Origin: Candidatus Levyibacteriota bacterium | GTDB lineage: Bacteria > Patescibacteriota > Microgenomatia > Levybacterales > UBA12049 | DNA length: 37,550 nt | Direction of reading: 5' to 3' | NCBI GenBank assembly: GCA_016188975.1 | Contig: JACPGQ010000068.1 | Location: forward strand, 1-37,550 | The notes under the pieces: model-generated | What the model was told of the DNA's origin: nothing | What the model saw: only the letters and a program-made list of their open reading frames with translations | Databases searched by the model: none | Position numbers and translations under genes: made by a program | Shown: positions 1 to 37,550 of the stretch, piece by piece | Layout of the letters: each line of letters opens with the position of its first letter | Numbering within the stretch: position 1 is the first letter of the stretch

Positions 1-89
1 ACAGAAAGATCGAGATAATTTTGGTGAGGAATTTCTCGTGAGTCAACGAATGGCTTTCAGGAGGAAATTATGTGAGTTAAATCGGGGTA
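1..89. other. Left-edge non-coding stretch, nothing recognisable
   Basis: I recognise no gene here. One plus-strand frame from base 2 stays open to about base 184, but it runs through the rpmA promoter and into rpmA itself, and its translation resembles no family I know. The other two plus frames close at bases 16-18 and 39-41, so an upstream gene could end there. The minus-strand frames are broken by stops. A strong Shine-Dalgarno-like AGGAGG at 59-64 precedes an ATG-TGA pair and is listed separately. Confidence 0.4.
59..75 (+). other. Consensus Shine-Dalgarno followed by a start-stop codon pair
   Basis: AGGAGG (59-64), a five-base spacer and ATG (70-72) are followed at once by TGA (73-75). 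This is an ideal ribosome-binding site in front of a one-codon reading frame. It lies upstream of the rpmA -35 box, so it is probably not in the main rpmA mRNA. It may be a remnant of a lost gene start or chance. Confidence 0.3.
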
Positions 90-118
90 TTGACATCTGT
101 GAAAAGTCTCGATATGAT
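90..118 (+). promoter_or_regulatory. Sigma70-type promoter for rpmA-parB
   Basis: A perfect TTGACA -35 box (90-95) and a near-perfect TATGAT -10 box (113-118) are separated by exactly 17 bases. Transcription should start near 125, giving a leader of about 29 bases with an AAGGAA ribosome-binding site (145-150) just before the rpmA ATG. It is the strongest promoter seen in the window, as suits a ribosomal protein gene. Confidence 0.75.
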
Positions 119-153
119 ACTCATGTTTTCACAGAGAATATAGTAAGGAAAAT

Positions 154-405
154 ATGGCACATACAAAAGCACAAGGAGCGGTAAAAGGCAATAGAGACTC
201 TATCGCGAAACGGCTTGGAGTAAAAATCTATGGTGGCGATAGTGTCATCGCAGGAAATATTATCGTGAGACAAAAAGGAACTCGATTTCATGCTGGAAAT
301 GGAGTTTCGATGGGGAAAGATTACACGCTTTTTGCGGTACAATCTGGAAAAGTTAACTTCAAACTACACAAAGGGAGAAAACTTGTCGAGGTAATAAATG
401 GATAA
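154..405 (+). CDS. rpmA: 50S ribosomal protein bL27
   Basis: This 83-residue protein matches bL27 over its whole length. It has the MAHTKAQG start, the [16 protein letters not shown] block, [17 protein letters not shown] and [13 protein letters not shown], all hallmarks of the family. bL27 sits at the central protuberance of the 50S subunit with its N-terminal tail near the peptidyl-transferase centre. There is no Firmicutes-type cleavable N-terminal extension; the protein starts directly at the conserved MAH. The ATG follows an AAGGAA site and a strong promoter. The usual upstream partner rplU (bL21) is not visible in the short upstream sequence. The stop codon overlaps the parB start by 8 bases, so the two genes are probably co-transcribed and translationally coupled. 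Confidence 0.96.
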
Positions 406-1228
406 CGAATCACAGTCAATTCATTTTCTCGAAACGAACCAGCTTCAATCAAATCCTCTCCAGCCTCGTGGCGTGGTTCTTCAAGAATCATTGACGGATC
501 TCGTCGAGTCGATTAGAGAACAGGGCATTCTTGAGCCTATTGTCGTTGCAAAAACACCAGCAGGTTTCCAAATCATTGCTGGTGAAAGACGATGGAGAGC
601 GGCGAAAATACTTGGCCTTCCGAAAGTGCCTGTTGTCGTAAAGGAAACGACACCTCAAGGAATGCTTGAGATGTCAATTGTTGAGAATGTCCAGCGTGAA
701 GACCTTAATCCAATTGAGAGAGCACTGGCATACAAGCGGCTAATTGACGAATTTGGGTTGGGAACAAATGAAGTAGCAAAAAGAGTCGGAAAAAGTGCTC
801 CGACAGTATCAAACACCATTCGATTACTCTCTCTCCCCGACGCGATTAAAGACGCACTTGTTGCAGGCGTCATAACCGAGGGGCATGTTCGTCCACTCAT
901 TTCCCTAGGTGATCCAAAATTGATGCTTGAGGTTTTCAAAAAGATCCTAAAAGACAATTTGACGGTTCGCCAAACGGAGGACTTGTCAAGAAAAATTAAA
1001 GGTGACGTTCAACAGAAAGAGCCGAAAACTGAAGTTTCGCAGCTCTATGTTCCTGAGCAGGATGAGATGGCTGACCAGTTAAGGAAGAAGTACAACTTTG
1101 ACGATGTTAAAATTTATCAGTCGAGTAAGCTGGCAAGAATGACTATCATTGTAAAAGGGGACGTAGAGACGACAACGCAAAAAATGAAAAACCTCCACAA
1201 AATACTCTCCGACGCTAGCCTCTCTTAA
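398..1228 (+). CDS. parB: ParB/Spo0J-family chromosome partitioning protein
   Basis: This 276-residue protein has the ParB order of domains. The N-terminal ParB/sulfiredoxin-fold domain carries GERRWRAA (box II, part of the CTP-binding pocket) and [14 protein letters not shown] (box III). A helix-turn-helix follows, with [19 protein letters not shown] as the recognition unit. A short C-terminal segment (about residues 225-272) fits the dimerisation domain. Family members bind parS sites and spread as CTP-gated clamps. The ATG lies inside the end of rpmA (8-base overlap), so the start is fixed by context. No parA is adjacent and no obvious parS site was seen, so it might instead be a ParB-like nucleoid-occlusion or regulatory protein, although all core motifs of a true ParB are intact. 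Confidence 0.9.
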
Positions 1229-1245
1229 TCCATTTGTTATGGATT
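1227..1245. terminator. Small symmetric hairpin between convergent parB and lepB
   Basis: AATCCAT (1227-1233) and ATGGATT (1239-1245) form a perfect 7-base-pair stem with a five-base loop. It spans the 8-base gap between the two convergent stop codons and overlaps both gene ends. It lacks a GC-rich stem and a following T tract, so it is at best a weak bidirectional terminator or an mRNA 3'-end stabiliser. Confidence 0.3.
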
Positions 1246-1797
1246 CTCAACTAGCCTCATTTGTGTAGGCGGCCAGTAAACGAAAAACGATTTTCCGATG
1301 AGCTCGTCTTTTTTGAGAAACCCCCATTCCCGCGAATCAGAACTGTGTGGTCTATTGTCCCCCATGACGATATACGAGTCATCAGGCACTCTCACAGGTT
1401 GTCCATCCCGAAGAAATGCTCCAGCTGAAGTACGGACATCGTTTCCTAAATATTGGCTTTCGTCAAGTTGTTGGCCGTTGACATACACAAGGCCGCTTCT
1501 TACCTCCACAGTATCGCCAGGGACTCCGATGACACGTTTGATGTAGTCTTTATCGTGATCAGTAGGTGCCTGAAAAACGACGACATCTCCCTTTTTGAGA
1601 TCGTTAAATCTGAGCGTTACGAGATTTGTGAGAATAAATTCACCGTTTTTAAACGTCGGAAACATAGATTCGCCACTTACCTCGAATGGCCGAAAGAGAA
1701 AAAGGTATATAACAAGAAAAACCGATGCAGCAAGAAGGATAGTTTGGATTGTGTCGAAAAGGAAGGTGTAGACTCTCTTGAGTATTTCCAAAAACAT
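1237..1797 (-). CDS. lepB: Signal peptidase I
   Basis: Type I signal peptidase cleaves signal peptides from secreted proteins on the outer face of the membrane. Starting from the ATG at 1797 it has 186 residues: an N-terminal anchor (about residues 12-36), the box B motif SGESMFPT with nucleophile Ser44, box C (KKGDVVVFQAP), box D (DYIKRVIGVPGD) with general base Lys87, and box E (MGDNRPHSSDSREWG). It is short but complete. A TTG 12 codons upstream (1833) would extend it, but that TTG is the first base triplet of a TTGACA -35 box whose -10 box ends 7 bases before the ATG. I therefore choose the ATG and predict a leaderless mRNA. It converges on parB. Confidence 0.93.
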   Translation of the reverse strand: MFLEILKRVYTFLFDTIQTILLAASVFLVIYLFLFRPFEVSGESMFPTFKNGEFILTNLVTLRFNDLKKGDVVVFQAPTDHDKDYIKRVIGVPGDTVEVRSGLVYVNGQQLDESQYLGNDVRTSAGAFLRDGQPVRVPDDSYIVMGDNRPHSSDSREWGFLKKDELIGKSFFVYWPPTQMRLVENP

Positions 1798-1804
1798 AGG
1801 TTCT

Positions 1805-1833
1805 ATTATTTCGAAATCGGTTCTCGTTGTCAA
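1805..1833 (-). promoter_or_regulatory. Leaderless-type promoter of lepB
   Basis: On the minus strand TTGACA (1833-1828), a 17-base spacer and AATAAT (1810-1805) precede AGAACCT and the ATG at 1797. A start site seven bases past the -10 box would fall on or next to the A of the ATG, leaving no 5' leader. No Shine-Dalgarno is present, which agrees. Confidence 0.6.
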
Positions 1834-1855
1834 TGAGAGCGCTTTTTGCTAAGAT
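1827..1855 (+). promoter_or_regulatory. Candidate promoter for tRNA-Val and the downstream GT4 gene
   Basis: TTGTCA (1827-1832), a 17-base spacer and TAAGAT (1850-1855) lie about 68 bases before the tRNA. The box overlaps the lepB -35 box on the opposite strand, so the two promoters probably interfere with each other. A transcript starting near 1862 would carry the tRNA and could read on into the GT4 gene at 2034, which has no promoter of its own that I can see. Confidence 0.45.
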
Positions 1856-1922
1856 GGCTAAGATTACAAGCTCATGTAACTCATGCACAGCTTATTCCAG
1901 AGTGCATGGAGTTGAGAGCTAC

Positions 1923-1996
1923 GGACTCTTAGCTCAGTTGGTTAGAGCGCTTCATTCACATTGAAGAGGTCGGAAGTTCGAGTCTTCTAGAGTCCA
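1923..1996 (+). tRNA. tRNA-Val (anticodon CAC)
   Basis: The 74-base sequence folds as a complete cloverleaf. The acceptor stem is GGACTCT (1923-1929) with AGAGTCC (1989-1995), followed by discriminator A1996. The D stem is GCTC/GAGC with an AGTTGGTTA loop. The anticodon stem is CTTCA/TGAAG with loop TTCACAT, giving anticodon CAC, which reads the valine codon GUG. The T stem is GGAAG/CTTCT with loop TTCGAGT and one G-T pair. The 3' CCA is not encoded, so it must be added by a nucleotidyltransferase. Confidence 0.93.
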
Positions 1997-2033
1997 CAAG
2001 AATAAGCGTTACCACTTCTCCTGCCTCATTGAT

Positions 2034-3077
2034 ATGACAGTAGTATTTTTTTGTCGTTTTTTCTATCCACATATTGGTGGGGTTGAGCGTCATGTGTATG
2101 AATTAAGTAAACGTCTTCAGAAAAAAGGGTGGAAAGTGATTGTTATTACCGAACAACACGACTCCTCGTTAAAACTGAAAGAAACGTATGACCAAATCAG
2201 TATTTACAGGATTCCTGTAGCAGAAACTTCAAAAGGAAAAAAATACCGCATATGGAAGTGGCTTTTTGTTCACCGATCACTTATAAAATCGGCCAAAGTT
2301 ATCCATTGCCACGATGTATTTTATTGGTTTCTGCCATTCCGTTTTATGTATCCGTTGAAACATGTTTATACGACATTTCATGGGTATGAGGGTGATTCTC
2401 TTCCAACAAGAAAGGCGATTGTTATACATAAAATCGCTGAAATTCTTTCGCGGGAAGTCATCTGCGTTGGGGAATACTTAAAGAAATGGTACGGAACGAA
2501 AACCAAATTCATTACGTATGGAGCTGTCTCGCTTCCTGAGAGAAAAGAAGAGTTGTATCCAAAAAGGATACGTGAAATTGTCTTTATTGGTAGACTTGAC
2601 CCAGAGGCAGGAATCATGCGTTATCTGGAATTACTGAACATGTTAAAACAAGACGGAGTTCTGCCACACCTGAGTGTCTTAGGTGAGGGTAGGTTGGCTG
2701 AGGTAGCAAGAACGTTTGTCCGTAAGCACAGGCTCAACGTGACATTTTATGGTGCAGTCCGGGATATCTCTCCCTTTCTTTCTCGTGCTGATTGTGCGTT
2801 TACATCCCGTTATCTGAGCACTCTTGAGTCATTTGCTTACCAAAAATATGTTTTTTGTCTCTATAATAATGATATCCATAGAGATTGTTTTTTACTCTCG
2901 CCCTTTCATTCATGGATAAGTTTGACAGGTGATATTTCTCAAATGGTTAAGGAAATAACACTACTGATACAACATCCGCACATAAAAGACGATGAGATTG
3001 CTCATGCGTATTCATGGGTGAGACAGCAAACGTGGGACAAAGTGACAAAGCTCTACCTTTCTTTATGGAAGATCTAA
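2034..3077 (+). CDS. GT4-like glycosyltransferase
   Basis: This 347-residue protein has the GT-B fold of family GT4. The N-terminal domain opens with VVFFCRFFYPHIGGVERHVYELSKRL, including the GGVERHV acceptor/phosphate loop, and the C-terminal domain starts near VFIGRLDPEAGIMRYLELL. It would transfer a sugar from a nucleotide donor to a lipid-linked glycan at the cytoplasmic face of the membrane. The usual E-x7-E donor motif is degenerate: where families have EGFGLPxLEAMA, this has SRYLSTLESFAY, keeping only one Glu. The start is the only sensible one, since the fold begins at residue 2. No Shine-Dalgarno is visible. It lies 37 bases after the tRNA and overlaps the next gene by 13 bases. Confidence 0.8.
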   Translation: MTVVFFCRFFYPHIGGVERHVYELSKRLQKKGWKVIVITEQHDSSLKLKETYDQISIYRIPVAETSKGKKYRIWKWLFVHRSLIKSAKVIHCHDVFYWFLPFRFMYPLKHVYTTFHGYEGDSLPTRKAIVIHKIAEILSREVICVGEYLKKWYGTKTKFITYGAVSLPERKEELYPKRIREIVFIGRLDPEAGIMRYLELLNMLKQDGVLPHLSVLGEGRLAEVARTFVRKHRLNVTFYGAVRDISPFLSRADCAFTSRYLSTLESFAYQKYVFCLYNNDIHRDCFLLSPFHSWISLTGDISQMVKEITLLIQHPHIKDDEIAHAYSWVRQQTWDKVTKLYLSLWKI

Positions 3078-3556
3078 CAAAACAAACTCCTTTACAGCAG
3101 ATAGTCTCCTGCACAATAGGAAACGGAACAAAAATATACAACTTCGTTAATCTCTATCATTGTAGGATTGGAGATGATTGCGTGATTGGCTCGTTTGTCG
3201 AAGTACAAAAAAATGTCAACATAGGTAATCATGTTAAGATTTCATCGCATAGTTTCCTCTGCGAAGGAGTCATAGTAGAAGACAATGTTTTCATCGGCCA
3301 TCATGTCGTCTTCACCAATGATAAATATCCGCGTGCAACAAGCAAGCGCGGTGTTCTCAAAACAGAAACAGACTGGCCATTACTTAAAACAGTCGTAAAA
3401 AATGGAGCATCAATCGGTTCAAATGCAACAATTCTTCCAGGAATCATCATCGGAGAGAATGCGATGGTCGGTGCAGGAGCTGTTGTAACCAAGAATGTTC
3501 CTTCAGGCAGCGTGGTAGTTGGAAACCCTGCTAAGGTTATTTCCAAAAAAATGTAG
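3065..3556 (+). CDS. Left-handed beta-helix acetyltransferase, WbpD/WlbB-like
   Basis: This 163-residue protein is built of hexapeptide repeats (for example IGDDCVIGSFVEVQ, IGNHVKISS, VIVEDNVFIGHHV, IGSNATILPG, IGENAMVGAGAVV) that form a left-handed beta-helix trimer. The stretch HHVVFTNDKYPRA and the C-terminal PSGSVVVGNPAKVI match the WbpD/WlbB branch, which acetylates the 3-amino group of a UDP-aminouronic acid. That function is inferred from motifs. The start is the ATG at 3065, overlapping the GT4 gene by 13 bases; an ATG at 3014 would add 17 residues read from inside the GT4 gene and is unlikely. A UDP-sugar 6-dehydrogenase elsewhere in the window (20258) could supply the uronic-acid substrate. 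Confidence 0.82.
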   Translation: MEDLTKQTPLQQIVSCTIGNGTKIYNFVNLYHCRIGDDCVIGSFVEVQKNVNIGNHVKISSHSFLCEGVIVEDNVFIGHHVVFTNDKYPRATSKRGVLKTETDWPLLKTVVKNGASIGSNATILPGIIIGENAMVGAGAVVTKNVPSGSVVVGNPAKVISKKM

Positions 3557-3558
3557 TT

Positions 3559-4314
3559 TTAGTATAGGCAGTTATTTTTTTCGTGGTCAGATTGATATTT
3601 CCCGGAAAAAGAATATATTTTTATGAGAACTATGTCTTTGAGCGAAGTGACTATGTCTCTCGGAAAAGCAACTTTTGTCTCCGAATCGTTTGTCCAGAGA
3701 ACAGGGATTTCATGGATACTATATCCATATTTATTTGCCAGGAACAATGACTCTGTATCGAAAGACCACCTCTTAGTCCTTAGTTGAGAGAAAATACGGA
3801 TTGCTGCATTCCTTGAAAACCCCTTAAATCCACAGGTAAAATCAGACACGTCCACACCCGTAGTCTGTCGAGAAAGGAATGTGAAAAATTTCCCCATTGA
3901 TTCCCTGAGAAATGATTGGTGGACAAGTACCTCCGATGTTTTTCCTTTGCGTGTTGCAATGACGACATCGTATTTTTTAAGAGCAGAAAGGAATCTTTCA
4001 AGCGATTCAATTGGCGTAGAGAGGTCAATGTCGGTGAATATACGATACTTGCCACTCGCCTCGAGCATTCCTTCTCTAATAGCGAATCCTTTGCCTTGGT
4101 TTTTTTTATAGTGGATGAGTTTGAACCGTAAACGTTTTTTTGATCTATAAAGGAGATCTCGTGTTTTTTTATTACTTCCATCATCGACAATGATCAGCTC
4201 AACCGTATATTTCTTTTTTTGTAAATAAGCATTGATCCTTTCGAGGTTTCGCAAACGTTTTATCTCATTATAAACTGGTACGATTACTGAGAGGTAAGGG
4301 GAATCGCTTTTCAT
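3559..4314 (-). CDS. GT2 glycosyltransferase, polyprenyl-phosphate-glucose synthase-like
   Basis: This 251-residue GT-A enzyme has LSVIVPVYNEIKRL at the N-terminus, IIVDDGSNKKT, NQGKGFAIREGM, the metal-binding FTDIDLSTPIE and the SDFTCGFKGFSR and RTKRWSFDTESLFLA blocks. These are typical of ALG5/DPM-like enzymes that make polyprenyl-phosphate glucose or a similar single-sugar lipid donor on the cytoplasmic leaflet. Such donors feed GT-C transferases, which abound in this window. The start is the ATG at 4314, whose ATGA overlaps the stop of the upstream methyltransferase; an upstream ATG at 4332 would overlap further without reason. It ends 2 bases from the convergent acetyltransferase. Confidence 0.86.
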   Translation of the reverse strand: MKSDSPYLSVIVPVYNEIKRLRNLERINAYLQKKKYTVELIIVDDGSNKKTRDLLYRSKKRLRFKLIHYKKNQGKGFAIREGMLEASGKYRIFTDIDLSTPIESLERFLSALKKYDVVIATRKGKTSEVLVHQSFLRESMGKFFTFLSRQTTGVDVSDFTCGFKGFSRNAAIRIFSQLRTKRWSFDTESLFLANKYGYSIHEIPVLWTNDSETKVAFPRDIVTSLKDIVLIKIYSFSGKYQSDHEKNNCLY

Positions 4315-5039
4315 TGTACTTCTGCCACACAAAAGATACTTGTCCCAAACGGGATATGTATGTACCTCAGTAAAGACTGTTCAATATGGCTGACAAAAAG
4401 GAGAATGCCGTTTAGAAAGCCGTTGTTCATTGAGAAATCTGATGGATACTCTGCTTTTGAATTACGTGCTTTCAACGACCTGATAAACAGTACAGGGAAA
4501 AAAAGGAAGCTATAGACATGTGTAATTTTCAGAACCCTAAACTGAGATGATGCGAGAAGATTATATAGTTCTTTTTTCTCGTATCGCCGCTTGTGGTGTA
4601 ACGCTTCGTCCCATCGGCTCCAGAGCATTTTGTGGGCAGGGACGGTAAGAATTAGCAGGCCGCCGGGGCGCAAGAGGCGTCTTACTTCACGAAGCGTTTT
4701 TTTATCATCAACATGCTCAAGAACGTCAAGCATTGTGATAACGTCAAACGAGGACGATGCATATCTTGTTTTATGAGCGGAACCAAGTCTGACTCGTGTT
4801 AACTTCCTTTGCTTGCAAAATCTTATGGCTTCTTTGGAAATATCAACTCCGTACGTCTTCCCGAATTTTGCAAAAGATTGCATATTGCCACCGGTACCAC
4901 ACCCGATGTCAAGGAGTCTCATGTGCCTCTTCTTTTTCTGAATTTTCCTTAAGTATATTTCGCAGAGGTCTCTTTTTGCACGGTGCCACCAATGTGTCTC
5001 TTCAAGAGCATACAGGTCACTGTAGAGATTTTTTCGCAT
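4311..5039 (-). CDS. Class I SAM-dependent methyltransferase
   Basis: This 242-residue protein carries the SAM-binding glycine motif LLDIGCGTGGN (residues 42-52), the acidic GVDIS, the MLDVLEHV motif and the RRLLRPGGLLILTVPA block. These place it among ubiE/Methyltransf_11-like enzymes. The N-terminal LEETHWWHRAKRD is common in methyltransferases of glycan clusters. The substrate cannot be read from sequence; a sugar or lipid-linked glycan is likely from context. The C-terminus has an amphipathic or membrane-associating stretch (SFLFFPVLFIRSL). It overlaps the upstream membrane gene by 23 bases and couples to the GT2 gene downstream by ATGA, so the three genes form one operon. Confidence 0.87.
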   Translation of the reverse strand: MRKNLYSDLYALEETHWWHRAKRDLCEIYLRKIQKKKRHMRLLDIGCGTGGNMQSFAKFGKTYGVDISKEAIRFCKQRKLTRVRLGSAHKTRYASSSFDVITMLDVLEHVDDKKTLREVRRLLRPGGLLILTVPAHKMLWSRWDEALHHKRRYEKKELYNLLASSQFRVLKITHVYSFLFFPVLFIRSLKARNSKAEYPSDFSMNNGFLNGILLFVSHIEQSLLRYIHIPFGTSIFCVAEVQ

Positions 5040-6789
5040 ATTTCAATATATGAGTAACTTCTCTTATAACAAAAAAAAGAATAATTGAGAAGAAGCCCAA
5101 GAGGCTTACGGCTTTTGTTGCAAAGTAGTATGGAGAGTCTTTATAGACTGCTTCTACCAGATGCAATCCTTTAGGAACAAGAAATACCATTTTACCAAGA
5201 GAGTTATTTTGCGTGTATTGAATAGGCGTGGAAAGAGTATCTACCATAATACTCCATCCTGGAAAGTAGAGAGTGTTTTCTCGGAGAGTAAGGTTGTTAT
5301 CAGCGCTAACGATATACGCGTGGTATTCTTGTTGTCTCTTAACTTCTCTTACTGCTCCTCTCCCTGAGAGTACGTCGAGGTGTTTTTCCGGAACTTTTTT
5401 CTCCCAAAGGTCATTCAAATCAAGCCATCTAGGACTCGCCATGACAGCCATTCCTTCGTAGTTCCTCGTGCTTTGTGGAATATTTTTACGTAGTGTGTCA
5501 TCTGCTATCTCTGGGATTGTCCTCCGGTTACCCCAATTAATAATGGTGTATCCGATTGTTGCAAATATAAGAGCGTAGATTACTGTTTTCCTTTTAGGAA
5601 TCATCAAAATCAAATATCCGGCTAGTATCGCAGATGCAATATTGACAAAAAAGAGTAGGCGATACGAGAATTGTGCCATGGAGAGAACTGGAATAATTTT
5701 CCAGAATAATGAAGATTGGGGAGTAATGAGAAATGATAAAAACAAAAAGGCTAGAATCCAAAAAATAATCGGGACACGAATTTTTAGAGCGATCTTTTTT
5801 TTGAGCAGAGCATAACTCACGAGTACAAGTGCTAGTATCTGCGTGTAGCCGATAATAAAAGCAAATTCGCCCCTAGGCCCTTGAAGCAGTAGGCCAAATC
5901 TCCAAGGAGAAAAAATCAATTGCCAGAACGGAGTGAAGCTAGGATTCCCGGCAAGCACATATCCATATGTAACCTGAGAGAGAACAAGGTGTGCGTAAAA
6001 GACAGGTGAAGCTAAGAGTGCACCTACCATAAACCCGAGGCAGATTGTTAGAAACGTCATCGGTGAGCGAATTACTTTTGTTACGTAAAGCAGACCACAA
6101 TACATGACTAAAAAAATTGATGTGAAGGCTGCATTCGCAGAGTGAGCAAAGAAGAGCAATCCTACAAGCAATCCAAACAAGAGTATATTCCTTAGATTCT
6201 GTTTTTCGATGAGGTTATGAAGTTGATAAAATAGAAGTGGAGTAAGTGCATACGCAAAATTCTCCCCATTTACTCTGAAATGTAGCGTAATGAGGTGATA
6301 CGGAGCGAAGACATAAAAGATTGCGGCTGTGAATCTTGCGAGGTTATTATGGAAGATTTTTTTTGTCCATAGATACATCGTTATGCCGGATCCGAAGAGA
6401 CTGAGGATGAGGAAGATTTTCATTCCAGCAACGAAAGAAAACCCGAGAAAGTGAAAAAATGATATGAGGTAGTAGTGAAGAATATAGTTGAAAATAAAGA
6501 CAGGGTACCCGTAGGTTGCATTGAGGTCTCCGCCCCACGAGGGCATGAGGTTGCCTTCCTTTAGATTGTCATAAAAAACCATCGCACGGTAAATGTGCAT
6601 GTTAAAATCTCCACTTTCGTAAACGCCCTTCCGGAGAATACTTATGATTGGAAGCAGTGAGAAGATAAGGAGAAGAGGGAAGTATCCAATGGGTCTTTTC
6701 GGGTAGATGAACCGATAAAAAAGAATCCCAAGGCAGATGATCGATAAGGCCGCTATATTAATAACAACCATTCTATAAGGCTCGATCAT
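5017..6789 (-). CDS. Large GT-C-like membrane protein (PTPS-related, PF10131-like)
   Basis: This 590-residue protein has about 12 or more membrane segments and a short C-terminal extracytoplasmic domain before a final segment. After the second segment comes ESGDFNMHIYRAMVF with Asp61 and His65, then WGGDLNATYGYPVFIFNYIL. This block is typical of the membrane family misnamed 6-pyruvoyl-tetrahydropterin synthase-related, thought to be GT-C glycosyltransferases. It would use a polyprenyl-linked sugar at the outer leaflet; donor and acceptor are unknown. I choose the ATG at 6789 because a -10 box ends 7 bases before it (see promoter); the ATG at 6861 would read through the promoter and across the divergent gene start. 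Confidence 0.8.
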   Translation of the reverse strand: MIEPYRMVVINIAALSIICLGILFYRFIYPKRPIGYFPLLLIFSLLPIISILRKGVYESGDFNMHIYRAMVFYDNLKEGNLMPSWGGDLNATYGYPVFIFNYILHYYLISFFHFLGFSFVAGMKIFLILSLFGSGITMYLWTKKIFHNNLARFTAAIFYVFAPYHLITLHFRVNGENFAYALTPLLFYQLHNLIEKQNLRNILLFGLLVGLLFFAHSANAAFTSIFLVMYCGLLYVTKVIRSPMTFLTICLGFMVGALLASPVFYAHLVLSQVTYGYVLAGNPSFTPFWQLIFSPWRFGLLLQGPRGEFAFIIGYTQILALVLVSYALLKKKIALKIRVPIIFWILAFLFLSFLITPQSSLFWKIIPVLSMAQFSYRLLFFVNIASAILAGYLILMIPKRKTVIYALIFATIGYTIINWGNRRTIPEIADDTLRKNIPQSTRNYEGMAVMASPRWLDLNDLWEKKVPEKHLDVLSGRGAVREVKRQQEYHAYIVSADNNLTLRENTLYFPGWSIMVDTLSTPIQYTQNNSLGKMVFLVPKGLHLVEAVYKDSPYYFATKAVSLLGFFSIILFFVIREVTHILKYAKKSLQ

Positions 6790-6796
6790 AGGTGTT

Positions 6797-6825
6797 ATAA
6801 TACAGTAATTAATTTGGGAAGGCAA
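6797..6825 (-). promoter_or_regulatory. Leaderless-type promoter of the minus-strand membrane/methyltransferase/GT2 operon
   Basis: On the minus strand TTGCCT (6825-6820), a 17-base spacer and TATTAT (6802-6797) are followed by AACACCT and the ATG at 6789. The predicted start site falls at the ATG. On the plus strand the same bases contain TATAAT (6796-6801), which may serve the divergent GT2 gene, though its -35 match (near 6771) is poor. The two -10 boxes overlap almost fully. Confidence 0.6.
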
Positions 6826-6838
6826 TTCAGAAAACGCT

Positions 6839-7801
6839 TTGAAGACGTCATTTATTTGCACAGTATTAAACGAGGAAGAAGCAATCGAGAGCTTCCTCCT
6901 ATCATTTTCCAGACAGACAAGAAAACCTGATGAAATAGTGATTGTCGACGGCGGTTCTAGGGATGGTACGATACGGAAAATCCTGAATTTTCAAGAAACA
7001 CATAAAACCCTTCATGTAAAACTTTTCAGGAAGAGAGGCAACAGGGCAGTTGGGCGTAACTTCGCAATAAGAAAAGCTAATCACGATATCATTCTCCTCA
7101 GTGATGCGGGGTGTTTGCTTTCTGCGAAATGGGTACACGAGATCTCAAAACCGTTTCTAAATTCCCGCGTTGATGTGGTATCTGGATACTACAGAGGTAA
7201 GTCTGAAACTGTCTTCCAAAAGTGTCTTATTCCATACGTTCTTGTTATGCCTGATAAATTGAAAGAGGACGCATTTCTTCCCTCAACGCGTTCCATGGCA
7301 ATAAAGAAATCAGTATTGAAGCAAATGGGATGGTTTCCCAAAGAGTATTCGCATAACGAAGACTACGTCTTCGCGAAATACTTACAGAAAGAGAGTGTTC
7401 GAATAGGCTTCGCGAAAAAAGCAATTGTGTACTGGATCCCAGTGAAAACGCTGAAGGGTGCTTTTATCATGTTTTTCCGCTTTGCTGTAGGAGATGCAGA
7501 GGCAGGAATTTTACGTCCAAAAGTGGTATTGATTATTGCAAGATACGTTTTCGCTTTGATACTGTTTTCTATCATAGTCTCTCAAAGAGATAGTACCTTG
7601 GCATTTCTTTTTTTCGTCCTTTTAATCTTGTACTTGCTTTGGGCTATTGCAAAAAACTATAAGTATGTAAAAAGATGGGAGGCAATCTATTTTCTTCCTC
7701 TTCTTCAGATAACGTCTGATATTGCTGTTCTGTCGGGTACCTGTATAGGATTACTAATACTTTTGTTCAGCAAGAATGAACGTACATTTTTTCAGGTGTA
7801 A
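6839..7801 (+). CDS. GT2 glycosyltransferase with C-terminal membrane segments
   Basis: This 320-residue protein begins with a GT-A domain: FICTVLNEEEAIESFL, IVDGGSRDGT (residues 35-44), GRNFAIRKA, LLSDAGC (a DxD variant), and HNEDYVFAKYL as the catalytic-base region. Residues from about 230 form three or four membrane helices, so the enzyme is anchored and probably works on lipid-linked acceptors. The start is a TTG; the fold begins at residue 4 and there is no in-frame ATG that keeps it. A GGGAAGG stretch at 6816-6822 could be a distant ribosome-binding site. The RxxGRN motif fits GT2 enzymes that act on polyprenyl-linked sugars. Exact sugar unknown. Confidence 0.85.
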   Translation: MKTSFICTVLNEEEAIESFLLSFSRQTRKPDEIVIVDGGSRDGTIRKILNFQETHKTLHVKLFRKRGNRAVGRNFAIRKANHDIILLSDAGCLLSAKWVHEISKPFLNSRVDVVSGYYRGKSETVFQKCLIPYVLVMPDKLKEDAFLPSTRSMAIKKSVLKQMGWFPKEYSHNEDYVFAKYLQKESVRIGFAKKAIVYWIPVKTLKGAFIMFFRFAVGDAEAGILRPKVVLIIARYVFALILFSIIVSQRDSTLAFLFFVLLILYLLWAIAKNYKYVKRWEAIYFLPLLQITSDIAVLSGTCIGLLILLFSKNERTFFQV

Positions 7802-7837
7802 CAATCAAATATGTTACAATAAAAAGCAAATCGAGTC

Positions 7838-9043
7838 ATGAAGACGAAAGATAAGTATATCGGGGTTGGAGACATCGCCGTTTCACAACTTGCAAAAAAA
7901 TATGTTAACCAAGTCCTTTCGTCACGCAGAATTACGTATGGCCCTTTTGCAGATTCGTTTGAAAAAGAATTTGCAAAACTTCATGACCTCAAGTATGCAA
8001 TTTTTTGCAATAGTGGAACAAGTGCTTTACAGGTGGCTCTTCACGCGCTTAAGCGGGAATATAAATGGAATGATGGGGACGAAGTACTTGTTCCGGCACT
8101 CACCTTTGTCGCGACAGTCAATATTATCATTCAAAACAACCTGACTCCTATATTTATTGATGTCGACCCTGACTTTTTCGATATTGATCCAACAATGATT
8201 GAGAAGAAGATAACGAAAAGAACTCGTGCTATTATCCCTGTACATATAGGTGGTTTGCCGTGTGATATGGATCCGATAATCAGTCTTGCAAGAAAACATT
8301 CATTGCGGATAATAGAGGATTCATGTGAAACGATTCTCGCTCGCTATAAAGGAAAGTCCGTCGGATCGTTTGGCGATTTTGGTTGTTTCTCCACGTATGC
8401 AGCCCACACATTAGTAACAGGAGTTGGAGGGTTTATCTGCACAAATGATCCGAAACTCGCAACCTTAGCCAAGAGTTTGGTTAACCATGGAAGAGACGGA
8501 ATCTATATTTCAATTGACGACGATAATGTTTCAAGCAAGAAAAAATTATTCTCAATTGTGGATAAGCGATTTAACTTTGTTGATGTCGGATATAGCTATC
8601 GGGCAACAGAGTTTGAAGCTGCGTTGGGGTTGGCTCAAATCAGGGAGTTAAAAGAAAATGTCAAGAAAAGGAGAGAAAATGCTGCATATTTATTCAAAGG
8701 CTTATCAGATCTACAGGAATTCCTGCAGTTTCCCAAAGAGAGGAAAGAAGCGATCCATACGTATATGTTTTTCCCGATTATTGTTCGAGACGGTGTGAGC
8801 AGGGAGGATCTCGTTTATTTTCTTGAGGAACGAAAGATTGAAACACGGTTTCTTTTGCCACTTTTAAGCCAACCGGTCTACAGGAGCATATTTGGTGACC
8901 TTGAGAGCAAGTATCCAGTCGCAACGCATCTTTCTCATTCGGGATTCTATGTCGGTTGCCATCCGGGATTGACCAAAAAAAACCTCGATACAATTATTCA
9001 TATTTTTCACCAGTATTTTACATCCAGGAAGAAGAGAAAATGA
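7838..9043 (+). CDS. DegT/DnrJ/EryC1-fold PLP enzyme with His replacing the PLP lysine (possible sugar 3-dehydratase)
   Basis: This 401-residue protein has the full DegT/DnrJ/EryC1/StrS fold: CNSGTSALQVALHAL, VLVPALTFVATVN, FIDVDPDFFDIDP, IPVHIGGLPCDMDPI, IIEDSCET and GSFGDFGCFSTYAAHTLVTG. In aminotransferases of this family the last motif holds the Schiff-base lysine. Here that position is His190 (codon 8405-8407). The same Lys-to-His change defines the ColD and RfbH/E1 3-dehydratases, which use PLP or PMP to remove a sugar 3-hydroxyl, and the neighbouring Cys-Glu in place of the usual Ala-Ala/Gln also points that way. The function is inferred. A TACAAT box (7815-7820) may form its -10 box, with no clear -35. 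Confidence 0.82.
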   Translation: MKTKDKYIGVGDIAVSQLAKKYVNQVLSSRRITYGPFADSFEKEFAKLHDLKYAIFCNSGTSALQVALHALKREYKWNDGDEVLVPALTFVATVNIIIQNNLTPIFIDVDPDFFDIDPTMIEKKITKRTRAIIPVHIGGLPCDMDPIISLARKHSLRIIEDSCETILARYKGKSVGSFGDFGCFSTYAAHTLVTGVGGFICTNDPKLATLAKSLVNHGRDGIYISIDDDNVSSKKKLFSIVDKRFNFVDVGYSYRATEFEAALGLAQIRELKENVKKRRENAAYLFKGLSDLQEFLQFPKERKEAIHTYMFFPIIVRDGVSREDLVYFLEERKIETRFLLPLLSQPVYRSIFGDLESKYPVATHLSHSGFYVGCHPGLTKKNLDTIIHIFHQYFTSRKKRK

Positions 9044-9047
9044 TCAG

Positions 9048-9446
9048 ATGGGGTACAAAGTTGCAACGATTTATGGTATTGGCTGGATTAGCCTGCTTCA
9101 GGTCGGTACGAGAATTATTTCTCTAGCCAAGATCATCATTGTCGCCAAAATTGTATCTCCCTACGAATTTGGTATCTTCGCACTCGTTACGACAATACTT
9201 TCTCTGGCAGAGGTTTTTACCGATGCGAGTCTTCAGACGTTTCTTATCCAGAAAAAACATGATCTTGAGAAGGTCATCTCAAGCGTCTGGAGGGTGATCC
9301 TTTTTCGGGGAGTTATACTCTTTTGCGCAGTTCTGCTTTTTTCGTTTCCTGCGTCACTTTTTTTCCATGCGGCTCCTCTTTTTCATCTTTTGTTAGTAGC
9401 TGCTTTCATTCCTCTTGTAAAGGCGTTTGAAAATCCATATGTGTGA
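9048..9446 (+). pseudogene. Wzx-type polysaccharide flippase, N-terminal fragment
   Basis: These 132 residues match the start of a polysaccharide-transport (Wzx/RfbX, MATE-like) flippase. GISWISLLQVGTR-like sequence opens the first helix (here IGWISLLQVGTRII), followed by IVSPYEFGIFALVTTILSLAEVFTDA, a signature of the family, and about four membrane helices. The frame then stops (TGA 9444-9446) just after FIPLVKAFENPYV, where full-length members continue with a cytoplasmic loop and the next helix. A complete flippase has about 420-480 residues. The gene starts 4 bases after the DegT-fold gene. The C-terminal part follows in another frame. Confidence 0.8.
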
Positions 9447-10135
9447 CCTTTGGGGTAGGAGTGTCATGGATCGTAATAAAAGATCGTCCAAGCTGGAAGT
9501 TCAAAAAAAAATACTTGAGAGAGATTAGTCAATTTATGAGATCAATTATCCCGATGAATATCTTGAATTTCGCAGTCAACCAGTACGATGTGTTATTTGT
9601 CGGACGATTTTCCGGTCCGAGTATGGTAGGCATCTACCAATTAGGTCAAAAATTTTCAAGTGTTCCTCTAATTGAATTGTCAGATATATTTGGCAAAGTT
9701 ACTTTTCCTATCTACACGAAGTTTGCTGAAGATAGAGTAAGGTTACTGAACGCATATATGAGAATTGTTTTGTCCGTACTGATCATCGGATTCATAGGTG
9801 TTGTTTTCCTATTTACAGCCTCATCATATCTTATTCGGTTTCTTGGACCATCTTGGAGCGGGATCTCAAGTTTTTTTCCAGTTCTTCTGGCATATGGATT
9901 TCTTATGTCACTATGGGGAACAACCGGATCGCTATTTCTTTCACTTTCTGCGCAGGTAATTTTAGCGAGAATTGCATTTATTCGGTTTTTACTGACAATT
10001 CCAATCGTTGGTGCTGCCACGTATCTCTACGGCATCACAGGAACTGCATGGGGATTGCTTTTGAGCATCCTCATGGTTATCCCGATAACGGTTTATTACT
10101 TTCTGAGATTTTTTCATCGCAAAAACAAAGGGTAG
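9443..10135 (+). pseudogene. Wzx-type polysaccharide flippase, C-terminal fragment
   Basis: These 230 residues continue the flippase in a different frame, opening with a GTG. The sequence from GVSWIVIKDRPSWKFKKKYLREI through FMRSIIPMNILNFAVNQYDVLFVGRF and YQLGQKFSSVPL matches the middle and end of the family, with about six or seven helices. Joined to the N-terminal fragment this gives about 360 residues. Roughly one helix plus loop (my estimate is 50-60 residues) is missing between NPYV and TFGVGV, and the two parts are out of frame. The simplest reading is an internal deletion that destroyed the gene. A sequencing or assembly error, or two cooperating half-proteins, are other options. Confidence 0.78.
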
Positions 10136-10138
10136 TTC

Positions 10139-10167
10139 TTAACCATTAGATGGGAAACATGTATAAT
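10139..10167 (+). promoter_or_regulatory. Sigma70-type promoter for the GT4/fusion/YfhO run
   Basis: TTAACC (10139-10144) and a perfect TATAAT (10162-10167) are 17 bases apart, in the 60-base gap after the flippase. The predicted start near 10174 gives a leader of about 21 bases containing GGTAGG just before the ATG at 10196. This one is a conventional leadered promoter. Confidence 0.6.
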
Positions 10168-10195
10168 ACCTCAGCCTCTGTCCCAAGGTAGGATA

Positions 10196-11314
10196 ATGAA
10201 AATCGCAGTCTTCCACAATCTGAATTTTGGGGGCGCGAAGCGTGTCGTTTTCGAGCAGGTAAAAGGTCTATCCAAAGACCACGTCGTCGACGTCTACAAA
10301 ACCAATCGCGATGAAGACATTTTTGATCCTCTTGCCTACGCTCGTAATTCATACGAATATGATGTTCCATTCTACTTTGACTCGACTGCAGGCTTAAGAA
10401 GACTTGAGTACGACATAAAGACAATTATTACCTTACAAAATCTCCACGCGAAGATAGCATCAGATATTGATAAAAGGGGATACGATCTTGTCCTTGTGCA
10501 TCCCGATAAGTACACCCAAGCCCCATTTCTTATCCGTTTTCTTAAGACTCCTACGGTATACTACTGTCAGGAGCCGCTGAGAATTGCATATGAGTATAGT
10601 TTGCGGCTCAGGGAGCAAGTCTCACCAGTAAAAAAAAGCTATGAAGAAGTCAGCAGATATCTTCGGAAACGAAACGACCGGATAAATGTCAGAAGTGCTC
10701 AATTCACTCTGGCAAGCTGCCTTCACGTCAGGGAGCGCATGATTGAATCGTATGATGTCTATCCTGACATCAACTATCCAGGAATTGATACCACTGTATT
10801 TCGGCCAAAACATCGAAAAAAGAAAAACCAAGTCTTGTTTATAGGAGGGGAGGAAGTCGTGACAGACGGGTATGATTTGCTTAAAGATGCGTTCACGCGT
10901 ATTCCGAAGAAAATACGGCCTACAGTTCATATTGTGAAATGGAAAAAACAGAATAATGAACGGCTTACTGACAATGAGCTCGTGGACATGTATAACGAAT
11001 CGATTGCTGCTATGTGCGTGAGCCGGCTGGAGACATTTGGACTTGTCCCTCTTGAGGCAATGGCATGTGGGGTACCTGTCATTGCCACGAATGTGAGCGG
11101 ACATAGAGAAACCGTCGTGCATGGAAAGACAGGATTTCTTGTCGAGTTTCACCCTAAAGAGATTGCGGGGAGACTCACGATGCTTCTTGCATCACCGAAA
11201 CTCGCAACAAAGATTGGAGAGGAAGGAGTGCGCCATGTAAAAAAAGAGTGGACATGGAAGAAAAGCGTGCAGTCTCTTGATGCACTGCTGCGCAGTTTCA
11301 AGCACCAACAATGA
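10196..11314 (+). CDS. GT4 glycosyltransferase
   Basis: This 372-residue GT-B enzyme begins with IAVFHNLNFGGAKRVVFEQVKGL, the acceptor-side glycine loop, and has an intact GT4 donor motif in SRLETFGLVPLEAMACGVPVIAT (two Glu seven residues apart), followed by GHRETVVHGKTGFLV. It should add a sugar from a nucleotide donor to a growing lipid-linked glycan. The middle has an unusually long insert (about residues 125-180) rich in charged residues before the YPGIDTTVFRPK linker. The ATG follows a GGTAGG ribosome-binding site. The stop overlaps the next start by ATGA. Confidence 0.88.
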   Translation: MKIAVFHNLNFGGAKRVVFEQVKGLSKDHVVDVYKTNRDEDIFDPLAYARNSYEYDVPFYFDSTAGLRRLEYDIKTIITLQNLHAKIASDIDKRGYDLVLVHPDKYTQAPFLIRFLKTPTVYYCQEPLRIAYEYSLRLREQVSPVKKSYEEVSRYLRKRNDRINVRSAQFTLASCLHVRERMIESYDVYPDINYPGIDTTVFRPKHRKKKNQVLFIGGEEVVTDGYDLLKDAFTRIPKKIRPTVHIVKWKKQNNERLTDNELVDMYNESIAAMCVSRLETFGLVPLEAMACGVPVIATNVSGHRETVVHGKTGFLVEFHPKEIAGRLTMLLASPKLATKIGEEGVRHVKKEWTWKKSVQSLDALLRSFKHQQ

Positions 11315-13554
11315 GACCATTGATTTCAATAATCTCTATTTACTACAACACTCCCCATGAAATACTCGATTCTCTTGCATCAATTGCATCTGCAGTAAAG
11401 GGATGTACCTATGAAATAATAATTGTCGACAACAATTCTCCTCTACCACTCCCTAAAAAAGTCTCTTCATTTTCTAAAGTACGGGTACTAAGCAATAGAG
11501 AGAACATTGGTTTCGGAGCTGCTATAAACCAAGCAGTGAAGAAGAGTAGGGGGGAGTATCTCCTTTTGCTTAATCCAGATACCGTATGCTTTCCGCAAGC
11601 AGTAACCAAAATGTATAAGCGTATTAAGAGAGATAAACGTCTAGGAATAATCGGTCCAAAGGTTCTTGATAAAAACGGAAATGTGCTGGACACTATCAGT
11701 AATCCGCCATATTTACCTTCCGCATTAGTAATTTTTTCATTGTTGAAGCACCTCTGGCCGTTTCGGTCAATTGAAGAGAACTACCATTTGCGAAATCTTG
11801 ATCGGGATAGGGAGCACTTTGTTCCGGTAATCGGGGGCGCTTGTATGTTTCTGAGAAAAGATGTGTTTGAGAGGGCTGAAGGTTTTGATAAAAGGTTTTT
11901 TATGTACTTTGAGGAGGCGGATTTATCTCTCAGAGTTCAAAAACTGGGACTGCGGAATGTGTATTTTCCGCAAGCCAAAGTTACTCATTTTGTCGGGAGA
12001 AGTTCGAGTGATTCTGCTTGGATTCAGAGAGTATTTGAAAGAAGTAGATACCTCTTCTTCAATAAATATCATGGGTTTTCCAAAGCGATTCTGACAGAGC
12101 TTTTTTTACGTTCATTTACTTTTGCGAGTATAAGTTTGTTGCTCTTGCTTTCTCTCTCCTCATTTCTGATATTTTATCGGCTAGATGAGCTGATGATGTT
12201 TTTTGGTGATTTTGGGAGAGATTATTTGACAGCTCGAGATGCAATTCTACACTCAAACATTCCTCTCGTCGGAATTACCTCATCTGTGACATGGCTCCAT
12301 CAGGGCCCATTGTCAGTATGGTTTATTGCGCTGAGTTTTTTGGGGACTGACTTTAATCCTTTGGCCCCTGTGTATTTATATGGATTTTTCAGTGTTATCA
12401 CAACGTACGCTATCTATAGACTCGGAGGGCTTATGTTTACTAAAACAGCTGGACTACTGGCAGCGCTATTTTTTACGACATCGCCACTTGTACTCGTTAA
12501 CGCAAGGATTCCTTACCATACTTCTCCTATTCCTCTTTTCAGCGCAATCTTTTTACTTTTCCTTTGGGTGTTCATCAAAAAAAGAAAGTTTATCTTCTTC
12601 CTAGGCTTATCGCTTGGATTATTGCTTCTGTTAGAACTCTCCAATGCAGTGCTGTTTTTTGTACTCGGGGCCCTCTACGTCTTGTATAGGCCAAGCCTGA
12701 CAAGACGTGAAGTCGTTTGGGGAATTGCTGGCTTCGGATTTGGAATCGCAGCTTTTATTCTTTATGACATCACGCACAACTTTGTACAAACAGGTGGTTT
12801 TTTCTTATGGATTGCTAATAGAATTCGCCTCTTTTTTGGACTTACTCTCTCCGGGGCATCTACTACGGCAAACATTCCTGCTGCGCTTTTAACTGTTTGG
12901 AATGAAATAAGAAGGTTTGTTTACCCACAGGACATATGGACTGTTATCGTTGTGCTTATCCTCGTCGTTTCACTTGTCCTTGTGAAACGAATTGGTTATT
13001 ATGAACGGTTTTCGAATGGATTGCTTCTTTGCGTCGTTTGGCTCTGCCTTGCACTAGTTGGGTTTATCATTCATGCTGCACCCGGGACTGCTTATTTTCC
13101 TCTGATTTTCGTCCCTTTTTCACTTATTGTAGGTTCTGCTTTTTATGAAGTCGGGAAGAGATCAAGTCTCATGTACATAGTTTTTTTTGCAATTGTTGCC
13201 GCAAATGCTTTTTATACGGTAAAAAATCAGTACTTCCTCGATACGAAGACATTTCATGGGTCTGATGCATATGGTTGGGACTATGGCTTAGGGGAAGCAT
13301 TCGTCGAGAGACAAAAAACAGTAGATTTTATTCTCGGTGATGTAAAGGGTGAGCCAATGCAGATAAGAGGTGGTGGATTCCTTCGGGAATTCGAATCTTC
13401 TGTTGATAACTACAAATACCTACTTTGGCAAAAGGGAGGAGTAGTAGATGAAGGGTCAGCTAGAATTTACACGCTATATCAAGAAAGAGAAGAAGTGCCA
13501 AGAGATGCAAAGATGCTTTACACGAATTCATTTGTTTATGTTACGAAAAACTAA
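11311..13554 (+). CDS. GT2::GT-C fusion glycosyltransferase
   Basis: This 747-residue protein joins two transferases. Residues 1 to about 260 are a rhamnosyltransferase-like GT2 domain: ISIISIYYNTP, IIIVDNNS (DNNS 40-43), NIGFGAAINQAV, LLLLNPDT (88-91), VIGGACMFLRKDVF and FFMYFEEADLSLRV. Residues from about 265 onward form about 11 membrane helices of a GT39/ArnT-like GT-C enzyme, with GDFGRDYLTARD after the first helix (acidic residues 300, 304 and 310) and HQGPLSVWF. The C-terminal end is a small extracytoplasmic domain. One chain could thus act on both faces of the membrane. The sequence is continuous with no sign of a frameshift at the junction. A G6 run lies at 11549-11554. Confidence 0.87.
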   Translation: MRPLISIISIYYNTPHEILDSLASIASAVKGCTYEIIIVDNNSPLPLPKKVSSFSKVRVLSNRENIGFGAAINQAVKKSRGEYLLLLNPDTVCFPQAVTKMYKRIKRDKRLGIIGPKVLDKNGNVLDTISNPPYLPSALVIFSLLKHLWPFRSIEENYHLRNLDRDREHFVPVIGGACMFLRKDVFERAEGFDKRFFMYFEEADLSLRVQKLGLRNVYFPQAKVTHFVGRSSSDSAWIQRVFERSRYLFFNKYHGFSKAILTELFLRSFTFASISLLLLLSLSSFLIFYRLDELMMFFGDFGRDYLTARDAILHSNIPLVGITSSVTWLHQGPLSVWFIALSFLGTDFNPLAPVYLYGFFSVITTYAIYRLGGLMFTKTAGLLAALFFTTSPLVLVNARIPYHTSPIPLFSAIFLLFLWVFIKKRKFIFFLGLSLGLLLLLELSNAVLFFVLGALYVLYRPSLTRREVVWGIAGFGFGIAAFILYDITHNFVQTGGFFLWIANRIRLFFGLTLSGASTTANIPAALLTVWNEIRRFVYPQDIWTVIVVLILVVSLVLVKRIGYYERFSNGLLLCVVWLCLALVGFIIHAAPGTAYFPLIFVPFSLIVGSAFYEVGKRSSLMYIVFFAIVAANAFYTVKNQYFLDTKTFHGSDAYGWDYGLGEAFVERQKTVDFILGDVKGEPMQIRGGGFLREFESSVDNYKYLLWQKGGVVDEGSARIYTLYQEREEVPRDAKMLYTNSFVYVTKN

Positions 13555-16351
13555 TTGGAGTTTATTAATCTTTTTTGCAGGGCTATGTGCCATCCTGCTG
13601 ACTTCATCATGTATTAACGGTATTTTTTTTCCATCTGATATTCTCAACTATTTTCCGCTGTTTTCGGAAAATAGTTGGCGTCCACCACATAACTCCCTGT
13701 TGGCTGACCCGGTGTTTCAGTTTGAACCGTGGAGATGGTACATAAAAGACCAACTGTCCTCAGGTATTTTCCCGCTTTGGAATGACAGAAACGGGTTAGG
13801 GGTGCCATTTCTTGCGAATCCACAAACTGCGTTACTCTTTCCTCTTACGATTGCATACTTACTTCTTCCGTTGGGTTCGGGGCTATTGTTTATCCATCTC
13901 GCAAAGGTATTCTTATTTGGTTTTTTTACTTTCCTGTATTTGCGAGTGATAAAACTCGGAGTTCGTTCTTCGTTTTTCGGGGTATTGGCAACTTCGTCCT
14001 CGGCGTTTTTTATGACGTGGCTCTTGTGGCCGCATACGAATGTTTCCCTTTTTCTTCCGTTGCTTCTTTTTTTAGTTGAGAAGATGAGGAATGCGCATAA
14101 CAGGGTATTATTATATGTCGCTTTTTCAGTATGTACTGCATTTGCTTTTTTCGGTGGGCATCCGGAGACGTTTTTCCAAGTCGGGCTTATCGTCATCGCC
14201 TACACACTCTTCCGATTCTATAAGTCATGGAGAATACTACTGAACATAGTTTTTTTTGGATTCATTGGATTATCCTTGGCTGGAATTCAGTTACTTCCAT
14301 TTGTTGAGTACTTGTTCAACAGCGCAGAATGGGTTAGGAGGTCCAACTTTGTCATACACTTTCTTCCTTTAGCTTCAGTTATACAGTATTTTTTTCCATT
14401 TACTCTGGGTGCTCCTCATCTGCAGTATTATAAAGCATTTCCTGGAACAAATTTTCAGGAATCCGCTGGAGGATACGTTGGCATAATCCCACTGATACTT
14501 GCTTTTATTGCGATAGTTGCTTTGCGAAAAAACAAACTCGTCGTATTTTGGTCGGTAGTTGGGATAATTGCGTTTGGAATTTCTTATGCGATCCCACCAA
14601 TTTCGTGGATTACGTTTCTTCCAATTTTTGAAAATTCCGCAAACCACCGTTTTGTGGGAATCCTAGGGTTCTCAGCAGTTGTTAGCGCTTCTGTAATACT
14701 CCACTCACTACTTCGAAGGAAAGCATTATATTCGCATACGCGTTTCCTGTTAATCCTAATCATTGGAGGGATAGCATCTCTTGCAGTGCTCCTTCTTCCT
14801 TTGCTTGTTTCGGGGATTGGACTAAACCCTCCGCAGCAGTTTATGTCTTTACTGCAGATGCACATACTCCTGCAACTACTCAGTACAGCAGGTTTTTTTC
14901 TTAGCCTTCTTTTTTTACAAAGGTCAAGACTTCTACAATTTTTTCTCCTTTTAACTTTCTTTTTTTTGCAGACAGGATTTCTCTTTTGGAATTATGTGCC
15001 TTTTACCCCAAGAAATGAATACTATCCTTCACCTAACGTAGTCAAGAAGCTCCAATCGTTACCAAAAGGGACATACGTGGAAGTTGGAAACCCTTCAGTA
15101 AAAGTGGATGCAAATATTTTGTACAATTTACGATCTGTCGAAAACTACGATGCACTTGGTATTAAAGAATATAAAGTTCTCTATGATAGTTCATTTCCAA
15201 TTAAAAACCATTGGGACAATATCGATCAAGTTAGCGTGGAATCCCTCAAACGTTTTGGAATTCGCTACATCCTTTCTGATTATGACCTTCGTCTTCATCC
15301 ATTCGCACTTCAAAAGAACGTTTCCATGATTCTTCCTGAGCTTACCAAGGAGAGAGGATACCGTGTTTCCTTTATTCCTCAGCAGGAAATACTCAGCGGT
15401 ATCCGATTATTGACAGCAAATTTCAACAGGAAAAACACATGCACCTTTAGCGTATCAGTCATTCAGAAAGAGAACGAGGTATTTACGACGAAACATTCTT
15501 GTCTTGATGTGCGTGATAAGATGTACTTCTACATCCCGATTCCGGATATTCATCTTATTCCAAATCAGCAATACCAAATTGGAATTCAAAGCGATGCAGA
15601 TGAAACAAATGCTATCGCTCTGTGGGGGGGGAGGGATCCATTCGTACAATTGTATTACAAAGCAAGCGAATCATCAGTCTTTCGCTTGCTTTCACGAGGA
15701 AAGAGCACATATCTTTTTGAATACCCTCAAGGAGAGAGAATCACGTACTCTGGAAAGTTTAGGATACTCACCGAGTCACCGCAGAAACTGGTACTGAGGA
15801 CTGAAAACGGAAACCCTGCCAAAATGCTGATAAGAATTCCACAGTATCCCGGCTGGGATATTTTGATTGACGGGCATTTGACGGAATCAAGCAAATCTCA
15901 TGTATTTCTGGAGTTTGTTGTTCCACCGAGTGAGCATATCATTACTGTCGTTTATCGACCGCTTAGTTTTACCAGTGGGGTTCTCCTTAGCATTGTTTCT
16001 TTCCTCTTTTTGGTAGTACTCTCTTTGCGAGTGCTAGTACAGAGTAATGTTTTCAGCAAACTCCTTGGTTACTTGAATAAATCATTTGCTCCCCGAAAGA
16101 AAATTCCGCTCTGGCAGCATGCCATTGTATTTCTAGTAGGGATTTTTGTTTCTCTCACCACCTATGTTGTAATGGTAAAAATCCTTCAGATCTCATTTGC
16201 TATGCCAGAAACAACTGCTATTAACTGGTATACGGTTCACGGATATCCAAGGCAACAAGATTACTTCTACTTCTATACAGGTTTTGTTTATGTAGCAGTG
16301 GTGACGAGCAGTCTTTGGATTCTCTGGTTATGGATAAAAAGAAAGCATTAA
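13538..16351 (+). CDS. YfhO-family membrane protein (GT-C-like)
   Basis: This 937-residue protein resembles the YfhO family: FFPSDILNYFPLF after the first helix (Asp34), then LWNDRNGLGVPFLANPQTALLFP, the family's signature region, about 12-13 helices, and a large extracytoplasmic region (about residues 480-810) before the last three helices. YfhO in Bacillus and Listeria glycosylates teichoic acid; here an outer-leaflet sugar transfer is inferred. The start is the ATG at 13538, overlapping the fusion gene by 17 bases; an ATG at 13448 would add 30 residues read from inside the upstream gene. A G8 tract (15624-15631) sits in the extracytoplasmic domain and could cause slippage. Confidence 0.8.
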   Translation: MLRKTNWSLLIFFAGLCAILLTSSCINGIFFPSDILNYFPLFSENSWRPPHNSLLADPVFQFEPWRWYIKDQLSSGIFPLWNDRNGLGVPFLANPQTALLFPLTIAYLLLPLGSGLLFIHLAKVFLFGFFTFLYLRVIKLGVRSSFFGVLATSSSAFFMTWLLWPHTNVSLFLPLLLFLVEKMRNAHNRVLLYVAFSVCTAFAFFGGHPETFFQVGLIVIAYTLFRFYKSWRILLNIVFFGFIGLSLAGIQLLPFVEYLFNSAEWVRRSNFVIHFLPLASVIQYFFPFTLGAPHLQYYKAFPGTNFQESAGGYVGIIPLILAFIAIVALRKNKLVVFWSVVGIIAFGISYAIPPISWITFLPIFENSANHRFVGILGFSAVVSASVILHSLLRRKALYSHTRFLLILIIGGIASLAVLLLPLLVSGIGLNPPQQFMSLLQMHILLQLLSTAGFFLSLLFLQRSRLLQFFLLLTFFFLQTGFLFWNYVPFTPRNEYYPSPNVVKKLQSLPKGTYVEVGNPSVKVDANILYNLRSVENYDALGIKEYKVLYDSSFPIKNHWDNIDQVSVESLKRFGIRYILSDYDLRLHPFALQKNVSMILPELTKERGYRVSFIPQQEILSGIRLLTANFNRKNTCTFSVSVIQKENEVFTTKHSCLDVRDKMYFYIPIPDIHLIPNQQYQIGIQSDADETNAIALWGGRDPFVQLYYKASESSVFRLLSRGKSTYLFEYPQGERITYSGKFRILTESPQKLVLRTENGNPAKMLIRIPQYPGWDILIDGHLTESSKSHVFLEFVVPPSEHIITVVYRPLSFTSGVLLSIVSFLFLVVLSLRVLVQSNVFSKLLGYLNKSFAPRKKIPLWQHAIVFLVGIFVSLTTYVVMVKILQISFAMPETTAINWYTVHGYPRQQDYFYFYTGFVYVAVVTSSLWILWLWIKRKH
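15624..15631 (+). repeat. G8 homopolymer tract inside the YfhO-family gene
   Basis: Eight consecutive G bases encode part of ALWGGRDPF near residue 696 of 937. Such a run is rare in this AT-rich sequence. Gain or loss of one G would shift the frame and remove the end of the extracytoplasmic domain and the last membrane helices. Confidence 0.7.
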
Positions 16352-17913
16352 CACATACTATTACTGGTTTTCTTATCATAGCGTTCCTATCCTTCTTCGG
16401 GTCAGGGGTGATTATCAGTCCATTTTATGGAGAGATTAATTTCATTGACGAAGGACAATTCGGTGGATGGATTGCGCACATGCTTAAAGGAGAGCATCTT
16501 TACGAAGACATATATGCGGCTTACGGCCCTCTGTATATTTATCCTTTCTATCTGCTGTCGAAACTTTTTGGCCCTTCGGTTTTTCTCATCAGAATTGTCC
16601 TTATTGTTTTTAATGTGTTCTTGGCAGTTTTTATAGCATGGGGGATTATCCGTAAGTTAAGGCTCGCCTGGTACTTTCAGCTTTTCACACTCGCCATGCT
16701 TCTTATTGTTCCTGGATATACCATGCGGCAAGGAACGGGTCTTCTCACAATTTTACTATACGTTTATGCATTGGAAAAGAGAGCTGTAGGTTGGAATTTT
16801 CTCCCAGGGATGACACTTGCCATCTCCTATCTTATTAGTACCGAAATTGGTATTTTTACATCCATTATTATTTTATTGTTTGTTTTCTATCAATTTGTTG
16901 TTGCAAAGAATATTTTTGATGTCTTCAAACGGTCATTGGTAATGTTTATTGGACTTAGTATAGTTTTTTTCTTATTTTATTGGTGGTCAGCAAGCGAGGG
17001 ATGGTTTTGGCCATATATTTCGACGATTAGTGATGATTTAAGGACATATTCAAGTATAGATCTTCCAAATGGGATGAATTTCCCAAACCCCTTAGTTCTG
17101 TATCCTCGATCATTCTTTTTTCTTCCTTGGGTGAAGTTTCTTGTCTCCAAGGAGATGCTTTTATACTGGTTATTTCTCTTTTATATTATTTTCTTTTTTT
17201 ACCTCCTCGCGGCAATTATTCTTAGGCGAAAACAAAAAAATACGCCTCTCATCTTTGCAATTTCTTTATTCGGATTTCTTCTCTCCATGATACTTGTCGG
17301 GAGATCGGGCCATTTTCCTTTTACCCTCTCTCCTTTGTTTATTCTTTTTGCCTACTTTCTTGATCTGTTGGTCAAAAAATGGAAAAAGACTCAAAGTTAT
17401 GGAGAAAAAATAACTTCTACTGTTTTAGTTACGTTAATTCTTCTCTTTTCACTTCGTATTCTCCTGATTTACCGACCACATTTTATCAAGCTGCTTGATG
17501 TTCCTCAAGCAGTCCTTTCAAAGAAAAATAATCCATCTTATATAGGTAATGTTTTTATTTCCTCATCGCAAAAGAAGGATATACAGACTATGCAGAACTT
17601 TGTATGGACGAATACAAAACCTACAGACACAATATTTTTTCTCGGGAATGAGCCGATGATGTACCTCTTGGTTAATAGAGATAATCCAAGCAGGTTTGAT
17701 CTTCCAGAAGTTGCAAATACACTGGAGAAAAGGTTAGAGCTGCTCAATGCTCTACAAAAAGATAAAACGGAGTACATTATTTATGACACGAAATCATGGG
17801 ACGTTGATGGCGTCAGCAATATGCAGCGGCTTCCTGAGGTAATGAAGTATATTCGTTCATCTTATGAGGAAAGAACCCTGGGCAGCTACATTATCTACTC
17901 TCGGAAAAACTAA
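16330..17913 (+). CDS. GT-C-like membrane glycosyltransferase, family unclear
   Basis: This 527-residue protein has about 10-11 membrane helices and a soluble C-terminal domain (from about residue 395). After the first helix comes YGEINFIDEGQFGGWIAHML, with Asp40-Glu41, then GEHLYEDIYAAYGPLYIYPFYLL; this acidic first loop followed by a G-P-L-Y re-entry is typical of GT-C enzymes. The C-terminal domain contains TIFFLGNEPMMYLLVNRDNPSRF, a pattern common at the end of GT-C proteins. Donor and acceptor are unknown. I choose the ATG at 16330 (MDKKK, positive inside); an ATG at 16315 is also possible. It overlaps the YfhO gene by 22 bases and the convergent methyltransferase by 4 bases. Confidence 0.75.
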   Translation: MDKKKALTHTITGFLIIAFLSFFGSGVIISPFYGEINFIDEGQFGGWIAHMLKGEHLYEDIYAAYGPLYIYPFYLLSKLFGPSVFLIRIVLIVFNVFLAVFIAWGIIRKLRLAWYFQLFTLAMLLIVPGYTMRQGTGLLTILLYVYALEKRAVGWNFLPGMTLAISYLISTEIGIFTSIIILLFVFYQFVVAKNIFDVFKRSLVMFIGLSIVFFLFYWWSASEGWFWPYISTISDDLRTYSSIDLPNGMNFPNPLVLYPRSFFFLPWVKFLVSKEMLLYWLFLFYIIFFFYLLAAIILRRKQKNTPLIFAISLFGFLLSMILVGRSGHFPFTLSPLFILFAYFLDLLVKKWKKTQSYGEKITSTVLVTLILLFSLRILLIYRPHFIKLLDVPQAVLSKKNNPSYIGNVFISSSQKKDIQTMQNFVWTNTKPTDTIFFLGNEPMMYLLVNRDNPSRFDLPEVANTLEKRLELLNALQKDKTEYIIYDTKSWDVDGVSNMQRLPEVMKYIRSSYEERTLGSYIIYSRKN

Positions 17914-19208
17914 CGTTTCACTTCTTTTCCACGGATAATTTTGGGATATGGGAGAGGGATAATAAAATCTCCTTGATACCCTTTTTTTCTTAGTTTAGGC
18001 ATCAATTCTTCAGCAATATGCCATGAAAAAAGAAGCGCATACGCCGGCTGATCTTTAAATAGTTTTTCTTCGTCAATAATCGGAATAAGTGTCCCCGGAA
18101 CATAATTTCCGATTTTGTACGATCCCTTTATTTCGAGAACGTACTCGATTATACCTTCATCCAATCCTGCGTAGTTTATCAATGTTGAGGCGCGTGAAGG
18201 GGCACTGATTCCATATATTTTCTTTTTTCTCTTTTTTATATTCAGAAGCAATGAATGAAGTGCCAACTTTGAGATGACTGTTTTTTGTGCAAAACCCTCA
18301 AATGCTTTTTTGTTGGTTGTCGTTCCCCTCTCTTTCTTTAGCTGTTTTTCAACAGAAGATCGTATAGGAAACGCGCCTTTTTTTGCCGAATAGACACGGA
18401 TTGATCCCCCATGAGAGGGAATTTCCTTTGTGTGAAAGATTTCGAGCCCGTGCATTGCAAGAAGATTCTTAAGACTTGTCAAAGAGTAGTAGCGCATATG
18501 CTCATGGTAAATCGTGTCATACTGAATCTTTTTAATGAGCGGAAGAAGGTAGTGAGATTCGGAGATAAATACACCCTTTGGTTTGAGAATAGGACGTATC
18601 GCGTCGATAACAGTATGAATATCTTCCATATGCGCAAAGACGTTCGCCGCTGTAATGACCGTTGCTTTTCCATGCGTTTCTATAATTTCTTTCGCTACAC
18701 GTTTTGTAAAGTAATCGAGTATCGTTGGGATTCCTTTTTGTATCGCCACTTTACCAATATCTTCAGGAGTTACACCAAGGACACGATGATTCTTCATAAA
18801 ATTCTCAAGAAGCGTTCCATCATTTGAACCGATATCAACGATAAGGTCATTTTTTCCAAGACGAAGCAATCTTGACGATTCTTTATATAAGTTAGCAAAA
18901 TTATCGCGCAGGATTTTGGTCGTGCCGCTCGTATACGGATATTCTGGGGGAAAGATGATATTCGGATCAACTATAAGTCCAAGCTGTACCAAGTGGCACT
19001 TCGGACAATAGAGTAACTGAGCGGGGTAACTGGGCTGTTCTTGCGGAATACTCCCGATTGGAAGAAGCTTATTTACCGGAGGAAGGTAGCCTAGGAAAAG
19101 AATAGATTCAAGTTTGTCATTCAGACACGATTGGCAGGTTGTGACTGCAACACAAGACCCGCTCCCAAACGCTAAAGGGAGTTTATTTTTTCCTATTGTC
19201 TCCGGCAT
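17910..19208 (-). CDS. Sugar C-methyltransferase, TylCIII/NovU type
   Basis: This 432-residue protein has the three-part build of nucleotide-sugar C-methyltransferases. An N-terminal zinc-binding domain has cysteines 25, 28, 68 and 71 (CQSC and CPKC). The SAM-binding domain has IVDIGSNDGTLLENF (residues 123-137), TAANVFAHMEDI and the conserved YHEHMRYYS (234-242). The C-terminal Rossmann-like domain has IYGISAPSRASTLINYAGL. Known relatives put a methyl group on C3 of a 4-keto-6-deoxy sugar to give branched sugars. The length is normal for the family (about 400-430). The ATG lies in the end of the SDR gene (26-base overlap), so the two should be co-translated. Confidence 0.88.
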   Translation of the reverse strand: MPETIGKNKLPLAFGSGSCVAVTTCQSCLNDKLESILFLGYLPPVNKLLPIGSIPQEQPSYPAQLLYCPKCHLVQLGLIVDPNIIFPPEYPYTSGTTKILRDNFANLYKESSRLLRLGKNDLIVDIGSNDGTLLENFMKNHRVLGVTPEDIGKVAIQKGIPTILDYFTKRVAKEIIETHGKATVITAANVFAHMEDIHTVIDAIRPILKPKGVFISESHYLLPLIKKIQYDTIYHEHMRYYSLTSLKNLLAMHGLEIFHTKEIPSHGGSIRVYSAKKGAFPIRSSVEKQLKKERGTTTNKKAFEGFAQKTVISKLALHSLLLNIKKRKKKIYGISAPSRASTLINYAGLDEGIIEYVLEIKGSYKIGNYVPGTLIPIIDEEKLFKDQPAYALLFSWHIAEELMPKLRKKGYQGDFIIPLPYPKIIRGKEVKR

Positions 19209-20148
19209 TTTTATGAGTATTGTACCATAAATACGTTTGTTTTAAGCCTTCTTCAAGCGACTTCGTCGGTGTAAATCCAAGAGCTATTATTTTACGTATA
19301 TCAGGACACCGACGTATGACACTCCCGGGAGGAGAGGGGGATTTCACTAAATTAATTTTTTTATCAGCAATTTTTTCAAGCATTTTTACAATCCTGGCAA
19401 TACTTATTTCCTCATCGGTGCCGACATTGTATACTTCACCACTTTTTCCTTTTTTTAGGATGAGCAGTAAGGCATTTGTAAAGTCGTCAATATAGATAAA
19501 CGAACGTGTTTCCCTGCCTGATCCTTGAATTTGAAGCTTTATGCGTTTCTGTTTTTGTGTGAGAATTTTTGTAATGAGCTCTGGTATGACGTGCTCTTTA
19601 CCCATATTCGGACCGTAGACATTATGCGGTCTGAAGATCACTACTTTTTTGAGAAACGTTCTTCCTACATGATAGGACAGTAATTCACTGATTATCTTTC
19701 CTCCAGCGTATGAGTATCTTGGGTTTTTAAGGGAGGGAATGGAAAAAGGAACGTCCTCTGGCGTAGGAATAATTTGGGGTGTCTGATATACCTCAGAACT
19801 TGAAGCGAGAAAGAGTTCTGTTACGTTATGCATTTTTGCTCCGTCCAATACATTCAGTATTCCTTTCACCCCCACAGATAAAACAAGATCTGGCTTCTCA
19901 TAAAAGTTTTTCGTTCCATTTATAAAGGCGAGGTGGATGATGGATTCTACTCCTCTACATGCGTTCAGAACGGTTTTTGTGTCTCTTATATCTCCTTTTA
20001 TAAATTCTACGTTTGTATTTTTGGGTACCTGTGAAGGATTTCGGAATTCATTATCTAAGATTCTGATAAGCACATGTCTTTTTAGAAGTGCCTCTGTTAT
20101 ATTTCTACCGATAAAGCCTGTGCCGCCTGTTATGAGATACCGTTTCAT
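19183..20148 (-). CDS. SDR-family nucleotide-sugar epimerase/dehydratase
   Basis: This 321-residue extended SDR enzyme has the NAD-binding GGTGFIG (residues 8-14), KGDIRD, LASSSEVYQ with the catalytic Ser, and YSYAGGK with Tyr147 and Lys151. The RPHNVYGPNMG and SFIYIDDFTNALLLIL blocks are typical of UDP-glucose 4-epimerase and dTDP- or GDP-sugar dehydratases; the exact reaction cannot be told from motifs. Its overlap with a C-methyltransferase suggests it makes or modifies the keto-deoxy sugar that is methylated. The promoter reads TTTACA, 17 bases, TATAAT, 12 bases, ATG, so the leader is only about 5 bases. No Shine-Dalgarno is present. Confidence 0.87.
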   Translation of the reverse strand: MKRYLITGGTGFIGRNITEALLKRHVLIRILDNEFRNPSQVPKNTNVEFIKGDIRDTKTVLNACRGVESIIHLAFINGTKNFYEKPDLVLSVGVKGILNVLDGAKMHNVTELFLASSSEVYQTPQIIPTPEDVPFSIPSLKNPRYSYAGGKIISELLSYHVGRTFLKKVVIFRPHNVYGPNMGKEHVIPELITKILTQKQKRIKLQIQGSGRETRSFIYIDDFTNALLLILKKGKSGEVYNVGTDEEISIARIVKMLEKIADKKINLVKSPSPPGSVIRRCPDIRKIIALGFTPTKSLEEGLKQTYLWYNTHKNAGDNRKK

Positions 20149-20160
20149 AGAAGGAGATTT

Positions 20161-20189
20161 ATTATAAGTTTATATCTCTGAGTTGTAAA
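20161..20189 (-). promoter_or_regulatory. Promoter of the SDR/C-methyltransferase operon, near-leaderless
   Basis: On the minus strand TTTACA (20189-20184), a 17-base spacer and a perfect TATAAT (20166-20161) stand 12 bases before the ATG at 20148. The predicted start near 20154 leaves a leader of about five bases, too short for a ribosome-binding site. Confidence 0.65.
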
Positions 20190-20203
20190 TGGAAAGTATT
20201 GTC

Positions 20204-20232
20204 TTGCTTTTCGAAAGAGTATCATTTAAGAT
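20204..20232 (+). promoter_or_regulatory. Candidate promoter for the UDP-sugar dehydrogenase
   Basis: TTGCTT (20204-20209), a 17-base spacer and TAAGAT (20227-20232) precede the ATG at 20258. A start near 20239 leaves about 19 bases of leader without a clear Shine-Dalgarno. This supports the start at 20258, because an ATG at 20189 would lie upstream of the promoter. Confidence 0.5.
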
Positions 20233-20257
20233 CTCACTATTCTTTTCTGGACACGAC

Positions 20258-21526
20258 ATGAAAAAAAATACCTCTAAGAAAAACTCTACCGTCGCCGTCA
20301 TTGGGGTAGGGAGGGTGGGGCTTCCATTGGCACTCATTTTGGCTGAAAAGGGATTTACCGTTTACGGTATAGGAAGAAATGAGAAAAAGACCGAACAGGT
20401 AAATGAAGGAATTATGCCGTTTATGGAGAAAGGCGCCCCATCGATACTCCGACGAGTAAAAGGGAAAACGTTTTTTGCAACAGTTGATTATTCACACGTC
20501 GTAAAATGCGACTTTATCATCCTTACTCTTGGAACTCCTATTGATGAAAATATGAACCCCGTTTTCTCGCAGATTCACGATGCTGTTGCATCAATGAAGC
20601 AATTTCTCAGACCAGGTCAGACACTCATCTTGCGAAGTACTGTAACTCCTGGCACGACAAAATACGTTCGGTCAATGCTAGAAGCGGATAAATCACTAAA
20701 AGTTGGCATCAATTTTTTTCTCGCCTTTTGCCCGGAGAGAATTGCCGAAGGGAAGGCGATAGAGGAGATAGAAACTGTTCCACAGATGATTGGTGGCGTT
20801 GATGCGAAAAGCGGAAAAAAAGCAGAAGAGCTTTTCAAAAAAATAGGCGTTGCGACCATGCTGACGGATGATGTCTCGGCAGAACTTGCCAAACTTTTTA
20901 CAAATATGTACAGATACATTAATTTCGCAATGGCAAACGAGTTTATGATTTTGGCTGACAATTACCATAAAGACATCCATGAGATAGTAGACCTTGTAAA
21001 CTTCGGCTACACAAGAGGCGGGGTGAGTTTGCCGGGCCTTACGGCAGGACCGTGTCTTTTTAAGGACGGATTCTTCATGATCTCTGATCTACCCTTTGCT
21101 GATCTTTTTTTAACAAGCTGGAAAATAAATGAATCAATTCCGCATTTCCTCGTAAAAAAACTGAGGGATACAATGGTTCTTGCGAACAAGAAAGTCACTA
21201 TTCTGGGTCTTGCATTTAAGGCAGAGATAGATGATGTCAGAGCATCGTTAAGCTTTAAAGCGCGCAAAGCACTCCTCAGGGAACGAATGGAAGTCGCACT
21301 TCATGATCCATATCTAAAAAACCATTCAGAACATCGCATCGAGAAAGATATTTATCAAGCGCTAGACGGAGCAAATGTTATTTTTGTCGGAACAAATCAT
21401 AAAGAGTATAAGCATCTTGATATGAAGAGAGTTAGAAAAATTGTGAAAAAAAATTGTATCGTCTGTGATGTCTGGAATGTTTTTGGAACGGGTAAAATTA
21501 TTTTTTCGCTAAGTGACTATTTCTAA
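20258..21526 (+). CDS. UDP-sugar 6-dehydrogenase (UDP-glucose/UDP-ManNAc dehydrogenase family)
   Basis: This 422-residue enzyme oxidises a nucleotide sugar at C6 to the uronic acid using two NAD. It has the N-terminal VIGVGRVGLPLALILAEKG Rossmann motif, ILTLGTPID, RSTVTPGTT, AFCPERIAEG (157-165), the central helix AKLFTNMYRYINFAMANEF, and PGLTAGPCLFKD with catalytic Cys266, then the C-terminal ILGLAFKAEIDDVR. The GPCLFKD variant occurs in the WecC/WbpA-like branch (UDP-ManNAc or UDP-GlcNAc dehydrogenases) more than in plain UDP-glucose dehydrogenase, but the substrate remains uncertain. The ATG at 20258 is chosen because the Rossmann motif follows at once and the promoter lies upstream. It is a single-gene unit converging on the GT2 gene 8 bases away. 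Confidence 0.92.
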   Translation: MKKNTSKKNSTVAVIGVGRVGLPLALILAEKGFTVYGIGRNEKKTEQVNEGIMPFMEKGAPSILRRVKGKTFFATVDYSHVVKCDFIILTLGTPIDENMNPVFSQIHDAVASMKQFLRPGQTLILRSTVTPGTTKYVRSMLEADKSLKVGINFFLAFCPERIAEGKAIEEIETVPQMIGGVDAKSGKKAEELFKKIGVATMLTDDVSAELAKLFTNMYRYINFAMANEFMILADNYHKDIHEIVDLVNFGYTRGGVSLPGLTAGPCLFKDGFFMISDLPFADLFLTSWKINESIPHFLVKKLRDTMVLANKKVTILGLAFKAEIDDVRASLSFKARKALLRERMEVALHDPYLKNHSEHRIEKDIYQALDGANVIFVGTNHKEYKHLDMKRVRKIVKKNCIVCDVWNVFGTGKIIFSLSDYF

Positions 21527-21533
21527 GTGTGTA

Positions 21534-22313
21534 TTATTTCGCGATTGTCGCTTTTGGTACTCTTACGGCAAGTTCTCTATTAGAGTGTAGCTCGCGGAAG
21601 TGTTTTGCTCCGTAAACGAACCATCGAAAATATTCTTTCATCCACGGACCAATCCGGAAAGTCGATTTTCCGCCGTACAATCGGTCAATTGAGATGATAG
21701 GCACTTCGCCTAAGTGAAGCCCAGCAATCTGCGCCTTCATCGCCATCTCAAAAACGACTGCCCACCCAACTGGCTTTGATTCAAGAATAATTTTTTTGGT
21801 GATGTCTTTACGAAACATTTTGAAGCCCGTTGTAGCATCGGAAAAGATCGAGCCGCAGAGAAGTCTAAACAGCCTGTTCGCTATTTGCGAAAGGAATGAC
21901 TCTAAAAGTGATCCTCCCAACCGTCTTCCTCCATGCCTATATCTCGTGCAGCTGACAAATTCACAGCCATGATCCATCAGATAAATCATGTCTTCGATAG
22001 CGAGTGTTGGTCCTACATCGTCGACAGCAAGTATGAGAATATATTTTCCGTTTGCACTATCAATTCCTGCTTTGATTGCATTAATAACTCCTTTGCCAAA
22101 GTGGTTGTAGACGAGCCGAATATCCTGATTTTTCTTTCGAATCTCTCTAATAGCGGGGATTGTATCGTCAGCTTTATCATCGTAAATGATGAGGATTTCA
22201 TGAGGAATTTCTAGGACAGCCTCGAGGATTTTGAGCATAAGATGGATGTTTATTCCCTCGTTTCTTACCGGTAGGAGTATTGAAAGGGTGAGCTTGGAGT
22301 TAGGACGTTTCAT
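21534..22313 (-). CDS. GT2 glycosyltransferase, DPM-like
   Basis: This 259-residue GT-A enzyme has LSILLPVRNEGINI, ILIIYDDKADDTIPAI, GKGVINAIKAGID, the metal site AVDDVGPTL, and DATTGFKMFRKDI followed by GWAVVFEMAMKAQIAGL. This is the dolichyl/polyprenyl-phosphate-mannose-synthase-like pattern, so it probably makes a polyprenyl-phosphate sugar for GT-C enzymes. It has no C-terminal membrane helices, so it would be peripheral. The start chosen is the ATG at 22313, overlapping the aminotransferase by 14 bases; an ATG at 22346 would add 11 hydrophobic residues. It is the last gene of a five-gene minus-strand operon. Confidence 0.85.
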   Translation of the reverse strand: MKRPNSKLTLSILLPVRNEGINIHLMLKILEAVLEIPHEILIIYDDKADDTIPAIREIRKKNQDIRLVYNHFGKGVINAIKAGIDSANGKYILILAVDDVGPTLAIEDMIYLMDHGCEFVSCTRYRHGGRRLGGSLLESFLSQIANRLFRLLCGSIFSDATTGFKMFRKDITKKIILESKPVGWAVVFEMAMKAQIAGLHLGEVPIISIDRLYGGKSTFRIGPWMKEYFRWFVYGAKHFRELHSNRELAVRVPKATIAK

Positions 22314-23403
22314 CAGAAAAAAATGTTTTAATAAGCTTACAAACATTCACGATATCGTTATCACTGAGAGTAAAAGCAGAAGGAAGCCAGAGTGCTTTTG
22401 GTGACAAAGCAGAACTTATCGGAAAATGCTCATCTGATAGTTTGTAATAAGCCTGAGAATGAATCGGGTACCAGAAGTTTCGACTACCTATATTCTTTTT
22501 TTTCAAAAACGCCACTAGATCATCCCTCCGTTCTGTGAGGACATCTGTCCACTGAGGAAGCTCACCCGCATCTACCTTGAACGGAAGTACTGAAACTTCT
22601 TTGAGCTGGGAGAGGAGTTTTTTATAGATACGATGGTTTTTTCTCATCCTCTGAATTCTTTTTTCGAGATAGACGAGCTGACCGAGGCCGACTGCTGCTT
22701 GCAGGTCAGTAAATTTGAAATTGAATCCGAGTGCAGGGTGGATATCATTCCCTCCGGTTCCTCTCACTGGTCTTCCCTGGTCTTTGAGCATCTTGAGTTT
22801 TAGATAGAGATTGTCATCATTCGTAACAATCAGCCCTCCTTGTCCTGTGCTGATTGTTTTTGCGGGTGAGAGCGAAAAACAACCCATATCACCGAATGTT
22901 CCCAGGTACTTTCCTTTGTATTTTGACATGAATGCTTCCGCCGCGTCTTCTACCACGAGGAGTTTTTTTCGTTTTGCAATTTTTGACACTTCGTGCATAT
23001 CTGCAGCCCTTCCGCTAATGTGGACAGGAATGACAGCTTTTGTTTTGTCGGTAATCGCCCGTTCAAAGCAGTTTATATCGATTGTGAGTGTAAGGGGATC
23101 AACATCTACAAGTATTGCTTTCGCACCAGTCATCTCAACAGCATTTGCAGTGGCGATAAACGTGATGTCAGGAACGATTACTTCATCACCATATCCGATT
23201 CCCGCCGACTTTAACGATAAAAACATGGCAGCAGTAGCGCTCGTCACAGCGAGGACGTGTTTCACGCCAAGATGCTCTCCAATGTTATTTTCGAATTCTG
23301 TCGTAAGCTTTCCTTCGTTTGGGAAAGCGCTTTGCAGAACAGATTTGAGGAGCGTTACCTCTTTTTTTCCGAACTGCGGCTGCCACCATGGTATTTTTTT
23401 CAT
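22300..23403 (-). CDS. DegT/DnrJ/EryC1-family sugar aminotransferase
   Basis: This 367-residue PLP enzyme converts a keto sugar nucleotide to an amino sugar. It has LAVTSATAAMFLSLKSAGI, VIVPDITFIATANAV, LVDVDPLTLTID, IPVHISGRAADM, VVEDAAEAF with the ring-stacking Asp153, and CFSLSPAKTISTGQGG with the Schiff-base Lys182. Unlike the paralogue at 7838 all catalytic residues are present. It starts with ATGA over the stop of the formyltransferase, so the pair is coupled; the order suggests that it makes the amino group that the neighbour formylates. The likely regiochemistry is C4 by analogy with formylated Qui4N or perosamine, but this is inference. Confidence 0.92.
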   Translation of the reverse strand: MKKIPWWQPQFGKKEVTLLKSVLQSAFPNEGKLTTEFENNIGEHLGVKHVLAVTSATAAMFLSLKSAGIGYGDEVIVPDITFIATANAVEMTGAKAILVDVDPLTLTIDINCFERAITDKTKAVIPVHISGRAADMHEVSKIAKRKKLLVVEDAAEAFMSKYKGKYLGTFGDMGCFSLSPAKTISTGQGGLIVTNDDNLYLKLKMLKDQGRPVRGTGGNDIHPALGFNFKFTDLQAAVGLGQLVYLEKRIQRMRKNHRIYKKLLSQLKEVSVLPFKVDAGELPQWTDVLTERRDDLVAFLKKKNIGSRNFWYPIHSQAYYKLSDEHFPISSALSPKALWLPSAFTLSDNDIVNVCKLIKTFFSDETS

Positions 23404-24206
23404 TTTTTACTCTTTACAGAATTATTATCTACAATGACCATTTTCTTTTTACCGATTGTAAACGATGGGGGAGGAAAGGGCTCAAACGTCATAGCTCTAA
23501 TAAAATTATACAGTTTTTTTCCATCCCAGGACCAGTCTATCTGGCCATTATTGGGCAGTCCTTTTTTGTAGTATGTCGCATCGTGTTCATTCTGAGTCAT
23601 CGCGTCTGTCTTTCTTCCTTGTAGCCATTTCTTGAGAAATATGCCAAACAGCTCTGTACCCGTTTTCGTAAATTTGTCATAAACTGTTTTAGCTGTGTCA
23701 GTATTTGTTATACTGAACTTTTTTTGCATAATAATTGGGCCAGAATCAACACCCTCATCCATCCAATGTACCGTAACGCCTGTTTCTTTTTCTCCGTTGA
23801 AGATTGCCCACGCGGTAGAGTATCTTCCCCGGTATTTAGGCAAGAGTGCTGGGTGAATGTTGAGACACCCTTTTTGAGGGATTTTTAGGACATCTGGTGG
23901 GATGATTTGGAATGCACCAATGCAGAAGATTATTTCCGGATGAATCGCCCTTATTCGTTTTATGACGTGAGCGTTTTTTAGCTTTCTATTTTGTACTAGA
24001 GGGAGCTTTTTTTGCTTAACTACTTTTACCAATGATTCGTGCCATGTATCTTTTCCAGTGTCGTCAAGATTGGCAATAACAAGCTTTGGTCTGATTCCAG
24101 CATCTAAAAGTTCTCGTAAACAATTCACCCCTATTTGCCGTCCTCCTATGAAAATACAGCTTTTTTCAGTTGTCGTTTTAGTTATGGTAGGGTGTATCCT
24201 TTTCAT
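23400..24206 (-). CDS. Sugar N-formyltransferase (methionyl-tRNA formyltransferase fold)
   Basis: This 268-residue protein has the formyltransferase fold that uses N10-formyl-tetrahydrofolate. The catalytic triad is visible: Asn116 and His118 in LNIHPALLPKYRGR and Asp154 in DEGVDSGPI, with TGVTVHWMD between. After the catalytic domain there is a C-terminal region (ATYYKKGLPNNGQIDWSW, then a short FIRAMTFEPFPPPSF segment) like that of ArnA, VioF and other sugar enzymes, rather than a tRNA-binding domain. With the coupled aminotransferase the likely product is an N-formylated amino sugar. A true tRNA formyltransferase (fmt) is less likely from the length and neighbours. It lies 13 bases after the GT2 gene. 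Confidence 0.86.
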   Translation of the reverse strand: MKRIHPTITKTTTEKSCIFIGGRQIGVNCLRELLDAGIRPKLVIANLDDTGKDTWHESLVKVVKQKKLPLVQNRKLKNAHVIKRIRAIHPEIIFCIGAFQIIPPDVLKIPQKGCLNIHPALLPKYRGRYSTAWAIFNGEKETGVTVHWMDEGVDSGPIIMQKKFSITNTDTAKTVYDKFTKTGTELFGIFLKKWLQGRKTDAMTQNEHDATYYKKGLPNNGQIDWSWDGKKLYNFIRAMTFEPFPPPSFTIGKKKMVIVDNNSVKSKK

Positions 24207-24219
24207 TGTGAAGCTTCGC

Positions 24220-24921
24220 CTATCTCCGCTTGAGTCCGGTTTTTATAATCGTGGACAAGACGAGAAAACCATGTTTCATTGAGCTAACACTTGATGATCC
24301 AGTTGGTCTAGCAGTATATGTGATCGGGACATTGAGTATTTTATACTTTCTTTTCGCTGCAGTAATGACTAATTCAGCTTCATATCCGAAGTGATTTGTT
24401 CTCGGAGAAAGGGAGAGGAGAACATCCTTCCTGAAGCCTTTAAATCCAGCCATAACATCTGTTATTTTCTGTGAGGCAAAAAGAGAGGTCATAAACGATA
24501 AGAAAAAACTCCCGAATAGTTTGAGGAAGGACACTGAGTACATCTCAACCATTGATCCTTGTTGGTATCTTGTTCCCAGCGTCACGTCGATTCCATGGCG
24601 TAAAGGTTCGACGAGCTTTGTGATTTCTTTTGGCTGAAACTGATGGTCTGCGTCAATTTGTATAACGTAGTCGCTCCTTAAATACGAAAAGGAATGGCGA
24701 AATATAGCACCTTTTCCGCCTTTCTCCCTCGTCCTGATGACAGTTGCTCCAGCTTTTTTTGCCTTAGATGCTGTTTTGTCAACTGTTTTTCCATCTACGA
24801 CAACGAGTACTCTCACAGTGTATCTGGGCAACCTCAAACATTCAGAAATTGTTGCAGAGATAATTGTTTCTTCATTGAAGGCAGGAATGACAATGTCAAC
24901 CGTTGGTTTCTGTCTCCCCAT
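24220..24921 (-). CDS. GT2 glycosyltransferase, DPM-like
   Basis: This 233-residue GT-A enzyme has VDIVIPAFNEETIISATI, VLVVVDGKTVDKTASKAKK, GGKGAIFRHSFSYL, the metal-binding IQIDADHQF, and ITDVMAGFKGFRKDVLLSL followed by HFGYEAELVITAAKRKYKI. These are features of polyprenyl-phosphate-sugar synthases. A hydrophobic stretch (about residues 125-150) may touch the membrane. The sequence before the ATG has a TATAAT on the minus strand (24951-24946) but no clear -35 box, so it may be expressed mostly from the operon start at the methyltransferase. The gap to the methyltransferase is 47 bases and holds a 6-base-pair hairpin (24951-24970). Confidence 0.86.
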   Translation of the reverse strand: MGRQKPTVDIVIPAFNEETIISATISECLRLPRYTVRVLVVVDGKTVDKTASKAKKAGATVIRTREKGGKGAIFRHSFSYLRSDYVIQIDADHQFQPKEITKLVEPLRHGIDVTLGTRYQQGSMVEMYSVSFLKLFGSFFLSFMTSLFASQKITDVMAGFKGFRKDVLLSLSPRTNHFGYEAELVITAAKRKYKILNVPITYTARPTGSSSVSSMKHGFLVLSTIIKTGLKRR

Positions 24922-24968
24922 TTGATCACTAAGCAGCGTTTGGTCATTATAGCATCACGCAAGAGATG

Positions 24969-25895
24969 CTACATCTTTTTTGCAATCATGAGAAATGAAT
25001 CCCGGAAATCAATTCGGATGGGAATATCACCGATAAGTGGAATTGAGAGAATGATTTTTTTCAGTGAAGTGAGAACATTGTGTTTTATCTGCATTCTTTC
25101 AAGGATATATGATAATGGGAACACTCTCCCGTATGCCGTACAGGAAAGTACAGAGAATCCATGCTTCTCCAATAATCTGCGAAGCGTTTTTGGTGAAAAC
25201 AGAATCAAATGCATCCTGATAAAAAAAGGACATTTTTCACCAAGTACTTTTGCGAAAAGACTATCAACATTTGGTGTTCCTAATGCGATCACCCCTCCCC
25301 GCTTCATCGAATGACTTAATTTTTCGAGTATGTCCGACGGGTTGGCAAGATGCTCAATAACATCCCAGAGAGTGATTACGTCAAAGTAATTCTTTGGCAA
25401 CGTGGTTGTTTCAATGTCTTTGCCTAGTAGCCTTGCCCCATTCTTTTTTGCTATCCTTACAGCCCAGGAGGAGGGTTCGATGCCGAAGGGACTCCATCCA
25501 TGATCTTTTGCGAGGGTGAGGAAATAACCGGCGAAGCAACCAACATCAAGAAGTTTGCCTTTGTGTTTCCACCTCTCGAGCTCTCGTAAATGTTCAGAGA
25601 GAATGATCTTTCGGTATTTTTCCGTCTCGATATATTCAGGATCTTCGACATCCTCATAACCTTTCAGCAGATTTTTGAGATTCTCACGGGGATTGACATA
25701 GACAAGACTACAATTGCGGCACCTTACGATTTGTCCGTGTTTCGTATAATCATCCAGTGAATTTTTTAGGTTTTGCTTGATGACCCCAGGATCAAAGTCT
25801 TTTTCCGAAAGCGTTGATGGGAAGAGTATCTTGTAGGAATTCTCTCTACACAGGGGGCAGGGGACTATTGTGAGGTGCTTTTTCGTTGCTCTCAT
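24969..25895 (-). CDS. SAM-dependent methyltransferase with N-terminal zinc ribbon
   Basis: This 308-residue protein begins with a zinc-ribbon domain (CPLC at residues 13-16 and CRNC at 59-62, the latter followed by SLVYVNPR) and continues with a class I methyltransferase domain: LLDVGCFAGYFL (motif I, 116-127), GIEPSSWAVRIAK, FDVITLWDVIEHL and MKRGGVIALGTPN. This build is common for glycan-cluster methyltransferases of the Methyltransf_23 type. A C-terminal helix pair (about 265-300) may touch the membrane. The substrate is unknown. An AAGGAA lies immediately before the ATG at 25895. It heads the minus-strand operon from a symmetric -10 box shared with the divergent gene. Confidence 0.86.
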   Translation of the reverse strand: MRATKKHLTIVPCPLCRENSYKILFPSTLSEKDFDPGVIKQNLKNSLDDYTKHGQIVRCRNCSLVYVNPRENLKNLLKGYEDVEDPEYIETEKYRKIILSEHLRELERWKHKGKLLDVGCFAGYFLTLAKDHGWSPFGIEPSSWAVRIAKKNGARLLGKDIETTTLPKNYFDVITLWDVIEHLANPSDILEKLSHSMKRGGVIALGTPNVDSLFAKVLGEKCPFFIRMHLILFSPKTLRRLLEKHGFSVLSCTAYGRVFPLSYILERMQIKHNVLTSLKKIILSIPLIGDIPIRIDFRDSFLMIAKKM

Positions 25896-25904
25896 TTCCT
25901 TAAT

Positions 25905-25918
25905 GCTATAATTATAGC
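25905..25918. promoter_or_regulatory. Palindromic bidirectional -10 element
   Basis: The 14-base sequence GCTATAATTATAGC is its own reverse complement. It gives TATAAT on the plus strand (25907-25912) and on the minus strand (25916-25911). It lies in the 30-base gap between divergent genes, 13 bases before the plus-strand ATG (25926) and 15 bases before the minus-strand ATG (25895). Neither side has a good -35 box. Confidence 0.55.
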
Positions 25919-25925
25919 GTTTTTC

Positions 25926-27452
25926 ATGAAAAGACGGGATTTTTTTCTTTGTTTATTCCTTTTTGCTCTCGGAATCTTGTCTCGACTGCCGCTTATTGAA
26001 AAAATGCAATCCCATATGGATGGGCCAACCTACTCAATCGCCTTAGTCAACTACTCATTTGAACAAGATAATCCTACTGCCCCTGGGTATCCACTCTACA
26101 TCGGTTTGGGAAAGGTGCTTCTTTCTTTTACAGGGGATCCACATGTAGCACTGCTTCTTGTGAGCGTTCTGTTTAGTGGAATTGGAGCTGTGTTGTTTTA
26201 TCTGGTTGGTAGAGCAATGTACTCAAGGATATCAGGCATTATTTCGTCAGTATTTTTTCTTAGTTCACCGGCAATATTCTTCTTCGGTTTGACCCCATAC
26301 GGTTACATTGTCGTCCTCGTTATGACCACACTTCTTGCCTGGATCGTTTTTGAGATTTCGTTTCATAAGAAGCAGTTTGGATTGCTTCTCGGGGCAATGT
26401 ATGCGATCTCTCTCGGAGTTCGTCCCCAAGAAGCGATGCTTACACTTCCGCTCTTTTTATTTGGGATATTCTATCTCAAGAGCACCGAAATCATACGAGC
26501 AGCTATTGCGTTTATAGCTGTTTTTTTCCTGTGGTTTTTACCCTTCTCTCTTCTTACCGGAGGAATCCCGCACCTTTTTGAAGCGATGGCTCTTGCATCA
26601 AGATCTGCACTTTCAAGTCCTTCTGTAACCTATTTCCTTCGGAAGAAATTCGAATTGGGAAGCGGATTCTTTCTTACACTCGGATTAAGCGGCATGGTTC
26701 TTTTTATAGGTTTTCTGAGCGTGGCATCCCAGTATTTGAAGAGCCAGTCCTTAACTACTCGTCAAATAAGGTTTATCGTCTTTTCCATAGTTTGGTTTTT
26801 GCCACCCTTGCTTTTTAACTTGTTTGTACGGACGGAACACGCAGGATATCAGTTTGATTACCTGATTTATTTCATGTTTTTTGTTTCATTATTTCTAGCG
26901 CGATACTTCAGAAATCATCCTATTCTCATCCAGTGCATCGTAGCTACACTCGTGCTAACAAACCTGCTCATATTTTTCTATGATCGAGATCCACAGCGAG
27001 AACGTCCATACCGTCAAACATCACTCCATTACTCTGATATCAGAAGAAATGACTATGAACTTTCAACGAAAATCAAATATATAACCTTACATTACTCACC
27101 AAGAGATGCAATAATTTTCTCCAGCACACCTTTCTGGAAGCAATACATGTATCATTTGCCAAAGTATGCAGTCTATTCCCTTGACGGTTTCTTCAGCAGC
27201 GACAAACGGTACGCTTCCCTCGTGAGGTATGGGCATGAATGGAAAAGAATTGCCTACACAGTTCCATCTCTGCAAATGACAATCCCAAAAGGAACACGTA
27301 CGCTCATTTTACTTGACACGGATTCGTGTCTCTGGTCGCCTCAAGGCGCAACCAAGATTCACTTTCCGCAGAATACATGTATCACGAATATTCCAGTTAA
27401 GAACAACCGATTTTTTAAGTTTGGTTACCATACCATAAAACTTTTGTCATGA
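25926..27452 (+). CDS. GT-C-like membrane glycosyltransferase
   Basis: This 508-residue protein has about 10-11 membrane helices. The first loop holds MQSHMDGPTYSIALVNYSF with Asp32, then NPTAPGYPLYIGLGKVLL, the pattern of GT-C families with an acidic residue after the first helix and a P-G-Y-P-L-Y re-entry loop. A soluble C-terminal domain (about residues 385-505) follows, with AIIFSSTPFWKQYMYHLPKY and TLILLDTD. The family resembles DUF2723-like or GT39-like proteins, but I cannot assign it firmly. The start at 25926 (MKRRDFF) follows the shared -10 box; an ATG at 25875 would start inside the divergent gene. It couples to the next gene by ATGA. Confidence 0.75.
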   Translation: MKRRDFFLCLFLFALGILSRLPLIEKMQSHMDGPTYSIALVNYSFEQDNPTAPGYPLYIGLGKVLLSFTGDPHVALLLVSVLFSGIGAVLFYLVGRAMYSRISGIISSVFFLSSPAIFFFGLTPYGYIVVLVMTTLLAWIVFEISFHKKQFGLLLGAMYAISLGVRPQEAMLTLPLFLFGIFYLKSTEIIRAAIAFIAVFFLWFLPFSLLTGGIPHLFEAMALASRSALSSPSVTYFLRKKFELGSGFFLTLGLSGMVLFIGFLSVASQYLKSQSLTTRQIRFIVFSIVWFLPPLLFNLFVRTEHAGYQFDYLIYFMFFVSLFLARYFRNHPILIQCIVATLVLTNLLIFFYDRDPQRERPYRQTSLHYSDIRRNDYELSTKIKYITLHYSPRDAIIFSSTPFWKQYMYHLPKYAVYSLDGFFSSDKRYASLVRYGHEWKRIAYTVPSLQMTIPKGTRTLILLDTDSCLWSPQGATKIHFPQNTCITNIPVKNNRFFKFGYHTIKLLS

Positions 27453-27895
27453 AGAGGTACGCTACTAAGAAAATTTTGTTATCATTCGTTCTTCTGATAT
27501 GGTTGCTTATCTCAATCTTGCGTGGGCTCTACAATGATTCAAAGCTATTCACGCAGGACCGTTATTTATTTACCTTGAGTAATTATGAAAGACGACGAGA
27601 AGTGTACGGGGACATTTACGTTATGGCGAGTGAGATACTGAAGATTACCAGTGGTGAATCCATACTTCTTACAGGAAATGACGGAGGTTTGTATTTCTAT
27701 CTTCGCTACCTTCTCTATCCGCAAAAAGTGTATTGGGTAAATAATATCTCACTGGAAGAAGAGAAAGAGAGGTCATGGAAGTATGTTTTTCGGCCGTACG
27801 AGACAAAGCTAAGGGATCAGAATGATGTGAGAGCTGTGACGCCGGTCGTCGACTCTCTATCGAAGAAGCAGTTAGGGATTCTGATTACGTTATGA
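27449..27895 (+). CDS. Small membrane-anchored soluble-domain protein
   Basis: This 148-residue protein has one N-terminal anchor (KKILLSFVLLIWLLISIL, after MKRYAT) and a soluble extracytoplasmic domain. I know no named family for it. The stretch ESILLTGNDGGLYFYLRYLLYPQKVYW resembles the soluble domain found at the C-terminus of GT-C proteins, for example IFFLGNEPMMYLL in the gene at 16330. It is coupled by ATGA overlaps on both sides, between two GT-C genes, the second of which has almost no C-terminal soluble domain. It may be a detached domain that works with that partner. This function is inference. Confidence 0.7.
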   Translation: MKRYATKKILLSFVLLIWLLISILRGLYNDSKLFTQDRYLFTLSNYERRREVYGDIYVMASEILKITSGESILLTGNDGGLYFYLRYLLYPQKVYWVNNISLEEEKERSWKYVFRPYETKLRDQNDVRAVTPVVDSLSKKQLGILITL

Positions 27896-29217
27896 CGTAT
27901 CTTGCTGTCGTCATTATCATTTTGGTTTTATCCTGTCTTGGGTACGCGATTCTCAATAGTATTCTTCCGAAGAAGTTAGCGAACCTTCAGTTTCTTATAG
28001 GAGGTGGGTATGCCCTTGCACTTTTCTTAGTGATTGCCCAAATGTTTCTTATGTCACTTCTCAATCTGGGAATAACCAGGATGACCATCCTTTTCCCATG
28101 GAGCATTTTAGTTATTAGTTACTTCATTTTTTTTAGAAGACGGAAGATATTGATTCCCTCTATTACTTTTCCTAATGGTATTTTGGAGAAACTTGGCATC
28201 ATTCTTCTCTCAAGCCTCGTCATCTTTGTTGGGATGGAAGGGATACTGCGTGAGCCGATAGGGTGGGACGCTGTTGCGACATGGATGCTGCAAGGAAAAG
28301 GCTTTTATTATTCAGGAGGGCTTAGCACTGACATTTATCGCTATGCACAGATTGATTCACCCCCGGGGATAGGACTGATCCTTATGTTTTTTTATACGCT
28401 CCTGGGGAGAGGAGATGATCACGCAGTCCTTCTCTTTTTCGGCTCAATTTATCCAGTAATCCTTTTTCTGCTCTACGGATCAATAAAAAGCTACACAAAC
28501 GCGAGAACAGCGTTACTGTTTACGCTTTTTTTTGCAACGCTCCAGCTAGCAATCCGTCAAGCTGGACGATTCGAGGCCGGTTACGCGGACCTTCCGCTAT
28601 CTTATTTTTTCCTTTCTTCAGCAGCTTTTCTTCTGAACTTCTACAGAACGAAACGATCACTCTTTTTTTTGATTGCAACACTTTTTGCCGGGATCGCGTC
28701 TTTCGTAAAAAATGAAGGATCTGCTTTTTTTCTTGTTTTTTTGCTTGTCTCGTTGTTCGCGCAGATTCGGTTGAGAAGGTGGTACATTTGGTATACTATT
28801 CCGGGAATTATAACATTTGCATCGTGGCTTCTCTTTAAGTATTTTTATCCTTTGCACCCCTCCTACTATGAGCAAAGTTACTTCGTTATTGAACGATGGG
28901 ATTTAGTTATTAAGCAGATGTTTTTTGAATTTTTTCGGGTTGACAGGTGGAATTTTCTTTGGCTGGGTTTATTTTTGTCTATTTTCTTACTTCCTAAAAA
29001 AATTGTAACGTTTATTCCGTTTCAGCTCATGCTGCTTCAGTTCATTGGTTATTTTTTCATTTACATGGTCACGCCACTTGATCCAGTAGATCATATCGTC
29101 GGGTCGTTAGACCGGCTGTTGTTACAACTTGCCCCTTTAGCAATTTTGTCCATCGCATATTGTAGCTATGCTATACTGAAAAATAGCTCGTTTTTAGGTA
29201 CTTCTCGCAATGACTGA
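27892..29217 (+). CDS. GT-C-like membrane glycosyltransferase
   Basis: This 441-residue protein has about 11-12 membrane helices. Three helices precede the acidic loop EPIGWDAVATWMLQGKGFYY (Asp126), and IDSPPGIGLILMFFYTLLG follows, as in GT-C enzymes that take sugars from polyprenyl phosphate. It almost lacks the C-terminal soluble domain of its neighbours and ends a few residues after the last helix with FLGTSRND. Those final codons contain an 11-base half of the palindromic repeat seen whole in the GT87 gene (29204-29214), so the C-terminus may have been reshaped by an insertion. Start ATG overlaps the previous stop (ATGA). Donor and acceptor unknown. Confidence 0.76.
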   Translation: MTYLAVVIIILVLSCLGYAILNSILPKKLANLQFLIGGGYALALFLVIAQMFLMSLLNLGITRMTILFPWSILVISYFIFFRRRKILIPSITFPNGILEKLGIILLSSLVIFVGMEGILREPIGWDAVATWMLQGKGFYYSGGLSTDIYRYAQIDSPPGIGLILMFFYTLLGRGDDHAVLLFFGSIYPVILFLLYGSIKSYTNARTALLFTLFFATLQLAIRQAGRFEAGYADLPLSYFFLSSAAFLLNFYRTKRSLFFLIATLFAGIASFVKNEGSAFFLVFLLVSLFAQIRLRRWYIWYTIPGIITFASWLLFKYFYPLHPSYYEQSYFVIERWDLVIKQMFFEFFRVDRWNFLWLGLFLSIFLLPKKIVTFIPFQLMLLQFIGYFFIYMVTPLDPVDHIVGSLDRLLLQLAPLAILSIAYCSYAILKNSSFLGTSRND

Positions 29218-29219
29218 CT

Positions 29220-29981
29220 ATGAAGTTTCCTGTATCTGCCGTAGTACTTTCTCATAACAATGAGGCAAGCATAGAGACTACTTTACAGTCTCTTTCGTGG
29301 AGCGATGATATCTGTGTCATCGACGATTATTCGACAGATGGAACATTAAACATTGCAGCCCAAGCGGGAGTACGAATCTTCCAGGGAAAGCTGCAGGAGA
29401 ATTTTGCGTACCAGCGTAATTTCTCACTCCAGCATGTTAAGAATGATTGGGTACTTTTCGTTGACGCAGATGAAATAGTCAGTGCTCAGTTAGCAGACGA
29501 GATAAGAAAGAATATTACAGATAGTACATGTGTTGGATACTCTATCCCTCGAACAACAGTGTGGCGGGGAAGGACTTTACGCTTTGGAGAGTTTTTCAAT
29601 TTTTCTCTCATTCGCTTAGGAAAGAGAACGGCAGGGAAGTGGTCTGGAAAGGTTCATGAACAGTGGGAAATAAAAGGAAGAGTAGGCAAGCTTCATGCAC
29701 CACTTCTTCACTTTCAAGAAGGCGGAATAGAAAAGCTACTGAAAAAGATAAATATGTATAGTTCGATCAGAGCAGACGAACTTTATTTTCAGAAGAAGCA
29801 GGTATCTTTTTTCACAATCCTTTTTCTTCCAATGGGAAAATTTTTTCAAAATTACATTGTTAAGCTGGGTATTCTTGACGGAACCGCGGGATTAATAAAT
29901 GCTATCGCGATGAGCTTTTATACGTTTTTAGTCCGAGCAAAACTGTGGTTACTGTGGCATGAAACTGTTAACAAACCATAA
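29220..29981 (+). CDS. GT2 glycosyltransferase, WaaE/KdtX-like
   Basis: This 253-residue GT-A enzyme has VSAVVLSHNNEASIETTLQS, CVIDDYSTDGT (residues 32-42), FAYQRNFSLQHVKNDWVLFVDADE with the metal-binding DADE (82-85), and KWSGKVHEQWE as the acceptor/catalytic region. These match the WaaE (lipopolysaccharide core beta-1,4-glucosyltransferase) subgroup of GT2. CPR cells are not thought to make lipopolysaccharide, so the acceptor is probably another lipid-linked glycan. It is the only soluble-type transferase in the 25926-37331 run. It starts 2 bases after the preceding stop, and its end overlaps the next start by 23 bases. Confidence 0.87.
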   Translation: MKFPVSAVVLSHNNEASIETTLQSLSWSDDICVIDDYSTDGTLNIAAQAGVRIFQGKLQENFAYQRNFSLQHVKNDWVLFVDADEIVSAQLADEIRKNITDSTCVGYSIPRTTVWRGRTLRFGEFFNFSLIRLGKRTAGKWSGKVHEQWEIKGRVGKLHAPLLHFQEGGIEKLLKKINMYSSIRADELYFQKKQVSFFTILFLPMGKFFQNYIVKLGILDGTAGLINAIAMSFYTFLVRAKLWLLWHETVNKP

Positions 29982-31524
29982 AATATATTTACTTCTCTTC
30001 CTAGGGTTTCCTGCCATTTTCCTTCTCGTACTTCTGTTTTGGGAAAGTGCCCTTCCATACGTAGGGTATAATGCGTGGAATTTTAATACATACGCCCTCA
30101 TCGCCCACAATTACAATAGTCTTGGCTTCTTTGAGACACATTTTGTTCCTATTATTTCTGTTGCCAAGACACTTCCAGGGCAACCAGAATACTATCTCAA
30201 CCATCCTCCGCTTCTTTCCGTGCTTATAGGACTCGTCTTTCGGGTATTTGGAGAGTCTTTCTTTACAGGAAGGTTGGTTAACATTGTTGCCTCGTTTTTT
30301 TCGACGCTCATACTGTTTGGTATTGCACGGCAGATAAGAGGGAAGACATACGCCACCATTGTTTTGTTTGTGTCTTCATTGCTTCCTGCAACCAGCATTT
30401 TCGGACGGATGATCGGACAAGAATCTCTGCTATTGCTGTTTGCACTCCTGTCATTCTACTCAGTATTACTGTTTGAGAAATCAAGGGATATTAAGTGGGT
30501 GTGGCTTGCGGCAGTTTCACTAATATTGGGGGCACTGACTGACTGGGCTAGTGTCTACTTTTCGTTTGCGCTAGCATACTATCTCATACAGTGGCGTGAG
30601 AAACGATTTGCGTTGCTGTTTATTTCGGTGAGTATATTTGCGTCCCTTGCGTATATACTCTTTATTCAATTCATTACTCAAGACATCAGTTTTCTCTTCG
30701 CAGGTTTTCTCAATAGAAGCGCTGGTGCAGTAACGCAAAGTAGTAACTGGGTACTCACATGGGCACTTGCAATACTGACAAGGTTTTTTCTCTATTTTAA
30801 TCCAATTTTTCTTATCCTTTCTGTATATTTCCTATTGAATCGTAAAAGATTTGCTTCAAGAGATGTTGTTACTATTGCACTTTGTTTTTTGTTCTTTGGA
30901 TTGGCTCATATCATTCTCTACACGGAAGGATCGTTTGGCCATCCTTACTGGACGTACTATCTGCTGCCTTTCGTAGTCTTTGCTTCAAGTGCTGTCATAA
31001 AGCGTTTGCTTCCAAAGCATAAAACAATTATTGCGTTAGGATTGGTTTTTTCCCTGTGTTACGCTGTGGGGTTAGTCTACTGGAAAACCAAGGAAGTAGA
31101 AGGAAACGTCTTTCGATATGAACTCGCATCAGTTGCCTCGTCGTATTTCTCTGCGTACCAAACTATTGGAGTCAATAGAAATGGCGTCATTGATCCAGAT
31201 ATTTTTCAGTATTCTTTTCATCTCCCGACGCAAATTCTTGAGGTAAACCAGGATGTTTTCCAAATCAAAGACACAGCCGGTTTTGTTTTTTCTTGTTTTT
31301 CTCCATGCAATGACGATGATTCGCAGATTAAGCATTTACGAGAGCAGTATGGAGGACTCAAATTAGTTGGGGGGGGCGTTGAGATGTGGATATTTAAGGA
31401 GAATGCTGATGGACGGCTGACAGGTTTGAAAGAGATTCCTGTATCTCTCCCGAAAGAATCTAACTCTCTTTTTGCAAAAGCCTACAGAGTGTTAATGACA
31501 TATGTGAAAGTACCGCAATTATGA
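29959..31524 (+). CDS. GT39/ArnT-like GT-C glycosyltransferase
   Basis: This 521-residue protein has about 11 membrane helices and a C-terminal soluble domain from about residue 385. EYYLNHPPLLSVLIGLVFRVFG (NHPPL at 81-85) is the hallmark re-entry loop of the PMT/ArnT group. The usual acidic pair after the first helix is not obvious: the position reads GYNAWNFNTYALIAHN, with Asn38 and Asn41. It would transfer a polyprenyl-phosphate sugar at the outer membrane face if active. A G8 tract (31369-31376, near residue 471) lies in the soluble domain. The stop is coupled by ATGA to a 36-codon gene. Confidence 0.8.
   Translation: MKLLTNHKIYLLLFLGFPAIFLLVLLFWESALPYVGYNAWNFNTYALIAHNYNSLGFFETHFVPIISVAKTLPGQPEYYLNHPPLLSVLIGLVFRVFGESFFTGRLVNIVASFFSTLILFGIARQIRGKTYATIVLFVSSLLPATSIFGRMIGQESLLLLFALLSFYSVLLFEKSRDIKWVWLAAVSLILGALTDWASVYFSFALAYYLIQWREKRFALLFISVSIFASLAYILFIQFITQDISFLFAGFLNRSAGAVTQSSNWVLTWALAILTRFFLYFNPIFLILSVYFLLNRKRFASRDVVTIALCFLFFGLAHIILYTEGSFGHPYWTYYLLPFVVFASSAVIKRLLPKHKTIIALGLVFSLCYAVGLVYWKTKEVEGNVFRYELASVASSYFSAYQTIGVNRNGVIDPDIFQYSFHLPTQILEVNQDVFQIKDTAGFVFSCFSPCNDDDSQIKHLREQYGGLKLVGGGVEMWIFKENADGRLTGLKEIPVSLPKESNSLFAKAYRVLMTYVKVPQL
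31369..31376 (+). repeat. G8 homopolymer tract inside the GT39-like gene
   Basis: Eight consecutive G bases fall near codon 471 of 521, encoding part of LVGGGVEMW. It is the second G8 run in the window and again lies in the soluble C-terminal part of a membrane glycan gene. A one-base slip would change the last 50 residues and the coupling to the next gene. Confidence 0.7.
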
Positions 31525-31631
31525 GAAGGAAGAAGCTTATCAGGTTACTATTTGTTTTGTGGATTATAGTTATATTCATCGTATATATTATGCACTTGTT
31601 CTGCAGGGTAGAAATATGTATTTCGTTGTAG
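31521..31631 (+). CDS. 36-residue single-pass membrane peptide
   Basis: This gene is easily missed for its size. The ATG at 31521 overlaps the stop of the preceding GT-C gene (ATGA), and its TAG (31629-31631) is one base before the ATG of the next GT-C gene. It begins MRRKKLIRLLF, positive inside, and continues with a hydrophobic helix (about residues 6-27, including LWIIVIFIVYIMHLF) and a short tail with two cysteines (LFCRVEICISL). Position and coupling argue for real translation. It could be a small partner of the flanking membrane enzymes, or only a relay that keeps ribosomes on the mRNA. I know no family for it. Confidence 0.5.
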   Translation: MRRKKLIRLLFVLWIIVIFIVYIMHLFCRVEICISL

Positions 31632-31632
31632 T

Positions 31633-33375
31633 ATGGATAAGAAGTTGATTTATCTTTTTGCTGGAATAATCTATTTTCTCGCAGCAGTCTACATTACATA
31701 TCCTCTCATCTTGCATCTTGGATCAATTGCAACAAGTTTACGGGACGAATTACTAATTTCGTGGATTCAGGTTACTGTTGTAGAAAATCTTTTTGCAAAT
31801 CCGCTTCAACTTTTCTCAGGAAATATATTTTATCCATACACAAATGTTCTTGCATATTCGGATCTCCATCTGACCTCAGCCTTGCTTTCTTTCGTGCCTG
31901 CATTTCTTACGGGTCAGGCTATCACTGCAATAAATATGACATTTTTTTCATCACTTGTACTGCTCGGTTTTGCTGCATTCATACTCAGTTACCATCTGAC
32001 AAGGAATTTTTCTCTATCGATCCTTTCAGGCCTTCTCATTCAATTTTCCCCCGCAACACTTGACAAGAATGTCCATGTGCAAATTCTTGCAATCGAATGG
32101 GTTCTCTTTTCAATTCTTTTCTTTCTTTTGTCACTGCAAAAAAAATCGTTTAGTTATTTTTTACTTTCGTTACTTTTTTTTCTTCTCCAAACGTTGAATA
32201 GTTTTCTCCCTGGTTACTTTATAGTCGTTTCTTATATTGTTATCGCCAGTATTTTTGTAATGGAGAGAAGGAAAAAGGTGAGCTATTACTTTCAAAGAAA
32301 GCACGTGGTCGCGTTTTTTCTATCTTTGTGCATTATTGGACTTGTTGCATTTCCTTACTACAAGGTATCCAGACAATTTTCGTATGTTCGTGATATCCGA
32401 GAAGTCGTTCATCTAAGCCTGCAACCAGAAGACCTCTTGTACCCAAACGACCTCACTAGGTTACAACCGTTATTACTTTTCCTCTCAAATCAGACAGTCG
32501 AGACCCAGGAAGCATCGTTTAAGGTCGGGTATATCGGCCTGGTGTTCTCACTTCTCTCAGTTATTACTTTTTGGTATGTTTTGAAACACATCAAAAAAGT
32601 CCCCGCTGAACTCCTGGCGCTTTTCATCATTGCGATTATCGGACTTGTATTAAGCTTTGGCCCAGCGCTCCATTTGGGACGAAAAACGGTACATTGGCCA
32701 TCATTGATTCCGCTTCCCTACGCAATTCTGTACTACGTAGTTCCAGGATTTCAAGGAATTCGTTCTGCATACCGGTGGGAGATGTTGTTTGTGCTTTGTA
32801 TGTCAGTAAGCAGTATCATGGTTCTCCAAAAACTTTTGAAAAGGTTACAGAAGAATATGCAACTGATTATTCCGCTTTTGCTTTCTGTTTTCGTGATTGC
32901 GGAGTTTAACTATCCAATTCAGTTCGTCAGTGTGCCTCAAGTCTCATCATTTCCTCCAGTATATTCTTACATTCGAAGCCTTCCTTCAGAAGCAACGATA
33001 GTCGAAATGCCAATTTATAATTGGAATATGGCGCCATATTCAACAAGAGAACTGGAAAGAGTCTATTTTTCAACATATCACGGAAAGAAGATGCTCAACG
33101 GGGCAAGTGGATTTTCTCCGCCTCCGTGGCAAGAAGATGTGACAGAACTTCTGCGTACGTTCCCGTCACGCAAGAGTATCGTGAGGCTGAAAAGGTTGGA
33201 AATTAGGTACATCGTTTTACATGCAGCGGAATATGACAGACTCAACAAAGACAAGTTCATGGTTTCTGGTACGAATATTCGCAGTGGAAACAGTATACTT
33301 GACTCCTTGCAGCAGGAACGTGCAGTAAAAAGAATGAACAGATTTGGTGACGACTACATCTTTAAAATACTATGA
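31633..33375 (+). CDS. GT-C-like membrane glycosyltransferase
   Basis: This 580-residue protein has about 11-12 membrane helices and a soluble C-terminal domain (about residues 430-580). The first loop holds ATSLRDELLISWIQVTVVENL with Asp38 and Glu39, followed by GNIFYPYTNVLAYSDLHLTSALL, a pattern shared with many uncharacterised GT-C membrane proteins of glycan clusters. GFQGIRSAYRWEMLF late in the membrane part is also shared by that group. The soluble domain carries EATIVEMPIYNWN and IRYIVLHAAEYDR. Donor and acceptor are unknown. The ATG follows the 36-codon gene by one base and the end couples to the next gene by ATGA. Confidence 0.77.
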   Translation: MDKKLIYLFAGIIYFLAAVYITYPLILHLGSIATSLRDELLISWIQVTVVENLFANPLQLFSGNIFYPYTNVLAYSDLHLTSALLSFVPAFLTGQAITAINMTFFSSLVLLGFAAFILSYHLTRNFSLSILSGLLIQFSPATLDKNVHVQILAIEWVLFSILFFLLSLQKKSFSYFLLSLLFFLLQTLNSFLPGYFIVVSYIVIASIFVMERRKKVSYYFQRKHVVAFFLSLCIIGLVAFPYYKVSRQFSYVRDIREVVHLSLQPEDLLYPNDLTRLQPLLLFLSNQTVETQEASFKVGYIGLVFSLLSVITFWYVLKHIKKVPAELLALFIIAIIGLVLSFGPALHLGRKTVHWPSLIPLPYAILYYVVPGFQGIRSAYRWEMLFVLCMSVSSIMVLQKLLKRLQKNMQLIIPLLLSVFVIAEFNYPIQFVSVPQVSSFPPVYSYIRSLPSEATIVEMPIYNWNMAPYSTRELERVYFSTYHGKKMLNGASGFSPPPWQEDVTELLRTFPSRKSIVRLKRLEIRYIVLHAAEYDRLNKDKFMVSGTNIRSGNSILDSLQQERAVKRMNRFGDDYIFKIL

Positions 33376-34976
33376 TACTTTTTGGATTACTGGTGGGAAT
33401 ATATGCAAATGCTCTTTTTTTTCTCGGGTTAGTAGGCTTGCTTTCAGAAGGTTTAGTAAAGCTGACGTCTTTATTTTTTTTAGCAGTTATTCTTGTGAGA
33501 TATTTTTCTCATATTCTTTCAGTGTTACAAAGGATACAACACATTATTGCGAACCGGCATTTTCCATCGTCACTCTTCTTAATTCTTCTGTTGCTTCTCA
33601 GTGCAGTAAATCTTGTTGCCGCATTTGGACCGGAATTATCTTTTGATGCATTGTGGTATCACCTAACCCTCCCTAAAATGTACCTTTCCACTCACAGTAT
33701 TCGATTCATTCCAGGTGGGCTCCTTTACTATTCAGCCATGCCACAGCTTGCAGAGATGGTATATATGGGAGCACTTTCGTTTGGTTCGGAAATCTATGCT
33801 AAGCTAATTCATTTTTTGTTTGGCGTTCTCACAGTTCTACTCATATATAAAACAGCAAGACTTTTTGTATCTCAGAAGTTATCTCTCTTTGCGAGCCTAG
33901 TCTTTTATGCAAATTTAGTTATTGCATGGGAATCAACTACCGCTTATGTAGATCTGGTACGTGTGTTTTTCGAGACTGGAAGTATCTATTTATTTTTGCT
34001 TTTTCTCAATAAAAAAAAGAAAACGATTCTCTGTTTATCAGCAGTATTTATTGGACTTGCAACAAGCGTAAAGATCTTAGCTTTTGGATCGTTGTTTGTC
34101 TTGCTGTGTGCAATGCTATATACAAAGCTTCATGCTCGCAGTTTTCCTCAGCTACAGTGGAGAGACTTTTTGCTCGTATCAATAGCATCATTGTTTATCC
34201 CTCTTCCATGGCTTCTCTTTTCTTTTACTCATACTGGCAATCCCCTCTATCCTTTTTTTACTCCTCTGTATCCTACATCGCTCCCAATATTTTCAATCTC
34301 TAATCTTATGGATTCTGTCGCAATTTTTTTCGTTTCCCCAGACCCCTTATCTCCTATCTATATAATTTGTCTTCCATTGGTACTACTCGTTTTTAAGAAA
34401 TTGTCTTCATCTGAGAGGATTCTTTTTCTCCTTGGTGGTGTAGCGCTTTTTGTTTGGTTTTTGACTCCGAAGAGTGGAGGAGGGAGATTTATTATCGCAT
34501 ATTTGCCTTTATTTTCTGCTATTGTTGCCGTGATCCTTGGGAAATTAGAATTAACAAAGCAAGTATATCTTTATCGATCGATTGTATTCGCTACCGTTTT
34601 TATTATGGGTATTTCAATTGTGTATCGTGGTATTGCAAACAGTAAATATATTCCAGTTATTGTAGGTATTCAGTCGAAAGAGCAGTTTTTGAGAAATAAT
34701 CTTAACTTTGCGTTTGGTGATTTTTACGACACCGATGGATTCTTTTCCAAAAACATAAAGAGAGATGACGTCGTACTTCTCATCGGCTTCCATAATCTTT
34801 ATTACGTTGATTTTCAGTTCATAGATCAGAGTTGGGTGAGACGAGGGGATAAATTTAATTATGTAGCTGTGCAGCATGCTTCCTTACCTGAGAGATTTTC
34901 TACCATGGAAAAAATATATGAAAATAAGCTGACCGGCGTATCCGTCTATAATGGAAGAGGGCTATGGGAATACTAA
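33372..34976 (+). CDS. GT-C-like membrane glycosyltransferase
   Basis: This 534-residue protein has about 11-12 membrane helices. Three come before the acidic loop GPELSFDALWYHLTLPKMYL (Asp92, His97), then FIPGGLLYYSAMPQLAEMVYMGAL. This D-x4-H-x3-P-K loop is common in GT-C enzymes of uncertain family. A soluble C-terminal domain (from about residue 430) has DVVLLIGFHNLYYVDFQFIDQSW, resembling the ends of its neighbours and the detached domain at 27449. Donor and acceptor are unknown. It starts by ATGA on the previous stop and overlaps the GT87 gene by 13 bases. Confidence 0.77.
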   Translation: MILFGLLVGIYANALFFLGLVGLLSEGLVKLTSLFFLAVILVRYFSHILSVLQRIQHIIANRHFPSSLFLILLLLLSAVNLVAAFGPELSFDALWYHLTLPKMYLSTHSIRFIPGGLLYYSAMPQLAEMVYMGALSFGSEIYAKLIHFLFGVLTVLLIYKTARLFVSQKLSLFASLVFYANLVIAWESTTAYVDLVRVFFETGSIYLFLLFLNKKKKTILCLSAVFIGLATSVKILAFGSLFVLLCAMLYTKLHARSFPQLQWRDFLLVSIASLFIPLPWLLFSFTHTGNPLYPFFTPLYPTSLPIFSISNLMDSVAIFFVSPDPLSPIYIICLPLVLLVFKKLSSSERILFLLGGVALFVWFLTPKSGGGRFIIAYLPLFSAIVAVILGKLELTKQVYLYRSIVFATVFIMGISIVYRGIANSKYIPVIVGIQSKEQFLRNNLNFAFGDFYDTDGFFSKNIKRDDVVLLIGFHNLYYVDFQFIDQSWVRRGDKFNYVAVQHASLPERFSTMEKIYENKLTGVSVYNGRGLWEY

Positions 34977-36124
34977 GGAAGACTGTCATTATTTCGGCTT
35001 TTTTTATCAGTACAGTTATACTCTTGCGAACTTTTTTTCTCGGAACGTATCCGGATTTTACCGTCTACTTCGCAGGATCAGAAGCTTTTTTACAAGGTAA
35101 AAATCCTTACAATACAAGTCCGGGAGCATTTGCAAATTACGTGTATCCTCCGTTCGTTTTGCTTATTTTCCTGCCCTTTATCTTTGTACCAGTACCATTT
35201 GCAGCACAGGTTTTTTTGAGCATATCGATCATGAGCTTGCCTTTTGGAATTTATTTTTGCCTAAAGGCGCTTGGAAAACTGTCGGTTTATTCATATGCAT
35301 TTACCCTTCTTCTCAGCGCTCTCGCGTTTCCGACGAAGTTTACTCTCGGTATGGGACAAGTAAATCTTGTTATTTTTTTTCTCATCTCAGTTGTTTTTTA
35401 TCTGCTTCATAAGAACAAAAGATATACTGTCGGATTTTTTCTGGGTTTAGCATACGCTATTAAGTTATTTCCCATAGCGCTACTCTATTATTTTCTGTTA
35501 CAAAAGAAGTGGATAACTGTGATTTTATCTATTGGGGTTTTTATTATTTTTTACGTCGTCAGTGTTCTTTTCAGTGGAGTTGATATACAAAAAACATATT
35601 TTGAAAACGTGTTGCCAGGAATAAGTACATCGTACCAAAAAGATTATTATAATCAGGCGCTCTCCGGTTTTTTTGCAAGACTTCCAATTGAAAAAACAAC
35701 GGGGATGTTTCTTAAAAACATCACAAGTATCCTTTTTATTGTTCTTTCACTTATCCTCCTTTTCTGGTCAAGAAAAAAGAAGAACCTTGAGAATATATCT
35801 TTTTCCTTTATCATAACGCTCAGCTTGATCGTGAATCCGTTCTCCTGGCAGCACCATTTTGTGTGGCTTATTTTGCCGTTTATCGTGACATTTTATAAGT
35901 TCGTTCCAACAAGCTTGTCATTGCGAGGACCCCTCACCACCAAGGTGAGGGGGACGCGGCAATCTCATATAAATAACTATATTCTTCTAAGTTCCTCGTA
36001 TTTGTTGGTGGCTATAAACTTTCCAAATCCACAGAGTCTACCAGTTCTTTTCCAGTCACACGTATTATTTGGTACTATTCTTTTATGGTTCTTGCAGGCA
36101 AAACTGCTTCTAGGAAACAAATAA
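34964..36124 (+). CDS. GT87-family (DUF2029) polyprenol-phosphate-sugar transferase
   Basis: This 386-residue protein has about 10 membrane helices. GTYPDFTVYFAGSEAFLQGKN (Asp31), NPYN and ANYVYPPFVLLIFLPF near the N-terminus, and YYNQALSGFFARL further on, are family signatures of GT87, whose known members are mycobacterial polyprenyl-phosphate-mannose transferases. It would act on the outer membrane face. Residues 318-335 (LSLRGPLTTKVRGTRQSH) are encoded by a 54-base palindromic repeat inserted in frame in a loop between the last two or three helices. Apart from that insert the protein is of normal length. The start overlaps the previous gene by 13 bases. Confidence 0.86.
   Translation: MGILRKTVIISAFFISTVILLRTFFLGTYPDFTVYFAGSEAFLQGKNPYNTSPGAFANYVYPPFVLLIFLPFIFVPVPFAAQVFLSISIMSLPFGIYFCLKALGKLSVYSYAFTLLLSALAFPTKFTLGMGQVNLVIFFLISVVFYLLHKNKRYTVGFFLGLAYAIKLFPIALLYYFLLQKKWITVILSIGVFIIFYVVSVLFSGVDIQKTYFENVLPGISTSYQKDYYNQALSGFFARLPIEKTTGMFLKNITSILFIVLSLILLFWSRKKKNLENISFSFIITLSLIVNPFSWQHHFVWLILPFIVTFYKFVPTSLSLRGPLTTKVRGTRQSHINNYILLSSSYLLVAINFPNPQSLPVLFQSHVLFGTILLWFLQAKLLLGNK
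35915..35968. repeat. Palindromic repeat inserted in frame in the GT87 gene
   Basis: The 54 bases have outer arms TCATTGCGAGG and GCGGCAATCTCA and an inner perfect 9-base-pair stem, CCCCTCACC (35930-35938) with GGTGAGGGG (35944-35952), around an ACCAA loop. ATTGC (35920-35924) and GCAAT (35959-35963) extend the pairing. The outer arms match a widespread bacterial palindromic repeat often seen as TCATTGCGAG...GCAATCTC in many genomes, including CPR. The length is a multiple of three and adds 18 residues without a stop. Confidence 0.85.
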
Positions 36125-36128
36125 CGTT

Positions 36129-37331
36129 ATGGTAAGTTATTTATTTTTTGCACTGATATTTTTATCATTTGTTTTCGGACAATTTGCCAGATTGCCGTTA
36201 TCGAATGGAGTGTATCTGACGCTTATAGATGTTACTGTTGTGACATTTTCGTTGTTCTTCACCGTTTCGTATCTCATACAAAAGAAAGGAAAGTTCGTAA
36301 AATCCCCCCTTTTTGTACCGTGGCTTTTATTCTGTGTCGCTGCTGTTATTTCACTTCTTGCTAATAGTCTCGTTCTGAGGACATCAGAGATTGCTGTTGC
36401 AAGTCTCTACTTGTTGCGTTTTTGTGCTTATACACTTCCGCTTTTTTTTCTACCCTTTTTTTCAAAAAATCAGAAGCTATGGCTTGTTCGAGTACTCATT
36501 GTGAGTGTTTTGGTTACTGTCGGTGTCGGCTTTGTGCAATTCGTCTACTATCCTAATTTGCGGAACCTTTTTTACTTGGGGTGGGATGATCATCTGTACA
36601 GGCTATTTTCTGTCTTTCTTGACCCAAATTTCGCGAGTGTATTATTTTCGTGTCTCTTTATCGTCTTAGTAGGACTCACGGTTGAGTTTATAAGAATTGG
36701 TAGGATGAAGGCCGTTGGTTTGGCAGGGTTAAGCGTGCTTACAGCTCTCGCAGTATTCTTGACATACTCCAGAACTGGAATGATTGCGCTTGTGATCGGA
36801 ACGATTGTCCTTTTTTTTCTGAAGGGCTATAAGAGGTTGCTGCTAGTTTGTCTTGGAGTTTTTGTGCTCTTTCTTGCATTTACCGCTGATCTAAAGGTAG
36901 AAGGGCTAAATCCATTTCGCACTGCTTCCTCTGTCGCAAGAATTGAATCAATAAAAATTGCATTCGGAATTTTTGAGAAAAATCCCATCTTTGGCGTCGG
37001 GTTTAATGCATACCGCTATGCCCAGCACCGGTACGGTTTCAGGCTAGATGGCGTGTGGGAGACGAGTCATGCAGATGCGGGGACAGACAATAGTTTTCTT
37101 TTTGTTCTTGCGACGACGGGAATAGTAGGATTTAGTGCATATCTTTATTTTTGGTACGTGTTGCTCAGCAGAACATACGCTACCATAAAACAGGAAAAGA
37201 GTGGGTTACCTGTAATCGTTTTCGCAACACTCATTGCCGTCTTAGTAAGCTCACTATTTCTGAATACACTTTTCTATCCGTTTATACTGATTTGGATAGT
37301 AAGTCTCTTTGGTGTCATGGAGCGTAAGTAA
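36129..37331 (+). CDS. O-antigen ligase/polymerase-like membrane protein (Wzy_C/WaaL family)
   Basis: This 400-residue protein has about 11-12 membrane helices. FLDPNFASVLF, then FLTYSRTGMIALVIG (Arg215), a loop with Arg271, and GVGFNAYRYAQHRYG followed by WETSHADAGTDNSFLFVLATTG (His314) are the conserved features of the Wzy_C superfamily, where an arginine and a histidine of the large outer loop are needed for transfer of lipid-linked glycan. It may ligate the glycan to a cell-surface acceptor or polymerise it; the two cannot be told apart by sequence. It closes the plus-strand run, starting 4 bases after GT87, and its 3' end overlaps a convergent gene by 17 bases. Confidence 0.88.
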   Translation: MVSYLFFALIFLSFVFGQFARLPLSNGVYLTLIDVTVVTFSLFFTVSYLIQKKGKFVKSPLFVPWLLFCVAAVISLLANSLVLRTSEIAVASLYLLRFCAYTLPLFFLPFFSKNQKLWLVRVLIVSVLVTVGVGFVQFVYYPNLRNLFYLGWDDHLYRLFSVFLDPNFASVLFSCLFIVLVGLTVEFIRIGRMKAVGLAGLSVLTALAVFLTYSRTGMIALVIGTIVLFFLKGYKRLLLVCLGVFVLFLAFTADLKVEGLNPFRTASSVARIESIKIAFGIFEKNPIFGVGFNAYRYAQHRYGFRLDGVWETSHADAGTDNSFLFVLATTGIVGFSAYLYFWYVLLSRTYATIKQEKSGLPVIVFATLIAVLVSSLFLNTLFYPFILIWIVSLFGVMERK

Positions 37332-37550
37332 CCTTGAGGGATTTTTCTGTCTTGTTGTTCGCTTCATCTGTAGAGACGATTTTTATCTGGTTTTCGCCGT
37401 CTTGAAGAGTAAGGCGATAGCGAAACATTCCATCTGGCTGCATAACTGCCCAGAAGCCATTGACCGTTACTTTTGCATCGTCCGTTGTTTTTCCTGACAC
37501 GGTAATTGTTCTGTTGTCCCCTCCATTAAAGCTTTGCCCGTCAGCAGGGG
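37315..37550 (-). CDS. Partial gene: C-terminal glucodextranase-B/Ig-like domain (start lies beyond the window)
   Basis: The frame is open from the right edge and ends at TGA (37317-37315). About 77 residues are visible: PADGQSFNGGDNRTITVSGK, then KVTVNGFWAVMQPDG, FRYRLTLQDGENQIKIVSTD and EANNKTEKSLKVTYAP. This is one beta-sandwich repeat of the glucodextranase domain B type (Ig-like), with the ITVSGKT...VTVNG...DG.F...L.L..GEN.I pattern. In CPR such domains often end cell-surface proteins or RodZ-like helix-turn-helix membrane proteins; which of these applies cannot be seen. A GTG at 37500 is only an internal codon, since the domain begins upstream of it. Confidence 0.8.
   Translation of the reverse strand, partial: PADGQSFNGGDNRTITVSGKTTDDAKVTVNGFWAVMQPDGMFRYRLTLQDGENQIKIVSTDEANNKTEKSLKVTYAP

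Follow-up and report, generated by a model that had tools for sequence, protein, structure and literature searches.

Does the open reading frame at 7838-9043, which automatic annotation would be expected to label an aminotransferase, encode a transaminase at all, given that a histidine stands where DegT aminotransferases hold their Schiff-base lysine? We examined this question in a window comprising the whole analysed stretch of 37,550 nucleotides (contig JACPGQ010000068.1, assembly GCA_016188975.1) from a Candidatus Levyibacteriota bacterium, hereafter the host. We conclude that the gene probably encodes an Fe-S-free, PMP-dependent, ColD-like NDP-4-keto-6-deoxyhexose 3-dehydratase, with GDP-4-keto-6-deoxymannose as the likeliest substrate of its clade. 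The gene, its diagnostic sites and a contrasting paralogue are as follows:

7838-9043, + strand: ORF of 401 aa, His-type DegT enzyme, predicted NDP-4-keto-6-deoxyhexose 3-dehydratase (Pfam, NCBIfam, tree, AlphaFold2)
8315-8332, + strand: EDSCET, residues 160-165 (translation and alignment)
8390-8422, + strand: STYAAHTLVTG motif, residues 185-195
8405-8407, + strand: CAC, codon of His190, which takes the site of the PLP lysine (alignments)
8483-8524, + strand: acidic, Cys-free loop NHGRDGIYISIDDD, residues 216-229, replacing the E1 [2Fe-2S] cysteine loop
8954-8956, + strand: Gly373 codon (alignment)
22300-23403, - strand: Lys-type DegT aminotransferase paralogue, a contrast from outside the system

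The translation of 7838-9043 includes STYAAHTLVTGVGG, which contains H190, and the stretch at 8384-8428 singled out by the earlier note corresponds to its residues 183-197. Profile and fold both assign the protein to the DegT/DnrJ/EryC1/StrS family, with a match to the DegT profile PF01041 at 331.5 bits (cut-off 19.8). In alignments with solved structures, H190 shares a column with the catalytic His220 of E1/RfbH (PDB chain 3bcx) and falls exactly where the E1 H220K mutant (chain 3bb8) carries its lysine, while the multiple alignment places it in the column of ColD H188. The protein thus lacks the lysine that defines DegT aminotransferases proper and carries the His-for-lysine exchange of the dehydratase class, bearing out the claim that His190 occupies the PLP-lysine position. 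The paralogue also reads as first described, with SLSPAKTISTG, EDAAEA and Lys at the aligned column, and the host genome's two other full-length DegT proteins likewise have Lys there.

The histidine is a property of a lineage. We delimited a clade of 21 sequences including the query, the other 20 sharing 45-64% identity with it, and a score gap sets this clade apart, with members above 370 bits and all other sequences below 225. Eighteen of the relatives come from genomes of the host phylum and were found by searches around the host at the family, class and phylum levels, and a one-genome-per-species search added one each from Gemmatimonadetes (L006) and Omnitrophota (L007). With the host counted, clade members turned up in 9 of the 380 genomes sampled from its phylum and in 13 of the 374 sampled from its class; the viral contigs searched contained no relatives, and in plasmid and phage records no relative reached 60% identity, the closest having about 35%. 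Every member (21/21) keeps the His within STY.[AT]H...[ST]G.GG, which rules out chance or sequencing error behind H190. Our literature search found no paper joining Patescibacteria with dideoxyhexose, and the clade is apparently an uncharacterised, distinct lineage, mainly among the host's small-genome relatives. As a separate observation at L006:9162-9869 and L007:5299-6030, the L006 and L007 genes encode the dehydratase fused to a C-terminal domain akin to the neighbouring family 2 glycosyltransferases, which has no Pfam match and lacks the NE, GRG and SPDGNEDP motifs; an intact glycosyltransferase copy adjoins each fusion, and the fused domain is possibly a pseudo-glycosyltransferase scaffold.

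The earlier note had named a position deep among true aminotransferases, with a lysine supplied from elsewhere, as the result that would speak against a dehydratase, and neither feature was found. Our tree of 78 rows is unrooted, its 34 Lys-type rows having been picked among the query's relatives; a branch supported at 100/100 keeps all 34 together on a single side, excluding a nesting of the query among Lys-type aminotransferases, and a search for an invariant lysine across the 21 clade sequences yielded none, the best conserved, K72, being R in one member. The query clade of 21 rows has support of 100/96, and ColD, RfbH/E1 and a group with the motif TTSFxGSH cluster at 100/99 with the query clade outside them. 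By this sequence tree the protein is a separate His-type lineage, neither RfbH nor ColD; of the proposed ColD/RfbH-type identity, the 3-dehydratase kind is supported and the membership of either family is not. A single change suffices to account for the His/Lys state on the tree, though, with the tree unrooted and the Lys-type rows drawn from the query's relatives, one versus several origins of the His is not settled.

A second column separates the two classes in the same way. In column 373 every one of the 44 His-type rows, ColD, E1 and the query among them, has Gly, versus none of 69 Lys-type rows, 56 of which have Pro there, and this split supports the dehydratase grouping without resting on the His itself. 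The EDSCET segment, said to depart from the aminotransferase EDAAEA, is present as described but is weakly diagnostic: its C163, the counterpart of E1 C193, occurs in 42 of 44 His-type rows and also in 16 of 69 Lys-type rows, and D161 is invariant throughout every sampled group. Taken with the tree and the gene neighbourhoods described below, the alignment and G373 support the suggestion that this is a putative sugar 3-dehydratase misannotated as an aminotransferase.

The AlphaFold2 model of the protein (pLDDT 91.6) has a fold resembling GDP-perosamine synthase, E1 and ColD, with Foldseek TM scores (query length) of 0.81-0.89 against DegT enzymes of known structure, and its top structural match is an aminotransferase, GDP-perosamine synthase. 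This nearest overall fold, together with the aminotransferase side activity that SpnQ shows when deprived of its reductase (PMC8987622), would favor a lysine-independent aminotransferase, a non-catalytic relative or some other PMP reaction. We regard such an identity as very improbable, because the tree and G373 set the query apart from aminotransferases and the strict conservation of the His and of the pocket residues D161, S185 and S59/G60/T61 argues against a dead enzyme.

If the protein is a 3-dehydratase, does it follow the iron-sulfur route of E1? C193 is the fourth [2Fe-2S] ligand of E1, and its counterpart C163 is the only one of the four cysteines present in the query. The other three are without counterpart in all 21 clade members: the E1 loop bearing cysteines 251, 253 and 261 becomes RDxIYxxIDDD in the clade, a Cys-free region in which Y223 and D228 are invariant. 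The four-cysteine [2Fe-2S] site that marks E1/RfbH/SpnQ is therefore absent, and the query shares with ColD a His-type active site without an Fe-S cysteine loop. E3-type reductases contain a FAD_binding_6 domain, and this domain is missing from 8 of 19 related genomes, an indirect sign that such a reductase is not generally needed.

It is accordingly extremely unlikely that the enzyme is an E1/SpnQ-type dehydratase passing its 3,4-hexoseen intermediate to a reductase via an iron-sulfur cluster, a role to which the parallels of A189-H190 with the Ala-His of E1 and of C163 with C193 would otherwise point. RfbH is indeed the top NCBIfam match, but at 272.8 bits it lies under the cut-off of 423; an AU test rejects a joint group of the query and the RfbH clade (p-AU 1.4e-5); and no CDP-glucose 4,6-dehydratase exceeds its cut-off in any of the 21 clade genomes (0/21). 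The AU test, the missing Fe-S cysteines and the low score together exclude membership of RfbH. E1 is known to bind its Fe-S cluster through four cysteines (PMC8987622).

Two further His-type finds came to light beside this clade. The same bacteria carry another lineage of His-type enzymes, with the motif TTSF[FY]G[SA]H (rows L049, L053-L055, L058, L060-L062, L064, L065, L068 and L088), which is sister to RfbH and without Fe-S cysteines, and in L102 a gene of this type lies immediately upstream of a query-clade gene. On a Solidesulfovibrio magneticus plasmid, a DegT gene annotated as an aminotransferase (L134:2977-4182) has SLYVAH and a four-cysteine loop and adjoins a GDP-L-fucose synthase gene; it is possibly an Fe-S 3-dehydratase outside the RfbH clade.

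What, then, does the acidic loop do? In the monomer model the IDDD loop is poorly predicted (mean pLDDT 56 for block 221-230), and our guess is that it lies near the partner subunit's active site. One could imagine that the STYxAH clade evolved separately, with the conserved Y..IDDD loop assuming a role of the E1 Fe-S loop (for example, by binding a metal or by letting the second subunit control the hexoseen intermediate), either a different product or another fate for the intermediate, and a coupling to glycosyltransferases through the module fused in two phyla; we think this scenario decidedly unlikely. The evidence does not require the new reaction class that the earlier note had floated: it fits known chemistry in a new sequence lineage.

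The evidence on the substrate comes from genomic context. The ORF sits between two genes, adjoining neither GMD nor a reductase:

6839-7801, + strand: family 2 glycosyltransferase, directly upstream (PF00535)
9048-10135, + strand: polysaccharide flippase-like gene, open over two frames, 9048-9446 and the overlapping 9443-10135 (first part PF13440/PF01943)

The two frames of the flippase-like gene (132 and 230 aa) overlap by four bases, which may mean that a frameshift or a deletion has occurred or that two genes are present. Elsewhere in the window, a separate sugar cluster at 17910-24206 holds a C-methyltransferase (PF08421/PF08484), an SDR, a sugar-nucleotide dehydrogenase-like ORF, a glycosyltransferase, the Lys-type aminotransferase and a formyltransferase, which suggests a formamido or C-methyl sugar.

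Among the loci of the relatives, a GMD above the curated NCBIfam cut-off adjoins the clade gene at 5 of 20 (L098, L099, L100, L105 and L106), and a homologous GMD lies near it in L006 and L096, bringing the nearby total to 7 of 20. At many loci there is also another SDR, which often resembles GDP-L-fucose synthase though it falls under the cut-off for that enzyme, and many have a family 2 glycosyltransferase downstream of the gene; the reductase types close to it differ between loci. Genome-wide, 15 of 21 clade-bearing genomes (host included) have a GMD above the cut-off versus 74 of 281 class genomes (Fisher p 0.03, computed within the class); such co-occurrence is moderate evidence alone, and adjacency is the stronger point. 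GDP-4-keto-6-deoxymannose, on which GDP-perosamine synthase acts, is thus the most likely substrate of the clade on genomic context.

For the host the matter is less direct. Its genome encodes GMD, RmlB and a mannose-1-phosphate guanylyltransferase-like gene, and in its closest relatives (G580 and G603), as well as in G450, no GMD exceeds the cut-off and there is just an SDR scoring about 192-209 bits; because the two nearest relatives have only this weaker GMD-like SDR, along with the dTDP route, the GDP sugar is a putative substrate for ORF 7838-9043 itself. The same 3-dehydratase chemistry might instead act, in the host and its nearest relatives, on dTDP-4-keto-6-deoxyglucose or another non-GDP NDP sugar, as the lack of a GMD above the cut-off in G580 and G603, the RmlB above its cut-off with an RmlA-like gene in both G603 and the host, and the RmlD-like SDR that follows the gene in a relative of 63% identity (L093) would allow. 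We consider this unlikely but credible, since wherever a 4,6-dehydratase adjoins a clade gene it is GMD, the host itself has GMD, and the SDRs close to the gene are more often Fcl-like.

The sugar 3-dehydratases are relatives of aminotransferases in which the His replacing the lysine serves as both base and acid; E1 and SpnQ are Fe-S forms that use reductases, whereas ColD is the Fe-S-free form, in which the intermediate is hydrolysed and glutamate regenerates PMP (PMC8987622). For the ColD-like enzyme we infer the following course, from the chemistry and the state of the cofactor to substrate, product and glycan. GMD would supply GDP-4-keto-6-deoxymannose, whose 4-keto group would form a Schiff base with PMP; His190, standing for the Schiff-base lysine, would take a proton off the cofactor as the C3 hydroxyl departs; and hydrolysis would yield a 4-keto-3,6-dideoxy sugar and PLP, from which glutamate would restore PMP. 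Reduction of C4 by an SDR, which might be accompanied by an epimerisation as happens when colitose is made, would then give the 3,6-dideoxyhexose that goes into a surface glycan.

3,6-Dideoxyhexoses are known mainly from Gram-negative O-antigens, and our findings suggest that mostly uncultivated small-genome bacteria probably produce them as well. In these bacteria the label 'DegT aminotransferase' would accordingly conceal one or more coherent lineages of dehydratases, and we anticipate that the clade may serve as a new entry point to the residues besides the Lys-to-His exchange, such as Gly373, that decide between dehydration and transamination.

Among known systems, ColD (PDB 2gms, 3gr9) resembles the query in its DegT fold, in the His at the lysine position and Gly at 373, in the missing Fe-S loop and in the GMD and Fcl-like SDR genes near the query's relatives. 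It differs in its separate tree branch and an identity of about 26% (structural alignment), in having Ser where the query has Ala before the His and Trp where the query has F90, and in lacking the Y..IDDD loop, which is the query clade's own. E1/RfbH, the CDP-4-keto-6-deoxyglucose 3-dehydrase (3bcx), shares the Ala-His pair at the site of the lysine, the Gly of column 373, the counterpart of Cys163 and about 30% identity, but the query is without its cysteine Fe-S loop and a common clade is rejected. GDP-perosamine synthase (3bn1/3dr4) shares 33% identity and has T61, L64, A92, N95 and P341 in common with the query, in which, in contrast, His replaces its catalytic Lys186 and Gly its Pro at column 373.

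Follow-up and report, generated by a model that had tools for sequence, protein, structure and literature searches.

An in-frame palindromic repeat in a GT87 glycosyltransferase gene of a Levyibacteriota bacterium, very probably one copy of a mobile element of REP type

Introduction

The stretch of DNA analysed here, referred to as the window, comprises 37,550 nucleotides from Candidatus Levyibacteriota bacterium, and includes a gene for a membrane glycosyltransferase that is interrupted, without loss of its reading frame, by a palindrome of 54 bp. The question raised by this locus is how such a sequence came to lie within a coding region. Palindromes that are read in frame have been described mainly in Rickettsia, and in a few other bacteria. 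The segment is very probably one copy of a mobile palindrome of REP type bearing a CGTC/TGTC tag, which has been inserted in frame in the GT87 gene and would be tolerated there as 18 extra residues.

The insert in the GT87 gene

The host gene (34964–36124, forward strand; PF09594, E 7.4e-33) is followed on the same strand, 4 bp past its stop codon, by an O-antigen ligase-like gene (Wzy_C, 36129–37331; PF04932, E 6.8e-21). Its open reading frame is intact and encodes 386 amino acids, and the inserted segment (35915–35968, forward strand) is read through as 18 codons, so that the earlier note was right to describe 54 bases, a multiple of three, free of stops. On the forward strand, the segment consists of a 5' arm GTCATTGCGAGG with a TGTC-type tag (35917–35928); an inner hairpin CCCCTCACC-ACCAA-GGTGAGGGG (35930–35952), recognised from folding and from the reading of other copies; and a 3' arm and tail GCAATCTC (35959–35966). 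The central stem of 9 bp (35930–35938 paired with 35944–35952) is enclosed by an outer ATTGC/GCAAT stem. Folding of positions 35910–35975 gave −28.4 kcal/mol, compared with a mean of −15.1 for shuffled sequences (z −4.75), and none of 200 shuffles did as well, in keeping with the strong hairpin noted earlier. As to the earlier suggestion that this hairpin may slow transcription or translation ahead of the ligase gene, a search for intrinsic terminators predicted no terminator-like site.

Homologues of the GT87 protein were found in 12 of the 40 related genomes searched, this genome included. In the resulting alignment of 12 sequences, some of which align in part or end differently, the block is missing from all 11 of the others, as capture of a repeat by this gene would lead one to expect, and the conserved C-terminal residues resume in frame past the insert. 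The homologue in genus mate G001 is shorter here by 18 residues. Because protein identity to this nearest empty site is no more than about 50%, the ends of the insertion are uncertain by a few bases, and the distance of this relative likewise means that a 'recent' insertion cannot be dated. No target site duplication was demonstrable. The alternative that these 18 residues belonged to the protein from early on, and resemble the repeat by accident, can be given practically no credence: no support for it was found, and it is contradicted both by the 11 block-free homologues and by the exact match of each arm to a repeat found genome-wide.

The insertion is accordingly best placed, as a proposal, on the line leading to this genome after its split from the genus mate, although loss in the mate would give the same picture. 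Since the segment lies between two hydrophobic stretches, it likely occupies a loop of the predicted protein, where it would be translated as 18 additional residues and may be close to neutral for protein function. Its retention would be explained by a length divisible by three and by a frame that is both open and hydrophilic.

The repeat family in this genome

Searching this draft genome (76 contigs) for the paired arms TCATTGCGAGG...GCAATCTC, using the pattern TCATTGCGAGGN{13,43}GCAATCTC, gave 17 places, with none for the reversed control; GTCATTGCGAG occurs at 71 places, versus one for its reversed control. The description of the repeat as widespread therefore holds. The 71 sites provided 68 distinct contexts for reading, 65 of them with a recognisable 3' arm. 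One of the three contexts without such an arm lies in the window, as an isolated half element (GTCATTGCGAG with no partner arm; 29204–29214, reverse strand) at the 3' end of ORF 27892–29217; it ends at the stop codon of that ORF and is possibly a remnant. Six loci bearing copies gave no match in Rfam.

The outer arms are constant, while the 65 complete copies contain 61 distinct interiors of 9–58 nt, mostly palindromic. One palindrome, CCACGTACCGTACGGTACATGG with its near variants, is nested within many copies; the interior of the GT87 copy is common to none of the others read. Folding of the interiors was significant for 33 of 59 (p<0.05, mononucleotide shuffles), a signal weaker than by eye because short interiors give little power.

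Most of the copies are paired. An inverted partner lies within 160 bp of 49 of 67 copies, and in all 16 close inverted pairs (74–135 bp long) the GTC tags point outward, never inward; the GT87 copy has no inverted partner within 160 bp. The most likely mobile unit would be the inverted pair of 74–135 bp with its tags outward, and singles such as the GT87 copy are likely to be decayed or partial copies. Two loci (L013 and L015) represent a repeated unit of about 200 bp that holds a repeat dimer; they are 98.5% identical over 132 bp of flank and differ by an inner hairpin of 21 bp bounded by short direct repeats, a loss or gain that fits slippage. Interiors in general may be exchanged by slippage or by conversion between copies.

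In-frame copies in other genes

Insertion in frame is not peculiar to the GT87 gene. Of the 63 copies for which 300 bp of flank is available to either side, 14 fall within a long open frame. For two of these (L084) the frame, which lies between rpsB and tsf, is spurious, and they are not counted as intragenic. The remaining 12 are distributed over nine genes, so that the in-frame capture proposed earlier for one gene is far from a single case. The genes for GatB, GT87, a MurF-like ligase, a long form of ribosomal protein L1, CysS and CarB house one copy each, TsaD has three and TopA two, and the remaining host encodes an RlmK-like methyltransferase. For TsaD, GatB, CysS, TopA and CarB, the added residues appear as clean extra segments by comparison with PDB relatives that lack inserts; in TsaD there are two of them, and the first falls precisely at the junction of residues 123 and 124 of 6n9a. 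For MurF, the alignment to its PDB relative is too weak to place the insert.

Several of these genes have features of their own. Two of the three in-frame repeats in the TsaD gene (L215:1105-2334) are identical and lie about 400 bp apart; the repeat in the ribosomal protein L1 gene (L063:3-833) is within a long N-terminal extension; and in topoisomerase I the repeats of two genera sit at different sites (L048, L226). The intragenic status of some further copies is less certain: L216 is C-terminal, L070 is shrunken, and L072 and L075 overlap a likely gene start. At L075:1545-1610, an endonuclease III gene seems to take its ATG from the repeat (ATGAC at the arm).

Among relatives, six of the 21 copies with enough flank lie in long frames, in genes for Tgt, enolase, TopA (at a site different from those here), the RlmK-like methyltransferase (the two arms of one dimer) and a weakly matched regulator-like protein. 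Lower shares were obtained for other genomes of the class (4 of 43) and, under a slightly different rule, for named records (6 of 95); in both sets some of the frames may be spurious.

The 12 intragenic copies here and the six in relatives use only three of the six possible frames (18/18), reading VIA.., SLR.. or the complementary ..IA....RND. The probability of this by chance is 1.2e-5, or 2.4e-4 allowing for the choice of frames, for copies that are not fully independent (dimers, and a shared methyltransferase insert) and with L084, where both copies are in frames other than these three, left out of the score. Among the 30 flanking ORFs scanned, no two that border a copy belong to a common family, and therefore no split gene was seen.

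These results bear on whether the 18 residues are made at all. A strong hairpin inserted in core genes might be skipped by the ribosome or excised from the RNA, but skipping would not require what was found, namely that all intragenic copies found are in frame, stop-free and confined to three frames (18/18), nor would it require that frame-breaking copies be missing from the 30 flanking ORFs; it is accordingly a very improbable explanation. On the preferred reading, that of a tolerated and translated insertion, copies would land both within and between genes, and selection would remove those that break a frame.

Copies shared between genera

The in-frame dimer in the RlmK-like methyltransferase gene occupies the same site in this genome (G000), in G001 and in G013 (loci L220, L053/L290 and L291), which represent three genera or species lines; the sites in the first two were found by the repeat pattern, and that in G013 by its protein only. 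In an alignment of ten such methyltransferases, six lack the insert and one (G005) has a different long stretch. The arms of the dimer are nearly identical in the three carriers, while the interiors are replaced as a block, a nested hairpin present in this genome being absent in G001. Likewise, the dimers between rpsB and tsf and upstream of hisS are common to this genome and G001, and again the arms agree while the interiors differ as blocks. Part of the repeat family is therefore old, as its copies are shared between genera.

The same observations weaken the earlier suggestion that the repeat is active or recently active. Perfect arms alone are not evidence of recent activity, because arms also stay intact in the shared, old methyltransferase insert of three lineages. 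The GT87 copy, for its part, is absent in G001.

It might be supposed that the methyltransferase gene was hit independently in each lineage, at a preferred site, and that the insert is not shared by descent, given that its interiors differ among the three genera but its arms hardly at all. This is rather unlikely, since boundaries, frame and dimer order are the same, in genomes of one family, and no common target sequence is visible.

Codons in the arms of this dimer agree more often than expected. They are identical in all three genomes at 7 of 8 positions, whereas in the rest of the gene this is true of 35 of 150 codons for a shared residue (p=0.0004). Between G001 and G013, the values are 8 of 8 and 64 of 170 (p 0.0006), and the other two genome pairs gave p 0.015 and 0.02. 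It is tempting to suggest from this that the DNA or RNA of the element is functional, as a binding site or in RNA processing or stability, and that intragenic copies are functional sites rather than passengers; the fact that the G013 copy was found through its protein and not through the repeat favours this, as do the shared intergenic dimers. The codon test nevertheless covers one gene only, conversion by other copies would yield the same codon pattern, and copy number varies widely between genus mates, with 22 sites in G001 and 71 here. A functional element is thus an improbable, though not negligible, alternative to a tolerated mobile repeat. Equally tentative, and of low probability, is the idea of a fixed frame with exchangeable contents, in which the arms would be held at the DNA level across genera, even within coding sequence and in synonymous positions, and the inner hairpin would be replaced wholesale.

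Relation to known palindromic repeats

The nearest kinds are the CGTC-tagged REPs and the Rickettsia palindromic elements (RPEs). The survey of REPs with GTAG and CGTC tags by Di Nocera et al. 2013 (PMC3733652) describes a CGTC/TGTC tag, with TGTC as a named variant; a stem starting with AT; a loop of 4–5 bases of few types, with named exceptions; an unpaired tail that is mostly CCA; inverted dimers; intragenic copies; the lack of a dedicated transposase; and occurrence in five phyla. The repeat studied here resembles these in its tag, the GTC being preceded by T in 53, C in 6 and G in 6 of the 65 complete copies; in its stem, where ATTGC pairs with GCAAT and the complementary A and T stand at the start; in its outward-facing inverted dimers without a dedicated transposase; in its intragenic copies; and in its presence in several phyla. 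It differs in its tail, which is CTC rather than CCA (GCAATC is followed by TC in 34, TT in 18 and others in 13 of 65), and in having variable nested palindromes of up to 58 nt in place of the short loop. It also occurs in more bacterial groups than the five phyla given there.

The same source assigns the Rickettsia elements RPE-4 and RPE-6 to CGTC families. According to the review PMC2229807, RPEs (Ogata et al.) are found in conserved genes, and a Rickettsia guanylate kinase that contains an insert is active. The likeness to protein-coding palindromes of Rickettsia, remarked on in the earlier note, is borne out, in that both kinds interrupt conserved genes in frame and do not destroy them. 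The differences are the host lineage and the exchange of interiors, and the likeness is one of description. According to PMC3116915 (Bertels and Rainey 2011), REPINs are inverted REP doublets that form the likely mobile unit, with singles as remnants, which parallels the dimers and singles here; unlike REPINs, the present repeat has a tag other than GTAG, and in this genome no RAYT gene with this repeat on its flanks was found. Among the papers listed by a literature search covering few subscription journals, none dealt with this repeat in candidate phyla.

Distribution and mobility

The pattern TCATTGCGAGN{5,35}GCAATCT was found in 96 of 281 genomes of the class, at 1 to 130 copies per genome, and its reversed control in none. 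In the genome with 130 copies (G271), several lie at contig ends (C4, C7, C10, C14, C18, C27), and assemblies seem to break at the repeat. The repeat was present in at least 119 stretches of named genomes, the record titles among the matches listed including Chloroflexi, Planctomycetes-type groups, Bacteroidetes isolates, Oscillospiraceae, Nitrospirae, Proteobacteria (with a Rickettsiales bin), Omnitrophota, Patescibacteria and others; and in at least 120 stretches of viral contigs.

A link to a TnpA(REP)-type transposase, which the earlier note had raised, was not supported. This genome has four Y1 transposase (Y1_Tnp) genes, the flanks of which carry other repeats; none of the four has the ends of the repeat studied, and a lone copy lies 98 bp downstream of one of them. 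Among these genes, those at L222:760-1530, L036 and L218 bear short flanking repeats of their own, unlike the repeat studied. Across the 281 genomes, and with kinship ignored, the Y1_Tnp family occurs in 83 of 96 genomes with the repeat and 108 of 185 others (odds ratio 4.55, p 9e-7), but it is missing from 13 of the 96, and from 3 of the 38 that are rich in the repeat. Repeat and family are thus associated across genomes but not tied, and a Y1 enzyme might act on the repeat in trans. Our search found no enzyme that moves the repeat. Its spread could perhaps be due to an enzyme that acts in trans on a single-stranded hairpin form, an idea put forward here with somewhat less than even confidence.

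Significance

These findings extend the phenomenon of in-frame palindromes to a new host, a probably patescibacterial lineage of small genomes in which such repeats lie within several core genes. The classes of gene affected serve tRNA modification, translation, topoisomerase function and the cell wall, with orthologous copies across genera. This provides comparable insertions with which to ask how a repeat moves without a recognisable transposase, why its arms stay intact, and which loops of a protein are tolerant. If the arms do act as a fixed frame around exchangeable contents, then the intragenic copies would continually supply in-frame changes to the surface loops of core enzymes.
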